This document shows positions 1-64,000 of a stretch of DNA of 64,000 bases, piece after piece; within the stretch, counting starts at the first letter, position 1, and every line of letters begins with the position of its first letter. Position numbers and translations under genes: made by a program. A model generated the notes under the pieces. It worked only from the letters and a program-made list of their open reading frames with translations, was not told the DNA's origin and ran no database searches. This stretch comes from Pseudaquidulcibacter saccharophilus (GTDB taxonomy: Bacteria > Pseudomonadota > Alphaproteobacteria > Caulobacterales > Aquidulcibacteraceae): positions 949,856 to 1,013,855 of the forward strand of contig NZ_JAHWUS010000001.1 of the NCBI RefSeq assembly GCF_019455445.1. The letters run 5' to 3'.

Positions 1-606
1 CAAAAGACTGGCGTAAATACCTTCAAACATGACATGGGTATGTTGATTTCATCGCCCAATGCACAGGTTTATTATCATGCGGATATGCCATTGGTTTTAT
101 TGGTGCAAATTCGCGGAACTAAAAAAGTTTATTTATATCCGCCAGAAGATCCTTACCTTACTGATGAACAGATGGAAAGCATCGCCATCAAAGAAAAGGA
201 CGAGCAATTACGCCCAAAACCAGAATGGGATAATGATTGCCTTTTAATTCATGATTTAAAACCAGGTGAGCTTCTAACATGGCGGCAAAATGCACCGCAT
301 CGCATTGAAAACCACGACTGCGTCAATGTCTCTTTCTCAACCGAATTTTTGACAACCGAGGCTTTGATACGTGCCAACACGCTTTATGCCAATGGCTGTC
401 TTCGCCGTTATTTTGGCTTGAAGCCGTCTTTTAAAAATTCACCATCTTTTGTGAATTATCTAAAAGTTATTTATGCGCGCATTGTAAAACTTATGGGCGG
501 GTATAAGGGAAAAAATACGTTGCCGGTTCCTCATTTTACGCTTGATAAAGAGAATTTAGGCAAGTTGAACTTTGATAAAGACTATGATGCCAGCGTTTTG
601 AATTAA
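1..606 (+). CDS. Cupin/JmjC-like domain protein, 3' part
   Basis: The reading frame is open from the first base, so the N-terminus lies outside the window and the ATG at 34 is internal. The visible part looks like a JmjC-type cupin: an HxD pair (YYHADMP) is followed by the VQIRGTKKVYLYPP strand, and a second histidine appears in the WRQNAPHRIEN stretch. In related 2-oxoglutarate/Fe(II) enzymes these positions are metal ligands. The substrate cannot be deduced; such proteins are often annotated only as cupin-like or as transcriptional regulators. A rho-independent terminator follows 40 bases after the stop. The family call is moderately sure, the function unknown. Confidence 0.6.
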   Translation, partial: QKTGVNTFKHDMGMLISSPNAQVYYHADMPLVLLVQIRGTKKVYLYPPEDPYLTDEQMESIAIKEKDEQLRPKPEWDNDCLLIHDLKPGELLTWRQNAPHRIENHDCVNVSFSTEFLTTEALIRANTLYANGCLRRYFGLKPSFKNSPSFVNYLKVIYARIVKLMGGYKGKNTLPVPHFTLDKENLGKLNFDKDYDASVLN

Positions 607-647
607 TAAACGCGGTAACTTAAAATATAGTTTTGTTTTAAAGCTAC

Positions 648-677
648 AAAAAGGGGGCGTCATTCGCCCCTTTTTAT
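648..677 (+). terminator. Rho-independent terminator of the cupin-like gene
   Basis: An A-rich and G-rich arm (648–659) pairs with a C-rich and T-rich arm (665–675) around a five-base loop, and the right arm runs into a T tract. It lies about 40 bases after the stop at 606. Confidence 0.75.
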
Positions 678-938
678 TATTTATAGATATAGTATAAATG
701 AATATTTTTCAAATATTAACAAGTCTATATTGTATGAATATATGATATTTGCGATTTATTAAGTATAACTATAATGTAAATGCGCTATATATTACTTGAT
801 TTGGTGGAAAATATGTCGCCAAATCTTTTATAAAATTAATTGTATTTAATCTATATTTTTAACATTAATTAAACATTGTATTGATACTTTAGTAGATAAA
901 ATAATAAACTGGGCAATATAATAAGTTGGGTTGAAAAT
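678..938. other. AT-rich intergenic leader before tadG
   Basis: This stretch of about 260 bases is very AT-rich and holds no credible coding frame; a short minus-strand frame overlapping it runs antisense into tadG. Direct TTAA-type sequences occur near 860–875, but the spacing does not match a clean CtrA site. It probably carries the tadG promoter, which I cannot pinpoint. Confidence 0.4.
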
Positions 939-2729
939 ATGTATGCGTTAAAAACTGCCATGGAGTATGTGGCAAGATTACAGCGTGGCTTTATAAAACT
1001 ATCAAAAAATAGCCGCGCGAACGTTGCAATTTTATTTGCGCTTGCGAGTATTCCAATTGCGGGTTTCATCGCAACTGGCGTTGAGATTGCGCGCATCACA
1101 AACGCTAAACAACAGCTTCAGGCCGCAACAGATGCTGCCGCAATTGATAACACAACAAATGGTCGCGGTAGCGATGCCGATGCCGTAGCCTATGCAAAGA
1201 ATTTCGTTAAAGCATCTATCGGTGCAAATGCACAAGTTGGTGATATCACAATCGGTAAATATACCGAAAACGGCACAGAAATGATGGGTCTTGTAGTTGA
1301 TGCAAAGCTGGACTCAATTTTTGCCGGTGTTATTGGCATCGATAAATTTGATATTAAAACCAGCTCTGGCGCAACCGCAGCGATGGGGCCAAATGAGATT
1401 GTTTTTGTTCTCGATACCACTGGTTCAATGGCGCAAAATAACCGTATGGTGAACCTAAAAGCGGCCGTTAAAAACGTTTTAAGCCAATTGCAACCGCAAA
1501 GTGCCAATGGCAATGTAAAGGTTGGTATCGTGCCATTCAATACAATGGTTAAGATGCAGCCATCAACATCATATAATAATGTGAATTATGGCAGTGCGGA
1601 CACTTGGTATGGCTGTGACAGCACAAAAGGCTCAACATCATGGCCTAGTTGCTGGGTGGCATTTGCGCAACGCGATGCAATGTGTAAAAACGCAACCAAT
1701 CGTGTGGCTTGTAATGATAATGCCGTTTATTATGAAACCAAGGTTACATGGTCTGGCTCAAACGCAACTTATTATCAGGTTGCAAAATCTTATGAGATGA
1801 TAAACGGCAAATATACCATTTATGTTCAAAGCGCTAAATGGTCATATTATGGTGGTTCTTGTAATAATTCATATACCGATGAAACTGGTTATCATTGTAG
1901 CTCAAGTAATTCATCAGAAAAGCTAACCAATGAATCATATACCGTTTACACAAATCAGGCAAACCTAAGCAATTATAATTCGAACCCTGGTGCTCAATAT
2001 ACCAAGATGCCGAATTATATGACATATATTCCGGCGCTATCTAATGGTTTTGCTGGTACTTATGAAGTGTATGGCAATTCAAATGATATTACTTGGAACT
2101 ATACAAATTATAACTCTAGCACTCAACGCAAAGGGTTCCACCCCGCTACACCGGATCATAAGGATTTATGGACAGGTTGTATCTATGACCGTGACCAACC
2201 GCATGATACCGATGCCGCAGAGGCAAAGCCAGGTGATAAATCAACATGGTACACCGCAAGATTATGCGATTATGAACCGTTGGAAACTGTTATGGGGCTT
2301 ACCACAGATTTTGACGCACTAAACGCAAAAGTTGATGCATTAAAGCCAGCAGGTAATACCAACATTACAATTGGTTTGCAGTTTGCAATGGAGGTATTGT
2401 CACCATCATTACCATATAGTGACGGCGCCGCCTTTAGCGATAAATCAACCAGAAAAACCATCATCCTTGTAACAGATGGTGCGAATACCAAAAACCGTTG
2501 GACATCAAGTGCAAGCACAATTAACGCACGTACTAAATTGGCATGTCAAAACGCGAAGGATTTGGGGATTACAATGTTTGTTATCAAACTTGAAGAAGGC
2601 GATGATAGCTTGCTTGAAGGTTGTGCAACTAAACCACCTTATTACTTCGATTTGACTGGATCTTCACAAATTGGCGCTGCGCTACAATCAGTATTGCAGT
2701 CAATGGGTGAAACCCGCATAACAAGATAG
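939..2729 (+). CDS. TadG-like Flp pilus assembly protein with vWA domain
   Basis: The product has 596 residues. Residues about 24–70 form the TadE/TadG N-terminal segment: a basic stretch, one membrane helix, then the AKQQLQAATDAAA motif. A von Willebrand A domain starts near residue 150 with a MIDAS-like DTTGS (canonical DxSxS) and resumes near 505 with ILVTDGANT. Between these lies an insertion of some 240 residues rich in Tyr, Asn, Ser and Trp with several Cys. TadG-like proteins are membrane-anchored and face the periplasm, where they assist Tad pilus assembly or surface adhesion. No other tad gene is in the window, so this is an orphan copy. The ATG at 939 has no strong ribosome site. 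Confidence 0.8.
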   Translation: MYALKTAMEYVARLQRGFIKLSKNSRANVAILFALASIPIAGFIATGVEIARITNAKQQLQAATDAAAIDNTTNGRGSDADAVAYAKNFVKASIGANAQVGDITIGKYTENGTEMMGLVVDAKLDSIFAGVIGIDKFDIKTSSGATAAMGPNEIVFVLDTTGSMAQNNRMVNLKAAVKNVLSQLQPQSANGNVKVGIVPFNTMVKMQPSTSYNNVNYGSADTWYGCDSTKGSTSWPSCWVAFAQRDAMCKNATNRVACNDNAVYYETKVTWSGSNATYYQVAKSYEMINGKYTIYVQSAKWSYYGGSCNNSYTDETGYHCSSSNSSEKLTNESYTVYTNQANLSNYNSNPGAQYTKMPNYMTYIPALSNGFAGTYEVYGNSNDITWNYTNYNSSTQRKGFHPATPDHKDLWTGCIYDRDQPHDTDAAEAKPGDKSTWYTARLCDYEPLETVMGLTTDFDALNAKVDALKPAGNTNITIGLQFAMEVLSPSLPYSDGAAFSDKSTRKTIILVTDGANTKNRWTSSASTINARTKLACQNAKDLGITMFVIKLEEGDDSLLEGCATKPPYYFDLTGSSQIGAALQSVLQSMGETRITR

Positions 2730-2731
2730 CT

Positions 2732-2745
2732 TGGCGTATACGCCA
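2732..2745. repeat. 14-bp perfect palindrome just after tadG
   Basis: TGGCGTATACGCCA is fully self-complementary and begins three bases after the tadG stop codon. It has no loop, so a protein-binding site is as likely as an RNA fold. It precedes the larger hairpin at 2782–2815. Confidence 0.5.
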
Positions 2746-2781
2746 GAAGTCGAAGCCATGACGGGCTTGTAAAGGTCAATG

Positions 2782-2815
2782 CTTCCCTGTTATTATGCGA
2801 TTAATAACAGGGAAG
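2782..2815 (+). promoter_or_regulatory. Perfect 14-bp stem hairpin masking a ribosome site
   Basis: The arm CTTCCCTGTTATTA (2782–2795) is the exact reverse complement of 2802–2815, with a six-base loop. The right arm ends in GGGAAG, the only Shine–Dalgarno-like sequence for the ATG at 2820. The ribosome site would therefore be base-paired in the RNA. No T tract follows, which argues against a simple terminator. Confidence 0.7.
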
Positions 2816-2819
2816 AAAC

Positions 2820-2918
2820 ATGATAAAATTACCGCAAATTCTTATTGCCTTTGGGCTTTTTACTTTGGGTGCTTTAACGCCCAAAATCGCCGATTTTATT
2901 GCGGCATTATTTAAGTAA
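2820..2918 (+). CDS. Candidate 32-residue membrane microprotein
   Basis: A short open frame encodes 32 residues beginning MIKLPQILIAFG and ending FIAALFK. One hydrophobic helix spans about residues 4–30, with a lysine near each end. GGGAAG sits four bases before the ATG, embedded in the right arm of a perfect hairpin. I do not recognise the sequence. It could be a single-pass membrane microprotein under translational control, or chance. Support comes from the ribosome site, its spacing and the amphipathic ends; there is no homology evidence. Confidence 0.4.
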   Translation: MIKLPQILIAFGLFTLGALTPKIADFIAALFK

Positions 2919-2961
2919 AAATTTAAATATAAAAAATCTAATTGATTTATCGTTTTTTAAC

Positions 2962-2991
2962 TTGACAAAATCACCGTTTAGTGAGGCAATA
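2962..2991 (+). promoter_or_regulatory. Candidate sigma70-type promoter for the DUF2189 gene
   Basis: TTGACA at 2962–2967 is a perfect −35 box. A −10-like AT-rich CAATAT lies about 18–19 bases downstream. It is 55–85 bases before the DUF2189 start at 3047. The −10 match is imperfect. Confidence 0.4.
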
Positions 2992-3046
2992 TGTCGCATT
3001 AAACCAAGAACGCATCAAAGCGCGAATATAATGTCAGGAGAGAGAA

Positions 3047-3826
3047 ATGATTATCGGTACACTAAATACCGCCGGCGTGGGCGGGTTAAAAATCCGCAAA
3101 CTTTCCCGTGATTCACATTGGCAATGGCTAAAGGATGGTTGGTCTGATTTAAAACGAAGCCGTACGCCAAGTTTTGAGGTTGGCGGTCTTGTGGTTGCGA
3201 TTTCACTTATAATCATTTCGGCACTTTATTTTTCCGGTTATGCCGCGATGATACCGGTTGCGGGTGGGGCGTTTGCCTTTGCCGCGCCAATTATTGCGTC
3301 ATTGATTTATGCAATTTCAAGCGGTTTGGAAAATTGGGCGCGGGTTGATGATTTGTATCAAGCGCCATTCAAGCCAAAATCTGGTTCGCAAATTGCGTTC
3401 ATTGGCTTCTTCCTTGGCTTTATGGTTTTGGTATGGTTGCGGGTTGCAACTTTGCTTTATGCCTTTACCTATGGTTCGGGCGATATGATGGGGCATAATG
3501 ACTTTATAAACTTTGTGCTTAATACACCCCAAGGCATGATGATGGCTGTTGTGGGAACAATTTTGGGCGCAATGTTGGCGATAATTGCTTTTGTATTTTC
3601 GGCGGTTTCAATCCCACTTACTTATGATCGTGAAATTGATGCCTTTACAGCAATGGCAACATCTTACCGCGCTGTTATGGCCAATAAAACCCTAATGTTT
3701 TCATGGGCCTTTGTAATTGCTGTCATGCTAGTTTTATCGGCGTTTTTTGCCTTTGTGCCATTGATTGTAATCTTCCCTTGGTTGGGTCATGTTACATGGC
3801 GCGCATATCGGGAGTTGGTGGAATAA
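3047..3826 (+). CDS. DUF2189 family integral membrane protein
   Basis: The 259-residue product opens with a cytoplasmic stretch carrying the W-x-KDGWSDLKRS pattern of DUF2189 proteins (a single long RDGW-type segment before the first helix). About six hydrophobic segments follow, starting near residues 45, 70, 115, 160, 205 and 225. Family members are inner-membrane proteins of unknown role, often annotated as cytochrome c oxidase subunit I-like. The ATG is fixed by AGGAGAG seven bases upstream. The next gene is on the opposite strand and ends six bases away, so the two units converge. Confidence 0.75.
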   Translation: MIIGTLNTAGVGGLKIRKLSRDSHWQWLKDGWSDLKRSRTPSFEVGGLVVAISLIIISALYFSGYAAMIPVAGGAFAFAAPIIASLIYAISSGLENWARVDDLYQAPFKPKSGSQIAFIGFFLGFMVLVWLRVATLLYAFTYGSGDMMGHNDFINFVLNTPQGMMMAVVGTILGAMLAIIAFVFSAVSIPLTYDREIDAFTAMATSYRAVMANKTLMFSWAFVIAVMLVLSAFFAFVPLIVIFPWLGHVTWRAYRELVE

Positions 3827-3831
3827 TCTAT

Positions 3832-4044
3832 CTAATTAGATATTTCCCAACCAAAAACCTCAAGAAGCGTAACATTGAAAACGCCGGCGATTTTGAAAGC
3901 AACCTCAAGAGACGGGGAATATTTCCCCGTCTCTATGGCTGCGATGGTTTGGCGGGTTACGCCAACTTTTTCGCCTAATTCGCCCTGAGACATTTCACCA
4001 TTCATAAAGCGCAATGTGCGGATATTATTTGTAATTTTACCCAT
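3832..4044 (-). CDS. Small XRE-family HTH transcriptional regulator
   Basis: The protein is 70 residues long and nearly all of it is one Cro/CI helix-turn-helix: [21 protein letters not shown], then [14 protein letters not shown]. This matches the compact YozG/YgzD-type regulators that are encoded beside a small membrane protein. It starts two bases after the upstream membrane gene (4047–4472), so the two are one transcript. By family analogy it may repress its own operon; inverted repeats at 4483–4517 are candidate operators. Confidence 0.8.
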
Positions 4045-4046
4045 AA

Positions 4047-4472
4047 TTATGCGCCTTTTCTATAACCCCAAATAACCAGTGAATATTGAACAAATTCGGC
4101 AATAACAATCATGAATAATGCTGAATTTACAATTTTCCACCCCGTTCCCAAAAATGGCAATACAATGCCAACCATGATAATACCTGCCATTAGAACATAA
4201 TAAGCAACACTCATAGAATTTTGGGAAATGGCGCGGTCACGCTCGTCCATTTTTGCTTTGGCATCAATTGGGGTTTTAAAGCGGAAATAGAGATGCCCAA
4301 CAATTAAAATCGCAACCTGTATTGCAACAATTTCTGTGAATAAAATAAGCGTTGTTAAATCGGTAATTGGCTTATTATTCAAGCTGGCAACGATAACAAA
4401 CGTAAAATAAATTCCGTATGCGATTATCATTGCACCCAATGACAACCATGCAATCTTCTCCCGATATGGCAT
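4047..4472 (-). CDS. Four-helix membrane protein paired with the HTH regulator
   Basis: About 141 residues with four hydrophobic segments (near residues 8–28, 36–58, 86–106 and 112–134) and a charged loop containing KMDERDRAI between helices 2 and 3. This resembles DUF2178-like membrane proteins, which commonly sit next to small XRE regulators. The start was chosen as the ATG of MPYREK because GGAGG lies five bases upstream; the ATG four codons earlier overlaps that ribosome site. It is first in a two-gene operon with the HTH gene. The molecular role is unknown. Confidence 0.65.
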
Positions 4473-4482
4473 ATTAACCTCC

Positions 4483-4517
4483 ATTACTTATAAAAGTAAT
4501 GTTAGATATTTTTAACA
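4483..4517 (-). promoter_or_regulatory. Paired inverted repeats, candidate operator of the HTH operon
   Basis: Two adjacent dyads lie directly in front of the membrane-protein start: ATTACTT–4 bases–AAGTAAT (4483–4500) and TGTTA–8 bases–TAACA (4500–4517). They share one base and cover the ribosome-site-proximal leader. That position suits autoregulation by the downstream XRE protein. This is inference from symmetry and position. Confidence 0.45.
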
Positions 4518-4568
4518 TAGAGTCAAATTATTTTTACATAATGTTGATTTAATATGACATGGATTGAA

Positions 4569-5984
4569 TTATTTATTATCCCAACCGCCCCCTAATGCTT
4601 TGAAAAGCGATACTAATTGGCTTTGTGCCTGTGTTTCGACTTGGATATTGCTTATTTGCAAATCTTTTAAAGCTCTTTCCGCGTCCAAAAGCTCTAGCTT
4701 GGAAATATCACCCGCTTTGAAACGCTTTAATTGATGCTGGTAAAAGTCATTTTGCGCCTTTATCGCGTCCTGCTTTGCGGCGATTGTATCGGTTGATGCT
4801 TTATAGCCATTAAGGGCGCGCTCGGAGTCAGCAAGGGCTGTGATGACAGATTTCGAATATTCATCCATCGCCTGTTTATCACGCGCTTCTGCTGCGTTTA
4901 CCTGCGCGGTTACCCGCCCACTATCGAAAATTCGCCATTGAATGCCGGGTACAATTGTGGTCGCAAGTGATGAATAATCAAACGCCTTATTCAAATCCAT
5001 AGTTTCCCAACCTGCATGGGCAGAGATTGTGAATTTTGGATAATATTCCGCTTTGGTTGCCGCGATTTGTGATGCAGTCATTTGTAATTTTGCTTCTGCC
5101 GCTTGGATATCTGGGCGACGTTCAAGCAATTCGGCACGCTGACCAATGGGGAACGCAAATAATTTAGGGTTTTGAACAGGGGTTGAAAGCAAATATAATG
5201 TGCTTTCGGGCGGCTTTCCTAAAAGGGTAGCAATCGCAAAGCATAAATCACGCCGCTTTGCTTCTAGGGCGGGGATTTGGCTTTCATAATTTTCACGCTT
5301 GGCGATGATTTCATCTGTGTCCTTGTGTGAGATATCACCCTTTTGCACACGGATTTTTAAGAGCGCGATACTTTGGTCAAGATTGTCCAAATATTCACGG
5401 GTTGCCGCAAGTTGGCGAGTAGTATTATTAAGTTCAAAATAATTGCGCCCAATTTCGGCGGCGATTGACATTTTTGTGGCTTCGCGCCCGTAAATTTGCG
5501 CTTTTATTGCGGCATCGGTTGCATCAATTTGGTTTTTAAGTCCGCCAAAAACATCAATTTCCCAGCTTGCATCAAAACCATATTGATAAACAGTTTGATC
5601 GCGCGAAACCCCTGGAAGTTTGGTAATCGGCATTGCGCCATTTTCGCTAAGCTGATTTTGTGAGACCTTTGCCCCAACCCCCACAGCAGGGCCAAGACCG
5701 GCGCGGGAAAATTGGTTTTGTGCGCGCGCTTCTTCAATGCGGTGGGTGGCAAGGGCGACATCGTAATTTTGTGCCATTGCCTCATCAATCAATGCAGTAA
5801 GTGTGGGGTCGTTGAATGCCAACCACCATTTTGAAAGTTCAACATCTTTGATGGGAACATTAGGTAATTTTGCCATAGATGCGCCAGTTTTTATATTCGG
5901 CACATTGGGTTTTGCACTTTCAAAATGGGCGCAGCCACCAATAAAAACTAATGCGAATAATGGGATAAAAAACTGCTGTTTCAT
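4569..5984 (-). CDS. Outer-membrane efflux lipoprotein (NodT/OprM, TolC family)
   Basis: This 471-residue protein starts with a lipoprotein signal whose lipobox FIGGC gives Cys18. Two OEP repeats follow, each with long heptad-like helices and the ARAQNQ and AEAKLQMTASQIAATKAEYYP patterns typical of RND/ABC exit ducts. It forms the trimeric outer-membrane channel of a tripartite pump. Its ATG overlaps the stop of the upstream permease by four bases, making it the last gene of the exporter operon. YbhGFSR systems in enterobacteria lack a linked duct, so this operon is more self-contained. Confidence 0.9.
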   Translation of the reverse strand: MKQQFFIPLFALVFIGGCAHFESAKPNVPNIKTGASMAKLPNVPIKDVELSKWWLAFNDPTLTALIDEAMAQNYDVALATHRIEEARAQNQFSRAGLGPAVGVGAKVSQNQLSENGAMPITKLPGVSRDQTVYQYGFDASWEIDVFGGLKNQIDATDAAIKAQIYGREATKMSIAAEIGRNYFELNNTTRQLAATREYLDNLDQSIALLKIRVQKGDISHKDTDEIIAKRENYESQIPALEAKRRDLCFAIATLLGKPPESTLYLLSTPVQNPKLFAFPIGQRAELLERRPDIQAAEAKLQMTASQIAATKAEYYPKFTISAHAGWETMDLNKAFDYSSLATTIVPGIQWRIFDSGRVTAQVNAAEARDKQAMDEYSKSVITALADSERALNGYKASTDTIAAKQDAIKAQNDFYQHQLKRFKAGDISKLELLDAERALKDLQISNIQVETQAQSQLVSLFKALGGGWDNK

Positions 5985-7093
5985 TGCAATTTATTCCTTA
6001 CGATAAAATAAGATGCGGTAAGTGATAATGTGCCAATAATCATTAATGACATAAGTGACGGCAGAACATCCATAAAACCTTGCCCTTTAAGGAAAAGCCC
6101 CTGCACAATGCGCAATGTATAAAGATTAGGGATGGATAGGGCGATGTCTTGTAAAAATTGCGGCATATTTTCATAGGGTGTCGCAAAACCAGACATTAAA
6201 ACCATTGGCACCATAATGGTAAACACGCCCAAAATTGCTTGCTGTTGCGTTTGCGAAAAAGCCGAAATAATTAAACCAAGCCCAATCACCGCATAGACAT
6301 GCACAAAGAGCGACAATAACAAAAGAAAGAAATTACCCGTAAATGGCACGCCAAAAAACGTAAGTGCCGCAAAAACCATAAACAACCCCAACGGCGGGCC
6401 AATAATCATGGCTGGCATTGCCTTGGCTATAATTATTTCAAGATAGGTGGCGGGTGAAACCAATAATTGATCAAATGTCCCTAATTCACGTTCGCGCGCA
6501 ATTGACATAGAGGTTACACCAAGTGCCGAAATAGAAACCAAAAGTGGCGCAAGCGATGGCACAACAAACCAAAAGTAATTCAATGTCGGGTTAAACCAAT
6601 ATCTTATGCCCGTTCTGTCGGGGTTTTTGTCAACCGCAGTCTTGGTAAAAACCCCCATGGAATTGGCGATGGTTTCAATATATGAAACCACAATTTGACC
6701 GGCATTGGCGCGCCGACCATCAACAATCAATTCGATTTTTGGTGGGGTTTTATTGATTATATCGCGTGAAAAGTTTTGGGGAATTATAATCCCAACCAGA
6801 TTTTTCCCGTTCACAATACTTTGTTCGATTTCTTCTTGAGAATGAACGGCAGCGATTTTGCCAACAAATTTCGATGCGGCAATTGAAGAAACAAATTCTT
6901 GGGCATAGCTGCCGCCATCCATATCATAAACGCCAATATCAATGTTCTTAACGTCAAGGGTTACGGCAAAACTAAAAATGAATAATTGCATTAATGGCGG
7001 TGCAATAAGGCCAACACGAGCTTGTTTATCGCGTAATACGCATAAAAGCTCTTTGATAATTTGCGCCCATAAGGTTGGTGAAAACAGTTTCAT
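5981..7093 (-). CDS. ABC-2 type permease, YbhR-like
   Basis: 370 residues with the ABC-2 membrane architecture: one helix near residues 25–45, a periplasmic domain of about 130 residues, then five or six helices from about 175 on. The stretch SMSIARERELGTFDQLLVSP is the cytoplasmic coupling motif of YhhJ/YbhR permeases. It would pair with the adjacent homologous permease as a heterodimer driven by the double ATPase. Four-base overlaps join it to both neighbours, indicating translational coupling. Confidence 0.9.
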   Translation of the reverse strand: MKLFSPTLWAQIIKELLCVLRDKQARVGLIAPPLMQLFIFSFAVTLDVKNIDIGVYDMDGGSYAQEFVSSIAASKFVGKIAAVHSQEEIEQSIVNGKNLVGIIIPQNFSRDIINKTPPKIELIVDGRRANAGQIVVSYIETIANSMGVFTKTAVDKNPDRTGIRYWFNPTLNYFWFVVPSLAPLLVSISALGVTSMSIARERELGTFDQLLVSPATYLEIIIAKAMPAMIIGPPLGLFMVFAALTFFGVPFTGNFFLLLLSLFVHVYAVIGLGLIISAFSQTQQQAILGVFTIMVPMVLMSGFATPYENMPQFLQDIALSIPNLYTLRIVQGLFLKGQGFMDVLPSLMSLMIIGTLSLTASYFIVRNKLQ

Positions 7094-8235
7094 TTTTTAC
7101 CGTCCAATGTCGTTGCAGTCGCCCTAAAGGCAAGGAAAAAGAACAAGGCACCAATCAAAAGCATAAAGCCAATATTGGGTAAAATCACACTCCAGACATC
7201 GCCGACCAAAAACACCGAACGAAGTGATGAAACATAATATTTTGCCGCCACAATGTTACTCATAATCTGAAGCGGTAACGGCATTGATGAGGTTTCATAA
7301 ATAAAGCCAGATAACATCATTGCCGGCAAAAAACCTGCGAAAAGGGCAATTTGCGATGCCACAAATTGGTTTTTGGTTGCCGAAGAAATCAAGAGACCTT
7401 GTCCCAATGCCGGTATCAAAAACGCCGAAGACGCCGCAAATAAACCAAATAAAGAACCGCGCAATGGCACGCCAAAGGCAAAAACCGCCAAAAGCGTACA
7501 GATTGCGGTCGCAACTAATCCTAAAAGGAAATAGGGAATTAATTTACCCGCCAATATTTCAATCCGGCTGGCTGGGGTGGCCATTAATGCTTCCATTGTG
7601 CCGCGTTCAAATTCACGCGCCACCACCATCGCGGTCAAAAGCGTGCCAATCATGGTCATAACGATGGCAATTGCACCAGGGATTAATGTGCGTCTGCTTT
7701 CAATTTCGGCATTAAACCAATAGCGTGGAATGACCTCAATACGGTTTGCCATCGCGGCCTGAAACTGTGGGCTATTGGCAAAATTATCTTGCAACCATAA
7801 TTGCGCAACCCCCGCCGAAGCATTTGCAAGAAAACGGGCGGTGTTTGGCTGTGTGCCATCGGAAACAATTTCAACAATTGGACCAAGTGATGGTCTTGTT
7901 ATCCGTTCATCAAAATTTGCGGGTATTACGACAATGCCACGAATTGTGCCAATTTTGATTGCTTCTTGTGCTTCAACCATATCGCGCATTGGGTGCACCA
8001 CAAAATAGCGAGAACCCGAATATTTCGCGCTTATGGATTGTGCCTTTACGCTATCGCTTTGCCTAACCATACCAATCGGCAGGTTTCGAATATCAAGCGA
8101 TACCGCATAAGCAAATAACAAAAGTAAAATTATTGGCAAAAGCCCCGCCACCAAAAATGTTGATGGATCGCGCAGCATTTGTTTGGTTTCTTTGATGATT
8201 AATGCCCAAAGTCTTGAAAAGCTGAACCCCTTCAT
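7090..8235 (-). CDS. ABC-2 type permease, YbhS-like
   Basis: 381 residues; same topology as its downstream neighbour (helix near 25–45, periplasmic domain, then a helical bundle). The coupling segment reads VAREFERGTMEALMATP. This is the second half of the putative heterodimeric channel of the exporter. Its ATG overlaps the ATPase stop by four bases. In E. coli YbhGFSR has been linked to export of cationic compounds and antibiotics, but the substrate here is not evident from sequence. Confidence 0.9.
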   Translation of the reverse strand: MKGFSFSRLWALIIKETKQMLRDPSTFLVAGLLPIILLLLFAYAVSLDIRNLPIGMVRQSDSVKAQSISAKYSGSRYFVVHPMRDMVEAQEAIKIGTIRGIVVIPANFDERITRPSLGPIVEIVSDGTQPNTARFLANASAGVAQLWLQDNFANSPQFQAAMANRIEVIPRYWFNAEIESRRTLIPGAIAIVMTMIGTLLTAMVVAREFERGTMEALMATPASRIEILAGKLIPYFLLGLVATAICTLLAVFAFGVPLRGSLFGLFAASSAFLIPALGQGLLISSATKNQFVASQIALFAGFLPAMMLSGFIYETSSMPLPLQIMSNIVAAKYYVSSLRSVFLVGDVWSVILPNIGFMLLIGALFFFLAFRATATTLDGKK

Positions 8236-9965
8236 GCGGCTTCTCCTTTTTGGGCATCGACACGGCGTATAAGCTCGATAAAGGCTTGTTCCATTGTCGG
8301 GTTTTGTAAATCTTTGCCTTCGACCGATGCTTTTAGACCATCCGGTGTATCAAGCGCGATTAGATTGCCGCCATACATCATGGCAACGCGGTCACAATAT
8401 TCGGCCTCTTCCATGAAATGCGTTGTCACCATTATGGTTACACCCTTGGCAACAAGACCATTGATGTGCATCCAAAACTCACGGCGGGTAAGGGGGTCAA
8501 CGCCTGATGTTGGCTCATCAAGAAATAATACTGGCGGGCGATGCATTAATGCACACGCAAGCGCAAGCCGTTGTTTATAGCCCAATGGCAAATCGCCAGG
8601 GGCAGATGACAAATATTTCTCAAGGTGAAAAATATCAATCATTTCATCAATTCTGTCGCGTTTTAACTTGCCATCAAGGCCATATACACCAGCCGAAAAT
8701 TCAAGGTTTTGTCCAACGCTTAAAAGCCCATATAATGAGAATTTTTGTGCCATATAGCCAAGATTGCTTTTGGCCTCTTTGGCGGCTTTACGCAAATCAT
8801 GACCCGCAACCCGTGCCGTGCCAGAGGTTGGAATCAACAGCCCGCAAAGCATTTTAAACGTGGTTGATTTTCCCGCGCCATTTGGCCCCAACAGACCAAA
8901 AATTTCACCCTTTTTTACTTCAAAAGAAACATTATTGGTGGCGACAAAATTCCCAAACTTTTTGGTAAGGTTTACACATGCAACCGGGGTTTGCGAAATA
9001 TCGCGCTCGATTTCAAAATTATCGGCGAGCTTTGAATGACCACCCGGCCCACCACCTAATAAATCGACAAAGGCATCTTCAAACCGTGGTTTCGTATGGG
9101 TTGCAATATAATCATATTCTTTTGCGGTTTTTATAATGGCATCTTCAGAAGAATTTGACTTTTTTACCAAGCGAATTGCCGATCCTTGTATCGTGCCATC
9201 GCACACATCATCAAGTTCAAGCGCCACCCCAAGAACTTTACGGCGTAAATCGGCATCCCCTTTTAACAAAAAGCTTCGGCCGTCTAGGGTTTGGGTTAAT
9301 TCATCGGGTTTGCCGTTAAATAGGATTTTTCCCTCATTGAAGAGTAAAACTTCGGCGCATTTTTCGGCCTCATCAAGATAAGAGGTTGACCAGATAACCG
9401 CCATCCCGTCCGAGGTTAAATCCTCAACCATGCGCCATAAATCTTGACGTGATACGGGGTCAACGCCCACACCGGGTTCGTCAAGTAGCAAGACTTTTGG
9501 TTCACCTAATAATGCACACGCAAGCCCCAGTTTTTGCTTCATTCCACCCGATAAAGCGCCGGCAAGACGATTGGTAAAGGGTTCAAGGCGTGTAAATTCC
9601 AAAAGGCGCGCAAAAAGCTTTTCACGGGTTTTTTCATCAACACGGCGCAGCTTTGAATAAAGTTGTAAATTATCAATTACACTTAAATCTTCATAAAGCC
9701 CAAATCTTTGCGGCATGTAGCCAATAATGTCTTTTACATTTTGCCCTTGGGTTTTGGGGTCAAACCCGGCAATATTAACCGAACCGCTATCTGCATGCAG
9801 CAAGGTGGCAAGAATACGCATTAATGTGGTTTTTCCCGCACCATCAGGGCCAACAATACCGGTTAATTGCCCTGATTTTATCTCCGCACTTACGCCATCG
9901 AGTGCTTTGATATTGCCAAAGGTTTTAACAATATTTTCAAATTTGATTGCGGGGCTTTCGGGCAT
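8232..9965 (-). CDS. ABC exporter ATPase with two fused nucleotide-binding domains, YbhF-like
   Basis: 577 residues containing two ABC domains. Domain 1 has Walker A GPDGAGKTT, signature LSGGMKQK and Walker B LLLDEPGVGVDP; its H-loop position reads STSYLDEA, without histidine. Domain 2 (from about residue 325) has GPNGAGKST, a degenerate signature LPLGYKQR, Walker B LFLDEPTSGVDP and an intact TTH H-loop. The two sites are thus probably unequal, as in YbhF. It energises the two adjacent ABC-2 permeases. Its start directly abuts the adaptor gene stop. Confidence 0.92.
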   Translation of the reverse strand: MPESPAIKFENIVKTFGNIKALDGVSAEIKSGQLTGIVGPDGAGKTTLMRILATLLHADSGSVNIAGFDPKTQGQNVKDIIGYMPQRFGLYEDLSVIDNLQLYSKLRRVDEKTREKLFARLLEFTRLEPFTNRLAGALSGGMKQKLGLACALLGEPKVLLLDEPGVGVDPVSRQDLWRMVEDLTSDGMAVIWSTSYLDEAEKCAEVLLFNEGKILFNGKPDELTQTLDGRSFLLKGDADLRRKVLGVALELDDVCDGTIQGSAIRLVKKSNSSEDAIIKTAKEYDYIATHTKPRFEDAFVDLLGGGPGGHSKLADNFEIERDISQTPVACVNLTKKFGNFVATNNVSFEVKKGEIFGLLGPNGAGKSTTFKMLCGLLIPTSGTARVAGHDLRKAAKEAKSNLGYMAQKFSLYGLLSVGQNLEFSAGVYGLDGKLKRDRIDEMIDIFHLEKYLSSAPGDLPLGYKQRLALACALMHRPPVLFLDEPTSGVDPLTRREFWMHINGLVAKGVTIMVTTHFMEEAEYCDRVAMMYGGNLIALDTPDGLKASVEGKDLQNPTMEQAFIELIRRVDAQKGEAA

Positions 9966-10967
9966 TTATTTTGCCTTTTGCGCATTGTTTGATTTTGGAA
10001 GGGTAACGCTTACGGGCATGCCTTGTAACAATTTGCCATCACTATCTTTAACCACGATACGAATGCGGTAAACAAGATCGGTTCGCAAATCTTCGGTTTC
10101 GACTGATTTCGGGGTGAATTCCGCCTTTGGTGAAACAAAACCGATTTGCCCATGGTAAATCTTGTCATTGCCATCGCTTTTGATTTCGACAATTGTGCCA
10201 ACAGGAATTTGGCCAAGCGCGCGTTCGGGGGCATAGGCACGGATATAAACTGGATTATCAAGTGACACGGTGTAAATTGGTGTGCCGGCCGCAATCACGG
10301 ACCCATTTTCTTTGTTGCGGGCGATTATAGTTCCGCTTGCAGGTGCGCGTAATTTGGTATCATCAAGTGCGGTTTCAAGTTTAGTTTTGGCAGCCTGTGC
10401 CGATAAAACTTTGCCATATCCTGTTGCAATGTCTTCTTTGCGCGCACCAGTTTGGGCAAGACTTAGGGTTTCAATTGCCGCCTTATTTGCCGCCTTTGCT
10501 TGTTCAAGTTGGGTTTTTGCGGCATCGACAATGCGTTGCGAAACCGAACCACTTGGCAGCAAAGATGCCTGACGATTATATTCGTTTTGGGCATTTTTTA
10601 AAACTGCGGCGGTTTGTTCGGCTTGTGCTTGTGCCTGCTTTATTTCTTGTGGGCGCGAGCCAGCCTTTAATTTTTCATATTGTGCATTTGCGGAAAAAAT
10701 TTCGGCATTTGCACTTTGCAATGCTTCTTCGAAGGTGTCGGGGTCGAGTTCGGCAATTATTTGCCCCTCGATAACTTTATCGCCTTCATCAACATTGATT
10801 TTGGCAATGCGTCCGCTTTGGCGGAAAGATGCCTCAACTTCGCGGATTTCAACATTGCCATAAAGCTTTGATATATCTTGTTCCTTTGCGGGGCGGATTT
10901 TGTACCAATAAAACAAACCACCACCAAGAATTATTGCAATCAATATCAATGGGATAAACTTTTTCAT
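9966..10967 (-). CDS. HlyD-family periplasmic adaptor, YbhG-like
   Basis: 333 residues with an N-terminal membrane anchor (about residues 5–22), a biotinyl-lipoyl half (VDEGDKVIEGQIIAELD), an Ala/Gln-rich coiled coil of about 100 residues (AEQTAAVLKNAQNEYNRQ), the second lipoyl half (LRAPASGTIIARNKENGSV) and a beta-barrel tail. It would bridge the inner-membrane ABC unit and the outer-membrane duct. It is the second gene of the operon, one base after the TetR stop. Confidence 0.92.
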   Translation of the reverse strand: MKKFIPLILIAIILGGGLFYWYKIRPAKEQDISKLYGNVEIREVEASFRQSGRIAKINVDEGDKVIEGQIIAELDPDTFEEALQSANAEIFSANAQYEKLKAGSRPQEIKQAQAQAEQTAAVLKNAQNEYNRQASLLPSGSVSQRIVDAAKTQLEQAKAANKAAIETLSLAQTGARKEDIATGYGKVLSAQAAKTKLETALDDTKLRAPASGTIIARNKENGSVIAAGTPIYTVSLDNPVYIRAYAPERALGQIPVGTIVEIKSDGNDKIYHGQIGFVSPKAEFTPKSVETEDLRTDLVYRIRIVVKDSDGKLLQGMPVSVTLPKSNNAQKAK

Positions 10968-10968
10968 A

Positions 10969-11649
10969 TTATTCCCCGATCAGTTTTTCTAAATTTTCAC
11001 GTAATTGATTTTTAAGGATTTCTTTTTGCGCTTCGCCAATTTCATCCCAACCCATGAATCGACATAATGTGGCGCGCGCGGCACGCAGGGCGATAACCTG
11101 CCCAAACATTGACATTGCAAATGCCCGCAGTCTCTCACTACTTAAATCTGGACGAATTTGCGAAATTATAAATGAAAGTGCCTCTAAAACCGGGCGCATA
11201 AAACCATCATATAAAATATCAAACGCATCAGTTGGCTTTTGTTGCTCACGCAATACAAGATTTGCCACATTGTCCATATTTTCAAGGAACATGGTTTCAA
11301 TTGCCCGCTCGGCAATTGCCATGATTGCAATGCGGGCGGTTGTCTTGTTGAACTCCCCGCTTGCTTTTAGGGTCTCAAGGATTTTGATGCGATCGCCAAG
11401 ACGTGACTTTATGAAGTTTGCAATATTCTCAAACACCGCAATATAAAGCCCGTGTTTTGAGCCAAAATGATATTTTATCAACGCCTGATTAACGCCGGCA
11501 TAATCAGCAATCGCGCGGGTAGAGGCGGCATGAAAGCCATCGCGGGCGAATATAATTGTTGCCGATTTTACCAACAAATCCCGCGTAGCCTCACCACGTG
11601 CGGCAATACCCTGAAGATTGGTAGTATTCTCATTTAACAATTTAATCAT
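10969..11649 (-). CDS. TetR-family repressor, CecR-like, of the exporter operon
   Basis: 226 residues. The N-terminal helix-turn-helix covers about residues 25–70 (FARDGFHAASTRAIADYAGVNQALIKYHF) and the long C-terminal domain resembles the CecR/YbiH ligand-binding domain (DUF1956). CecR is encoded next to ybhGFSR in E. coli, so gene order supports the call. It is the first gene of the operon, and a 30-bp dyad begins three bases before its start codon, which suggests autorepression of the whole operon. Confidence 0.88.
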   Translation of the reverse strand: MIKLLNENTTNLQGIAARGEATRDLLVKSATIIFARDGFHAASTRAIADYAGVNQALIKYHFGSKHGLYIAVFENIANFIKSRLGDRIKILETLKASGEFNKTTARIAIMAIAERAIETMFLENMDNVANLVLREQQKPTDAFDILYDGFMRPVLEALSFIISQIRPDLSSERLRAFAMSMFGQVIALRAARATLCRFMGWDEIGEAQKEILKNQLRENLEKLIGE

Positions 11650-11651
11650 CC

Positions 11652-11681
11652 GACTAAATTAATCAATTGAATAAATTAGTC
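11652..11681 (-). promoter_or_regulatory. 30-bp imperfect palindrome, candidate TetR operator
   Basis: The two 15-base half sites match at 13 of 15 positions; the ends read GACTAA/TTAGTC and the centre is TCAATTGA. It sits three bases upstream of the TetR start and controls the only visible entry into the exporter operon. Length and symmetry fit a TetR dimer or pair of dimers. Confidence 0.7.
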
Positions 11682-11784
11682 AAGTGATTAAATTGATGTG
11701 ATGTGAGATTTAATTGCAACGTTTAAAAGCTTCATGACACACGGATTTATACTATGTGCCTAATGTTGTATTGATTGGGAAATA

Positions 11785-12858
11785 TTATTTGGCGAATGAA
11801 AATAGCTTACCTTTTTTATTACTCATTAATGACGTCAAATATCGTCTAACAGGAATATCGTAATATTTATCCAAGATTACGCAAAGTATGATTAGGGAAA
11901 ACACGAACAAACAAGCCAATAAATATGTGGGTTGTATGTTGTATTTATTTAGAATTTCACCATAGAAACCAACTATTGGGGCGTGCAAGATATATAAAGC
12001 GTAAGAAGTAATCCCCAAAAAATCGAAAGTTTTATCAAGTTTTTTATATGTTGATGTACAAACAGCAAACATAACTAAAATTGGAATGCATAACATTTGC
12101 ATGAATAATCTAAATGTTACACTTACTTCCGGCATTAAAAATATTACTGATAGCAATGCTATTATTATGATGCCAATGATTGGGGGAAGGCTGATTTTTT
12201 TGTGTAATTCAAGACGATGAAATAGAACTCCGAGACCAAATGAGTATAATGTTCTTAAAATACCCATGTACCACGTGCCAAATAAGAATCCGCCACCTTC
12301 AATGCCTAAATAATATGATAGTGTAGTATAAGCTGCGCCTGAAATTAATATCAAAAGTGCCAATAGCTTGGTGTTTTTTATAAAAACCAAAAATGCCGCA
12401 AAGAAAATATTGACTAGCAACTCATAAAATAATGACCACGCTGCAAAATTAATAAACAACGAAGAATCAGCCTGATGTTTATATAATGATGGAATGAAAA
12501 ATAGGTTTAATAGGGCGTTTATCAATTTGCCAAAGTAGACATCCTTCAAGGTGAAAAGGTGGTAAATTTCAACGGCCGATGCGAAAATCGTTCCCAGAAA
12601 GAATAATGGATAAAGCCTTATAATCCGTCTAATCAAAAATTCTTTGAAGTTATATTTTGCAATTCCTTGTACCCAATACGTATGGGTTAAAACAAACCCG
12701 CTTAGAACAAAGAACAAATCTACGGCTAAATATGCATAGTGAATTTCATGTTTTATTAAAGGTGGCTCTGCTTTGTAGAGATGAAAGAAAACTACAAAAA
12801 TAGCTGCAAACCCTCTTATGCCATCTAATAATATAAATCTTTGGTTTTCTTTATGCAC
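11785..12858 (-). CDS. Acyltransferase-3 family membrane protein
   Basis: 357 residues with about ten hydrophobic segments. The N-terminus carries the acyltransferase-3 signature: LLDGIRGFAAIFVVFFHLYKA with the catalytic-type histidine, then DLFFVLSGFVLTHTYW, and an RIIRLYPLFFLG motif. OafA/NodX-type members O-acetylate surface sugars at the inner membrane. The start appears to be GTG. The gene stands alone between the exporter operon and tRNA-Thr, and is more AT-rich than its neighbours, which may indicate acquisition. It is a distant paralogue of 13250–14365. Confidence 0.88.
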   Translation of the reverse strand: MHKENQRFILLDGIRGFAAIFVVFFHLYKAEPPLIKHEIHYAYLAVDLFFVLSGFVLTHTYWVQGIAKYNFKEFLIRRIIRLYPLFFLGTIFASAVEIYHLFTLKDVYFGKLINALLNLFFIPSLYKHQADSSLFINFAAWSLFYELLVNIFFAAFLVFIKNTKLLALLILISGAAYTTLSYYLGIEGGGFLFGTWYMGILRTLYSFGLGVLFHRLELHKKISLPPIIGIIIIALLSVIFLMPEVSVTFRLFMQMLCIPILVMFAVCTSTYKKLDKTFDFLGITSYALYILHAPIVGFYGEILNKYNIQPTYLLACLFVFSLIILCVILDKYYDIPVRRYLTSLMSNKKGKLFSFAK

Positions 12859-13065
12859 GAGTGTTCAGCCTTTTTAAATTAAACTTATCTTAGATGTGCA
12901 TTTATTAATTTAAATGTGAAGGTATAAATACAATAAATGTGTTTATTGCACTGCAAATAGCTTTTTTGCTTTAAAAAGCAGCATAATTTCTTACATGCAA
13001 TGTATTGTTATATTGAAAGGGTTTGATATCTAATTATTTGAAATTATTAAAAAGGCAGTGAAAAC

Positions 13066-13140
13066 TGGTGCCGCAGAGAAGAATTGAACTTCCGACCCCG
13101 TCATTACCAATGACGTGCTCTACCACTGAGCTACTGCGGC
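13066..13140 (-). tRNA. tRNA-Thr (GGT), CCA encoded
   Basis: A complete cloverleaf is visible on the minus strand: acceptor GCCGCAG/CTGCGGC, D arm GCTCAGTGGTAGAGC, anticodon loop TTGGTAA giving GGT (threonine, ACC/ACT codons), and a T arm containing GTTCAAT. The 3' CCA is encoded at 13066–13068. It lies between the two acyltransferase genes on the same strand. Confidence 0.95.
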
Positions 13141-13249
13141 ATACCGAATGTGGTATTAATTTTTGCTTCCTAGTCTAAAATATTTCTTATGTGAAGTGTT
13201 TTATATGATATTTTTTTCACAAATGCTGCAAGCGGTTTCGTTTGTTATT

Positions 13250-14365
13250 TTACGCGGTTTTAGTTTTTACAATTTTAGAAATCCACCGTCTTTCCATAGC
13301 TTGTTTTAATTTTACCCTGACCGGCGCATCATAATATTTTGCCAATAAATATGAAATTATAATCATAGACGGTATGGTTGCTAAGCAGAGGGTTATTACG
13401 GCAATATTTCCCTCTAAGTGGAAAATATTATTTGCAAAAAAGCCGATAAAGGCAATTATTGGTGAATGGATAACATATAATGGGAATGAAATATCCGCCA
13501 AAAAGTTTGATGATTTAAGCCAATTTCCACTTATTTTATGCTTGGATGCAAATATTATAAGGGTTGGTGAAATCAATGTGAATAACAATGGGTAAACCCA
13601 AAATGGCAATAATCTTCTAGGCAGGCAGAAGAACAATATCAAAGACAAAATCAACGCTATTGTTACCACAATATTTGCTTGGGTTATTTTGTTGCGAATT
13701 CTAAAAATATATACACCCATTGGGAAGCAGAATAATACCCTTAATAATCCGCCCATCATTGTTGGTTCATCTGTCTTTGGTGAATTGATGCCTAGGCTTT
13801 GAAATGCCCAATACATAAAGCCCAAAAATCCAAATAAGCATAAAATAAAAAGCTGCTTATCGCTTAATTTTATAATCAACAAGGCAAAGCCAATATATGC
13901 GATATATTCAAAAAACAATGACCATAAAGCCCCATTAAGGGGAAACATATCTTGCCCGCCAAATAGTGCTTTTGGAACCATGAATATAGTCAAGATAAGG
14001 TCGTTTAGGCTGTTACTATCAAGGGCGCCTGTAACCCATAACGCCATTGATTGAATAACCATAAAGCCGATAAACGCGCTTAAAACCACCATTGGGCTTA
14101 GGCGTATAATTCGAAGGGTGATGAATTTTTTAAATTCAAAACCATTTTGCAATTTTCTTTCATAAGAATATGCAAGCACAAAACCACTAAGCATAAAGAA
14201 GAAATCAACAGCCATCATCGACATGCCGATCACGTCTGTTTGATTGCCATAGCACCAGGCATTAAACCTTATTAAACAATGGTACATAAATACAAATATC
14301 GCCGCAATGCCGCGCATGCCGTCAAGAATTGCAAAATGTGATGTTTCTTCGGTGCTTTTGTTCAA
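13250..14365 (-). CDS. Acyltransferase-3 family membrane protein
   Basis: 371 residues with about ten membrane helices. It has the family signatures ILDGMRGIAAIFVFMYHCLI near residue 15 and DFFFMLSGFVLAYSYERKL near residue 52, followed by RIIRLSPMVVLS. It probably acylates a surface or periplasmic glycan at the inner membrane. The start is TTG in the best frame and no good ribosome site is visible. It resembles 11785–12858 in length, topology and motifs, on the other side of tRNA-Thr, so the pair may be an old duplication or two acquisitions. Confidence 0.88.
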   Translation of the reverse strand: MNKSTEETSHFAILDGMRGIAAIFVFMYHCLIRFNAWCYGNQTDVIGMSMMAVDFFFMLSGFVLAYSYERKLQNGFEFKKFITLRIIRLSPMVVLSAFIGFMVIQSMALWVTGALDSNSLNDLILTIFMVPKALFGGQDMFPLNGALWSLFFEYIAYIGFALLIIKLSDKQLFILCLFGFLGFMYWAFQSLGINSPKTDEPTMMGGLLRVLFCFPMGVYIFRIRNKITQANIVVTIALILSLILFFCLPRRLLPFWVYPLLFTLISPTLIIFASKHKISGNWLKSSNFLADISFPLYVIHSPIIAFIGFFANNIFHLEGNIAVITLCLATIPSMIIISYLLAKYYDAPVRVKLKQAMERRWISKIVKTKTA

Positions 14366-14592
14366 CTTGTTATGCCAATAATTATTGTAACTTATTGCTA
14401 TTAAATAAGGCGATAACTCTAATTTATAATTAAACTATCTGCTTTTCATTTTTGCCTTTAAATTCATGCAAATTGTTTGCTGTAAGTATGATTTATATTT
14501 GGCGTAAAAAACTACAAAATAACATATTGAAAAAAACACCAAAAACCTTATGCAGAGCTTTAAAGTTAAATTGCAAAAGGTATAATTGGCGA

Positions 14593-14724
14593 ATGACAGA
14601 GCAAACACCGCAAAAGCCAAAATCGAAAAAACAATTGCGCGAAGAAAAACTTGCACAGGCATTGCGCGATAATCTTCGTCGTCGCAAAGAAAATGCACAA
14701 GAAAGTCAGAATAAATCGAAATAA
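14593..14724 (+). CDS. Short Lys/Arg-rich conserved protein upstream of murA
   Basis: A 43-residue protein starting MTEQTPQKPKSKKQLREEKL and ending in lysines; nearly all of it after residue 10 looks like one basic helix. A longer frame starts at 14452, but the internal ATG at 14593 gives the compact form. Similar short basic proteins preceding murA are, to my recollection, common in alphaproteobacterial genomes and of unknown function. It is on the murA strand, about 100 bases upstream. Confidence 0.6.
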   Translation: MTEQTPQKPKSKKQLREEKLAQALRDNLRRRKENAQESQNKSK

Positions 14725-14825
14725 TTATGCTTAAACCACTTTAATATTTAAGCATAAATAGGCATAAGCCAAATATATTTTTTGGCTTATATATTTTTTA
14801 GGCGCATGTAAAAAGGTTTCTTTAA

Positions 14826-16100
14826 ATGGATAAAATTGCCATCACCGGTGGGAATGAATTAAACGGTAATATTCATATTTCGGGTGCGAAAAACTCTGCC
14901 CTTAAGTTACAGGCGGCGGCACTTTTGACCTCTGAGCCTATGGTAATCACCAATATGCCAGAGCTTGCGGACACTCGTTTCATGGTGCAGCTTCTTGAGC
15001 AATTGGGCATGACCGTTTATTGGCCTAAAGGTTCTGGCCGCATGCAAACCCATATTCCTGAGATTCGCTCAACAATTGCGCCATATGATTTGGTTCGCAA
15101 AATGCGTGCGACTTTTAACGTTTTGGGGCCATTGCTTGCCCGTGAAGGACATGCCACGGTTTCTTTGCCGGGGGGGTGCGCGATTGGTGCGCGCCCCGTT
15201 GATCTTCACCTTAAGGCGTTTGAGGCGATGGGGGCGGATATCGTTATCGAAGGCGGCTATGTAAAGGCGGCGGCACTTCGCGGGTTAAAAGGTGCGCATG
15301 TGGTATTCCCGTTTGTTTCGGTTGGTGCAACTGAACACGCAATGTTGGCGGCGGTGCTTGCCGATGGTGAAACAGTTCTTGAAAATGCCGCGCGTGAGCC
15401 AGAGATTGTGGATATCGCCAATTGCCTTATTGCCATGGGTGCAAGAATCGAAGGTGCGGGCACATCAACCATCACTATTCAGGGTGTGACCTCATTAAAA
15501 GGTATTAATTACAAAGTTATTCCGGACCGTATTGAGGCTGGTACATTTGCATGCTGTGTTGCGGCAACCGGCGGCGAAGTTGTTTTGACCGATGTGGTTC
15601 CATCAACACTTGGTGCATTGCTTAATGCCCTGCGTCAGGCCGGTGTTGGCGTTGAAACCGGTGAAGATTACATCAAAATCAAACGTGATAAAAACGTTCC
15701 TATCAAGGCGGTTGATATCGATACCCAGCCGCACCCAGGCTTCCCAACCGACCTTCAGGCGCAATTTATGGGGCTTATGACTATTGCCGATGGCACTAGT
15801 ATTTTCCGTGAAAATATTTTTGAAAACCGCTTTATGCACGCGCCTGAATTGCGCCGCCTTGGCGCCGATATTACGGTTCGTGGTAATGAAGCTGTGGTTC
15901 GCGGTGTAAAACAATTAAAGGGCGCACAGGTTATGGCAACCGATTTGCGCGCATCGGTTTCTCTTGTGATTGCGGGTCTTGTTGCCGAAGGTGAAACCCT
16001 TATTGGTCGGGTATATCACCTTGATCGTGGTTTTGAAAATTTGGAAGAAAAGCTTTCTAACTGTGGTGCAAAAATCGCCCGCATAAGTGGTGCTGAATAA
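14826..16100 (+). CDS. murA: UDP-N-acetylglucosamine 1-carboxyvinyltransferase
   Basis: 424 residues, the usual length. MurA transfers enolpyruvate from PEP to UDP-GlcNAc, the first committed step of peptidoglycan synthesis in the cytoplasm. Visible motifs are GAKNSALK near residue 20, the loop [14 protein letters not shown] carrying the fosfomycin-target cysteine, and the C-terminal [16 protein letters not shown]. The order murA–DUF2948–hisD–UPF0262–phosphatase is characteristic of Alphaproteobacteria. DUF2948 begins nine bases after its stop, so the cluster is probably co-transcribed. Confidence 0.97.
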
Positions 16101-16109
16101 GGGGGTAAC

Positions 16110-16526
16110 ATGCGTCTGATTGCACTTGAAGCCGAAGATTTAACTACAATTGCGGCGGCGTGTCAGGACGCTTTGTTTTTGGCACAAAATGCCACCTATT
16201 CTGCGCAAAAACGCGAATTCACGCTTTTGGTAAACCGCTTTAGATGGGAAGATGATGAAAAGAACCAGCGCGTTCAGGCGCTATTATCGTTTTCATCGGT
16301 GAAAAGCGTAAAGGCACTTGGGGTTGATAAAAACTCCCAGATACCAAAGTCTATTCTTTCTATTGAATTTATCCATGGTAAAGAAGCGCCAGAGGGTGAA
16401 GTAATTTTCGAACTTGCAGGCGGTGGTAAAATTTCGCTTGCTGTTGAGTGCGTTGATATTATCCTTGGTGATATTGGTGAGGCGGTGGATGTTAAAAAAC
16501 GCCCTGACCATAATGGTGATAAATAA
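16110..16526 (+). CDS. DUF2948 family protein
   Basis: 138 residues. It starts MRLIALEAEDLTTIAAACQDAL and contains the FTLLVNRFRWED segment expected for DUF2948, a family nearly confined to Alphaproteobacteria and found between murA and hisD. No enzymatic motif or signal peptide is visible, and the function is unknown. Its stop codon shares one base with the hisD start, so translation is coupled. Confidence 0.9.
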   Translation: MRLIALEAEDLTTIAAACQDALFLAQNATYSAQKREFTLLVNRFRWEDDEKNQRVQALLSFSSVKSVKALGVDKNSQIPKSILSIEFIHGKEAPEGEVIFELAGGGKISLAVECVDIILGDIGEAVDVKKRPDHNGDK

Positions 16527-17827
16527 TGGCAAAGCTTTTGTTTGCAAAAGATGCTGGGTTTATGGGGGAATATAAAGCCCTTTTAAATTCACGCGGCGAA
16601 AATGTTGATGAAGCGCAGGTGATTGCGGCACAAGTCATCAAGGATGTGCGCGCGCATGGTTTTGCACATTTGCAATCACTATCACAAAAATTCGATAAAT
16701 ATGAACTGACCCAAGAAAATTTTAAAATTACTGCGGCGCAAATTGATGATGCAACCAATAAATGCGACTCCGAAGTTTTAAAAGCACTTGAAGTTGCCGC
16801 CCAAAGAATTGCCGATTTCCACGAAAAATCATTGCCAAAAGATGGCTTCTATGAAGATGCAGACGGTATTGGTATGGGATGGCGGTGGACCGCGGTTGAT
16901 GCGGCAGGTCTTTATGCACCGGGTGGTTTGGCGGCATACCCATCAAGCGTTTTGATGAACGCTGTCCCTGCGAAGGTTGCGGGGGTATCGCGAATTTTAA
17001 TGGCCACACCGCCAAATAAACTGCATGAAAACCCCGCTATTTTGGCGGCGGCAAAGATTGCAGGTGTTACCGATGTTTACGGCGTTGGTGGTGCACAGGC
17101 GATTGCGGCAATGGCATATGGTGTTGAGGGTCTGGACGCGGTCGATGTAATTGTTGGCCCTGGGAATGCGTTTGTAAGCTCCGCAAAAAAATTGGTTTTC
17201 GGTGATGTTGGTATCGATAGTGTTGCCGGCCCATCCGAAGTGTTTATCATTGCCGATGCAGGAGCGGATGCCGAAATTTTGGCATGTGATTTACTTGCCC
17301 AAGCCGAACATGATGAGCAGGCGCAATCAATTCTCTTCACCGATAATACCGCATTCGGGCAAAAGGTGATGCAGGCGGTTGAGGCACAAATTGCAAGCGG
17401 GATTGTGGCGGCACCGGCCGCTGCTTCATGGCGCGATTATTGTGCGGTGGTGATTGTTGAAAAACTTTTTGATGCAATTGAATTGGTGAATATTGGTGCG
17501 CCAGAACACCTTGAAATTGCCACTGAAAACCCTGATGAATTTTTACCACATGTCCGCCATTCGGGTTCGGTTTTCATTGGGCATTATACGCCTGAATCAT
17601 TGGGTGATTATGTTGCGGGGCCAAACCACGTTCTGCCAACTGGGCGGCGCGCCCGTTTTTCATCTGGCCTATCGGTTCTAAACTTCATGAAGCGCACAAC
17701 ATTACTGCGTGCGACTAAAAAAGGACTTGAAAATATTGGTCCTTATGCCAGTGTGTTGGCGCGTGCCGAAGGGCTTCCGGCACATGGTCATAGTGTTGAT
17801 ATTAGGTTGAAGAAATATGGGGAATGA
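16526..17827 (+). CDS. hisD: Histidinol dehydrogenase
   Basis: 433 residues. It oxidises L-histidinol to L-histidine in two NAD-dependent steps, the last reactions of histidine synthesis. Motifs are [21 protein letters not shown] (NAD region), [10 protein letters not shown], the zinc-site AEHDEQAQS histidine, and GAPEHLEI with [20 protein letters not shown]. No other his genes are nearby; its place here reflects the conserved murA cluster rather than a histidine operon. UPF0262 starts 11 bases before its end. Confidence 0.97.
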
Positions 17828-18305
17828 ATCCGCGAAAAATACTAATTTTCTTACGGATGTCGAGCTTGACCCCGATTCCCTTGCGATTGCTAATCAGGAT
17901 GTCTTGCACGAAAGACGGATTGCCATTTTCGACCTTTTAGAAGAAAACTATTTTGAGGTCGAAGGTTCTGACGCGGGGCCATATAAATTATATATTTCTG
18001 TTTTAGATCAGAAACTTGTGTTTGATATCCGCAATGCCGATGATGAGGCGGTGAAAACACATATATTGTCATTATCGCCTTTGCGCCGAATTATCCGTGA
18101 CTATCTTATGATTTGCGATAGCTATCACCACGCAATCCGCAATTCAACGCCTTCACAGATTGAGGCAATCGATATGGGGCGTCGTGGTCTTCACAATGAG
18201 GGGACAGAGCTTCTGGAGCTTCGTTTAAAGGGCAAGATAAACCTTAATTTTGATACGGCACGACGTCTTTTCACCCTTGTATGTGCACTTCACATAAGGC
18301 TGTGA
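17817..18305 (+). CDS. UPF0262 family protein
   Basis: 162 residues, matching the family in length and in the [17 protein letters not shown] and [19 protein letters not shown] segments. UPF0262 is an uncharacterised alphaproteobacterial family almost always found behind hisD. It has no signal peptide or helical membrane segment, so it is presumably cytoplasmic. The start overlaps the hisD end and the stop is one base from the phosphatase start, consistent with one operon. Confidence 0.92.
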
Positions 18306-18306
18306 A

Positions 18307-18753
18307 ATGGAACCCAGCTTTTTGAGACCGCCACAGGCGATACTTTTTGCATGCACAATGAATTCGATACGTTCACCAATGGCGGAGGCATTATTTAAAC
18401 TTCGTTTTGGGACGCGCGCTTATTGTGATTCATGCGGTCTTAGAAAGGGAACGATTGACCCAATGGCGGTTTTTGCAATGGATGATTTGGGCGTTGATTT
18501 GTCTAAACATCGTGCAAAAACTTTTGATATGCTTGATGATGATAATTTTGATTTAATCATAACCCTTTCACCAGAGGCACATCACCGCGCGCTTGAATTT
18601 ACACGCCATTTATCGCTTGAGGTCGAATTTTGGAATACATTCGATCCATCATTAGCCGAAGGAACGCGCGAACAACGTATGGACGCCTTTATCGAAGTTC
18701 GTAATCAGCTTGATAGAAAAATTCGTGACAGATTTGCCGAATTAAAGCCTTAA
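18307..18753 (+). CDS. Low-molecular-weight protein tyrosine phosphatase-like protein
   Basis: 148 residues. The N-terminal P-loop ILFACTMNSIRSPMAEAL contains the CX5R(S) catalytic signature (C, then R six residues later) of low-molecular-weight phosphatases and related arsenate reductases. A C-terminal FWNTFDPS segment may provide the general-acid aspartate. In alphaproteobacteria this gene follows UPF0262. Substrate not deducible; arsenate reductase is an alternative annotation, but no ars genes are nearby. Confidence 0.88.
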   Translation: MEPSFLRPPQAILFACTMNSIRSPMAEALFKLRFGTRAYCDSCGLRKGTIDPMAVFAMDDLGVDLSKHRAKTFDMLDDDNFDLIITLSPEAHHRALEFTRHLSLEVEFWNTFDPSLAEGTREQRMDAFIEVRNQLDRKIRDRFAELKP

Positions 18754-18795
18754 TTTTATTTTAGTTAACATTTCTTAACTTTTGGAAGGTGGGAA

Positions 18796-19383
18796 ATGTT
18801 TAGAAAAATCATCACATTATTAGGTTTTGTAGGCTTGGCAGGGTGCACAACGGTTACTGCACCATTACCCAATGCCGTGTCTGATTGGCCGTTTGATAAT
18901 AAAGATAAGGTGACCTTTGTCCTTAGCGAAGACGCGGTTATAAATGCTGACAAGACTGGCGCAACCGGCGACAAAAGCAATGGTGACGTTCTTTTGATTG
19001 ATATACAGAAGAATAGCCCGGCCAATGAATTATCGTATCTTGATAATAATCAGCTTCATAAGGCAAAAATCTGGTTTAAAAAGTCGCCAACTGAAAAAGA
19101 TACTTATGCCTTTGCTTTCTCTTTGCCTCTTTCTGAAAAAGATAAGCCTGAGACCGCCGAAGACATCGAAATGATGAATACCGCAATTTATTCGCGCGGT
19201 GTATTTGTGAAAAAAGAAGGACAAATGATTTTCCAAACCTATGTCCTTCAATGCCCGGCGGATAGGGTGCAAAAACAAACTGATTGCCCTTATAAAACTG
19301 AGGCAGAGGCATGGAATGCCGCGTTAACTCTGCCAATTGATGGCGATAGTGAAAAAGACAATATTCCGTTTATTGTAAAATAA
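18796..19383 (+). CDS. Predicted lipoprotein of unknown function
   Basis: 195 residues with a lipoprotein signal: positive N-terminus, hydrophobic core and lipobox GLAGC giving Cys17. The mature part is mostly polar beta-rich sequence with two further cysteines near the C-terminus (VLQCPAD and TDCPYK) that could form a disulfide. I do not recognise a domain. GGAAGG precedes the ATG by six bases. It sits where infA or maf often follows this cluster in relatives; it converges on glpK, whose end lies directly beside it. Confidence 0.7.
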   Translation: MFRKIITLLGFVGLAGCTTVTAPLPNAVSDWPFDNKDKVTFVLSEDAVINADKTGATGDKSNGDVLLIDIQKNSPANELSYLDNNQLHKAKIWFKKSPTEKDTYAFAFSLPLSEKDKPETAEDIEMMNTAIYSRGVFVKKEGQMIFQTYVLQCPADRVQKQTDCPYKTEAEAWNAALTLPIDGDSEKDNIPFIVK

Positions 19384-20805
19384 TCATGCCTTAGCAACCG
19401 CATTTTGCCAACCTTTTATAAGGTTTTGCCTTAATTCAGTTGGCATTTGCGGTTTATAGGTTTTGGCGGTTATTATATCTGCTGATGAATTGATGATTGC
19501 AATTCGGGCCGCACCCATTGCGGTCATTTCAAGATTATCTGGTTTTTCAACGATAATATTGCAAATATCGGCAAGGAACTGGCAAAAGAATTCATTATGA
19601 ACCATGCCACCGTCAATTCGCATTACTTCTATATTTACTCCATCATTTTTTAATGCCTCAAGTAAATCAAGGGTTTGGTAGGCGCTTGCCTCCAACGCGG
19701 CACGCACAATATGGGCGCGCCCCGTTTTACGCCCCAATCCAGTAATAATTCCGCGTGCATCCGTCCGCCAATGTGGGGCGCCAAGACCAGTAAAGGCCGG
19801 CACAAAATATACCCCGCCATTATCAGGAATGGATTTTGCCAATTCTTCGGTTTCATCGGCATTTTTAACCAACCCCAATTCATCACGAACATATTGAATT
19901 GCCGTTCCCGCATTTAAAACCGCTCCCTCTAGGGCATAATTGGTTTTGCCATTTATTCGATTTGCGACGGTCAAAAGCATTTTATTGCTGGAGTTTATCG
20001 GCTTATCCTCTAATTGCACCATTAAAAATGCACCTGTGCCAAAGGTGATTTTTGCCTGCCCGCTTGTGGAACAATTTTGCCCCATCAATGCAGCTTGTTG
20101 ATCGCCCAAAATTCCAGTGATGGGGACGGGGGTGCCAAATAAATTTGTTTCGCCAAAATTAGCATCTGAAGCGCGGACTTCGGGCAAGATTTGCGGTGGG
20201 ATGGAAAACATTGCCAATAATTCCATATCCCACTGGTTGGTGTGAATATTGAAAATGGCAGTGCGTGATGCGTTAGATGCATCAGTAGCGTGAACTTTGC
20301 CGCCGGTTAAATTCCAAACCAGCCAGCTATCGACAGTACCAAACGTAATTTCCCCCGCAACACAGCGTGCAAAAAGCCCATCAATATTTTGTAATAACCA
20401 ACGGATTTTAAATGCGCTAAAATATGGATCTGCAAGAAGGCCTGTTTTTTCGTTTAAAATCTTTTCAAGACCATTGGCGCGTAATTCATCACCAAAATCT
20501 GCACCGCGCCTGTCTTGCCAAACAAGTGCGTTGTGAATTGGCCTTCCGGTTTTTCTTTCCCAAAGAATTGTGGTTTCGCGTTGGTTGGTTATGCCAATGC
20601 AATCAATTTCTTGCCCATTTGCCGCCTGTTTGGCGACTGCAAGCGTATTTTGCCAGATAATATTGGCATCCTGTTCAACAATGTCGGGGGACGGCGATAT
20701 AAGCGGGACAGGCATTTGCACAAATTCCCCACGCGAGAAGTTTTTATTATAAACTGCTGCACGGGTTGACGATGTACCCTCATCAATTACCAGAATTTTT
20801 GCCAT
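19384..20805 (-). CDS. glpK: FGGY-family carbohydrate kinase, glycerol kinase
   Basis: 473 residues, slightly shorter than the roughly 500 of E. coli GlpK. It phosphorylates glycerol to glycerol-3-phosphate with ATP. Visible features are the N-terminal phosphate loop DEGTSSTRAAVY, GITNQRETTILWERKTGRPIHNALVWQDRR (glycerol-contacting region), GDQQAALMGQ, KITFGTGAFLM and the second FGGY signature region PHWRTDARGIITGLGR. No glpF or glpD is adjacent, so it appears to be monocistronic. Glycerol is the likely substrate, but FGGY kinases vary. Confidence 0.9.
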   Translation of the reverse strand: MAKILVIDEGTSSTRAAVYNKNFSRGEFVQMPVPLISPSPDIVEQDANIIWQNTLAVAKQAANGQEIDCIGITNQRETTILWERKTGRPIHNALVWQDRRGADFGDELRANGLEKILNEKTGLLADPYFSAFKIRWLLQNIDGLFARCVAGEITFGTVDSWLVWNLTGGKVHATDASNASRTAIFNIHTNQWDMELLAMFSIPPQILPEVRASDANFGETNLFGTPVPITGILGDQQAALMGQNCSTSGQAKITFGTGAFLMVQLEDKPINSSNKMLLTVANRINGKTNYALEGAVLNAGTAIQYVRDELGLVKNADETEELAKSIPDNGGVYFVPAFTGLGAPHWRTDARGIITGLGRKTGRAHIVRAALEASAYQTLDLLEALKNDGVNIEVMRIDGGMVHNEFFCQFLADICNIIVEKPDNLEMTAMGAARIAIINSSADIITAKTYKPQMPTELRQNLIKGWQNAVAKA

Positions 20806-20869
20806 TTCCTGCCCCTATTTTATTTTAAATCAGGATGCCGTGATTTAATAAAGGTGACAATATGGAATT

Positions 20870-21331
20870 TCACCGCATCAACGGATTAAACCCCAATTCT
20901 TTTTTCCATAATTCAATAGCGTGGGGGTAATCCCATCTTCTTTTTCTGCCCATATCAAGGTGCATGAAGTTTACGCCAAAACCCATTCCGGTAAAACCGC
21001 ATTGAATGGCGGCCTCATAAAGTGATTTCCGTGGATGGGGCTGTATTTTGATATCAATTGCGATTTCTTTTGTATGCATTGATTGGCTTGCACCGCCAAC
21101 CGCGTGATTATGCCCCGCGCAACGTCGCCCCGAATTTATAATGATTGGCGCGCCTAAAGTGCGGCGCATTTTTTCCAGCGCATCAAGAAATTTGGGGGCA
21201 TGGTAATATTCACCCTCGCAGAAGTGTTCGCAGTCACATTTTAATTCATCGACACTAAAATGTGACCAGCGCCAACCGGCTTGGTCAAACTCAAATGAAT
21301 GCGTGTATAGTTTTTCGGTCTCTATTGTCAT
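20870..21331 (-). CDS. Peptidase M15-type D,D-carboxypeptidase domain protein
   Basis: 153 residues. The sequence carries the M15A zinc-site pattern: IINSGRRCAGHNHAVGGASQSMHTKEIAIDI (SxHxxxxAxD type) and a later MGFGVNFMHLDMG HxD. Such proteins resemble the catalytic domain of VanY/M15_3 peptidases that cut peptidoglycan cross-bridges, and also phage endolysins. There is no signal peptide, which is unusual for a cell-wall enzyme. An FSVDELKCDCEHFCEG stretch has three Cys near residues 30–40. The start was set at the ATG of MTIETEK because AGGAG lies six bases before it. Confidence 0.78.
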   Translation of the reverse strand: MTIETEKLYTHSFEFDQAGWRWSHFSVDELKCDCEHFCEGEYYHAPKFLDALEKMRRTLGAPIIINSGRRCAGHNHAVGGASQSMHTKEIAIDIKIQPHPRKSLYEAAIQCGFTGMGFGVNFMHLDMGRKRRWDYPHAIELWKKELGFNPLMR

Positions 21332-21384
21332 TATCAACTCCTATGGAGTGATAATGAGGGCAGGGGCGAACGTGGGGATAAGGT

Positions 21385-22224
21385 TTAATAATCAATCGCT
21401 TTGCGTGCTTCTATTGCTGCACGCACCAAAAATGCCTGATGGGTTTCATAGACATCATGTACGCGAACAATATCCGCACCATTATCCGCCCCAAAAAGCG
21501 CAATTGCCAATGAACCACCAACCCGTGATAGTGGATCCACAGCACTTTCATCAATTTTACCAATTAATGATTTACGTGATGCCCCAAGTAATACCGGGCA
21601 GCCCAAGGCCTGAAACCTGCTATGGCGTGAAAGCAGTGATAAATTATGTTCAAGCGTTTTGCCAAAGCCAATACCAACATCAAGAATGATGTTTTCGCGC
21701 TTCATTCCTGCTTGAATACATGCGCCGATACGTGCTGATAAAAATGCCAGAATATCGGTGCAAACATCCTTGTAGGCTGGATTATTTTGCATGGTTTCTG
21801 GATCACCACCAGAATGCATTATCACAACAGGAACGCCAAGTTTCACTGCGGTTTCCAATGAATTATCGCTAAATGTCAATGCGCTTACATCATTCCAAAT
21901 ATTGGCGCCGGCTTTTATTGCGGCTGTGGCAACTTCGGGTTTACGGGTGTCGATTGAAATTAAAACATCAGAATTTGCGCGGATTTTTTCAATCAACGGA
22001 ACAACGCGCTTAATTTCTTCTTCTACTGATACTTCTTTTGCGCCAGGACGTGTGCTTTCGCCGCCAATATCAACGATATCCGCGCCATCTTTTATAAGTT
22101 TAAGCGCGTGTTCAAGCGCAATTTCGGTGTCAAAAAACCGACCACCGTCAGAGAAACTATCCGGCGTGGCATTAACAATACCCATAATCATAGGCATTTT
22201 GCGATTTTTAAAAATGATTTGCAT
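21385..22224 (-). CDS. folP: Dihydropteroate synthase
   Basis: 279 residues. It condenses 6-hydroxymethyl-dihydropterin diphosphate with p-aminobenzoate in folate synthesis and is the sulfonamide target. Motifs are GIVNATPDSFSDGG, DIGGESTRPGA, ISIDTRKPEVA, NDVSAL, DVGIGFGKTLEHNL and GASRKSLIG. In many relatives folP is followed by folB and folK; here folB lies 3.7 kb away with a FolM-like reductase instead. It is transcribed divergently from groES. Confidence 0.96.
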   Translation of the reverse strand: MQIIFKNRKMPMIMGIVNATPDSFSDGGRFFDTEIALEHALKLIKDGADIVDIGGESTRPGAKEVSVEEEIKRVVPLIEKIRANSDVLISIDTRKPEVATAAIKAGANIWNDVSALTFSDNSLETAVKLGVPVVIMHSGGDPETMQNNPAYKDVCTDILAFLSARIGACIQAGMKRENIILDVGIGFGKTLEHNLSLLSRHSRFQALGCPVLLGASRKSLIGKIDESAVDPLSRVGGSLAIALFGADNGADIVRVHDVYETHQAFLVRAAIEARKAIDY

Positions 22225-22341
22225 TAGGGCTTATTACAATGTTTTGAGAAAATACAAGTAATAAATGGCAGAAGCAATTCTTTGAGGCGCATTTGTTTTT
22301 GTTATGCGTCAGGTTTTACAAAAACTTCTTGCAGTAAACCC

Positions 22342-22377
22342 TTGACTCTTTGCTCCCGCAATCCTACCTCAGGCTTG
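22342..22377 (+). promoter_or_regulatory. Candidate heat-shock promoter of groESL
   Basis: CTTGACT (TTGACT at 22342–22347) followed after about 17 bases by a TACCTC/CCTACCT −10-like sequence resembles an RpoH or housekeeping promoter. It ends just upstream of the CIRCE element, the expected order for HrcA repression. The −10 identity is uncertain. Confidence 0.5.
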
Positions 22378-22404
22378 TTAGCAGTCGAGTGGGGTGAGTG
22401 CTAA
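22378..22404 (+). promoter_or_regulatory. CIRCE element (HrcA operator) of groESL
   Basis: TTAGCAGTC–9 bases–GAGTGCTAA matches the CIRCE consensus TTAGCACTC-N9-GAGTGCTAA with one mismatch in the left arm. It is 64 bases before the groES start. CIRCE is bound by HrcA, which represses groESL until heat shock; hrcA itself is not in the window. Confidence 0.93.
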
Positions 22405-22467
22405 TTTATCCCCGTGATGTTTTGCTAATTTATATTTTTCTGAAACTCATACAAAGGGAGTATTTCT

Positions 22468-22755
22468 ATGAGCTTTCGTCCATTAGGTGACCGCGTTTTG
22501 GTAAAACGCACTGAAGAAGAAACTAAAACTGCCGGTGGTATCATCATTCCTGATACCGCAAAGGAAAAGCCACAAGAAGGCGAAATTATCGCTGTTGGTT
22601 CTGGCGTTCGTGACGAAGATGGCAAATTTGTTGCTCTTGAAGTTAAAGTTGGCGACAAAGTGCTTTTCGGCAAATGGTCTGGAACAGAAGTTAAAATCGA
22701 CGGTCAAGACCTGTTGATTATGAAAGAGACCGATATTCTTGGTATTTTGGCTTAG
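22468..22755 (+). CDS. groES: Co-chaperonin GroES
   Basis: 95 residues, full length. It caps the GroEL ring during protein folding. It begins [14 protein letters not shown], has the mobile loop [23 protein letters not shown] and ends in the [13 protein letters not shown] strand. A CIRCE element precedes it and groEL follows after 38 bases, the standard operon. AAGGGAG lies about six bases before the ATG. Confidence 0.98.
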
Positions 22756-22781
22756 TATTCTGGGCTAATAAAAATTTTTAA

Positions 22782-24434
<1,653 letters not shown>

Positions 24435-24458
24435 TCACCCAAATAAAATTTAATATTT

Positions 24459-24494
24459 AAAGACCGCTGATAGTATATCAGCGGTCTTTTTTTT
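24459..24494 (+). terminator. Rho-independent terminator of groESL
   Basis: An arm containing AAGACCGCTGATA pairs with TATCAGCGGTCTT around a short loop, followed by eight T residues (24487–24494), 25 bases after the groEL stop. Confidence 0.93.
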
Positions 24495-24687
24495 GCTAAA
24501 TTTGAAATAAAATGGAGTATTTAAAGTAAAAAAGGTGCTTATACTGCAATTTTTTTTGTAATACCGTTGAGTAACTGAATAAACAGCTATTCATGGTTAA
24601 TAAAATGTTCAAAAATCCCACAAAAATTTAACATGAATTAATTTATGTTATAAATATAAACAAAACGATGGTCTTGGGATTGATATA

Positions 24688-25302
24688 TTGGACGCTATAA
24701 GTAAATCTATTGCAAAGGATAGAAGGCAGCAAATTATTGATGCCGCGAGTGAATTATTCGGTAAACAGGGTTATTACGGAACCCGCATGACTGATATTGC
24801 GGATTATATTGGTGTTACAAAGCCGGTGGTTTATCGCTATTTCGATTCCAAAGAAAAACTGTTTGCAGAATGGTTTGAAGAAGTAATTACAGATGAATAT
24901 GATCAATTAATTGATTATATTAATAATTCTAAAGATAGTGCACGCGTTGTTACTAAAAAAATTCTCGAAACTTATTACGATATGATTTTGAGTTCATTCA
25001 TCCTAACCCCTTATAAAATCGCCATTATGGAGGCGGGGGTTTGCCCAGAAATTACAAAGGTTGTTTATGATAAAATGCAGGCCCGCTTTCTTGAAGCGGT
25101 TAACGCATTGTTTGAACGCGCGCAAAAAAGCAAAGAATTAAAAATAAATGATTCAATGTTATTGGCGCATTTATTCATTTCACCAATATGTGGAAGCTTG
25201 GTTCATTACACTGTATTTGGGTATAGTGCGGTTAATCCAGAACGCCTTAAAAAATTCTATGACGCCCACCATGAATCATTTTGGTTTTCTTGGGCTGTAT
25301 AA
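24688..25302 (+). CDS. TetR-family transcriptional regulator
   Basis: 204 residues. The HTH covers about residues 10–55: DRRQQIIDAASELFGKQGYYGTRM then DIADYIGVTKPVVYRYFDSKEKLF. The C-terminal ligand-binding half is helical and not assignable to a ligand. The start is probably TTG at 24688, with GGGA about eight bases upstream; no in-frame ATG exists before the HTH. A terminator directly after it isolates it from the QueD-like gene, so its target is not obvious from context. Confidence 0.85.
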   Translation: MDAISKSIAKDRRQQIIDAASELFGKQGYYGTRMTDIADYIGVTKPVVYRYFDSKEKLFAEWFEEVITDEYDQLIDYINNSKDSARVVTKKILETYYDMILSSFILTPYKIAIMEAGVCPEITKVVYDKMQARFLEAVNALFERAQKSKELKINDSMLLAHLFISPICGSLVHYTVFGYSAVNPERLKKFYDAHHESFWFSWAV

Positions 25303-25365
25303 AGACGAAACGGCACATTTGTGCCGAATATCTTTGCTATAAACAAAATCTTGCTTTATAGGGCG

Positions 25366-25391
25366 TGTCCGCGAATGCGGGCATTTTTTTT
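25366..25391 (+). terminator. Rho-independent terminator of the TetR gene
   Basis: TGTCCGC (25366–25372) pairs with GCGGGCA (25377–25383) across a GAAT loop, with one G–T wobble, followed by eight T residues. It lies 64 bases after the TetR stop. Its position shows that the in-frame GTG at 25365 is not the start of the next gene. Confidence 0.8.
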
Positions 25392-25409
25392 AAGGTTTTG
25401 GGGGCCATC

Positions 25410-25910
25410 GTGGCAGACATTAATAAAGACCAATCTAATTATGTATTTGGCGTAGTGAAAAATTACGACCATGCTTTGGGGCTATCGGTTTGTTTTCGCC
25501 AATGGTCGGATAGTTCGCACTGCCATTTTTTGCATGGCTATGCGTTACGAGTGTCTTTGGAATTTGTATCCCTAGAGCTTGATAGCAGGAATTGGGTAAT
25601 TCCGTTTGGCGGCCTAAAAGAAATTAAACAATATCTGGTCGATAATTTTGATCACAAGACTTTTGTTGCCGAAACTGACCCTGAACTTGAGATGTTCAAG
25701 CAATTGCACGAAAAACAAATTATAGATTTGCTTGTAGTTCCTGCCCTAAGCGTTGAATTATTTGCCAAAATGATTTTTGAGCGTGTAAGTGAATGGCTAG
25801 AAGCGGGTAGGGCACAATATGGCAATGCAGTTTTACGCAAAGTATCTGTGTCTGAACATGATGCCAATCATGGCTATTACGAAGATATAAACTGGCAACA
25901 AAAGCTGTAA
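25410..25910 (+). CDS. Divergent 6-pyruvoyl-tetrahydropterin synthase/QueD-family protein
   Basis: About 166 residues from the GTG at 25410, chosen because a terminator occupies the longer N-terminus and G-rich sequence precedes this codon. The T-fold core is recognisable: FRQWSDSSHCHFLHGYALRVSLEF, FGGLKEIKQYL, FDHKTFV and VSVSEHDANHGYYE. In canonical QueD/PTPS the second segment reads HGH; here it is HGY, and the first zinc histidine is next to the cysteine. This variant occurs in alphaproteobacteria and its reaction is not established to my knowledge. It converges with folB, whose end is one base away, in a pteridine-related group. Confidence 0.75.
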   Translation: MADINKDQSNYVFGVVKNYDHALGLSVCFRQWSDSSHCHFLHGYALRVSLEFVSLELDSRNWVIPFGGLKEIKQYLVDNFDHKTFVAETDPELEMFKQLHEKQIIDLLVVPALSVELFAKMIFERVSEWLEAGRAQYGNAVLRKVSVSEHDANHGYYEDINWQQKL

Positions 25911-26258
25911 TTATCTTTTCCAACTCATTGCACAACCAACGCTTTCACAATTTGGATAGACATCGGGCTTTTCGGTGGTGATTTTCATTGCAATTAATTG
26001 CGGGTTGGTTTTGCAAATATCAATCATCTGTTCGCATAAGGTTTCTTGCAGATTGAAATGTTGTTGCAATCGTAATTTATCTAGTTCCGCCACCAAAAAA
26101 TCATAATTAAGAACATTTTCAATATCATCATTGAAAGTTGTTTTGTTGACCACAAGTTCAATGTTAATAATCAGGCGCTGGCGTGCTGCCTTTTCAAAAT
26201 CATGTATCCCAATTGAAAAGTCCGCCTGATAGTTTTTTAAAAATAAAGTATAGGTCAA
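25911..26258 (-). CDS. folB: Dihydroneopterin aldolase-like protein
   Basis: About 115 residues with the T-fold FolB pattern: FLKNYQADFSIGIHDFEKAARQRLIINIEL, a YDFLVAELDKL segment and LQETLCEQMIDIC, where the glutamate is the pterin anchor. It would cleave dihydroneopterin (or dihydromonapterin) to hydroxymethyl-dihydropterin. The start is taken as TTG at 26258, directly after the SDR stop and preceded by AGAGAG; an in-frame ATG at 26288 would overlap the SDR gene by 29 bases. It is co-transcribed with a FolM-like reductase. Confidence 0.85.
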   Translation of the reverse strand: MTYTLFLKNYQADFSIGIHDFEKAARQRLIINIELVVNKTTFNDDIENVLNYDFLVAELDKLRLQQHFNLQETLCEQMIDICKTNPQLIAMKITTEKPDVYPNCESVGCAMSWKR

Positions 26259-26259
26259 A

Positions 26260-27030
26260 TTAACTCTCTCTGATAAGGAACATAACATCGCGTTCTTGGG
26301 GGATTAAATGCTGCCCGCAATCAACGTGAATGGTTTGCCCATTGGCAATATTGGTGTTTACAAGCATCATTGCGGCATTGGCAATTGCCTGTGCTGAAAC
26401 CGGCTTTTGTAAAAGATTCATTTTACAGGTTTTTGCAAATTCTTCTTCGGTTTGATCCCCGCTTTGCAAAGTAATACCGGGCGAAATATTATTTATTCGT
26501 ATGCCTTGTTTATCCATTTCCATTACAAGCATTGCCATTGCACCCGATAATGCGAATTTTGAAATCGTATATGAAAAATAATCGGGGTTAAGGTTTTCAA
26601 GCTTTTGATCAAGAATATTTATAACATTTCGTGGGAATGATTTATCGCCGTATTTTGCAAAGGCCTGTGTAATCAAAATGGGGGAAAGGCAATTTACCAT
26701 CATTGCCGCATCGAAAATTTGTTTATCTGCGGCCTTGGCATCATCATATTCAAATATGGCGGCATTATTTATTATGACACGTAAATCAGGATAATTTACG
26801 CACAATTCTTTGATAATATTGTCGATTTTATCTGGCTGATTTAAGTCAAAACAAATTGTTTCTGCGCTGCCACCAGATTCATTGATTTGTTTGGCAAGGC
26901 TTTGGGCATTTGTTTCCGACTTGTTGTAATGTATTAAAACGCGCCAACCGTTTTGCGCGAAATGTTTGCATATGCATTCGCCAATTCTTTTCGCGCCGCC
27001 AGTTACCAATATAGTTTTTGAATACATCAT
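26260..27030 (-). CDS. SDR oxidoreductase, FolM/pteridine reductase-like
   Basis: 256 residues. It carries the pteridine-reductase form of the SDR cofactor loop, TGGAKRIG (TGxxxRxG), followed by an NADPH-favouring IHYNKSE, NNAAIF and the catalytic YTISK. These features match FolM (dihydromonapterin reductase) and PTR1. Placement before folB fits a role in reducing pterins or as an auxiliary dihydrofolate reductase. Two adjacent ATGs (27030, 27027) follow an in-frame TTG; none has a strong ribosome site. Confidence 0.8.
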   Translation of the reverse strand: MMYSKTILVTGGAKRIGECICKHFAQNGWRVLIHYNKSETNAQSLAKQINESGGSAETICFDLNQPDKIDNIIKELCVNYPDLRVIINNAAIFEYDDAKAADKQIFDAAMMVNCLSPILITQAFAKYGDKSFPRNVINILDQKLENLNPDYFSYTISKFALSGAMAMLVMEMDKQGIRINNISPGITLQSGDQTEEEFAKTCKMNLLQKPVSAQAIANAAMMLVNTNIANGQTIHVDCGQHLIPQERDVMFLIRES

Positions 27031-27239
27031 CAAGCCATAACACTAAATTATTTTGTCCGCAAATATGATTTAAAAATCAAGAATTTCTGTTGGTTTTATG
27101 TTAATTTCGAGTGAAGTAAAAAATGAATTAGTATAAGCGTTTAACCTTATGCAACTAATGGTTAAATATTTATTTGTTGTATTTGGACTTTTACTATCCA
27201 ATTACTTTTAATGTTTTTTGGTAACTTTGTGTGGCGATA

Positions 27240-27854
27240 ATGATTGAAGAAAAAAAATTTCATCACGGCAACCTAAAAGATGAATTAATTGGTGCGTCAA
27301 TTAATTTTGTATCGACACAAAAAAATACCGAAATTTCAATGCGTGAAATTGCCAATTCATTGGGTGTTACCCATGCCGCGGTTTATCGCCATTTTGAATC
27401 AAAGAATGAGTTATTGGCTGCGGTGGCGGCAAATGGATATTTGCTTTTGGCAAAATGTCTTGATGATGAGTTTCAAAAAAGCAAAAACCTACGCCCACGG
27501 CCGTTATTATTTGGTATGCTGAACGCCTATATTGATTTTGCCCTTGAAAATGAGGGGTATTACCGCACGATGTTCAATCGTGAAGTGATGAAATCAAATG
27601 ATGAGGATTTAGCGCAGGCGATTGCCCAATGCCGTTTGCCAATTAATATGGTAATCGAAAGAATTTCACAAAAAAATGGTTTTAAGGACACGTTGTTAAT
27701 TGCCACCTTGGCCAATGATATTTGGTCCTTCTTGCATGGTTATATAACACTTGTGATTGATGGCCTGCTTGATGACAGTAGCGTGCCAAGCCAAACCCCA
27801 AAAATTTCAAAACAAAATTATGTGAACCTTATTGTAAATTCCATTTTAATATAA
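27240..27854 (+). CDS. TetR-family regulator with WHG-type C-terminal domain
   Basis: 204 residues. The HTH is near residues 8–55 (FHHGNLKDELIGAS then REIANSLGVTHAAVYRHFESKNELLAAVA). The HHGNL opening and the C-terminal helical part containing YYRTMFNRE and WSFLHGYITLVIDG are typical of the WHG subgroup (TetR_C_33). The ATG at 27240 is preferred to the GTG at 27231; no strong ribosome site is visible for either. It is divergent from the pteridine genes and convergent with acs, so either could be the target. Confidence 0.85.
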   Translation: MIEEKKFHHGNLKDELIGASINFVSTQKNTEISMREIANSLGVTHAAVYRHFESKNELLAAVAANGYLLLAKCLDDEFQKSKNLRPRPLLFGMLNAYIDFALENEGYYRTMFNREVMKSNDEDLAQAIAQCRLPINMVIERISQKNGFKDTLLIATLANDIWSFLHGYITLVIDGLLDDSSVPSQTPKISKQNYVNLIVNSILI

Positions 27855-27883
27855 ATGCCGCCGGTGTTTCCACGCGGCGGCAT
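27855..27883. terminator. Hairpin between the TetR gene and acs
   Basis: ATGCCGCCG (27855–27863) and CGGCGGCAT (27875–27883) form a perfect nine-base stem with an 11-base loop, immediately after the TetR stop and 33 bases from the acs stop. It lies between convergent genes and may terminate both. T tracts are weak on both sides. Confidence 0.55.
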
Positions 27884-27915
27884 CTCTCCTGATAGGCAAT
27901 TATTAAACTTTGCTT

Positions 27916-29856
27916 TTAATCTTTTTTGTTTTGGCGATTTTCAATCAAATCATCAACAACTGATGGATCGGCAAGGGTTGAAGTATCACCCAATGCACCA
28001 AAATCATCCTCGGCAATTTTACGCAAGATACGGCGCATAATTTTACCAGAGCGGGTTTTTGGCAAGCCGATTGTTGCAAACTGAATTTTATCAGGGCTTG
28101 CAATTGGACCAATATGTTGGCGAACCCATGACACAAGCTCCTTGCGCAATTCGTCTGATGGCTCATCACCAAGGTTAAGGGTTACATAGGCATAGATACC
28201 TTGGCCTTTGATGTCGTGCGGATAACCAACCACAGCAGCCTCGGCAACTTTACCATGCGATACCAATGCAGACTCGATTTCAGCAGTACCAAAGCGGTGA
28301 CCAGAAACGTTGATAACATCATCCACGCGACCAGTAATCCAGAAATAGCCATCCTCATCACGGCGCGCACCGTCACCAGTAAAGTAATAGCCTTTATAGG
28401 TGGTGAAATAGGTGGTGAAGAAGCGGTAATGGTCGTTATAGATGGTGCGCATCTGACCTGGCCAAGAATCTTTGATGATAAGGTTGCCTTCGGTTGCGCC
28501 TTCAAGCTCTTTTCCTTCGGCATCAACCAATGCAGGCTGCACGCCAAAAAATGGCAAGGTTGCCGAACCTGGTTTCAATGTGGTTGCACCCGGAAGTGGG
28601 GTAATCATTGCACCACCAGTTTCAGTTTGCCACCATGTATCAACAATCGGGCAACGGCTGTCGCCTGGTACTTCGTAATACCAGCGCCATGCTTCTGGGT
28701 TGATAGGCTCGCCAACAGAACCAAGGATACGTAGTGATTTACGAGAAGTTTTCTTAACCGGCTCATCGCCATCACGCATAAGTGCGCGGATTGCAGTTGG
28801 CGCAGTATAGAAAATATTTACTTGGTGCTTATCAACAACTTCCCAGAAACGTGAAGCATCAGGGTATGAAGGCACACCTTCAAACATTAATGTAGTCGCG
28901 CCATTCGCAAGCGGGCCATAAACGATATAAGAGTGACCGGTTACCCAACCCACATCCGCAGTACACCAATAAATTTCACCGTCTTTGTAATCAAAAACAT
29001 ATTTATGGGTCAAAGAGGCATGAAGCAAATAGCCACCAGTAGTGTGCAATACGCCCTTTGGTTTGCCGGTTGAGCCAGAAGTATAAAGGATGAAAAGCGG
29101 TGTTTCCGCAGGGTATGCAATCGGCTCACAACGCGGTGAAACGTGGCGCGAAGCATCATGGTAATAAACGTCACGACCCGCCATCATGTTTACTGGATCG
29201 CCAGTACGTGCCACCACCAAAATATGCTCAAGCACAGGGCACATAGATGCCGCAATATCGGCATTTGCTTTTAGTGGAACGGTTTTGCCGCCACGAACCG
29301 AAAAGTCAGCGGTAATTAGAAGCTTACTGTCGCAGTCTTCGATACGTTGCGCCAATGATTCGGCACTGAAGCCACCAAAAACCACAGAGTGAATTGCACC
29401 AATACGGGTACAAGCAAGCATTGCAAATGCCGCCTCTGGAATCATTGGAAGATAAATTGTAACGCGGTCGCCCTTATGCACGTTCAATGAACGTAGGGTA
29501 TTTGCCCATTTAGAAACTTCAAGATGAAGCTGTTTATAGGTATAGGTTTTGCTTTCCTTTGGGTTGTCGCCTTCCCAAATAATTGCAATTTGTTCACCAC
29601 GCGTTTCAAGGTGGCGGTCAATACAATTGTAAGAAACGTTTAATTCGCCGTCTTTAAACCATTCAATGCCAAAAGTATCTTCATCAAATGATGTGGTTTT
29701 GATTTGGGTTGGCTCTTTAAACCAATCTAATGTTTTCGCCTGTTCCGCCCAAAAAGTATCTGGGTCGGTAATAGACTGTTTGTACATTTCCTCATATTTT
29801 TCTTTGTTAATATGGGCATTTGCCGCCAAGTCTGCGGGAGGTGCGTAATTAGACAT
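27916..29856 (-). CDS. acs: Acetyl-CoA synthetase (AMP-forming)
   Basis: 646 residues, the normal length. It activates acetate to acetyl-CoA via acetyl-AMP. Motifs are the P-loop-like [48 protein letters not shown] and the acetylation-site [13 protein letters not shown] lysine. Codon use is richer in GC-ending codons than the neighbours, consistent with high expression. GAGGAA lies upstream of the ATG. It stands alone, with a 360-base AT-rich leader. Confidence 0.97.
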
Positions 29857-30217
29857 ATTTGGTATTCCTCAATATAAACCTTGTTTGGGTGAACCCTAGT
29901 TTTTAATTTGTTGTTCTAACGGATGGCTCATTTGCAAGATTTCATAGCTTGTAGTCAACTACTACTTTGGTGCTATGCAGTTTTTTTATTATTTTACACA
30001 AGGCATTACATTAGTAAAAACCTATTATTAGCAAGTAATAATAAGAATTAAATTGCATCAATGTTCGAATAATTTTGAGGCATTTTATATTATTTTCACC
30101 CTTAGAGAGTAAATAGTATTATTTTCTTAATAAAATAATGATTTACCTGAGCTTCAAAACATCTATATATTTGTTTTTCTTAAATAATATAACAGGTCAG
30201 GGAGAATATAATTATAA
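29857..30217. other. AT-rich intergenic region between acs and the pentapeptide gene
   Basis: This divergent spacer of 361 bases should hold the promoters for acs (minus) and the pentapeptide-repeat gene (plus). I see no convincing −35/−10 pair, long inverted repeat or coding frame. An AGGGAG lies about 14 bases before the ATG at 30218. Confidence 0.4.
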
Positions 30218-31435
30218 ATGACTGTTAATTATCTTAAAATCGATGACGCGATTCTTGCGGAATTGATTAACATGCACCGTTTGTTTCTTGCCAGAAATGG
30301 CGGAAAACGCCTTGTGCTACGGATGGCAGACTTTTCAAAGAAAGATTTATCGGGTGCCGATTTCACTGATGCAGACTTGACGGGGTGCAACTTTGAACAT
30401 GCGCGTTTGGTAAAGGCAAAGTTTAATCGTGCGGTTCTTACGGGTGCAAACTTCCGCAATGCCGATTTAAAATCTGCTAGTATGCATCGGGCGGACGTGC
30501 GCGGCGCATATCTTGCGGGGGCTGATATGTCGTTCGCAGATCTGTCAGAAGTCGATTTCCGTGAGGGCGTGGTCGCATACAGTGATAAGGTAAATGGCTT
30601 TACCGTTATAAAGCATAAAAAAATTGCTGGTGATGCCGAAAGTGCCAATTTTACTGGTGCAACGCTTGACGCATCGCGTTTTAATGGTGCAGCAGCAAAT
30701 GGCGCGGTCTTTCGTGATTGTTCGATGCGTGGTGCCAAGCTTACTGGTGCGCAATTGAAAAATGCTGATCTGGGTGGTGCCAATCTCGAAGGGGCGGATT
30801 TAAAAGGTGCGCGTCTTGAGGGGGCATTATTTCACGACGCAATTCTTACACGCACAGATTTTGGCGGTCGAATGCCAAGTGGTGATGCAATAAAGGGTGC
30901 ATTATTATCGCCTGACGAAAAATCAATGGAATCTGTTGATGAATTAAAGGTAATGGCATCAGAGCATCAGGAATGGTGGAAAACCAATGGAAAATCTGGT
31001 CGCCACGCGAACTTTAGCAAGCGGGATTTACGCCCTTTGCCAACTTTTTTACGTGGCATGAATCTAACGGCGTTAACCGCAATTGAAGTTGTGGCAACCG
31101 GCATTATTTTCATGGAAGCCCAGTTGCAAGGTGCGAATTTTGAAAATGCCGATTTGCGCGGCGCGGTTTTTGTAAATTGCGATTTAAGGGGTGCGAGTTT
31201 TAAGGGTGCGCGTCTTGTAAAAGCTGATTTTCGTGGTGCGAATTTGTCGCCCCTGCCGGTAAATCAAACCACGATTAAACATGCTAGTTTTGATGGTGCA
31301 GAATTGCGTTATGCACGGTTTGATAAATCGAACCTAGAACAAGCAAGTTTTATGGAGGCTGATTTGCACGGTGCGATTTTTGCGGGTGCCAATCTGAAAG
31401 GCGCAAAACGCAGCCCACAGCCATCAGGAGCATAA
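30218..31435 (+). CDS. Pentapeptide-repeat protein
   Basis: 405 residues dominated by A(D/N)LxX pentapeptides. One block spans about residues 40–225 (LSGADFTDADLTGCNFEHAR) and a second about 300–400 (LQGANFENADLRGAVF). These fold as right-handed quadrilateral beta-helices. They are separated by a non-repeat segment of some 80 residues with charged and Trp-rich sequence (EHQEWWKTNGKSG). No signal peptide is present. Family members range from DNA mimics to structural scaffolds, and the role here is unknown. The DNA of the gene is internally repetitive. Confidence 0.9.
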   Translation: MTVNYLKIDDAILAELINMHRLFLARNGGKRLVLRMADFSKKDLSGADFTDADLTGCNFEHARLVKAKFNRAVLTGANFRNADLKSASMHRADVRGAYLAGADMSFADLSEVDFREGVVAYSDKVNGFTVIKHKKIAGDAESANFTGATLDASRFNGAAANGAVFRDCSMRGAKLTGAQLKNADLGGANLEGADLKGARLEGALFHDAILTRTDFGGRMPSGDAIKGALLSPDEKSMESVDELKVMASEHQEWWKTNGKSGRHANFSKRDLRPLPTFLRGMNLTALTAIEVVATGIIFMEAQLQGANFENADLRGAVFVNCDLRGASFKGARLVKADFRGANLSPLPVNQTTIKHASFDGAELRYARFDKSNLEQASFMEADLHGAIFAGANLKGAKRSPQPSGA

Positions 31436-31509
31436 AACATTTGCTTTGTTGTTTTGGTGCGCTAAATATTTGTTGACCAAATTAATTATACGCCAAAACA
31501 GGAAGATAA

Positions 31510-32256
31510 ATGTTACTAACCACCGCCACATGGCAAGAAGTTGAACAACGCATTAAATCAGGCAAAACTGGAATTATCATTCCAATTGGTTCACATGAAC
31601 AACATGGACCAACCGGATTAATCGGAACCGATGCCCTTTGCCCGCAATTAATTGCATATGAAGCAGAAAAAAATAATGATTTGCTTATTGGGCCAACTTT
31701 TGCGGTGGGGCAGGCACAACACCATATGGGGTTTGCGGGATCAATGGCGCTTAGACCGTCAACCATGATTGCAACCATTGTTGATTGGACGAATTCACTC
31801 GTTAAACACGGTTTTACGCATATTTACTGGCTTAATGGGCATGGCGGCAATTGTGCGACCATTAATGCGGCATTTTCTGAAACTTATTATCCATATTCAT
31901 TCAAAAATGAAAAAGCGCCTTTTGCCCATAAAATGATGAATTGGTGGGAATTGCCAAATATCACCAAATTATGTTTTGAAATGTTCCCAACTGGGCATGG
32001 CTCACATGGTACAGCATCCGAAGTTGCTCTAACTTATTGGGGCTATCCAGAACGCGAGGTTTTGAACCAAATGGTGCTTGACCCGAAAATTGCCCCCGAA
32101 GGCCCAATTCGTGATGCAGTTGACTACCGCAATCGCTTTGCCGATGGCCGTATTTCATCCGACCCCACCCAAGCAAGCGTGGAGAAGGGCGCAAAAATCG
32201 CAGAAGTCGCTGTCGCGAGCCTAGTTGAAGATTTCGCGAAGTTTTTGGAAACCTAA
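31510..32256 (+). CDS. Creatininase-family amidohydrolase
   Basis: 248 residues. The metal-binding pattern of the creatininase family is clear: IIPIGSHEQHGPTGLIGTD near residues 23–42, LNGHGGN near 115, and TGHGSHGTASEVALTYW near 160. Family enzymes hydrolyse cyclic amides or formamides (creatinine, the FAPy intermediate in riboflavin/F420 synthesis) with a two-metal centre. The substrate is not evident here. AGGAAG lies about six bases before the ATG. It converges on a DUF2336 gene, overlapping it by four bases. Confidence 0.88.
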   Translation: MLLTTATWQEVEQRIKSGKTGIIIPIGSHEQHGPTGLIGTDALCPQLIAYEAEKNNDLLIGPTFAVGQAQHHMGFAGSMALRPSTMIATIVDWTNSLVKHGFTHIYWLNGHGGNCATINAAFSETYYPYSFKNEKAPFAHKMMNWWELPNITKLCFEMFPTGHGSHGTASEVALTYWGYPEREVLNQMVLDPKIAPEGPIRDAVDYRNRFADGRISSDPTQASVEKGAKIAEVAVASLVEDFAKFLET

Positions 32257-33335
32257 GCCGCGTTTTTGGTAACGTTCATTCGAACTTGCATAAAGCGTAA
32301 TGCACGACCTGCGGCATCGGTTGGAACATCATTGTATAGCTTGCCAAGTTTTTCGGCATTGCCCATACCTTCGTCACCTAAAACGAACACTGCAAGCGCA
32401 ACAAAAAGCCCACGTTCCAAATCTTTGGCGCGGCACAACATTGCAAGGCCATCAATATCTTTGCGCTTAACAAGATTATCAATTGTTTGATAATCAAGGC
32501 CGCATAAATCTGCAAAAGCAAGACGGAATAAAGTATGGTCGCCGTTGCGCCAGATATTTGGTAATTGCTGCGGTGAGAAGCTATTGGTTGATTTCATAAT
32601 CAATAATTTGCGTTCCATACGTTCGTAATCTTCTGGCAATGCCGAATTTCTGATTACGACGCGTTGTTTCGCTTTTTCCATTGCGCGGTTTAATTCTTCT
32701 GGGGTAACGTTCTGGTTACGCTCCATGATTTCTCGGCGTAGGTTCGGGCCAACCGTCATATAAACTTCGTTTAGGAATTCCAAAGGCACGCTTTGACGCA
32801 TAACAAATGGGTGGTGTAATGCGGGGTTGGCTTCGGCACGTTCAACAACTTTTCCATAAGTTGTGTCACCAATTTTTGCGCCTTCGTTACGTAACAATGA
32901 TGCAACAACATTATCATCACCATGATCAACCAAGGCATCAGAAACCGCTTCTGAAAGGGTTTCACGTTCGGTAACCGCTAATTGATATTGGGTTTCTTTG
33001 TCGGCAACGATTTGAATCAAGTCGCCGTCTGTAAATGATTTTGACGAACGAATGATTGGATATGCAACATCAATAGTGTCATTGGCAAGTGCAATCGCAA
33101 GCTCACGCGGGGCTTCGCCACCTTCAAACTTCATTGATAATTCTTTACGAACTTCTTGATTAAGTTCAAAGGCAACTTTTGCCATCAACTCGCCGAATAA
33201 TGCGGTTTCAACCTGCGTTTTTTCTTCGGATTCAAAGAATAAATCGGTAATTTCGTTTAATAATTCACGTCTTCTCTCGGAGGAATCTACCTTGGCGACT
33301 TCCAATAATTTGGTATATCTTTGACCAATTTCCAT
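32253..33335 (-). CDS. DUF2336 domain protein (first copy)
   Basis: About 360 residues with the alpha-helical, HEAT-like DUF2336 architecture: FGELMAKVAFELNQEVRKELSMKF, ELAIALANDTIDVAYPIIRSSKSFTDGDLIQIV and HHPFVMRQSVPLEFLNEVY. DUF2336 proteins are restricted mostly to Alphaproteobacteria and uncharacterised. The start is taken at the ATG of MEIGQRY because AGGGGG lies just upstream; an ATG seven codons earlier precedes that site. A second member is at 49667–50926. Confidence 0.85.
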   Translation of the reverse strand: MEIGQRYTKLLEVAKVDSSERRRELLNEITDLFFESEEKTQVETALFGELMAKVAFELNQEVRKELSMKFEGGEAPRELAIALANDTIDVAYPIIRSSKSFTDGDLIQIVADKETQYQLAVTERETLSEAVSDALVDHGDDNVVASLLRNEGAKIGDTTYGKVVERAEANPALHHPFVMRQSVPLEFLNEVYMTVGPNLRREIMERNQNVTPEELNRAMEKAKQRVVIRNSALPEDYERMERKLLIMKSTNSFSPQQLPNIWRNGDHTLFRLAFADLCGLDYQTIDNLVKRKDIDGLAMLCRAKDLERGLFVALAVFVLGDEGMGNAEKLGKLYNDVPTDAAGRALRFMQVRMNVTKNAA

Positions 33336-33438
33336 ATCGCCCCCTAATGTAGTCATCTGGCATTTACCAGAATAAAATAAGCATAATTATCATTACATAA
33401 TTAAGTAAATAAAATGTGCAAAAAATAATTAATTACAA

Positions 33439-34836
33439 TCATTTTCTGCGTAATGGACCATCGTTTTGGTTGTTGTCTGCGCTATCTTCGCTTGCCGGTT
33501 CGGCATATTCGTCAAGTTCGCGTTTAAATATTTTTGAAAACAAACCTTTCTTTTTAGGTTTTGTAGCGGCATCGGCCGTGTCTTCAGTTAAAATGTCTTT
33601 TTCGCTTACTTCCGGCGGTAGTGGGACAGGTGCAGAGTTTTCATAAATTTTTGCGGCCTGATTTGCATCAGACGTTTGTGCGATGCCTTGCCATTCAGAT
33701 TCAACTGAATAACGCGGGCTTTTTTCATTTTTCAACATATCGCGGCGCATTGCAGCGGCATCAACCATACCATCCTTGTCGCGATATTTATCATATTCCA
33801 TTTGGGTTTTTGCCGACGGACGAAGTGGCCCAAGATTGGCCTCTCGTACAGGTTTTGCCACAGCATCGATGTTTTGTTGTGCCGCCTGTTGTTGCATTGC
33901 CTGTTGTTGTAGGGCCTGTTGTTGTAGGGCCTGTTGTTGCATTAATTGTTGATTAGCCTGCTCTGTGGCGCGGGCAACCGAATATTCAGGAACTGGCTGT
34001 TTTGAATGGCTTTGATAATTTACGTCATTCGCCGAATAGCTTTGTTGTGGTGTGTTTGTTGGTTGTGCGTATGAATATTGCTGCTGTGGGGCAGGTGTCG
34101 GCGTGTATGTTTGCACCTGTGTAACCGGAACTTGTTGATATTGTTGCGGTTGTGGTGCTGGTGCCGGTTTATATTGCTGTGGTTGATAAGAAGCCTGTGG
34201 TTGGTATTGCGGTTGCGGATTGTATTTCTGCATTTGGCCTTGTTGCTGCTGATTATTTTCAGGGCGAACAAAGCTTATTGCGCCACCTTGTGGTGCCTGT
34301 TGCGTTTGGGGATTATATTGAACTTGCGGCTGTGGATTTGGGCGCGCGTTCCAGTTTGGTGTATTTGCCGCCGAGCCATAAGGAAGTGGCGTAACCGCAT
34401 AATTTCCAGTGCCACGATTTTGATTATTTGTTACGTTTTGATAATTTGTAGCTGTGGTTTTTTGTGGGCTTGTTGCGTTAATGGGGGTGTTTGTCGGCGC
34501 ACCCATTGATTGCGAACGGTGTGGAACGCCAGAAATCGCCCCAACCACATTCAAAGGTGTTTGTGATGATGTAAGTTGGCAAACATTGGCCATTGCCGCC
34601 TGGGTGTAATAAACAAATGAACCACAAGACATATTGGCCGCGCAGGCTTGTGCGCATTCTTGGATTGTCGCGGTGCGTGCCATGCCTTGCGGCACGTTAT
34701 TGCTTGTAATTTGTGTATTATTAGCCATTTGGGCGTATTGGGCAAAGGCAAATGTCGTGGAAATTGCGGTCATTGCCACCAATGGCAAAGAAAAATAAAG
34801 ACCTTTTTTAGGATTTAATTTCAACTTTACAGACAC
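33439..34836 (-). CDS. Secreted PAN-domain protein with glutamine/proline-rich region
   Basis: 465 residues. A signal peptide or anchor covers about residues 12–33. A PAN/Apple-like module follows (TATIQECAQACAANMSCGSFVYY, then VCQLTSSQTPL) with four cysteines. From about residue 110 to 330 the sequence is Gln/Pro/Tyr/Asn-rich low complexity, including tandem QQQAL/QQQAM units near 295–318. The C-terminus is basic and charged (KKKGLFSKIFKRELDEY). PAN modules bind proteins or carbohydrates, so a surface adhesion role is possible. AAGGGG lies upstream of the ATG. It stands downstream of uup on the same strand. Confidence 0.7.
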   Translation of the reverse strand: MSVKLKLNPKKGLYFSLPLVAMTAISTTFAFAQYAQMANNTQITSNNVPQGMARTATIQECAQACAANMSCGSFVYYTQAAMANVCQLTSSQTPLNVVGAISGVPHRSQSMGAPTNTPINATSPQKTTATNYQNVTNNQNRGTGNYAVTPLPYGSAANTPNWNARPNPQPQVQYNPQTQQAPQGGAISFVRPENNQQQQGQMQKYNPQPQYQPQASYQPQQYKPAPAPQPQQYQQVPVTQVQTYTPTPAPQQQYSYAQPTNTPQQSYSANDVNYQSHSKQPVPEYSVARATEQANQQLMQQQALQQQALQQQAMQQQAAQQNIDAVAKPVREANLGPLRPSAKTQMEYDKYRDKDGMVDAAAMRRDMLKNEKSPRYSVESEWQGIAQTSDANQAAKIYENSAPVPLPPEVSEKDILTEDTADAATKPKKKGLFSKIFKRELDEYAEPASEDSADNNQNDGPLRRK

Positions 34837-34908
34837 ATTCTGCCCCTTAAAAAATGCAAATTGCGCAATTTTAAAGGCGATGTTTTCAATTATTCGGTTA
34901 AAATTAGA

Positions 34909-36744
34909 TTAAGATTTAACCAATGTGGCTTTTTTCTCTTCTATCTCAAGCCATTCCATTTCATAATTATCAAGAATTTCTTTGGCATTGTCCAATTCTA
35001 CACTAAGGCGGGTAAATTCATCGGGTGATTTGGCATAAAGACCGTCTTGGGACAATTTTTCTTCTAATTTGATAATTTTTTCTTCTAATTGCGGAATAAG
35101 CTTTTCAAGCTCAGAAAGGCGATACTCATCTTTATAGCTTAGCTTGGTTTGAACTTTTGGTGCGGCGGGCGGTGGTGGTGCTTTTTTGACCACCACTTTT
35201 TGCGGTTTATGGGTAATTAATTGCAGGTTTTGCGCTGATAAATCACTCCAGCCGCCGGCGGTTTCAAGCCATCTTCCATCACCGAGTGGGGCAAGGGTTG
35301 AGGTTACGACATGATCCAAAAATGCCCTATCATGGCTTACAAGAATGATTGTGCCATCATAATTTGCCAATACTTCTTCTAAAACATCCAAAGTATCCAT
35401 GTCCAAATCGTTTGTCGGCTCATCGAGGACAAGGAAATTGCTAGGTCGCGCCATAGAAAGCGCAAGCATAACACGGTTACGCTCCCCACCTGAAAAAGAG
35501 CCAACCGGTTGGCGTAATTGTGCCGAAGAAAATAAGAAATCCTTGGCATAGGCGGCGACGTGACGCTGCACATCTTGCACCATAATCATATCGCCACCAT
35601 GCGGGGCAAAAGTTTCCCAAAGTGTGGCTTTGGGGTCTAATTTTGCGCGTGATTGATCAAGGTATGAAAGCGTTAAGTTTTTGGCGCGGCGTATATTACC
35701 ACTATCCGGGTTTAGTTCACCAACCAACATTTTTATTAGCGTTGATTTACCAATCCCGTTGGGGCCAACGATACCAATCCGGTCACCGCGTAAAATCCGA
35801 AGGTTGAAATCTTTGATAAGTGGGCGTTTTGCGTCAAAGGCCTTTTGAACATTTTTGGCCTCGAGAACCAGTTTGGATGATATGTCACCCGATTGCGCTT
35901 TAACATTTGCCGCAGCACCCGATAGGTTTGCCAAAACCTGCACACGTTGTTCACGCATTTCATAAAGCCTGCGTAAACGCCCCATATTTCTTGTCCGCCT
36001 TGCGGTAACACCGCGTGACAGCCAATGGGTTTCTTCTTTGAGACGTAAATCAAGTTTTTCAAGGGCGCGCGCTTCTTGTTGTTCAATATTTTCTGCCCAT
36101 TCATCAAAGGCTTTGAACGATTGCCCCAGTTTCTTTGCCTTGCCATTCCTAAGCCATAGACATGATGTCGAAACATTTTCCAAAAAGGTTCTATCGTGCG
36201 AAATAAGAAGGATTGCGCCTTTATACGCCTTTAATTTTTCCTCTAATGCTTCGATGGCGGCAACGTCTAAATGGTTTGTTGGCTCATCAAGAAGCATCAA
36301 ATCTGGTTCGGCGGCAAAAACCCGTGCCAAGGCGGCGCGGCGCGCTTCACCACCAGAAAGACCTTGAATATTTATGTTTTCTTCAAGGCCAAAATCATGA
36401 AGTGCGGCAATTGCCTGTGCGCGGACAATTCCTTGTTCACGTTCGTCATTATGGGTAGTGGGAATATCTTGGGAAACCCATTCGACAATGTCGGTAAAAC
36501 CCGTAAAATCAGGTTCTTGGAATTGTGTGGAAATGGTTGCACCGGTGGCCAGTACGCGCTCACCCTGGTCAAATTCCATATGCCCAGAAATAATTTGCAA
36601 AAGCGTTGATTTGCCAACACCATTGGGCCCAACCAATGCCATGCGTTCACGCGTTAAAAGCGATAAATCAACACCCGAAAAAATCGGTTTTGCACCCCTT
36701 ACAAGGCAAATATCTTTTAATTGAAGAACAATATCATTTGCCAT
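34909..36744 (-). CDS. uup: ABC-F family ATPase, Uup-like
   Basis: 611 residues. Two ABC domains without membrane segments: Walker A GPNGVGKST and GPNGIGKST, signatures LSGGEARR and FSGGERNR, Walker B LMLLDEPTNHLD and FLVLDEPTNDLD. A charged linker lies between the domains, and a C-terminal Lys/Glu-rich coiled coil (about 545–605: YKDEYRLSELEKLIPQLEEK) is characteristic of Uup. ABC-F proteins act on ribosomes; Uup also binds branched DNA. Confidence 0.92.
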   Translation of the reverse strand: MANDIVLQLKDICLVRGAKPIFSGVDLSLLTRERMALVGPNGVGKSTLLQIISGHMEFDQGERVLATGATISTQFQEPDFTGFTDIVEWVSQDIPTTHNDEREQGIVRAQAIAALHDFGLEENINIQGLSGGEARRAALARVFAAEPDLMLLDEPTNHLDVAAIEALEEKLKAYKGAILLISHDRTFLENVSTSCLWLRNGKAKKLGQSFKAFDEWAENIEQQEARALEKLDLRLKEETHWLSRGVTARRTRNMGRLRRLYEMREQRVQVLANLSGAAANVKAQSGDISSKLVLEAKNVQKAFDAKRPLIKDFNLRILRGDRIGIVGPNGIGKSTLIKMLVGELNPDSGNIRRAKNLTLSYLDQSRAKLDPKATLWETFAPHGGDMIMVQDVQRHVAAYAKDFLFSSAQLRQPVGSFSGGERNRVMLALSMARPSNFLVLDEPTNDLDMDTLDVLEEVLANYDGTIILVSHDRAFLDHVVTSTLAPLGDGRWLETAGGWSDLSAQNLQLITHKPQKVVVKKAPPPPAAPKVQTKLSYKDEYRLSELEKLIPQLEEKIIKLEEKLSQDGLYAKSPDEFTRLSVELDNAKEILDNYEMEWLEIEEKKATLVKS

Positions 36745-36798
36745 GCGGCGAAGTTATCCCAATATACTTTTCAATATTACAAAAGGCGGCTTATATAT

Positions 36799-37038
36799 TT
36801 ATAAATGCTTTTTTGCAAATGCCCGCCCAGAGCCTGTTTTTAGATATTTTTCAAACTCTAAAGCTTTGATTTCATCATCAAAAGCAATGAATGATTTTAA
36901 CTTCCATGGGCGATATTTTGAGGTGTGGGACACATCACCAGAGTTATGCTTTTTTAGGCGCTTTTCTAAATCGTCGGTAACGCCAGTATAATAATTATCA
37001 GGAAAAGAAATGCTTTGGAGGATGTAAACGTACTTCAC
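36799..37038 (-). CDS. GIY-YIG nuclease superfamily protein
   Basis: 79 residues, close to the minimal GIY-YIG domain. It begins MKYVYILQS and has YYTGVTDDLEKRLKKHN, with the catalytic-type Arg, and a later ALEFEKYLKTGSGR with the Glu. This short YhbQ/endonuclease-like form is common in bacteria, often next to structured repeats. Its real substrate is unknown. A GC-rich hairpin element and a tRNA lie just beyond its start. Confidence 0.88.
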   Translation of the reverse strand: MKYVYILQSISFPDNYYTGVTDDLEKRLKKHNSGDVSHTSKYRPWKLKSFIAFDDEIKALEFEKYLKTGSGRAFAKKHL

Positions 37039-37083
37039 GCGAAATATCCTTTAAAAGCTTTAGATATGATGTATTTGCTATGG

Positions 37084-37188
37084 CAAAAGTCCGCCTTCGC
37101 TAAAGCTACGGCGCGACAGCCTTCGCCCTTCACCTTCTGCTAGTCAAGCCTAAATGGCTTGCCGAGCCGAAGCCCGAAGGGCGAAGGC
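37084..37188. repeat. GC-rich inverted-repeat element beside a tRNA
   Basis: GCCTTCGCCCTTC (37119–37131) is the exact reverse complement of 37176–37188. An inner hairpin AAGCC–TAAAT–GGCTT lies between the arms. The stretch is clearly more GC-rich than its surroundings, has no coding frame, and abuts the 3' end of the tRNA at 37189. It looks like a REP/ERIC-like mobile intergenic element; no second copy was recognised in this window. Confidence 0.6.
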
Positions 37189-37265
37189 TGGTGGGTCTTG
37201 TTGGACTCGAACCAACGACCAGACCGTTATGAGCGGCCGGCTCTAACCAACTGAGCTAAAGACCC
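37189..37265 (-). tRNA. tRNA with CAT anticodon (Met elongator or Ile2), CCA encoded
   Basis: The minus strand forms a full cloverleaf of 77 bases: acceptor GGGTCTT/AAGACCC, D arm GCTCAGTTGGTTAGAGC, anticodon stem GGCCG/CGGTC with loop CTCATAA (CAT), T arm GTTGG–TTCGAGT–CCAAC and encoded CCA. It is not initiator Met, given its normal acceptor 1–72 pair. Distinguishing elongator tRNA-Met from lysidine-modified tRNA-Ile2 needs a covariance model. Confidence 0.93.
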
Positions 37266-37475
37266 ACGTTTAAAACCATGCAGTTTGAAAACCTAACTAA
37301 TGGCGAAAATTGAAAAAGCCAAGTGCAAATGTTGGTGAAATCTGCAATCTGTTGCTGCTTAAAGTTAACAATGCCGCAAAAAAGCCTAAAATCGGTCCTT
37401 ATTGGGAGCATTTTGTTACAATATTGTTCAGCTTCGACGCCCTATTAATGCAAAATATCCATTTAGGAGGAATTT

Positions 37476-38219
37476 ATGAAAAATTTTAAAAAGAAACTTG
37501 GTTTAATGGCTGCTGCATCTGTTATGGCATCTGGGCTAATTGCAGGAAGTGCGTTTGCGCAAACTACTTGTTGCAATCAACCATCGCCAACCACGATGTT
37601 CATCAATGCCTCTGCTGAAATCAAACAAACGCCTGATTTGGCGATTGTTTCCGGTGGCGTAATCACACAGGCAAAAGATGCAAAAACCGCTATGGCAGAT
37701 AATTCGCGTGCCATGAATGCGGCAATTGCCGCCATTAAAGCATCGGGAATTGCCGATAAAGACATTCAAACCAGTGGTTTCGCCATCAGCCCGCAATATG
37801 TATATGTTTCAAACAAACCACCAATTATCAAAGGCTATCAGGTATCGAATACTGTAACTGTACGCATTCATGATATGGCAAAAGTTGGCCCTGTGCTTGA
37901 TTCTATGGTTGAAAAAGGCATGAATAATGTTTCTGGCCCTAATTTTACTATTGATGACCCCGATAAAGCCCTTGACGGCGCACGTGTTGAGGCGATGAAA
38001 AAAGCGCTTGCTCGTGCTGATTTATATGCAAAATCTGCGGGTATGAAAATCAAACGCATCACTTCAATCAGTGAAAGCGGTGGTTATGTTCCACAAGCCT
38101 ATGCACCCGCACCAATGATGGCAAAGATGTCTATGGATTCTGCAGAAGCAGCACCGGTACAGGCTGGCGAGGTTTCAATGTCAGTAAATGTCAATGTCGG
38201 GTTTGAACTTGAAAAATAA
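37476..38219 (+). CDS. SIMPL-domain (DUF541) periplasmic protein
   Basis: 247 residues. A signal peptide (residues 1–28, ending SAFAQ) precedes a SIMPL/DUF541 domain: INASAEIKQTPDLAIVSGGV, MAAIAAIKASGIADKDIQTSGF-type alternation, YVYVSNKPPIIKGYQVSNTVTV and ALDGARVEAMKKALARADLYAKSAGM. Bacterial members (e.g. BP26/OMP28, YggE) are periplasmic and linked to oxidative stress. AGGAGG seven bases before the ATG is a strong ribosome site. The degP-like protease follows after 59 bases, so the two may share a role in envelope stress. Confidence 0.9.
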   Translation: MKNFKKKLGLMAAASVMASGLIAGSAFAQTTCCNQPSPTTMFINASAEIKQTPDLAIVSGGVITQAKDAKTAMADNSRAMNAAIAAIKASGIADKDIQTSGFAISPQYVYVSNKPPIIKGYQVSNTVTVRIHDMAKVGPVLDSMVEKGMNNVSGPNFTIDDPDKALDGARVEAMKKALARADLYAKSAGMKIKRITSISESGGYVPQAYAPAPMMAKMSMDSAEAAPVQAGEVSMSVNVNVGFELEK

Positions 38220-38244
38220 TTCACTAAATAAATTTGAGTTATTG

Positions 38245-38265
38245 GTTTAAAGAGAAACTTTAAAC
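38245..38265 (+). repeat. Perfect 8-bp inverted repeat between SIMPL and DegP-like genes
   Basis: GTTTAAAG–AGAAA–CTTTAAAC is a perfect stem with a five-base loop, 26 bases after the SIMPL stop and 13 before the protease ATG. No T tract follows, so it is a poor terminator; it may be an attenuator or operator. Confidence 0.4.
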
Positions 38266-38278
38266 GGGTTCAAAGAAA

Positions 38279-39724
38279 ATGACGAATAAAGGCGGAGCGG
38301 GTTCTATGATAGTGAAATTATTGGTCGCAGCGGGTATGGGCGGTCTTGCCGCCATTGGTGTCCCGAAACTTCTGGATAATCAAAAGCCCGCTCAGTCAAC
38401 TACATTGGTTGCCGATAATCAATCTTCACGCATTGTCCCGCCCACCAAAACTGATGCCATAATGTCATATTCGCCAGTGGTAAAAAAGGCATCGGGCGCG
38501 GTGGTGAATGTTTATGCCCAATCAATCCAAAAGGGTCGAGTTGCACTTGACCCTTTTTGGGGTTTGTTGAAAATCCCTGATAAAGCGCAACAATCACAAG
38601 GCTCTGGTGTTATTGTCCGTGATAATGGGGTTATTGTTACCAATAATCACGTTGTTGAAGGTGCACAGCAATTGGTTGTGGTTTTGGGCGATCGTCGTGA
38701 ATTTCCTGCCAAAGTTATTGTTACTGATCCGCGCACCGATTTGGCGGTTTTGAAAATTGATACTGCCGGTGAAAAACTGCCAACCCTAAATTTTGCCAAT
38801 ACCCAAAGCGCCCAAGTTGGGGATCAGGTTTTGGCAATTGGTAATCCGTTTGGTGTCGGGCAAACCGTTACGGCGGGTATTATTTCGGCACTAGCCAGAA
38901 CCGACGTCGGTATTACCGATTATTCGTTTTTCATTCAAACCGATGCCTCGATTAACCCTGGGAATTCCGGTGGCGCCTTGGTTGATATGAATGGCAATTT
39001 GGTTGGTATTAATACCGCCATATTCTCGCAAAGTGGTTCATCTGCGGGTGTTGGTTTTGCCATTCCTGCGGAAATGGTGAAACGCGTGGTTGATGGCGCG
39101 GTTTCAACTGGAAAAGTCGTTCGTGCATGGACTGGTATTGGTGGGCAAACTGTTACCAACGACATTGCCAAGACCATGAATTTACCAAAGCCATCTGGTG
39201 TTTTAATTACCGACATTTATCCTGATACTGCCGCCGCCAAAGCAGGTTTAAAGCGGGGTGATGTTGTTGTTGCCCTTAGCGGTACTGCGGTAACTGATGC
39301 TAGTTCACTTAGATATTTGGCGGCAACCAAGGCGCCGGGTGAAGATATTGTTTTTGAATATTATCGCGGTGGCAATAAGCAAACCGCAAGCGGAAAGCTT
39401 ACGTCCCCTGCTGGCAGCCGTGGTGATGAAAAGGCAATCAATGGCAAAAATAGCTTTGATGGTATGAAAATCGTTACTCTTTCGCCTGCTGTTGCCGATG
39501 ATTTGGGCATTGATATGTTCCAAAAAGGTGTCGTAATCACCAATGTTGATGGTAGTTCAATTGCCGCACGCTCTGGCTTTCAAATTGGTGATGTAGTGCT
39601 TGAAATAAATGGTCAGCCTGTTACAAACGTCAAAGACTTTGAAAGCAAACTTGGCTCTGGTCGTCAGGGGCAGGTAACTATTTTACGCAATGGTCAGGCG
39701 ATTACGGCAGTTTTATTTTTGTGA
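38279..39724 (+). CDS. Do-family serine protease, DegP/DegQ/DegS-like
   Basis: 481 residues. An N-terminal hydrophobic segment (about residues 10–30) exports or anchors it. The trypsin-like domain has the triad H (VTNNHVVEGA), D (DPRTDLAVLKI) and S (NPGNSGGALVD). Two PDZ domains follow (about 285–370 and 385–480). This layout fits periplasmic quality-control proteases. A LAPF-like loop is replaced by DPFWGLLKI. Its stop overlaps the rarA GTG by four bases. Confidence 0.93.
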   Translation: MTNKGGAGSMIVKLLVAAGMGGLAAIGVPKLLDNQKPAQSTTLVADNQSSRIVPPTKTDAIMSYSPVVKKASGAVVNVYAQSIQKGRVALDPFWGLLKIPDKAQQSQGSGVIVRDNGVIVTNNHVVEGAQQLVVVLGDRREFPAKVIVTDPRTDLAVLKIDTAGEKLPTLNFANTQSAQVGDQVLAIGNPFGVGQTVTAGIISALARTDVGITDYSFFIQTDASINPGNSGGALVDMNGNLVGINTAIFSQSGSSAGVGFAIPAEMVKRVVDGAVSTGKVVRAWTGIGGQTVTNDIAKTMNLPKPSGVLITDIYPDTAAAKAGLKRGDVVVALSGTAVTDASSLRYLAATKAPGEDIVFEYYRGGNKQTASGKLTSPAGSRGDEKAINGKNSFDGMKIVTLSPAVADDLGIDMFQKGVVITNVDGSSIAARSGFQIGDVVLEINGQPVTNVKDFESKLGSGRQGQVTILRNGQAITAVLFL

Positions 39725-41028
39725 GCGATGATTTATTCGGTACCGAAGAAAAGCCAGTGGTGGGCGGTGATTTTCGCCCATTATCAGAAATCTTGCGCCC
39801 AAAATCTATTGCCGAAGTTGTCGGCCAAGACCATCTTTTAAGTGATGATGCCCCATTGGGGCAAATGCTTTTGCAAAAACGTTTATCATCCCTAATCCTT
39901 TGGGGGCCGGCGGGGGTGGGGAAAACCACAATTGCAAGGCTTTTGGCGCAAACAACGGGTATGGAATTTTTGCCATTATCTGCGGTTTTTTCCGGTGTCG
40001 GTGATTTAAAAAAGGCGTTCGAGCAGGCAGAAAAATATAAACAAATGGGGCGTAAAACCCTTTTATTTGTTGACGAGATTCACCGTTTTAACCGTGCGCA
40101 ACAAGATGGTTTTTTACCCTATGTCGAGAGTGGTTTGGTGACATTGGTGGGTGCAACCACTGAAAATCCTTCTTTCGAGCTTAATTCGGCACTTTTATCG
40201 CGCGCACGGGTATTTGTTTTAAACGCGCTTGATGAATTTGCGCTTAATCAATTAATTGATCGCGCCGAAGCCCATTTTAATCAACAAGGCGTGTTTGAAA
40301 ATGATGCGCGTGAAGCCTTGATTTCACTATGCGATGGGGATGGGCGTTATTTATTAAATCTGGCGGGTGAAATTCTTGCGCTCAATAAGGGTGATAAAAT
40401 CACTTCCGAACAGGTTTTGAAATTCGCGCAAAAAAAGCCGCAAGCCTATGATAAAAATAAGGATGAGCATTACAACCTTATTTCTGCCCTTCATAAATCG
40501 GTGCGGGCATCCGACCCCGATGCGGCGCTTTATTGGCTTGCGCGGATGTTAAATGGCGGCGAAGACCCAATGTTTATTGCGCGCCGCGTAATTCGCATGG
40601 CATCCGAAGATATTGGTCTTGCTGAACCCAATGCCTTATCGGTCTGTATTGCTGCCAAAGAGGCATATCACCATTTGGGAACGCCAGAAGGTGAATTGGC
40701 ATTGGCACAGGCGGTGGTGCATCTTGCCTGTGCGCCCAAATCAAATGCGGTTTATACGGCATTTAAAGCGGCACAGGTTTTGGCGAAACAAACCCAAAAT
40801 GAAATGCCGCCCAAACATTTCCTTAATGCCCCAACCAAAATGATGAAGGATTTGGGCTATGGGAAATCCTATCAATATGACCCGGATGTTGTGGGTGGGG
40901 TCTCTGGTCTTTCTGGTTTTCCCGATCGCATGGGGCAACCAAAACTCTATGAACCCAAAGACGCAGGCGCAGAGGCACGGATTTTACCAAAACTAGAAGC
41001 CTGGCGCAAATTACGCGGCGAGAAATAG
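39721..41028 (+). CDS. rarA: Replication-associated recombination protein A
   Basis: 435 residues. AAA+ ATPase (MgsA/RarA) acting at stalled replication forks. It opens FRPLSEILRPKSIAEVVGQDHLL, with Walker A WGPAGVGKTTIARLLA, Walker B LLFVDEIHRFNR, sensor GATTENPSFELNSALLSRARVF and the C-terminal domain PNALSVCIAAKEAYHHLGTPEGELALAQ. The start is GTG at 39721 inside the end of the protease gene (GTGA overlap), implying translational coupling. Confidence 0.96.
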   Translation: MSDDLFGTEEKPVVGGDFRPLSEILRPKSIAEVVGQDHLLSDDAPLGQMLLQKRLSSLILWGPAGVGKTTIARLLAQTTGMEFLPLSAVFSGVGDLKKAFEQAEKYKQMGRKTLLFVDEIHRFNRAQQDGFLPYVESGLVTLVGATTENPSFELNSALLSRARVFVLNALDEFALNQLIDRAEAHFNQQGVFENDAREALISLCDGDGRYLLNLAGEILALNKGDKITSEQVLKFAQKKPQAYDKNKDEHYNLISALHKSVRASDPDAALYWLARMLNGGEDPMFIARRVIRMASEDIGLAEPNALSVCIAAKEAYHHLGTPEGELALAQAVVHLACAPKSNAVYTAFKAAQVLAKQTQNEMPPKHFLNAPTKMMKDLGYGKSYQYDPDVVGGVSGLSGFPDRMGQPKLYEPKDAGAEARILPKLEAWRKLRGEK

Positions 41029-41083
41029 CTTGTAATAATTTCAACGCCTTGCCCTTTTTTCAATATCAATATAATCTCGTGGA

Positions 41084-43141
41084 ATGCGACCAAGCTTTTT
41101 AAATCCTATGTTTTTGCCTGTTATCCGTATTAATGGTGTGGGGCCAAAAACTGCGCCATTAATTGAAAAGGCAATTGGCGGGGATTTGGTAAAGGATGCG
41201 GCATTGCATCTGCCGTTTCGTTATCTTGATCGCAGGTTTAATTCAAAAATTGCCGATGCCAAAACCGGCACCAATGCGAATTTTGAGGTTTTTGTTGATG
41301 CCCATGAACCTGCGGTTAAAAATCGCCCTTACCGCGTGCGGGTTTCCGATGATACGGGTTTTTTAACGCTTGTATTTTTCAATCCCAATCCAAAATATTT
41401 GGCTTCCCGTCTGCCGATTGGGGCAACCCGCATTATTACGGGGGAGGTGATTGAAAGATATAATGAAAAACAAATGATGCATCCGTCACGCATTCTTGAT
41501 TTGGATAGTGACGAGTTAAATGTGCATTTTGAACCGGTTTACGCCAATGTTGCCAGTCTTTCGCAAAAAACCTTGGGCAAGATTTGTAAAGAGGCGGCAC
41601 GTCCTGCCGCCGATTTTCCTGATTGGTTGTCTGATGATTTAAAATTCCAATATGGCTGGCAAAGCTTTGGTCAGGCATTGCAAACTGCACATAACCCACA
41701 ACATGAAAGCGATATTTTACCAGATGCCAAGGCGCGCGAACGCCTTGCCTTTGATGAACTTTTGGCGCGGCAATTAACCCTGCAAATTGCAAATAATGCC
41801 CGCAATGATGACGTTGCCGAACCCTTGATTGGTGATGGAAAATTGACCCATGCTTTGATTGCCAAAACAGGTTATGTCCCAACCAATGCACAGGCGCGGG
41901 CTTTTAATGATATTGCCACCGATTTGGCGCGCACCCGCCCAATGCTTCGGCTGTTGCAGGGGGATGTTGGCGCGGGGAAAACGCTTGTAGCGGCGTGGGG
42001 CTGCGCCAAGGCGTGTGAAGCGAAAATGCAATCGGCATTCATGGCGCCCACGGAAATATTGGCAACGCAGCATTTTAATTCGCTGAATAGAATATTTGAA
42101 GAAATTGGCATTCGTGCAGCTCTCCTTAGTGGTAAGGTAAAGGGTGCAGCACGGCGCGATATTCTTGAGCAATTGGAAGCAGGGGAAATTGATGTTCTTT
42201 TTGGAACTCATGCGCTGTTTCAAGAAAAAGTAATTTTCAAACACTTAGCATTTGTTGTGATTGATGAACAGCACCGCTTTGGTGTTAACGCGCGGCGTGC
42301 GCTTTTGCAAAAGGGGCGGATGCCGCATTTATTATCAATGTCGGCAACGCCAATTCCGCGCACGCTTTCGATGGCGCTTTATGGCGATATGGATACAAGT
42401 ATTTTGGATGAGAAACCAAAAGGGCGTGAAGAAATTGCAACCCGCGCCATGCCGATGGATAAATTACCGGAACTTGAGGCGGCGGTGCGGCGTGCAATCC
42501 AAAATGATGACCGCGTTTATTGGATTTGCCCATTGGTTGAAGAAAGTGAGAATTTGGATGTTACAAATGTCCTTGATCGCTTTAATCACCTAAAAGCGCT
42601 ATTTGGGGACAAGGTCGCACTTATTCACGGGCGTTTAAAAGCGGCCGAAAAAGATGCGGCAATGGAACGTTTTAGGGTTGGGGATGCAAAAATTCTGGTT
42701 GCCACCACAGTGATTGAGGTGGGGGTCGATGTCAAAGAGGCAAGCATTATAATTATCGAACATTCAGAACGCTTTGGCTTGGCACAATTGCACCAATTGC
42801 GCGGGCGGGTGGGGCGCGGCGATAAAAAAAGCCATTGTTTATTGCTTTATCAATCACCACTTGGTGAAACCGCCAAAAGCCGGATTGAAACCTTGCGCGA
42901 TACCAATGACGGCTTTGCTATTGCCGAAAAAGATTTTGAATTGCGCGGTGGTGGTGACTTATTGGGACTTAAACAGACCGGACTTCCAAATTTTAAAATT
43001 GCCGATATCGCAATTCATAAAGATATTTTACCAATTGCCAGAAGCTATGCCAAAGAAATGCTTAAAAATAATAATGCAAAGGATATGATTGACGGCATCA
43101 TACAGCTTTTTGATTTGAATGATGCCGTTCACGCAGATTAG
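41084..43141 (+). CDS. recG: ATP-dependent DNA helicase RecG
   Basis: 685 residues, full length. It remodels forks and Holliday junctions. The wedge domain occupies about residues 1–150 and the helicase core shows LLQGDVGAGKT (motif I), FMAPTEILATQH (Ia), VVIDEQHRFG (DEQH, motif II), SMSATPIPRTLSMALYGDMD (III), ATTVIEVGVDV (V) and LHQLRGRVGRGDKKS (VI). The start MRPSFLNPMF matches the family N-terminus better than the later ATG at 41108. Confidence 0.96.
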   Translation: MRPSFLNPMFLPVIRINGVGPKTAPLIEKAIGGDLVKDAALHLPFRYLDRRFNSKIADAKTGTNANFEVFVDAHEPAVKNRPYRVRVSDDTGFLTLVFFNPNPKYLASRLPIGATRIITGEVIERYNEKQMMHPSRILDLDSDELNVHFEPVYANVASLSQKTLGKICKEAARPAADFPDWLSDDLKFQYGWQSFGQALQTAHNPQHESDILPDAKARERLAFDELLARQLTLQIANNARNDDVAEPLIGDGKLTHALIAKTGYVPTNAQARAFNDIATDLARTRPMLRLLQGDVGAGKTLVAAWGCAKACEAKMQSAFMAPTEILATQHFNSLNRIFEEIGIRAALLSGKVKGAARRDILEQLEAGEIDVLFGTHALFQEKVIFKHLAFVVIDEQHRFGVNARRALLQKGRMPHLLSMSATPIPRTLSMALYGDMDTSILDEKPKGREEIATRAMPMDKLPELEAAVRRAIQNDDRVYWICPLVEESENLDVTNVLDRFNHLKALFGDKVALIHGRLKAAEKDAAMERFRVGDAKILVATTVIEVGVDVKEASIIIIEHSERFGLAQLHQLRGRVGRGDKKSHCLLLYQSPLGETAKSRIETLRDTNDGFAIAEKDFELRGGGDLLGLKQTGLPNFKIADIAIHKDILPIARSYAKEMLKNNNAKDMIDGIIQLFDLNDAVHAD

Positions 43142-43170
43142 TTTTGTTTGCGCGGTTTTAGGGCGAATAA

Positions 43171-44142
43171 TTATTTCGCGGCACACATTTTCTTGCTGTC
43201 TTCATCATATAATAGCGCGACACTGCATTCACCAGTTATATCTGAAAAAACTGCTTCAACATTGCCGTCTTTATCAGAACAACCTTTTTTAACGCCATTA
43301 GGGTGGTGTATCTCATAGGCCTGATTGGCGTAAACATCGCCAGCGGGCGAAGTAATTTTAAATGGCCCACATTTGCATTGCTCACCAATTATGCCATTGC
43401 ACGATGAACCTTTTGGCGCGTCCATCAATTGAAAGGGCTTTAGGTCTTGTGAATCTTTTGAAAAAATCAAAGAAATTTCAGGGGAATTTTTCATGTTAAA
43501 ATTCCACTCAAGTGCCACCATGCCATCGCCTAAATCATAAGATTTATTTGCGTTATGTTTTAAAACCCATTCTTTTGGTAATTCGACACGGGTTAGTAAT
43601 TTGAATTTCTTCAGATAGTTTTCGATAAAGTCTCTAAACAAAGGATCCTGTTTGTCGTTTTCATTATAGCCTTGTTTATCCGCACCATCATAACCTTGTG
43701 TAACCGAATATATTTGATAGGCATTGTTTGATAATTGATTATATGCCGTAAAGCGTAAAAATGTCGGGATTTCGTCATCCCCATTTCCACTTAAAAGTTT
43801 TGTATCCCACAAATTATTAAGGCTTGTGTTTTCGTGCCATTTTAAATGATAGGTATCGGGGGCGATTTTATAAATATCGCTTAGATAGTCTTTTTGCTTT
43901 AGATTTTCAAAAGACTGTTTGCGATATTCATTTACATCAAACTTTTCACCCTTTTCTCGGTAAATGCTTTTGATAAAGCCTTCGAGGTTATTGAATGTGC
44001 CTTCATAGGTCGCGCTTATTTTACCGTCTCTGCCAATTTTAATCGTCTCTTTTACATCTTGCGGGGAATAGGCAATACAGCCTGCAACAAAAGCAATAAA
44101 TAAAAGCAAAAATGGGGTAATTGCACGGCTGAGTTTTGGCAT
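43171..44142 (-). CDS. Predicted lipoprotein of unknown function
   Basis: 323 residues with a lipoprotein signal (lipobox FVAGC, Cys22). The mature part is rich in Asp/Lys/Tyr and has four cysteines toward the C-terminus (KGSSCNGIIGEQCKCGPF and ECSVALL) plus KKGCSDKDGN, suggesting a disulfide-rich C-terminal module. I do not recognise a domain. It is transcribed alone on the minus strand and converges with recG. Confidence 0.7.
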   Translation of the reverse strand: MPKLSRAITPFLLLFIAFVAGCIAYSPQDVKETIKIGRDGKISATYEGTFNNLEGFIKSIYREKGEKFDVNEYRKQSFENLKQKDYLSDIYKIAPDTYHLKWHENTSLNNLWDTKLLSGNGDDEIPTFLRFTAYNQLSNNAYQIYSVTQGYDGADKQGYNENDKQDPLFRDFIENYLKKFKLLTRVELPKEWVLKHNANKSYDLGDGMVALEWNFNMKNSPEISLIFSKDSQDLKPFQLMDAPKGSSCNGIIGEQCKCGPFKITSPAGDVYANQAYEIHHPNGVKKGCSDKDGNVEAVFSDITGECSVALLYDEDSKKMCAAK

Positions 44143-44200
44143 TACATAACCTATGAAATAATCAAAACTCTTTTAGACCAATTATTTAAATAATAAAGCG

Positions 44201-44779
44201 CTATATTTTGGTAACAATCCAAAAGCCAAGAACGATAATTACGGCAAGTGCGCCAGTGACCCAATAAAGCTGTTTTTCGATAAATGGTTCAATACTTGGG
44301 CCAAATTTTGCCCCCGCCCAGGCCACAAGGAAAAAGCGTGCTGCACGGGTTATTGCCGATGCCAAAACAAAAATTCCAAAGTTAAAATGCGCAAGGCCAG
44401 AGGCAATAGTCACAAGTTTAAACGGGATAGGGGTCAAGCCTTTTATGAAAATAATCAATGCGCCCCATTTTTGGTATTGCTCCTGAAAATGCACCAATTT
44501 GTCGTCATAATGATAGAAGTGCATTAATGGTTTGCCGATTGAATCCATCAAAAACATACCAATTGCATAACCAAAACACCCACCTAATACCGAGAAAATC
44601 GTCGCGATTATTGCCGTGCGCACCCAACGCTCAGGTCGCATAGTGGACATTGGCAAAATCATAATATCAACGGGAATTGGAAAGAAAGAGGCCTCTGCAA
44701 ATGAAACCATCGCCAATGTTGGTTCTGCTTTATCAGAAGCAGAAAGATCACGTAATTTTTGGTATGTCTTTTTAAGCAT
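44201..44779 (-). CDS. YqaA-type DedA/VTT-family membrane protein
   Basis: 192 residues. Motifs of the VTT (SNARE-associated/DedA) superfamily are visible: MVSFAEASFFPIPVDIMILPMS near residue 25, GGCFGYAIGMFLMD and IFIKGLTPIPFKLVTIASGLAHFNF. Four to five helices are predicted. YqaA-type proteins are short DedA relatives of unknown transport function; DedA proteins handle undecaprenyl phosphate or lipids. It follows the lipoprotein on the same strand but with separate spacing. Confidence 0.88.
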   Translation of the reverse strand: MLKKTYQKLRDLSASDKAEPTLAMVSFAEASFFPIPVDIMILPMSTMRPERWVRTAIIATIFSVLGGCFGYAIGMFLMDSIGKPLMHFYHYDDKLVHFQEQYQKWGALIIFIKGLTPIPFKLVTIASGLAHFNFGIFVLASAITRAARFFLVAWAGAKFGPSIEPFIEKQLYWVTGALAVIIVLGFWIVTKI

Positions 44780-44919
44780 TACGTGCCTTTAAAGAGTTTT
44801 CATTATATTTTGAATAAGTATTTGCACATTGCCTTGTCCTTTGCGTGACATTGCAAAGATAAAGACCATTGTTGATATAAAACTAATCAATCGGAAATAC
44901 CCGAATGCCAATCCCCGAA

Positions 44920-45309
44920 CTAACCCGGAATTTTTGACCAGATTACATCATTTATCATATTACTGCTAAGGCGACCTTGATCTTGTAAGGAATTAAAAGC
45001 CCCCAAAATCGTCAAATCAGTATTGGCAAGGCGATAACCAATTTGCGCCGGTGATTTTACCTTTGCCGTAGTTGGAACAAAAACCGCCGCATTGGCCTTT
45101 GACTTTGAATTTAAAATCCATGCCAGAGCTGCCGCCTTTTCAGGCTGATTTATGTGGAAATTAGGGTCAAGAACAAAAGCATTTTGTAGCGCCAGAATAA
45201 TATCACCAAGACCAGATTTATTAATTAATTGATGTGGCACACCCGCTCTATCAAGCAATTCGATGCCGCCTGCGATTTTTAAAATTCTGTCGTTCAGCAA
45301 GAATAGCAA
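44920..45309 (-). CDS. Conserved-looking protein of unknown function next to DUF1491
   Basis: 129 residues, start probably TTG at 45309 with GGGAG about eight bases upstream. It has no signal or membrane segment. Recognisable only as a compact alpha/beta protein (LLNDRILKIAGGIELLDRAG near the start, ending NDVIWSKIPG). I do not recognise a family. It is 53 bases downstream of the DUF1491 gene on the same strand, so the two are probably co-transcribed and may act together. Confidence 0.6.
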   Translation of the reverse strand: MLFLLNDRILKIAGGIELLDRAGVPHQLINKSGLGDIILALQNAFVLDPNFHINQPEKAAALAWILNSKSKANAAVFVPTTAKVKSPAQIGYRLANTDLTILGAFNSLQDQGRLSSNMINDVIWSKIPG

Positions 45310-45362
45310 GAAAATCTCCCAATGTCGTAATTGTGTTGTATCAGAAAACAGTAAAGATTTAA

Positions 45363-45719
45363 TTATTCAACGGTTTCCGTGAGAAAATGCCGCAGTTCCT
45401 TATCATCAATTTCAACAATCCAAACATCACGATCCTGTTTAATTCGTTTTTCAATATACTCATCGGTATGTTTCTCGGCAATATGATATTCATTTTCGCC
45501 TTTGATTATAGTTTGTGAAATATCAACAAAGATTAAATCACCATCCATATTGCGTGATTGAATTAGAATGCGCGGGATTTGTCGAAAGCCGGTGACTTTT
45601 ATAATTATGCTTCCGGCGTCTTCATCACCCTTGTGAACAATATAGCCTGATGCACCTGCCGCGTGGGCGCGTGCTAAAAGGGCATCAACCCAAAATCTAA
45701 TTTTTATATTGCGCGTCAT
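45363..45719 (-). CDS. DUF1491 family protein
   Basis: 118 residues. It starts RNIKIRFWVDALLARAHAAG, then GYIVHKGDEDAGSIIIKV and RDVWIVEIDDKE, which match DUF1491, a family essentially limited to Alphaproteobacteria and functionally uncharacterised. No signal peptide. The ribosome site is weak. It is the first gene of a likely two-gene unit with the unknown protein at 44920–45309, and divergent from the secreted protein at 45766. Confidence 0.88.
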   Translation of the reverse strand: MTRNIKIRFWVDALLARAHAAGASGYIVHKGDEDAGSIIIKVTGFRQIPRILIQSRNMDGDLIFVDISQTIIKGENEYHIAEKHTDEYIEKRIKQDRDVWIVEIDDKELRHFLTETVE

Positions 45720-45765
45720 CTAATTATTTTACTTCAAATTAAAGGAATTTTGCCAAGACAATTAT

Positions 45766-46596
45766 ATGAAACATTTTAATACTCTGATAATCACGATTTG
45801 CCTTTCAATATTTTATGCGAATTCAGCATCAGCACAAGTTTCACCGCTTGAACAAACTTTTGCTGAACGGGTCGCAATGCGTGAACTTGATAAAAGATGT
45901 AATCTTTTTACCCCGTTTGAAAGGCGCGCAATGAATGCCTTTGTGATGCAGGCGCGCGGTGATATTTTACGTCAAAGCTGGAATATGGATAGGGTTAATT
46001 TGTTAATCAGCCAAGCCAAGCAGGGGGTGGCGAATAAATCATGTTCGGATCCAATGGTGCTTAGTGAGACCAATCGTTTAAAGAAAGCCTATAATGGCTG
46101 GAAGTCGCAATTTATTGTGCAATATCCCGGCGAAAAAAGTTCTTGGACCGCATCGCGTGCCGGTGTAGATAATTGGCGGGCATGGCAAGATGTTGGAGGC
46201 GGGGTAAAGGTTGGTTATGTTTTGGCGCAAAATGGTTTAGCGTTTGCGATTGAAACCAATAATACATCAATTGCTGGTGCGCGAATATATCTACGTAATA
46301 GCTTAAAAATAGGATTGCCAACCCAATCAATGCGCGGCAGGCCGGCCCTACGAATTGGAACGGATTCTTATATGGCGTCATATTCGATTGAAGCGCAAAC
46401 CAAAAGAAGCGTTGATAGCCGTGCGGCAAGTGGAAAGTTATTTGTTTTTTCCAATGAGGTTACACGCAAAACCGCAACCCTTGATCCACGTGATTATTAT
46501 GAGATTGAGTTGTTTGACGCAATGGGGCGCACATCATCATATGTTGTTGAGGTGGGGGATGTTATTACCGCCTTTGCCTTTGGTGCCGAGCTTTAA
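45766..46596 (+). CDS. Predicted secreted protein of unknown function
   Basis: 276 residues. A signal peptide (residues 1–23, ending ANSASAQ) is followed by a helical part containing two cysteines (DKRCNLFTPFERRAMNAF and NKSCSDP) and a C-terminal beta-rich half (YVLAQNGLAFAIETNNTSIAGARIYLRN and the closing ELFDAMGRTSSYVVEVGD). I do not recognise a domain. It converges with the histidine kinase, overlapping its end by four bases. Confidence 0.65.
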   Translation: MKHFNTLIITICLSIFYANSASAQVSPLEQTFAERVAMRELDKRCNLFTPFERRAMNAFVMQARGDILRQSWNMDRVNLLISQAKQGVANKSCSDPMVLSETNRLKKAYNGWKSQFIVQYPGEKSSWTASRAGVDNWRAWQDVGGGVKVGYVLAQNGLAFAIETNNTSIAGARIYLRNSLKIGLPTQSMRGRPALRIGTDSYMASYSIEAQTKRSVDSRAASGKLFVFSNEVTRKTATLDPRDYYEIELFDAMGRTSSYVVEVGDVITAFAFGAEL

Positions 46597-47819
46597 TTTT
46601 TTGGCAATTCAACCAAAACCTTGGTGCCTTTGCCAGGGGTTGAACTAAAACTAAGTTTGCCATTATGAAAATCAACCAGCTTTTTAACAAGGCTAAGGCC
46701 GAGGCCTGTGCTGCGTGTATTCTGAGGGTTATTTTCGCCTGATACATATGCCTCGGTGATGTGTTTTAATTCCTCTTCATCCATGCCCTTGCCGGTATCG
46801 CTTACTTCGATCCAGATTTTTGTGTCATTCCCAAAGCAGGATAAATTTATCTGTCCGCCTTGGGGTGTGAATTTAATTGCATTTGAAATTAGGTTCAAAA
46901 TAATTTGCCTGACCGAGCGGGCATCACATTTTGCCATTAATTCACCAATGCCATAAAAATTAAGGTTTACACCTTGGCGGCTTGCGTTCTCTTTCATTAA
47001 TGAAATTGCGCTTTTGCAAATTTCAACCATATTATTTTCGGTGAAATTTAGGGAATATTTGCCAGCCTCAATTTTTGACATATCGAGAATGTCGCCAACT
47101 AAATCAAGCAAGTGATTGCCGCTTTGTTGAATATAGCCAATATATTCTTTGTATTTATTATCTAATGGGCCAAAAACCTCTTCTTGCATCGTGTCGGCAA
47201 ATCCAAGAATGGCATTTAATGGGGTTCTTATTTCATGGCTCATTTCCGCGAAATATTGGCTTTGATTGCTTGGCTTTTCTATGATTTCTTGGCGCACAAT
47301 TTCTTGTGCTACAAGATTTGTATTTGCAGTTTTAATGAAAAATAGGCGAAATGCCAAATAGGTTGAATATATTATTACCAACCAAATTGCCCAATCATAA
47401 TATGTGGCACCAATTAATTTTCCCCATAAGAATGAGTAAATTAAAAGGATTATTGCCACCACAAACGTGCTTATGATGCCGATGGATTTTGAAATATCAT
47501 AATTTAATGCTGCAAGTATTATCCAGACACAAACAATGCCGGTAACACCGCCAAGCCCGCCGTAAATTGCGCCAAGGAAAATCGCAGCAGCAGCAACAAG
47601 AAGCAAAATAATTTGTTTCTTAACGTTGAAAATCGCTAAAATAATTGAAAGAAAAAGTAATGCGGACGAATAGGTAATAATATCGCGAAAGAAAACATTG
47701 CCCTTGTTAAGCGCAAAATTCAAAGTCATAAAAATGGCAATAAAAAACGCCCCGCCAATGTCGATTATCATCGGCAGACCAAAACTTTTTTTATTAATAA
47801 CAGTTTTGTTTAATTCCAT
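46593..47819 (-). CDS. Membrane histidine kinase, PleC/DivJ-like
   Basis: 408 residues. The N-terminal half has five or six closely spaced helices (about residues 15–165) with no large periplasmic domain. The HisKA dimerisation region follows, with the phospho-accepting histidine in FAEMSHEIRTPLNAILGFAD near residue 195, and the HATPase_c domain with N box (LNLISNAIKFTPQGG), G1 (EVSDTGKGMDEE) and G2 (STGLGLSLVKKLV). The H-box with EEVFGPL resembles the PleC/DivJ group that controls the alphaproteobacterial cell cycle. No receiver domain or response regulator is linked, so the partner is elsewhere. Confidence 0.92.
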   Translation of the reverse strand: MELNKTVINKKSFGLPMIIDIGGAFFIAIFMTLNFALNKGNVFFRDIITYSSALLFLSIILAIFNVKKQIILLLVAAAAIFLGAIYGGLGGVTGIVCVWIILAALNYDISKSIGIISTFVVAIILLIYSFLWGKLIGATYYDWAIWLVIIYSTYLAFRLFFIKTANTNLVAQEIVRQEIIEKPSNQSQYFAEMSHEIRTPLNAILGFADTMQEEVFGPLDNKYKEYIGYIQQSGNHLLDLVGDILDMSKIEAGKYSLNFTENNMVEICKSAISLMKENASRQGVNLNFYGIGELMAKCDARSVRQIILNLISNAIKFTPQGGQINLSCFGNDTKIWIEVSDTGKGMDEEELKHITEAYVSGENNPQNTRSTGLGLSLVKKLVDFHNGKLSFSSTPGKGTKVLVELPKN

Positions 47820-47954
47820 TTTCTTTCAATGGTCTAATATATAGATAAATATTGGTGTGGTCGCGCCATTTCCCTTAATTGGCGAGAAAAAACTGCAATT
47901 AACGGATTGTATTTGCATTTCTCGCTTTATAAGGGGTAGGGGATAGGAAATATC

Positions 47955-48377
47955 ATGTCTGAAGTTGCGGAACGTATCGAAGAATTAAAAGGTGAATTTG
48001 AATTCCTTGACGATTGGGAAGACCGCTATCGTTATATTATCGATATTGGTAAAGACCTTGCGCCTTTAACGCCTGAACAAAAGAATGATGAAACCAAGGT
48101 TCGTGGTTGCACCTCGCAGGTTTGGCTGATTATGGAAAAAGATGCACAAAGCGGCAATCTTGTTTTTCATGGCGAAAGCGATTCAACCCTTGTGCAAGGG
48201 TTGGTTGGGGTTTTAATTCGAATTTATTCAAATGCAAAAGCATCTGATATTGTCGCTATACCGCCGGAACAGGCGCTTTCGGAATTGCAATTATTTGATG
48301 CCTTGTCTCCAAGTCGCGCCAATGGCTTAAAATCAATGGCCAAGAAAATTATTGAATTTGCCAATTTGAATTCTTAG
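47955..48377 (+). CDS. sufE: Cysteine desulfurase-accessory protein SufE
   Basis: 140 residues. SufE accepts persulfide from SufS for Fe–S cluster assembly. The acceptor cysteine is in KVRGCTSQVWL near residue 53, preceded by FEFLDDWEDRYRYIIDIGK. In alphaproteobacteria sufE is frequently beside the DnaA-like HTH gene, as here; the two stops are five bases apart in convergent orientation. No other suf genes are in the window. Confidence 0.95.
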   Translation: MSEVAERIEELKGEFEFLDDWEDRYRYIIDIGKDLAPLTPEQKNDETKVRGCTSQVWLIMEKDAQSGNLVFHGESDSTLVQGLVGVLIRIYSNAKASDIVAIPPEQALSELQLFDALSPSRANGLKSMAKKIIEFANLNS

Positions 48378-48382
48378 GCAGT

Positions 48383-48742
48383 CTAATTTTTAATATTTGC
48401 GGCGGGTGGGATTTCATTCAAAAGCCGCTCAATATTATCAAGATAATTGTCAAAATCCGCTTCATCGCGCTTGTCTTCAATAAGGTTGCAGGCATATGAA
48501 ACTGTGGTTCTGTCACGACCAAATGCACTTGCGACGCGGTTAATGCTAATGCCAAAACCAACATGGGTAAGATACATTGCCATTTGGCGGGCAAAGGCAT
48601 TTTGTGGCGTACCACGTGTTGGCGCGATAAGGTCGTCTTTTATGCCAGTTGAAAAGGCAACAATTTCGCTGACAATGCGGACAATTGCCATATCTTTTTC
48701 AACTTCGGCGATTTTTTCTTTTTGTGATATACGATTATTCAT
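48383..48742 (-). CDS. DnaA domain IV-like HTH protein
   Basis: 119 residues. Residues about 45–95 resemble the DnaA C-terminal DNA-binding domain: FARQMAMYLTHVGFGISINRVASAFGRDRTTVSYACN, including the R-D-R-T-T-V pattern that reads DnaA boxes. The AAA+ domain is absent. Such stand-alone proteins are common in Alphaproteobacteria and may regulate transcription or replication; the function is not established to my knowledge. It is about 100 bases downstream of the PAS gene on the same strand. Confidence 0.85.
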   Translation of the reverse strand: MNNRISQKEKIAEVEKDMAIVRIVSEIVAFSTGIKDDLIAPTRGTPQNAFARQMAMYLTHVGFGISINRVASAFGRDRTTVSYACNLIEDKRDEADFDNYLDNIERLLNEIPPAANIKN

Positions 48743-48840
48743 TTCATGCTCTTTAAAAATTCCAAGAACACAAAATTAAACAAAGCTTGTTTTTGTTGTT
48801 ACTGTTATAAATAACAGGTGTTTTTTTACAGCTTTAAATA

Positions 48841-49311
48841 TTACGCGCTACGTTTGAATTGCATTGCCCAAACCGGCGCGCGCGTGCCACCAATACATAA
48901 ATCAAGGCCGATAACGGCATTAACAATGCCATTTTCACCTAATGGCAGGCGGAGCCAATGCCGTTCTTGACCATGGCGTGAAATGCTTTGGATTTCTGCT
49001 AAACCACATTCAGGGTTTTTGTTATTGATAATTTCTTCAATAGTATCAATAGAGCCGCAAATTCCACGTTTTAAAAGGGTTTCTTTGGGGTCAGAGCTAA
49101 AGATATCGCGCAGGTTGGATCCAACAACGCGCACTTTATAGTTTTCGCCATCTGTTGCTTCAATTAACGAAATAAACGGTAATAATGGGCCGAAGCCACA
49201 TGGGGAGAATGTCTTACGACTTGGCATATCCTTGCCTGCCGCAGCCATGCGCCACACATCAAATAAAAACCGCTGTTCGTCCAAAACCAATCTGGATCTA
49301 AAGTTTTCCAC
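48841..49311 (-). CDS. PAS_5 domain protein
   Basis: 156 residues, matching the PAS_5 (PF07310) family: FDVWRMAAAGKDMPSRKTFSPCGFGPLLPFISLIEATDGENYKVRVVG-type order, then GLAEIQSISRHGQERHWLRLPLG. Family members are alphaproteobacterial stand-alone sensors of unknown ligand. The start is GTG, with AGGGG about eight bases upstream. No output domain is attached. Confidence 0.85.
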   Translation of the reverse strand: MENFRSRLVLDEQRFLFDVWRMAAAGKDMPSRKTFSPCGFGPLLPFISLIEATDGENYKVRVVGSNLRDIFSSDPKETLLKRGICGSIDTIEEIINNKNPECGLAEIQSISRHGQERHWLRLPLGENGIVNAVIGLDLCIGGTRAPVWAMQFKRSA

Positions 49312-49666
49312 TGCAAGCCCCTAAAGTAGAATCCGTGTTTTATTTGCTATTTGCCCCCTGGTGCATCCGGTTGTTAATTGAAACAATTAGCGTAACAAGA
49401 TGTAACCAATTTAAAATCTTGCATCCAAAACCTTGATTTTGTTGCAAGAAGAAAAACGCATTTTTGATTTGTTTTTCTCTGAGAATCAGTATCGGTGATT
49501 TGGGTGGGTTTGCGCAAGAGTCTAAGTGCTAATAAAGTAATAATTTTTTAACTTTTACTGCAAATTGTCGTTTCGGGTGCGAAACAATCCTTAATTCAAG
49601 CCATATTAAATATAGCCTAAATAAAGAATATAAATGATTACTTTGATATTACTTTAATAATACTTA
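49312..49666. other. Intergenic region between DUF2336 and PAS_5 genes
   Basis: This spacer of about 355 bases lies between genes on the same strand and is the leader of the PAS gene. I see no coding frame. GTTTCG–GGT–GCGAAAC near 49571 is a short dyad, too weak to assign. Nothing else is evident. Confidence 0.35.
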
Positions 49667-50926
49667 TTAGCTACCAAAAACTAGACGTGAAGTCTTTAAA
49701 GAAGTCGAAAAATCAAGGTTTTCGTCTTCTTCCATTTGGCTTGCAATAATTGGTGACATTGCAGACGTTAAAGACCAATTCCAATATCTAAGCACGGTTT
49801 GGGCGCAATTTATCGACAATGTATCGTAAATTAATGACGCACGAGCGAAGGCATCTGGTTCATCGGAAATATCATTGATTGGTCGATTAAGACCACGCCA
49901 AATCATACGAAGATGGCGACGTTTTAGGCCGGTTGCCTTGCACAATACGGCAATTGGTTCACCGGCAGGGTCGGTGAAAATTTGTGCACCACACGCAGGT
50001 TTGATGCCGGCAAGAAATGAAATCTCACGGATTGTATCAAGGCTAAATTCAGCTTCAAGCGCTTCGACAGCCGCTTCAAGTGACGCAAATGGTGATTTTT
50101 CAATTGCCGCACGGTTTCTTTGGCGGCGTTCAATAAATTGCAGACTTTTGCGAACCACTGGATCTTGCCAATTATCCGCAGCAGCACGGGAATAAAGATC
50201 CTGTGCGGCATCAAGCAGTGTTAGTCTTTCTACCGCAAAGCGTTGCAAGATGCGTTTTCTGTCATCTGCATTTGCCCACCAAAACATGGTTAGCGCGTGT
50301 GATGGGCGAAGCTCACTCCGTTTTAGGAGGTAAGTTACAAGTTCATTATATGTCTTTGACATCGCGGTTAATGTTTCAACCGCATTATTGGCAAGACGTG
50401 AACCTTCATTGCGTAATAGCGCAATACAAACATCAAGTTCGCCAAATTCAACCAATACATCGCTAACAACTTCGTTAACAGCTTTGCGTTGGGCAATAAG
50501 GATGCGATGCTCAACATTAACGGTTGGTGCTTTGGCGCAGGCAATTAAATCTGAATCATTGAAAGAATTAGAAACTTGTAAAAGAGGACGCGCAACCTCA
50601 ATCTCATCACGTGATAAAAAGCGTAATAAAAGTGGCGGTGCTTCAATTAATTGTGAAATTCTTTTTGCACAACGAACGCGGGTTTGCAATTCAACATCGC
50701 GCAGCATTTCGATAAGCAAGTCTGCTGCCATGTGACGTTCTTGTGGGGTAATTCTTGATGATGGCAGGCCGACAACATCCTGAAGGCGGCGGAATAATAA
50801 CGCACGTGTGCGCACCATTGACAGATTTGTATCGTCAAGGAAAGAAAGCCCCTCATTAGGAGTTTCATTTATACCGTCTGGTGATATCTGCTGCATACTA
50901 TTTGCCATTACTCTAATAATATGCAT
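49667..50926 (-). CDS. DUF2336 domain protein (second copy)
   Basis: 419 residues, all helical and rich in repeats of the DUF2336 kind: ERHMAADLLIEMLRDVELQTR, FLSRDEIEVARPLLQVSNSFNDSDLIACA and EVVSDVLVEFGELDVCIALLRNEGSRL. The EVVSDVLVEFG…LLRNEG block parallels EAVSDALVDHG…LLRNEG in the copy at 32253–33335, so they are paralogues. It may start at the ATG at 50926 or at 50908; neither has a strong ribosome site. Function unknown. Confidence 0.85.
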   Translation of the reverse strand: MHIIRVMANSMQQISPDGINETPNEGLSFLDDTNLSMVRTRALLFRRLQDVVGLPSSRITPQERHMAADLLIEMLRDVELQTRVRCAKRISQLIEAPPLLLRFLSRDEIEVARPLLQVSNSFNDSDLIACAKAPTVNVEHRILIAQRKAVNEVVSDVLVEFGELDVCIALLRNEGSRLANNAVETLTAMSKTYNELVTYLLKRSELRPSHALTMFWWANADDRKRILQRFAVERLTLLDAAQDLYSRAAADNWQDPVVRKSLQFIERRQRNRAAIEKSPFASLEAAVEALEAEFSLDTIREISFLAGIKPACGAQIFTDPAGEPIAVLCKATGLKRRHLRMIWRGLNRPINDISDEPDAFARASLIYDTLSINCAQTVLRYWNWSLTSAMSPIIASQMEEDENLDFSTSLKTSRLVFGS

Positions 50927-51031
50927 GTAAATGATTAATAAACTGTATCAGAATAAGGAAAGGCACAGCATTTGTCTTGCTAAAACAAATAAATGCCGTG
51001 CCTTTGCATTTGGTTTAATTAAGAAAATTAA

Positions 51032-52807
51032 TTAGACCGCATAATCATATTCGTTGATGCCGCAGTTTCCAGATTTAATCTTTTCACACAAAGAAGAAAT
51101 CGCCGGAAGTATATTTGCAAAATAGAAATCACAAATTGCCGCCGCATTTTTGAAATTATGCTCAATTGGGCCTTTTGCGGCATTGTTTTTACCTTTTAGC
51201 AACAATGCAGCACCAAGAACGGTTCCAGCAGCTTCAAGGAAGTAATTTGCGGCAATAAGCGCATTTTGCATTCCATCGGCTGATTGCCACTTGATAAGCA
51301 ATTGTGCAACTTCGCTTAATTTTTCTAATGCCGCAAGTAATGCTGCTTTTTGCTCCGCAGGAGTTTCTGCTGCATTTGCGATATTGGAAATAATTTCAAC
51401 CAAATAGCCAAAGCCTTGACCTTTATCAAAAGCAAGTTTGCGGCCAATTAGGTCAATTGCCTGAATTGAGTTTGTGCCTTCATAAATTGGCGCGATACGT
51501 GCATCGCGTAAATATTGTGCCGCACCAGTTTCCTCAATAAAGCCCATGCCGCCATGAACTTGAACACCCAATGACGCGTTATCAACACCAATATCGGTTG
51601 AGAATGCTTTGGAAATTGGGGTTAGTATGCCTTCGATGCTTGACCATTTGGCTTTTTCATCACCCTCTAGGCATTCTTTCATGTCGATTGCAAAGGCGTT
51701 CAAATAGCAAATGCCGCGTGCCGCCATGGTTTTTGCATGCATAGTAAGAATTGAACGCTGAATATCAGGGTGTTTAATGATTGGTGAAGAGGTTTCAGTA
51801 TCACCCAATGCTTTGCCTTGGCGGCGATCATGGGCATAAGATTTTGCTTTTTGCAATGCTGCTTCGGAAACTGAAACGCCTTGTAAACCAACATTAAGAC
51901 GCGCATTGTTCATCATGGTGAACATGCAGCGCATACCAGCATTTTCGCCGCCGATAAGATAGCCAATCGCACCTTTTTCATCGCCCCAAATGCCTTCGCC
52001 ATATGCCATTACGCAGGTTGGAGATGAATGGATGCCCAATTTATGCTCAACGCCGATTGGGCCGGCGTCGTTGCGGATGGTATAGTTACCGCTTGCATCT
52101 TTTAAGAATTTTGGAACGATGAAAAGCGAAATGCCTCTTGTACCTGCTGGTGCATCTGGAAGGCGCGCCAATACAAGGTGAATTGTGTTTTCGGTTAAAT
52201 CATGATCGCCCCAAGTGATGAAGATTTTTTGACCATAGATTTTATAGGTTCCATCTGCTTGTGGAACTGCTTTGGTGGTTAATGCGCCAACATCCGAACC
52301 AGCTTGTGGTTCAGTTAGGTTCATTGTGCCGGTCCATTCACCGGTTAAAAGCTTTTCAAGATATTCGGCCTTTTGTTCGTCTGAACCGTGGGCATTGATT
52401 GCCTCGATTGCGCCCGCAGTAAGCATTGGGCAAAGGCTGAATGCCATATTTGCCGAACCGATTGCCTCGTTAATTGCAAGACCGATTGTGCGTGGCAAGC
52501 CCATGCCGCCAATTTCGGCATCGAATGCAGCACCTTGCCAGCCGCCTTCAACAAATGCTTGATATACGGGGCGAAGAATTTCTGGAACGACAACCTTTTT
52601 CTCATCGCTTAGTTTTGCGCCAATTTGGTCACAGGTGCGGTCGGTTGGTGCGATAACTTCATCGGCAAACTTTGCAGCTTCATCGAGGATTTGTACCCAA
52701 AGATCCGTATCAAACTCTGCAAATTTTGGGTTTTCAAGTAAATCTTGAACCTCGATTACAGAATTAAGACAATATAGCATGTCATTAAGTGGCGTTTTAT
52801 ATGTCAT
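51032..52807 (-). CDS. Acyl-CoA dehydrogenase, DmdC/AcdA-like
   Basis: 591 residues, the long form with a C-terminal extension seen in 3-methylmercaptopropionyl-CoA dehydrogenase (DmdC)-like and some short-chain enzymes. Visible are the N-terminal FADEVIAPTDRTCDQIG, FAD-site NLTEPQAGSDVGAL and KIFITWGDHDLTEN, the QVHGGMGFIEETG stretch and the EGTNSIQAIDLIGRKL catalytic-Glu region. It oxidises an acyl-CoA to the enoyl-CoA in the cytoplasm; the exact chain is not determinable. GAGGGT lies just upstream of the ATG. It is monocistronic. Confidence 0.92.
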   Translation of the reverse strand: MTYKTPLNDMLYCLNSVIEVQDLLENPKFAEFDTDLWVQILDEAAKFADEVIAPTDRTCDQIGAKLSDEKKVVVPEILRPVYQAFVEGGWQGAAFDAEIGGMGLPRTIGLAINEAIGSANMAFSLCPMLTAGAIEAINAHGSDEQKAEYLEKLLTGEWTGTMNLTEPQAGSDVGALTTKAVPQADGTYKIYGQKIFITWGDHDLTENTIHLVLARLPDAPAGTRGISLFIVPKFLKDASGNYTIRNDAGPIGVEHKLGIHSSPTCVMAYGEGIWGDEKGAIGYLIGGENAGMRCMFTMMNNARLNVGLQGVSVSEAALQKAKSYAHDRRQGKALGDTETSSPIIKHPDIQRSILTMHAKTMAARGICYLNAFAIDMKECLEGDEKAKWSSIEGILTPISKAFSTDIGVDNASLGVQVHGGMGFIEETGAAQYLRDARIAPIYEGTNSIQAIDLIGRKLAFDKGQGFGYLVEIISNIANAAETPAEQKAALLAALEKLSEVAQLLIKWQSADGMQNALIAANYFLEAAGTVLGAALLLKGKNNAAKGPIEHNFKNAAAICDFYFANILPAISSLCEKIKSGNCGINEYDYAV

Positions 52808-53109
52808 TTTACCCTCTATTTTATTTTAATCTTGAAACTTTGCGACTTTTGATTTTTAAAATCGTCTATCACACAAATATGCTGCACCGCAAAGAAAAAA
52901 ATGTAGCATTATGCTAATATAAAAGTCTTATTACGCCACGTAATTTATACATTATTAGCAAGTTAAAATTTACAAATCTTAATTTGCCATGCGTTTTTAT
53001 ATGTCAGCTAAAAATCTTTAAAAGATTGACTAATTGCTTCTTTATTTTAATTTCTGCTTTAATGATAGCAAATCGCAATAAAGCGATTTGGTTATGCTTG
53101 GAGAAAAAA
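52808..53109. other. Divergent spacer with two small dyads before the YceI lipoprotein
   Basis: This AT-rich spacer lies between divergent genes. AATCTTT–A–AAAGATT lies at 53013–53027. CAAATCGC–6 bases–GCGATTTG lies at 53069–53090, a perfect 8-bp stem about 20 bases before the ATG. The second could form a hairpin in the leader of the YceI operon. A GGAG follows it. Confidence 0.5.
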
Positions 53110-53781
53110 ATGAAACGCACCAAAATTTTAACATTTTCTGCTGCTGCACTTGCCATTTCAACACTTGGCGGATGTGTAATCACCGATAATTCACAAGTTG
53201 TAAGTTCTGTGGTTTCTGCACCAACTGAAATTTCACCGATTGCATCAACTGCGGCAAATTTAAAAGAACAACCATCAGGCACTTATGAAATTGAACCAAC
53301 CCACTCAAAAGTTTTTTGGCGTGTGACGCATATGGGCTTTTCAAACTATACTGCGGCATTGAACAAGGTTTCAGGCACACTTAATTTTGATAGTGCAAAT
53401 GTAACCAATTCAAAAGTTGATATTACAATTGACCCAAATGTTGTTGATACTGGTAATCCTGCATTTGACAAAGAAATTGCCGATTTATTCTTTGAAACTG
53501 GTAAATACCCAACTATTAAATTTGTTTCAACTTCATTGGTTAAAACCGGCGATGTTACAGGTTCTTTGACCGGAAACCTTACTTTCCACGGTGTAACCAA
53601 ACCTGTAACCTTGCAGGTGAAATTTAACGGTGGTAAGCTTCACCCAATGCGCGGTGTTCAGGCGATGGGTTTCTCTGCTGTTGGCAGCTTTAAACGTTCT
53701 GATTTTGGGGCGGATAAATATGTTCCAATGGTTGGCGATGAAGTAAACCTTATTATTGAAACCGAATTCTTGAAAAAATAA
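53110..53781 (+). CDS. YceI-family lipoprotein
   Basis: 223 residues from the ATG at 53110, chosen because GGAG lies just before it and the resulting N-terminus is a good lipoprotein signal (lipobox TLGGC, Cys22). The YceI lipocalin-like barrel covers about residues 55–223, starting GTYEIEPTHSKVFWRVTHMGFSNY and containing GNLTFHGVTKPVTLQV. YceI proteins bind isoprenoid quinones or similar lipids in the periplasm. It is first in a YceI–b561–YceI operon. Confidence 0.9.
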   Translation: MKRTKILTFSAAALAISTLGGCVITDNSQVVSSVVSAPTEISPIASTAANLKEQPSGTYEIEPTHSKVFWRVTHMGFSNYTAALNKVSGTLNFDSANVTNSKVDITIDPNVVDTGNPAFDKEIADLFFETGKYPTIKFVSTSLVKTGDVTGSLTGNLTFHGVTKPVTLQVKFNGGKLHPMRGVQAMGFSAVGSFKRSDFGADKYVPMVGDEVNLIIETEFLKK

Positions 53782-53798
53782 AATAATAAGAGGCGATA

Positions 53799-54341
53799 AT
53801 GACAGAAGTTCAGGTTAAACGTTATAATTTCGTTGCGATGTTATTGCATTGGGCAATCTTTCTATTGCTTGTCTATGCGATTTATCTTGGCTGGTCTACT
53901 GAATCCTTGCCAAAGGAAAAAGTCCGCGAAGTTATGCAAATCCACAAAAGTGTTGGTTTAACCATTTTGCTTCTGTCATTGTTCCGCCTTGCATGGCGTA
54001 TCATGAACCCACCACCGCCATTACCACCAATGTCACGTCGTGACCAAATTATTATGGCGGCAACCCATCACACTTTATATGCCCTTATGATTGGTATTCC
54101 GTTGATTGGCTGGGTTATGATTTCTTCTAGTTCTTTCAAATTTCCAACCAAGTTTTGGGGAACTTTTGAAATTCCATTATTGCCGCTTACCGGTATGGAA
54201 ACATTGCATCATGTAACTGAATTCCTTCATAGCAAATTGGTTTGGGTCGGTATTGTCCTTGTGGCATTGCACTTTGCTGCTGCCTTGAAACACCAATTTG
54301 TTGATAAGGATAATCTTATCAAACGCATGTTGCCTTTTTAA
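53799..54341 (+). CDS. Cytochrome b561-family protein
   Basis: 180 residues with four membrane helices (about 12–32, 45–65, 88–110, 145–165). Candidate haem-ligand histidines are in MLLHWAIF, QIHKSVGL, LHSKLVW and ALHFAAALKH. This matches the cybB/YceJ family, which takes electrons from quinol. It starts 17 bases after the YceI lipoprotein and is followed 12 bases later by another YceI gene. AGAGG lies before the ATG. YceJ–YceI pairs are widespread. Confidence 0.92.
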   Translation: MTEVQVKRYNFVAMLLHWAIFLLLVYAIYLGWSTESLPKEKVREVMQIHKSVGLTILLLSLFRLAWRIMNPPPPLPPMSRRDQIIMAATHHTLYALMIGIPLIGWVMISSSSFKFPTKFWGTFEIPLLPLTGMETLHHVTEFLHSKLVWVGIVLVALHFAAALKHQFVDKDNLIKRMLPF

Positions 54342-54353
54342 ACAGGTTTTAAA

Positions 54354-54932
54354 ATGACAAAATTTAATATGAAAATGGCTGCACTGGCATTTGGTGTGGC
54401 AGGGTCTTTCGCGCCCCTAAATTCTGCATTTGCCGATGCGCCGCTTTGGAAAGTTAATGCGGCGCAAAGCGGGATTTATTGGTCAACCACTTGGACTAAT
54501 CAACCCGTTACCGGAAATTTCAACAATTTTTCGGCAAATATCAAATTTAATCCTGATGATTTAAAATCTTCATCAGTGGTGGTTAATATACCGCTTAACC
54601 CGATTGCCAGCCCATCACGTGAGGCGGTGGATAATTTACCCCTAAAAGACTGGCTTGATACCAAAGCATTCCCAAATGCAAAATATGAAAGCAATTCATT
54701 CCGTAAAACCGGCGCCAATAGCTATGTAGCCGATGGTTTTTTAACGCTTAAAGGTGTTAAATATAAACTTGCATTGCCATTTACTTTGCAGACTAATGGT
54801 AATCAGGCGGTTATGAATGGCAAAGTTGTTATCGATCGTATGAAATTAAAAATCGGTCTTTCATCTGATGGCAAGGGCGAATGGGTTTCGCGTAATGTCA
54901 CAGTAAATATCAAAGTGACAGCGACAAAGTAA
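54354..54932 (+). CDS. YceI-family periplasmic protein
   Basis: 192 residues with a Sec signal peptide (about residues 1–26, ending SAFADA) instead of a lipobox. The YceI barrel follows, with a degenerate start (WKVNAAQSGIYWSTTWTNQPVTGNF) and the FLTLKGVKYKLALPF strand. It likely carries an isoprenoid-type ligand in the periplasm in cooperation with the b561 cytochrome and the lipoprotein paralogue upstream. Confidence 0.9.
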   Translation: MTKFNMKMAALAFGVAGSFAPLNSAFADAPLWKVNAAQSGIYWSTTWTNQPVTGNFNNFSANIKFNPDDLKSSSVVVNIPLNPIASPSREAVDNLPLKDWLDTKAFPNAKYESNSFRKTGANSYVADGFLTLKGVKYKLALPFTLQTNGNQAVMNGKVVIDRMKLKIGLSSDGKGEWVSRNVTVNIKVTATK

Positions 54933-54956
54933 TAAATACTTGGATTTCATCCTTAA

Positions 54957-55931
54957 TTGTTTTATTTGGCGGGTGTGAATAATATTTACCCCGCCAATTC
55001 TTTGAATATTGAACGCGCCATTGAAACCTTACAAAATGGCGAACTTATCGGTTTGCCGACCGAAACTGTTTATGGGTTAGGCGGGGATGCAACCCGCGAT
55101 GATGTGGTTGCCAAGATTTTTGCCACCAAAAACCGCCCGAATTTTAACCCACTTATATCCCATGTAACGGGGCTTGAGATGGCGTCAAAATACGGTGTTT
55201 TTGATGAAATCGCGCTAAAGATTGCCGAAAAATTTTGGCAAGGGCCACTTACCATTGTTGTTCCCAAAAATAATGCTGGTGTATGCGATCTTGCCTGTGC
55301 TGGGCTTGAAACCATTGCAATACGCGCACCTAATCACCCAGTGGCACAAGAAATTATTTCGGGGTTTGGAAAACCAATTGCCGCCCCATCGGCCAATGTT
55401 TCGGGGTCAATCTCACCAACTTCGGCACGTGATGTTGCGGCTGAACTTGGTGATAAATTAGGCGTTATCATTGACGGGGGCGATTGTATTGTCGGGCTTG
55501 AAAGCACTGTTGTTGGGGTGTTTGATGGTGAAATTCATCTACTACGTAAGGGCTTTTTCACTGCCGCAGATATTGAGAAGGCAATAGGAAAACGGGTTTT
55601 AACCCCAAGCCTTAATGATGAAAACGCCCCCAAATCCCCTGGCATGTTGCTGCGCCATTATTCACCCAAAACGCCAATGATTTTAAATGCCGAAAGCGCA
55701 GATGAGGATGAGGTTTTCCTTGCGTTTGGCAAAGTTCCAACAGGTGTAAAGGGGGCATTTATCCAACTTTCGGAGAGCCAAAACCTTACCGAAGTTGCCG
55801 CTAACCTTTACCGCGCTATGCGTAACGCCGATTTACAAAACCCAAAAACTATAAAAGTTGCACACATCCCAAATGTGGGGCTAGGTGAGGCGATTAATGA
55901 CAGGTTGGTGCGAGCGGCGGGCACTATTTAA
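54957..55931 (+). CDS. tsaC: L-threonylcarbamoyladenylate synthase, Sua5/YrdC type
   Basis: 324 residues. It makes threonylcarbamoyl-AMP for t6A modification of ANN-decoding tRNAs. The YrdC domain (about 15–190) has LIGLPTETVYGLGGDATRDDVV, KIFATKNRPNFNPLISHV and IAAPSANVSGSISPTSARDV; the C-terminal Sua5 domain includes SPGMLLRHYSPKTPM and ends GLGEAINDRLVRAAGTI. The start is uncertain: TTG at 54957, TTG at 54966 or GTG at 54975, none with a good ribosome site. A decayed copy of its tail lies at 57279. Confidence 0.93.
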   Translation: MFYLAGVNNIYPANSLNIERAIETLQNGELIGLPTETVYGLGGDATRDDVVAKIFATKNRPNFNPLISHVTGLEMASKYGVFDEIALKIAEKFWQGPLTIVVPKNNAGVCDLACAGLETIAIRAPNHPVAQEIISGFGKPIAAPSANVSGSISPTSARDVAAELGDKLGVIIDGGDCIVGLESTVVGVFDGEIHLLRKGFFTAADIEKAIGKRVLTPSLNDENAPKSPGMLLRHYSPKTPMILNAESADEDEVFLAFGKVPTGVKGAFIQLSESQNLTEVAANLYRAMRNADLQNPKTIKVAHIPNVGLGEAINDRLVRAAGTI

Positions 55932-56038
55932 AGACATGCTACTAGCTTGGGATATTGCAACAGTTATTTCTACTAAAAATTTGTATTATTAGCTTGATTT
56001 AAACAACCACAGACTAAATAATCAGCTTCAATCAATAT

Positions 56039-57205
56039 ATGAGGTTGGCTGTGCTATTAAGAAAACTGCATTTTTTTTATTTATTTAGTGCCATAATTAT
56101 TGCAGCCTTTTCATTGGTTGGTAATTCATCATTCGCGAAAGATGACATATTTGCGAGTGAAACATGCTCTCAAGGTGTTTTCAATCTTGGCGCAGAAAAG
56201 AGATTTCCAACTGCAACTAAAAACCTCGAATATATTTTTGATTATTTGCATATTTTTGATGTTGAGGATGATAAATATTTTGCACCTGATCGTAGAACGG
56301 TCATGGAATATTTTAAAGTTAGTCCTGAAATAATTGAAGACTTAATTAGTGAAGATGTACCAAGTAAGGAAAAATTAATTGCGTATTATCGCCCTTTGCT
56401 TAATGAAGCAAATAATGCGCCAAATTATTTTAGAGATGATCTTGCAAATAATAATTTTGATATAAAGGATTTTACCGAAATAAATGGTTTTGTATTTATG
56501 ATTCCCAAATTTTTCGAATGTTTAAATGGTATCAACAGTCAAGTTGATAAATATGACGTTGGTAATAAAATTAATATATCCGCCTTACTGGAACAATACC
56601 GTAAATATTCTTCAGAATATCTTTTAAGGCATGAAAAAGAAGTGGTTGCATATTCAGATAAAATTACAAATTCCGATAAAATTTCTGTTTATGATGCCTT
56701 TAATGCATACACTCTTACATCAATTTTGTTATATGATGATATTAGCTTATTGCAATTGTATAAAGAAGGATTTCAAAAAAAGCCTGAGCTAAAAAATAAG
56801 ATTTTAAAAGCTTATGCCCATGCCCAACAAGTAATCGCACAAATTAATAATTTAAATAATAATGGGCAAAAGTGTATGATTTCTGATAATGATAAAGCAA
56901 TTAGGAACAAATATATAAATCCTGACTTTGGTAATAGTAATGATATTTCTCAAAGATTGATACCGACAAACGGTATCGATATAAATTTTATAGCTTCATT
57001 TGATGTGGATGCTCAAGGGATGCCTCATAATATTACTTTCGAGCCAAAGGTTGAAGGCAAATATTTTGAAGGTGGGGATAGTGATGCGGAAAAAAACATT
57101 GCCGCTATGACTGAAAATATAAATGCTTATAATTATGTGCCAGGTCTTAAAGATTGCAAACCCTATGCAGTTAGGGGGAAAGTAAACTTTGACTTTAAAG
57201 AATAG
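56039..57205 (+). CDS. Secreted four-cysteine protein with TonB-C-like end (paralogue 1)
   Basis: 388 residues. A signal peptide (about residues 1–33, ending SSFAKDD) is followed by an acidic, Asn/Asp-rich helical domain. The C-terminal 75 residues show a TonB-C-like pattern: FIASFDVDAQGMPHNITF, then NAYNYVPGLKDCKPYAVRGKVNFDF. The mature chain has exactly four cysteines (ETCSQG, FECLNG, QKCMIS, KDCKPY), each with a counterpart in 58851–59798. Function unknown. The gene is very AT-rich compared with tsaC upstream, suggesting transfer. Confidence 0.7.
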   Translation: MRLAVLLRKLHFFYLFSAIIIAAFSLVGNSSFAKDDIFASETCSQGVFNLGAEKRFPTATKNLEYIFDYLHIFDVEDDKYFAPDRRTVMEYFKVSPEIIEDLISEDVPSKEKLIAYYRPLLNEANNAPNYFRDDLANNNFDIKDFTEINGFVFMIPKFFECLNGINSQVDKYDVGNKINISALLEQYRKYSSEYLLRHEKEVVAYSDKITNSDKISVYDAFNAYTLTSILLYDDISLLQLYKEGFQKKPELKNKILKAYAHAQQVIAQINNLNNNGQKCMISDNDKAIRNKYINPDFGNSNDISQRLIPTNGIDINFIASFDVDAQGMPHNITFEPKVEGKYFEGGDSDAEKNIAAMTENINAYNYVPGLKDCKPYAVRGKVNFDFKE

Positions 57206-57487
57206 CGTATAGATAAAATATGCAAAAAATGGATAAGTTATAAAGACTGCTTTGATTATGTATATGGATATAAAGCGGGCGATTAACGACAGGTTACAAC
57301 GTGCTGCCGGGTTAAATAAATAATAGAAAAACTAAAGTCATATAAGCATAAAATAGAAGTTATTGATTAAATCCTCTTTTTGCCTCTAGAAATTATATTT
57401 TGAGAGGATTTTGTACAACCTTCAAGCAGTTTACAAAGGTTATAACATAAATATAATTATTTATAATATTGTGCGAAGGAGGATGTT
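57206..57487. other. AT-rich spacer with a tsaC-tail remnant and an inverted repeat
   Basis: Besides the remnant at 57279–57323, AAATCCTCT (57369–57377) pairs with AGAGGATTT (57403–57411) across a 25-base loop. It could be a terminator-like or regulatory fold in front of the Sel1 gene; no T tract follows. The rest is AT-rich and without frames. Confidence 0.5.
57279..57323 (+). pseudogene. Remnant of a tsaC/sua5 3' end
   Basis: Read in frame, this stretch encodes AINDRLQRAAGLNK and a stop. The tail of tsaC (55890–55931) encodes AINDRLVRAAGTI and a stop. Ten of eleven leading residues agree, while the DNA differs mainly at third codon positions, so it looks like the end of a diverged homologue rather than a recent duplicate. 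No upstream part of the gene remains in frame beyond a few codons. Confidence 0.7.
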
Positions 57488-58702
57488 TTGACTGCCGCCA
57501 AATCCGTATTAAAGCTTTTTATAACTTCCTTTTTTGTATTCACACCAATTTTTGCAATCAGCAATATTGCAAATGCGCAAACAAATAATGCGCCATCAAA
57601 GCAAGATATTGCCAAAGTTTTTTACCAAAATGGCGAAAAAGCAAATAGTTCAAGGGATTATTCAGCGGCATTAGAATATTATAAAAAAGCTGCCAACCTA
57701 GATCATGTTGAGGCAATGAACATGATTGGTTTTTACTATCAAAATGGTTATGGCATAAATGCAGATTATACCAAGGCTTTTGAGTGGTATAAAAAAGCTG
57801 CGGCGCTTGGCAGCAGTAATGCGATGAATAATATTGGAAATTTATATGTTGATGGTCTGGGCGTAACCAAAGATTATGCCAAGGCAATAGAATGGCTTCA
57901 AAAAGCCGCCTTACTTAATAGCCCGGCCGCATTCAATAATATTGGATATATATATGAAAATGGCGGTGATGGCGAAGATTATAGCAAATTAGGGGTTTCA
58001 GCCGATACCGCAAGGATGCTTTCAGGTTACGGCGTAAAAAAAGATTATACCAAGGCAAGGGAAAATTATGAAAAGGCGCTTGGCATAAATCCAAATTACT
58101 CAAGGGCGTTGTTTCACTTGGGTAATATATATGAACAAGGATTAGGAGTAACGCAGGATTACTCAACAGCAGGGGCATATTATATTAAAGCGGTTAATAA
58201 TGGCGATATTGATTCAATTCTTAGGCTGGCTAATTTTTATTATGATGGCAGAGGTGTAACGCAAGATGATACGACTGCCTTGAATTTATATGAGACATGG
58301 TATGGAAAGGCTCTTAACGCAGACGAAAAACTATTTTATTCTACCAGAATAAATCAGTTAGAAGTAAAATTAAAAGCTAAAAAAGATAATGAAGATGCCG
58401 CAGCATTAAAGGCAGAAAAAGAAGCAGAAGAGCAGGCTGAATGTCGTCATCTTTCAGACGAAATGGATACTATATCATCGGAACAAGACAGGCTTGAAAC
58501 TGCAATTGATTTAAGGAAAACAGCTATAATGCTTGCGCAACAAAACTTGTCGCTTGCTTCAAGTCGGGGGGCATATACAGGTGGATATGCTGCGCAACTG
58601 GCGGAATTACAATCTGGATATGCAAATATGGTTAGAGAGTATAATTCAATGGTGAAAAAGCGTAATAATTTAGTGACTAAATATCGTGATAAATGCGAGT
58701 AA
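57488..58702 (+). CDS. Secreted Sel1-repeat protein with C-terminal coiled coil
   Basis: 404 residues. The start is TTG at 57488: AGGAGG (57477–57482) is five bases upstream, and the ATG at 57483 is too close. A signal peptide (about 1–31, ending NIANAQ) precedes five or six Sel1 (TPR-like) repeats between residues 38 and 275, e.g. AMNNIGNLYVDGLGVTKDYA. The last 115 residues are a Glu/Lys/Gln-rich coiled coil bounded by two cysteines (QAECRHL and YRDKCE). Sel1 proteins act as scaffolds. It sits between two paralogous secreted proteins. Confidence 0.88.
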   Translation: MTAAKSVLKLFITSFFVFTPIFAISNIANAQTNNAPSKQDIAKVFYQNGEKANSSRDYSAALEYYKKAANLDHVEAMNMIGFYYQNGYGINADYTKAFEWYKKAAALGSSNAMNNIGNLYVDGLGVTKDYAKAIEWLQKAALLNSPAAFNNIGYIYENGGDGEDYSKLGVSADTARMLSGYGVKKDYTKARENYEKALGINPNYSRALFHLGNIYEQGLGVTQDYSTAGAYYIKAVNNGDIDSILRLANFYYDGRGVTQDDTTALNLYETWYGKALNADEKLFYSTRINQLEVKLKAKKDNEDAAALKAEKEAEEQAECRHLSDEMDTISSEQDRLETAIDLRKTAIMLAQQNLSLASSRGAYTGGYAAQLAELQSGYANMVREYNSMVKKRNNLVTKYRDKCE

Positions 58703-58850
58703 ACGCTTTTAAAGTTTGCCTCTAAAGCAATTTGACAAAAACCTATGACGCATCATGCGCAATACCAATCTATAATGCGCGGCGGGTGGATAAAGGCTGG
58801 ATAATTCGATAGAATTATAATATCAACTAAAAGCAGAATTGGAACTGGTA

Positions 58851-59798
58851 ATGAAGTTGAAATTGTCTTTGGTTTTAATGGGTTGTTTGGCATTTTGGGG
58901 CGCTGACGCGTTTGCTAAACCCTTGGAATATTCAAATTGTCGTGACTTGCCGTCATTATATTTATTGCCACAAAGCGATGCGTTCAAAACCAAGTTTTCT
59001 GCATCATTGGACAATTCTTCACAAAGTTCCATAGAAATATATAATCAGTTTCCAGAAGTATTCAAAAGCGACTTGAATAAGACAGAGTTCAGCGCATATG
59101 AGCTTAATCAAATTGATATTTTCCGAAATGTTTTTGTAAAAAAATATCGTGAATGTGGTTCGGAATTATCAGAAAATTCAAAAACCGCTTTAGGTACCGA
59201 CGCAAATATTGCGCGCTTAAATTCATATCTTGATGAATATGTTTTGCGCCTTGCCGATGGTTTTGGCGATAAAATAAACAATGCCACAAAATTTAAGGTC
59301 GAAGATTTATACAATTATAAGCGTGAATTCGATGATGTTTTTTATACTTATAGCGGATTTTATAACGGCCTAATTGAAACCAAACCCGCACTTTTAAACA
59401 AGCTAAAAACCGCCGAGGCAAAGATTAAACTTGCTATTGAACAGGCGTACGCAATTGATGCGCGGGGCGGGACGTGCCTTATTGAAGATAATAAAAAGGC
59501 ATATTTATTGATGCCGACTTATTCATTTAATCATAAGACTTTTCCGCAATTCAACGGGGCGGTTACACCGCGCAAAATATTATTTGCTGTTGATGCAAAC
59601 GGACATTCCACAAATATAAAAGCATCGCCACCATTTACAAAAAGCGATTTCAAATCCGAAAAAGATATTGCCAAAGCCAATGAGGAAATCGGAAACTATA
59701 TTTCAACCGCAGTCATCTATCCACCGGCAAAAAATTGTATTGGCCAAATAGGGGTGGGGGAAACAACCGTTGATTTATACCATATCCATCATCATTGA
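58851..59798 (+). CDS. Secreted four-cysteine protein with TonB-C-like end (paralogue 2)
   Basis: 315 residues from the ATG at 58851, preferred over the TTG at 58839 because GGAACTGG sits between them. A signal peptide ends near ADAFAK. The mature chain has four cysteines (SNCRDL, RECGSE, GTCLIE, KNCIGQ) in the same order as paralogue 1. Shared blocks are KPALLNKLKTAEAKIKLAIEQ and FAVDANGHSTNIK. The C-terminus ends YHIHHH, a natural histidine tail. Function unknown; it shares the cluster with the Sel1 protein. Confidence 0.7.
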   Translation: MKLKLSLVLMGCLAFWGADAFAKPLEYSNCRDLPSLYLLPQSDAFKTKFSASLDNSSQSSIEIYNQFPEVFKSDLNKTEFSAYELNQIDIFRNVFVKKYRECGSELSENSKTALGTDANIARLNSYLDEYVLRLADGFGDKINNATKFKVEDLYNYKREFDDVFYTYSGFYNGLIETKPALLNKLKTAEAKIKLAIEQAYAIDARGGTCLIEDNKKAYLLMPTYSFNHKTFPQFNGAVTPRKILFAVDANGHSTNIKASPPFTKSDFKSEKDIAKANEEIGNYISTAVIYPPAKNCIGQIGVGETTVDLYHIHHH

Positions 59799-59904
59799 TT
59801 AGAATATTAAATTCTTTAAAAATGCACTTCAACAAAGTTCTCTTACCAAAACATGTGCAAAGAATTTTTGGAAACCGCGTTTTTAATTGAATTTCTAACA
59901 ATTA

Positions 59905-59998
59905 AGTGAAGCGAAAGCGGAACGCAAGCGCGATTGAGCGCCGGCGGCGAGTGCCGCCGCCCCACCGGAGGCATAATGCGAAGCATTTAGCCGTGAGG
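59905..59998. repeat. GC-rich structured intergenic element downstream of yejF
   Basis: An abrupt GC-rich block in AT-rich surroundings. It contains CGGCGGC–GAGT–GCCGCCG (59942–59959, perfect 7-bp stem) and AATGC–GAA–GCATT (about 59975–59987). It has no credible frame. It lies between convergent genes and could act as a terminator for yejF on the minus strand, or be a dispersed repeat unit. Confidence 0.55.
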
Positions 59999-60008
59999 TC
60001 AAAAAATA

Positions 60009-61811
60009 TCAATCAAATTCCGCCACCAAATGCCCCTTGGCGACTTCGATAAGTTTCGGGCGATATTGCTCGCCGTCACCATCCACAAGTTTTGATTTCA
60101 TAAAGCGTAATTGTGCCTTTGCATCCATTGGTGATGGAAGATCGCCTTCAAGTTTGATGCGCTTGCGTGATTTTTCAATTTTTGGATCAGGTATTGGTGC
60201 GGCGGATATAAGCGCCTTGGTATATGGGTGACGGGCATCGTTATAGATGCTTTCGCGGTCGGCGGTTTCAACCACACGCCCCAAATACATCACCATAATG
60301 CGGTGTGAAACTTCGCGGACAACCGCCAAATCATGGGAAATAAATAGCATCCCAAGTTTAAATTCACGCTGCAAATCCAAAAGCAAATCAATGATTTGTG
60401 CGCGAATTGAAACATCAAGTGCCGAGACCGCTTCATCACAAACCACGAATTTCGGTTTCAAAATCATTGCACGGGCGATGCCAACACGTTGGTTTTGGCC
60501 ACCAGAAAATTCGTGCGGATAGCGGTTAATCCAATTGGGATCAAGGCCCACACGTTCCATAATTTCGCGCACTTTTTCATCGCGCTCTTTACCATTCATA
60601 AGTGGGTAATGCACCAATAATGGTTCGGCAATAGAGGCGCCAATCGTCATTCTTGGGTCCAATGATGCCAATGGATCTTGGAAAACAATGGTCATATCCT
60701 TGCGGTCGGCACGAATTTCGCTTGCCTTCTTTTGCGAAATATCTTTGCCAAGCCACGCAATCGCACCCGATGTTGGTGGTATAAGTTTTAATACCGCGCG
60801 GGCAAGCGTTGATTTACCACAACCAGATTCACCAACCACGCCAATTGTTTCACCCTTGCGCACAGTAATATCAACGCCATCAACGGCCTTTAGTGGCATT
60901 TTATGCGGGAAAAGCCCTGCCTTGACCACAATTGGGAAATGAACTTTTAAATCCTTACCTTCAACTACGATTTCGTCTTTTTCGCTTGGTGCGGCTGCAA
61001 GCTGCGCGCCTTTACGCGTCTTTGCATCGATACGTGGCACGGCGGCAAGTAGCTTTTTTGTATATTCGTCTTGTGGGTTATAGAAAATATCTTCAACGCT
61101 GCCTTGTTCAACATATGCGCCCTTATTCATAACCTGCACATGGTCGGCAAGGCGGGCAACAACGCCCATATCGTGGGTTACAAGGGCAATTGCCGCACCG
61201 GTTTCGCGGCGTAATTCTTCCATCAACTCAAGAACCTGTGCCTGAACGGTTACATCAAGTGCGGTTGTCGGTTCGTCGGCAATCAAAAGCTTGGGTGAAC
61301 ACAACATGGCAATGGCAATCATCACCCTTTGGCGCATTCCGCCTGATAATTCGTGGGGATATTGGTTAAGTCTGCGTTTGGCTTCGGGGATACGAACACG
61401 TTCAAGCCAATCAACGCAATGTTTCGCCGCCGCATCGCCACGCAATTGTGTATGAAGTTTAAGAACTTCATCCATTTGCGCCCCAATTTTCATATGGGGG
61501 GTAAGGGAGGTGAGGGGATCTTGGAAAATCATCGACATTTGATTGCCGCGAATTTCATTCAATTCTTTTGATTTAAGGCCAAGGATTTCTTTGCCATTAA
61601 ATTTTATTGACCCGTTCGCAACACCATTGCGTGCCAAAAGCCCCATTGCGGTTAAAAAAGTTTGTGATTTGCCAGAACCAGATTCGCCAACAATCGCCAC
61701 ACATTCACCGGCATTAATATCAAGATTAATGCCTTTAACCGCGTTGATTATGCCATCGGGGGTCGTGAAGTTAATTTTTAAATCACGCACACTTAGAATT
61801 GGCTGTTGCAA
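60009..61811 (-). CDS. yejF: ABC transporter with two ATPase domains, YejF/peptide type
   Basis: 600 residues with two Opp/Dpp-type ABC domains. Domain 1: [10 protein letters not shown] (Walker A), [22 protein letters not shown]. Domain 2 (from about 290): [34 protein letters not shown]. Each is followed by the oligopeptide-type NPxxPYT-like tail ([18 protein letters not shown]). This matches YejF of the microcin C/peptide importer. The permease and binding-protein genes must lie elsewhere. The start is TTG at 61811, with GGGAG about eight bases upstream. Confidence 0.88.
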
Positions 61812-61991
61812 AACTTTCTCCCGCTTTAGACAGTTTGTTTTCTATTTTGCCAAAAGACAACATAAATCTGGCATTGCGCAAGTGATTTTTGTGTAAAAAA
61901 ACAAGTTTTTTAACAGTTTTTACCCTTTATCCCGCTGCTATGGGGAATAAAAATGATGTAGTTAATCTCGCAAAAAAGAATCGGAAGAAAT

Positions 61992-62768
61992 ATGCGAATT
62001 TTATTGGTCAATGATGACGGAATTCATGCCCCGGGGTTGGGCGTATTAGAAGAAATCGCCCGCGAACTAAGCGATGATATTTGGATTGTCGCCCCCGATG
62101 TGGAGCGTTCGGGCGCATCGCGTGCATTAACACTGACTGATCCAATCAGGGTAAGAAAAATCGATGACCGCCGTTATTCATGCTCTGGCACACCAACTGA
62201 TTGTGTGCTTTTGGGGGTTTTGGATTTGGTTAAAGGCAAAAAGCCAGATTTGATTTTATCGGGCGTTAACCGCGGTCAAAATCTGGCCGAAGATGTAACA
62301 GTTTCGGGAACTGTTGCCGGCGCGGTGCAGGGGATGCAAATGGGTATTCCATCAATCGCACTTTCGCAAACTATTGATTATGACCACGGCAAAGAATGTG
62401 ATTGGACCATTTCCAAACAAACCGGTGCCGAGGTTGTGAAACGTCTTTTGAAACATAAATGGTCATCAAAAACCGTTATGAATGTTAATTTCCCAGACTT
62501 TTTAAAAGATGGGCAGTTGGCAATTGAGGCAACCCACCAAGGGGCGCGTGATGAAGACGTGAATCACGTTGATCGCCGTGCTGATTTACGTGGTAATGAT
62601 TATTATTGGCTTGGCTATAATAACAAGCAACTTACGCCTGAAGAAGGTTCTGATTTGCGGGCGGTAATGGATGGCAAGGTTTCTGTGACACCGTTGCATA
62701 TTGATTTAACCGCCAAAAAAGTTTTGTCTCAATTGGCAAAAGAATTTAACTATAATGGGGCCGTATAA
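61992..62768 (+). CDS. surE: 5'/3'-nucleotidase SurE
   Basis: 258 residues. SurE hydrolyses nucleoside monophosphates and short polyphosphates. The metal site MRILLVNDDGIHAPG, WIVAPDVERSGASRALT, YSCSGTPTDCVLLG and ILSGVNRGQNLAEDVTVSGTVAGA are present. GGAAGAAAT precedes the ATG. It is followed three bases later by pcm and then a LysM protein, the classical surE–pcm–nlpD order. Confidence 0.97.
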   Translation: MRILLVNDDGIHAPGLGVLEEIARELSDDIWIVAPDVERSGASRALTLTDPIRVRKIDDRRYSCSGTPTDCVLLGVLDLVKGKKPDLILSGVNRGQNLAEDVTVSGTVAGAVQGMQMGIPSIALSQTIDYDHGKECDWTISKQTGAEVVKRLLKHKWSSKTVMNVNFPDFLKDGQLAIEATHQGARDEDVNHVDRRADLRGNDYYWLGYNNKQLTPEEGSDLRAVMDGKVSVTPLHIDLTAKKVLSQLAKEFNYNGAV

Positions 62769-62771
62769 TTC

Positions 62772-63407
62772 ATGAGCATTAATGAAGCGCGCGCACAATT
62801 AATCCTTGCCTTGCGTCAGCAGGGTATCAGGGATGCGCGCGTGCTTGAAGTTATGGAAACAACCCCACGTGAAAAATTTGTTTCGCCAGAATTTGCCGAT
62901 AAGGCATGGGATAATCAGGCATTGCCAATTCCCTTTGGGCAGACAATTTCCCAACCCTTTGTTGTCGGTGCGATGACGGCGGCACTTGGGTTAAAAGGTG
63001 ATGAAAAAGTTTTGGAAATCGGTACTGGTTCGGGTTATCAAACCGCGATTTTATCAAAACTTTGCAAACGGGTTTTCACGATTGAACGTTATCGCCCACT
63101 ATTGCGGATTGCCCAACAGAAATTTGCCGATATGCGCCTGCATAATGTGGTTTCAAAATGTGCCGATGGTGGTCTTGGCTGGGAAGATCAAGGACCGTTT
63201 GACGCAATAATACTTACTTGTGCCGCACCAATTCGCCCTGATACATTGCTTGGGCAGCTAAAGCCTGGTGGGGTTTTGGTTGCACCAGTGGGACAAGGAA
63301 GTGTGCAGGAATTATTGCGTTACAGACGGCGTGAAGATGGCATATTCGAAGAAGAAGAATTAATGGATGTGCGCTTTGTACCATTGCTTCCGGGTACATC
63401 GGGATAG
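62772..63407 (+). CDS. pcm: Protein-L-isoaspartate O-methyltransferase
   Basis: 211 residues. It methylates isoaspartyl residues with S-adenosylmethionine for protein repair. The N-terminal MEVMETTPREKFV-like start, ALPIPFGQTISQPFVVG, SAM-site VLEIGTGSGYQTAILSKL and DAIILTCAAP are visible. It directly follows surE with three bases between, so they are co-transcribed. Confidence 0.97.
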   Translation: MSINEARAQLILALRQQGIRDARVLEVMETTPREKFVSPEFADKAWDNQALPIPFGQTISQPFVVGAMTAALGLKGDEKVLEIGTGSGYQTAILSKLCKRVFTIERYRPLLRIAQQKFADMRLHNVVSKCADGGLGWEDQGPFDAIILTCAAPIRPDTLLGQLKPGGVLVAPVGQGSVQELLRYRRREDGIFEEEELMDVRFVPLLPGTSG

Positions 63408-63449
63408 TCATTAAGCCTATATAAACCAAAACCTGCCAATAGAATCATC

Positions 63450-64000
63450 ATGAAGGCAAGGTTTTGGATTTTTGGCATTTTAACGGCCGCTATTTGTGCG
63501 AATGGCAATTGTATTGCCTTTGCCCAAGATGTTGCGCCACCGGGAACCAAGGCGTTCGATCCGCGCAATCCGCCAACCGAAACCGTTGCCAAACCACATG
63601 AAACCCTTTTTGATATTGCCGAACGCACACGTTCACCATTGCAGGGCATTATTGAGGTAAATGGTTTTTCACCTCCATTTGAAATTTCAGCAGGGCAGGT
63701 GATTAAACTACCACCGCTTAAGGTGCATGTGGTGCAGCCTGGTGAGACATTTGACATAATTGCCGATAGATATTCGGTTGATACCCGTTCTTTGGCGATT
63801 TTTAATAATTTACCCAAGCCATATAAAGTTTCAGTTGGGCAAAAAATTATCTTGCCGGCAATGGTAATGGATACTTTAACCGGTCTTGAACCCCGCGATT
63901 TGGTTGATTTACTAGCAAGTGAGATTGGCGCAGGCCGCCAAGTTTCTGGCGCGAAAAAGGGGACAATCCACCGTGATAATACCATCCCGCAGCTTCCAGA
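63450..64000 (+). CDS. LysM-domain protein, NlpD-like, 5' part
   Basis: The frame runs from the ATG at 63450 off the window end without a stop. A signal sequence (about residues 1–25) ends near IAFAQDV. Two LysM peptidoglycan-binding repeats follow (about residues 47–90: ETLFDIAERTRSPLQGIIEVN; about 92–138: GETFDIIADRYSVDTRSLAIFNN). Members at this position end in an M23/LytM domain, which would lie beyond the window. They activate amidases or build the wall during division. No lipobox is visible, unlike classical NlpD. Confidence 0.85.
   Translation, partial: MKARFWIFGILTAAICANGNCIAFAQDVAPPGTKAFDPRNPPTETVAKPHETLFDIAERTRSPLQGIIEVNGFSPPFEISAGQVIKLPPLKVHVVQPGETFDIIADRYSVDTRSLAIFNNLPKPYKVSVGQKIILPAMVMDTLTGLEPRDLVDLLASEIGAGRQVSGAKKGTIHRDNTIPQLP

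Follow-up and report, generated by a model that had tools for sequence, protein, structure and literature searches.

Paralogous, presumably secreted proteins with TonB C-terminal domain-like predicted ends flank a Sel1-repeat gene in Pseudaquidulcibacter saccharophilus

In Pseudaquidulcibacter saccharophilus, a Sel1-repeat gene lies between two genes, here A and B, each predicted to encode a protein with a signal peptide and four mature cysteines, which raises the question of what A and B are and whether the three proteins act together. The initial annotation of the 64,000-nucleotide stretch analysed here (the window) proposed two paralogues with TonB-C-like endings and a periplasmic assembly held by disulfides. 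The present study suggests a somewhat different answer: A and B are probably two versions, since diverged, of a single type of secreted periplasmic protein that has no membrane anchor and carries a degenerate TonB C-terminal domain, clasped within itself by its C3–C4 cysteine pair; they likely serve as adaptors. The three open reading frames of the proposed trio are present between tsaC and an ABC transporter (Table 1), and they are AT-rich as described, with GC contents of 0.31, 0.38, and 0.37 (A, Sel1, and B) vs 0.41–0.47 in the three flanking genes tested. For B, an in-frame TTG at 58839 is an alternative start that would give 319 aa. Compared with their UBA1933 orthologues, A, Sel1, and B have dN/dS values of 0.19–0.37; they are under purifying selection and thus look like constrained genes. 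At the same spot, UBA1933 carries an additional gene of 317 aa that lacks a Pfam match.

Table 1. Features of the A–Sel1–B locus (window positions)
Feature	Position	Strand	Description
A upstream region	55943..56022	+	79% identical to DNA 5' of A' in UBA1933; blastn E 9e-13
Gene A	56039..57205	+	ATG 56039; 388 aa; signal peptide judged by eye; cysteines C43 and C161 in the helical part, C279 and C373 in the TonB_C-like end
Sel1-repeat gene	57488..58702	+	TTG start; 404 aa; C-terminal region, presumed coiled coil, flanked by C319 and C403
B upstream region	58775..58850	+	within 82% identical block 58775-59817 common to UBA1933
Gene B	58851..59798	+	ATG; 315 aa; signal peptide judged by eye; cysteines C30 and C102 in the helical part, C209 and C296 in the TonB_C-like end

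The paralogy of A and B, first read from an alignment by eye, is borne out. A BLASTP comparison gives 61.6 bits and 30% identity over 260 columns (E 4e-15), and a profile–profile comparison spans 244 columns with E 4.5e-12. The signal survives masking of the cysteines (53.5 bits, E 1.8e-12), and the controls fall far below it, at 32.3 bits or less for window-shuffled B (best 500 of 2000) and 15 bits for reversed B. The two proteins are homologous beyond chance by sequence comparison, and the shared helix before C3 (KPELKNKIL/KPALLNKLK) and the shared endings (FDVDAQG/FAVDANG) read as they had been described. The claim that all four cysteines lie in matching contexts needs one correction: C2, C3, and C4 occupy invariant columns of the alignment, but C1 falls in no single column and, because the C1–C2 interval of A is 46 residues longer than that of B, its match is one of context, made by eye. 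B has a fifth cysteine at position 12, inside the signal peptide, which is missing in its 80% identical orthologue. Both N-termini resemble cleavable-type signal peptides, judged from the sequence, and each mature chain then has an even number of cysteines, so that every cysteine could find a partner within its own chain.

Whether the ends of A and B descend from TonB is less easily settled by sequence. The Pfam TonB_C model (PF03544; cut-off 24.6 bits) matches neither A nor B at E values up to 5, nor their orthologues, and the 17 PF03544 matches found across the genus include neither protein. A profile–profile alignment by hhalign of the A/B ends with 23 TonB_C domains of the lineage (21 loci plus the relatives P0007 and P0008, all picked for having the cysteine pair) scores 28.4 with a probability of 52.6% and E 1.4e-4, whereas 60 column shuffles reach 17.7 at most; with the cysteines masked, the score falls to 22.7 and the probability to 15.3%. 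The corresponding HMMER model of the lineage gives A and B 1.1–6.9 bits, with reversed controls little lower at -0.3 and -1.4. In A, the YP helix of TonB_C is mostly lost. Read from the alignment, the features in common with TonB_C are the C3–C4 pair, a [VI]DxxG turn, and P-x(4)-C before the last strand.

P0007 (in genome G001) and P0008 (in UBA1933) are distant relatives with the same order of four cysteines, and their own TonB_C domains are recognized by Pfam at 33.1 and 33.2 bits. P0007 was reached through a weak match of its genome to B (E 0.05). By hhalign, the two proteins align with B over 199 columns (E 5e-4, probability 31%), and the alignment with A is not significant (E 0.23). Of 1000 shuffles, those reaching the observed score number 0 against P0007 and 22 against P0008 for B, 2 and 0 for B', 131 and 4 for A, and 236 and 141 for A'; the tie to these relatives thus rests on B. 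They resemble A and B in cysteine order, and B in the C2–C3 interval (104 in P0007, 107 in P0008, 107 in B, 118 in A), but differ in having a two-cysteine front with a Pro-rich stretch after the signal peptide, a significant TonB_C match, and a locus with neighbors that by eye are ferredoxin-like and reductase-like. No Sel1 gene occurs in the stretches inspected for neighbors, 12 kb for P0007 and 9 kb for P0008. A chromosomal relative of B sits at a separate site in UBA1933, away from Sel1.

The AlphaFold models of the two paralogues, built on four-row alignments and of moderate quality (mean pLDDT 66.8 and 74.5; residues 1–70 of B below 50), share one topology, a helical front followed by beta-beta-alpha-beta, so the fold comparison put forward as a check of the paralogy found no difference between the two; both models come from the same four sequences and are therefore not independent. 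Foldseek ranks TonB C-terminal domains first for both, at E 0.05–0.11. The Pseudomonas aeruginosa TonB domain takes the top two places for B (6fip, E 0.11, probability 0.97; 6i97, E 0.14, probability 0.96), and for A 6i97_D is first (E 0.05, probability 1.00) and 6fip third (E 0.26, probability 0.98); for neither model does any match reach E 0.001. VIA-align superposes A 283–388 on 85 of the 90 residues of 6i97_D (Z 7.1, rmsd 3.0, rank 2) and B 213–313 on 88 of 90 (Z 6.4, rmsd 3.4, rank 13), both Z values being below 8, the range in which chance arrangements occur. Helical entries above or among the TonB entries, such as a PI3K coiled coil, spectrin, and designed proteins, were discounted as common arrangements. 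The VIA-align lists hold no other clear family besides TonB, an absence that is uninformative, and no structural match was established for the front helical part.

Taken with the relatives and the hhalign result, the Foldseek ranking supports, short of proof and despite the lack of a Pfam match, the proposal that the modelled ends of A and B have a TonB C-terminal domain-like fold. Convergence on the common beta-beta-alpha-beta plan would account for the near absence of an HMMER-level signal and for models of only moderate quality, yet we consider it improbable, as the C3–C4 pair, the [VI]DxxG turn, P-x(4)-C, and the relatives P0007 and P0008 all agree and hhalign exceeds every one of the 60 column shuffles.

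The C3–C4 pair also bears on the proposed disulfide-held assembly. The genus yields 17 PF03544 matches, which include orthologues as well as P0007 and P0008 and so are not independent; 13 of them have a comparable pair at a spacing of 77–78, and of the other four, two have a pair at 60 and two have none. A second count gives 22 of 22 (21 of 21 distinct), but its profile itself contains the cysteines, and we rely on 13 of 17 instead. Across the order, with spacings of 72–84 allowed, the 77–78 pair appears at 1 of 28 loci, a subset of the matches that is mostly the best-scoring one per genome. The C3–C4 spacing is 78 in P0007, 77 in P0008, 87 in B, and 94 in A. Most TonB_C matches of the genus have a similar pair within a single domain, which makes clasps inside each protein more probable than a net between proteins. 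The C1–C2 spacing is variable (72 in B, 118 in A, 86 in P0007, 83 in P0008), so that a second disulfide pair there is a guess.

An assembly of A, Sel1, and B as one periplasmic complex with intermolecular disulfides and Sel1 as scaffold is unlikely on this evidence, given the even cysteine counts and the intradomain character of the pair, and the idea of disulfides holding the trio together is not upheld. The Sel1 protein (P0002) matches PF08238 in six stretches with 145.6 bits (cut-off 30.7) and contains exactly two cysteines, at the described positions 319 and 403 and both kept in the UBA1933 orthologue; the coiled coil said to lie between them is presumed. The A and B types occur in 2 of 398 genomes of the order, two closely related species, and in both of these A, Sel1, and B lie within ~4 kb of one another; the only other species with A and B thus also has Sel1 alongside, as a partnership would predict. 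Whole-length matches to the Sel1 C-terminal region come from the same two genomes only; partial matches in G095 and G141 (E 0.001 and 0.007) were set aside. The dS values of A (1.07) and Sel1 (1.11) are both raised vs 0.65 for B and 0.58–0.75 for the three flanking genes, with intervals that overlap those of B and tsaC. Against these points, species as closely related as these two count as roughly a single independent observation, and further Sel1 proteins are present in 5 of 5 genomes of the genus, so that the occurrence of Sel1 in general does not follow that of A and B. The gene order differs between the species, the upstream regions are conserved separately, and P0007 and P0008 have no Sel1 neighbor. 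The DNA upstream of A reaches a local score of 75 vs a maximum of 29 in 50 shuffles, with its UBA1933 counterpart lying between Sel1 and A', and the intergenic DNA upstream of B scores 96 vs 22 (50 shuffles).

The same separately conserved upstream regions and swapped order fit an alternative in which A and B are functionally unrelated to Sel1 and three fast-evolving envelope genes share one accessory AT-rich spot between tsaC and the ABC transporter. The low GC of all three, the additional 317-aa gene at this spot in UBA1933, and the B relative elsewhere on that chromosome without Sel1 agree with it, whereas the persistence of the trio through rearrangement and the matching dS of A and Sel1 do not; we regard it as a serious possibility, at somewhat below even chances. 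The swapped order would be accounted for if Sel1–A had been duplicated in tandem and then reciprocally lost, but this history has no direct trace, as tblastn (E up to 1) of eight intergenic stretches returned no remnants of the three genes or of their relatives. The case for a partnership of Sel1 with A and B is weak; the Sel1 protein is a candidate partner, more plausibly for A than for B.

B has no relatives in plasmids (E up to 0.1), neither B nor the A pair has any in viral contigs, PADLOC matches neither the three genes nor the additional gene of UBA1933, and the PDB gives no sequence match for B. Three weak candidates were rejected: for A, G004 C2 (E 0.0017), by eye an HNH-type protein, and for B, G057 and G026 (E 0.07 and 0.5).

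As diverged copies of one type, A and B would each begin with a signal peptide, continue with a two-cysteine helical front, and end in a degenerate TonB C-terminal domain; the C3–C4 clasp that closes this domain was probably inherited from the lineage's own TonB_C domains. We infer that they are exported with oxidised cysteine pairs, and their most likely function would be that of a soluble periplasmic adaptor. Much as TonB engages TonB boxes, the TonB_C-like end could capture an extended stretch of an envelope protein on its free beta-strand edge; alternatively, it could bind the cell wall. A second partner could be held by the helical front. A bolder version, which we consider improbable, is that a clasped TonB C-terminal domain was freed from its anchor, fused to a helical module, and duplicated, and now acts as a soluble adaptor or decoy that competes for TonB boxes and is presented by a dedicated Sel1 scaffold co-diverged with A. 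If the adaptor or decoy role were true, TonB C-terminal domains would have been reused as soluble periplasmic parts, with a bearing on the regulation of TonB-dependent uptake.

Compared with known systems, the Sel1 protein recalls periplasmic ExoR, described in PMC7327166 as a Sel1-like repeat protein of Alphaproteobacteria, in its repeats, presumed export, and presumed protein-binding role; it differs in its C-terminal region between two cysteines and scores 22.6 bits against the NCBIfam ExoR model (cut-off 450). Our literature search found no paper that treats PF03544 together with Sel1 or a TonB C-terminal domain with an intramolecular disulfide. Adjacency of exbB and exbD to tonB is common, not obligatory; by eye, neither gene is found among the open reading frames at 50–64 kb of the window. 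In this genome, the TonB P0009 is encoded beside ExbB and two ExbD, and its TonB_C domain has the cysteine pair. A and B resemble it in predicted fold, in the C3–C4 pair, and in conserved D, G, P, and C positions. They differ in falling below Pfam detection, in a C3–C4 interval 9–17 residues longer, in the helical part of ~180–250 residues that precedes the end, and in showing neither a retained anchor, judged from the sequence, nor a Pro-rich linker. With no Pfam TonB_C match and no such linker, A and B are better regarded as TonB-ended secreted proteins than as TonBs; the apparent lack of a retained membrane anchor makes it unlikely that they transduce energy from ExbB/ExbD. The cysteine pair that they appear to share with the TonB_C domains of the genus is itself a testable structural feature, one that predicts an oxidised, stabilised TonB end in this group.

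The two presumably secreted four-cysteine proteins of the locus, A and B (see the table), are paralogs, as the initial annotation proposed: they match each other at E 4e-15 in BLASTP and, when profiles built from two-species alignments are compared, at a probability of 97.6% (E 4.5e-12, 244 columns). Masking the cysteines leaves 53.5 bits, well above the shuffled (at most 32.3 bits) and reversed (15.0 bits) controls. The matching cysteine contexts claimed at the outset hold for the second to fourth mature cysteines (C2, C3, and C4), which occupy invariant alignment columns; C1 does not, because A has 46 more residues than B between C1 and C2 (118 versus 72), and its putative equivalence is judged by eye from context. 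The described AT-richness was borne out for A, B, and the intervening Sel1-repeat protein (Sel1), all of lower GC than the three flanking genes tested. Elsewhere in the window (11785-14365), a tRNA-Thr lies between two ORFs that by eye resemble membrane acyltransferases, in an AT-rich region (GC 0.33 over 12001-14000).

Features of the A–Sel1–B locus in window coordinates
Feature	Position	Strand	Remarks
tsaC-like gene, flanking A	54957-55931		name read from sequence
A	56039-57205	+	388 aa
Sel1 protein	57488-58702	+	404 aa, TTG start
B	58851-59798	+	315 aa
ABC transporter gene, flanking B	60009-61811	minus	name read from sequence

Proteins of the A/B type occur in the window's genome and in the Hyphomonadaceae MAG UBA1933, that is, in two of five genus genomes and two of 398 order genomes; among 385 class genomes, a sample evidently without UBA1933, the window's own is the only one. 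With B as query, 5 of 61 genomes matched at E up to 1, all but these two weakly and partially. With A as query against five genomes, three matched, of which the third, G004 (E 0.0017), was judged a chance hit; its contig stops at the tsaC-like gene. By tblastn, none of A, Sel1, and B lies near the tsaC-like gene of the genus genomes G001 and G002, where the surrounding ORFs look different. Sel1 carries six Pfam Sel1 stretches, and its C-terminal region, whose two cysteines are kept in UBA1933, has whole-length matches in the same two of 398 order genomes, two further matches being weak and partial. Sel1-repeat proteins in general are present in all five genus genomes; this particular one accompanies A and B within the genus, which represents one common ancestry, not five tests. 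In another locus (L129:2144-6841, G000:C10), a 625-aa ORF resembling a TonB-dependent receptor by eye adjoins two neighboring cysteine-rich Sel1-type proteins.

The gene order is tsaC–A–Sel1–B–ABC in the window and tsaC–Sel1–A′–B′–extra gene–ABC in UBA1933, with identities of 46% for A, 63% for Sel1, 80% for B, 88% for tsaC, and 95% for ABC. The extra gene (L028:9181-10134, 317 aa) has no Pfam or PADLOC match. Because the ∼80 bases 5′ of A match those 5′ of A′ despite a different preceding gene, and the stretch 5′ of B matches that 5′ of B′, each of A and B probably has upstream signals of its own rather than belonging to a single fixed operon. Synonymous divergence (dS) is 1.07 (CI 0.81-1.43) for A, 1.11 (0.83-1.57) for Sel1, and 0.65 (0.49-0.86) for B, and 0.58 (0.43-0.80), 0.75 (0.58-0.96), and 0.60 (0.50-0.73) for three flanking genes. 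These values are no more than suggestive of an older or separate history shared by A and Sel1, since the intervals of both overlap with those for B and tsaC.

Although neither A nor B matches Pfam TonB_C (PF03544), the TonB-C-like ending first proposed gains from structure, relatives, and profile comparison, which point the same way. The AlphaFold models (mean pLDDT 74.5 for A, 66.8 for B) come from four-row alignments with rows common to both and so are not independent; both predict a beta-beta-alpha-beta C-terminal topology, with pLDDT by ten-residue block of 79-94 over A 311-388 and 78-91 over B 241-310. Foldseek against the PDB ranked the TonB C-terminal domain first for both, although no match reached E 0.001. 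VIA-align placed 85 of the 90 residues of 6i97_D on A (Z 7.1) and 88 of 90 on B (Z 6.4); chance arrangements can attain such Z values, and the weight lies in the near-full target coverage and the several TonB entries per list.

Two distant relatives, P0007 of G001 (to which a weak partial match to B, E 0.05, pointed) and P0008 of UBA1933, match TonB_C significantly and have four cysteines ordered as in A and B. Their profile matches B modestly (hhalign E 5e-4, probability 31%) and A weakly (E 0.23); B′ matches P0008 at BLASTP E 2e-5, a score reached by none of 1000 shuffles. Compared with 23 lineage TonB_C domains, the A/B ends gave a probability of 52.6% (E 1.4e-4), scoring above all 60 column shuffles. 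No Sel1 gene was found around P0007 (12 kb read) or P0008 (9 kb read). At the P0008 site of the window's genome, after an sdhA-like and before a ferredoxin-like gene, lie two other small ORFs (HxlR-like and SnoaL-like by eye, neither listed at the UBA1933 site) and ∼30 codons of a P0008-type C-terminal end (L076:3578-3670; 80% identical over 30 residues), a remnant suggesting that this relative was lost.

A cysteine pair 77-78 residues apart is present in 13 of the 17 PF03544 matches of the genus (loci L056, G000:C4:840500-845000, and L080-L096), among them the TonB whose gene adjoins those for ExbB and two ExbDs; of the other four, two carry a pair 60 apart and two lack any pair. Among the 28 order-wide TonB_C loci read (L097-L124), a single one has similar spacing (79); in 20 others, pairs lie 11 (6 loci), 19-20 (10), or 33 residues apart (4 loci), and the remaining 7 show no pair, consistent with several possible disulfide positions within one domain family. 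From these genus and order-wide counts, C3-C4 of A and B would most simply be an internal clasp typical of the lineage's TonB_C domain; the longer spacing (94 in A, 87 in B) is in line with extra residues ahead of the helix. Given that clasp, C1-C2 would be a second internal pair, spaced 72 to 118. One 382-aa open frame elsewhere (L074, G033) has six cysteines and two TonB_C matches in succession.

We propose that A and B are soluble adaptors of the periplasm with internal disulfide clasps, whose TonB_C-like end would use its strand edge to bind an extended segment of a partner. Cell-wall binding is an alternative role for such an end. We hold the adaptor reading to be moderately probable, a judgment that bears on identity and architecture more than on the binding role; strand-edge binding would be carried over to A and B by analogy.
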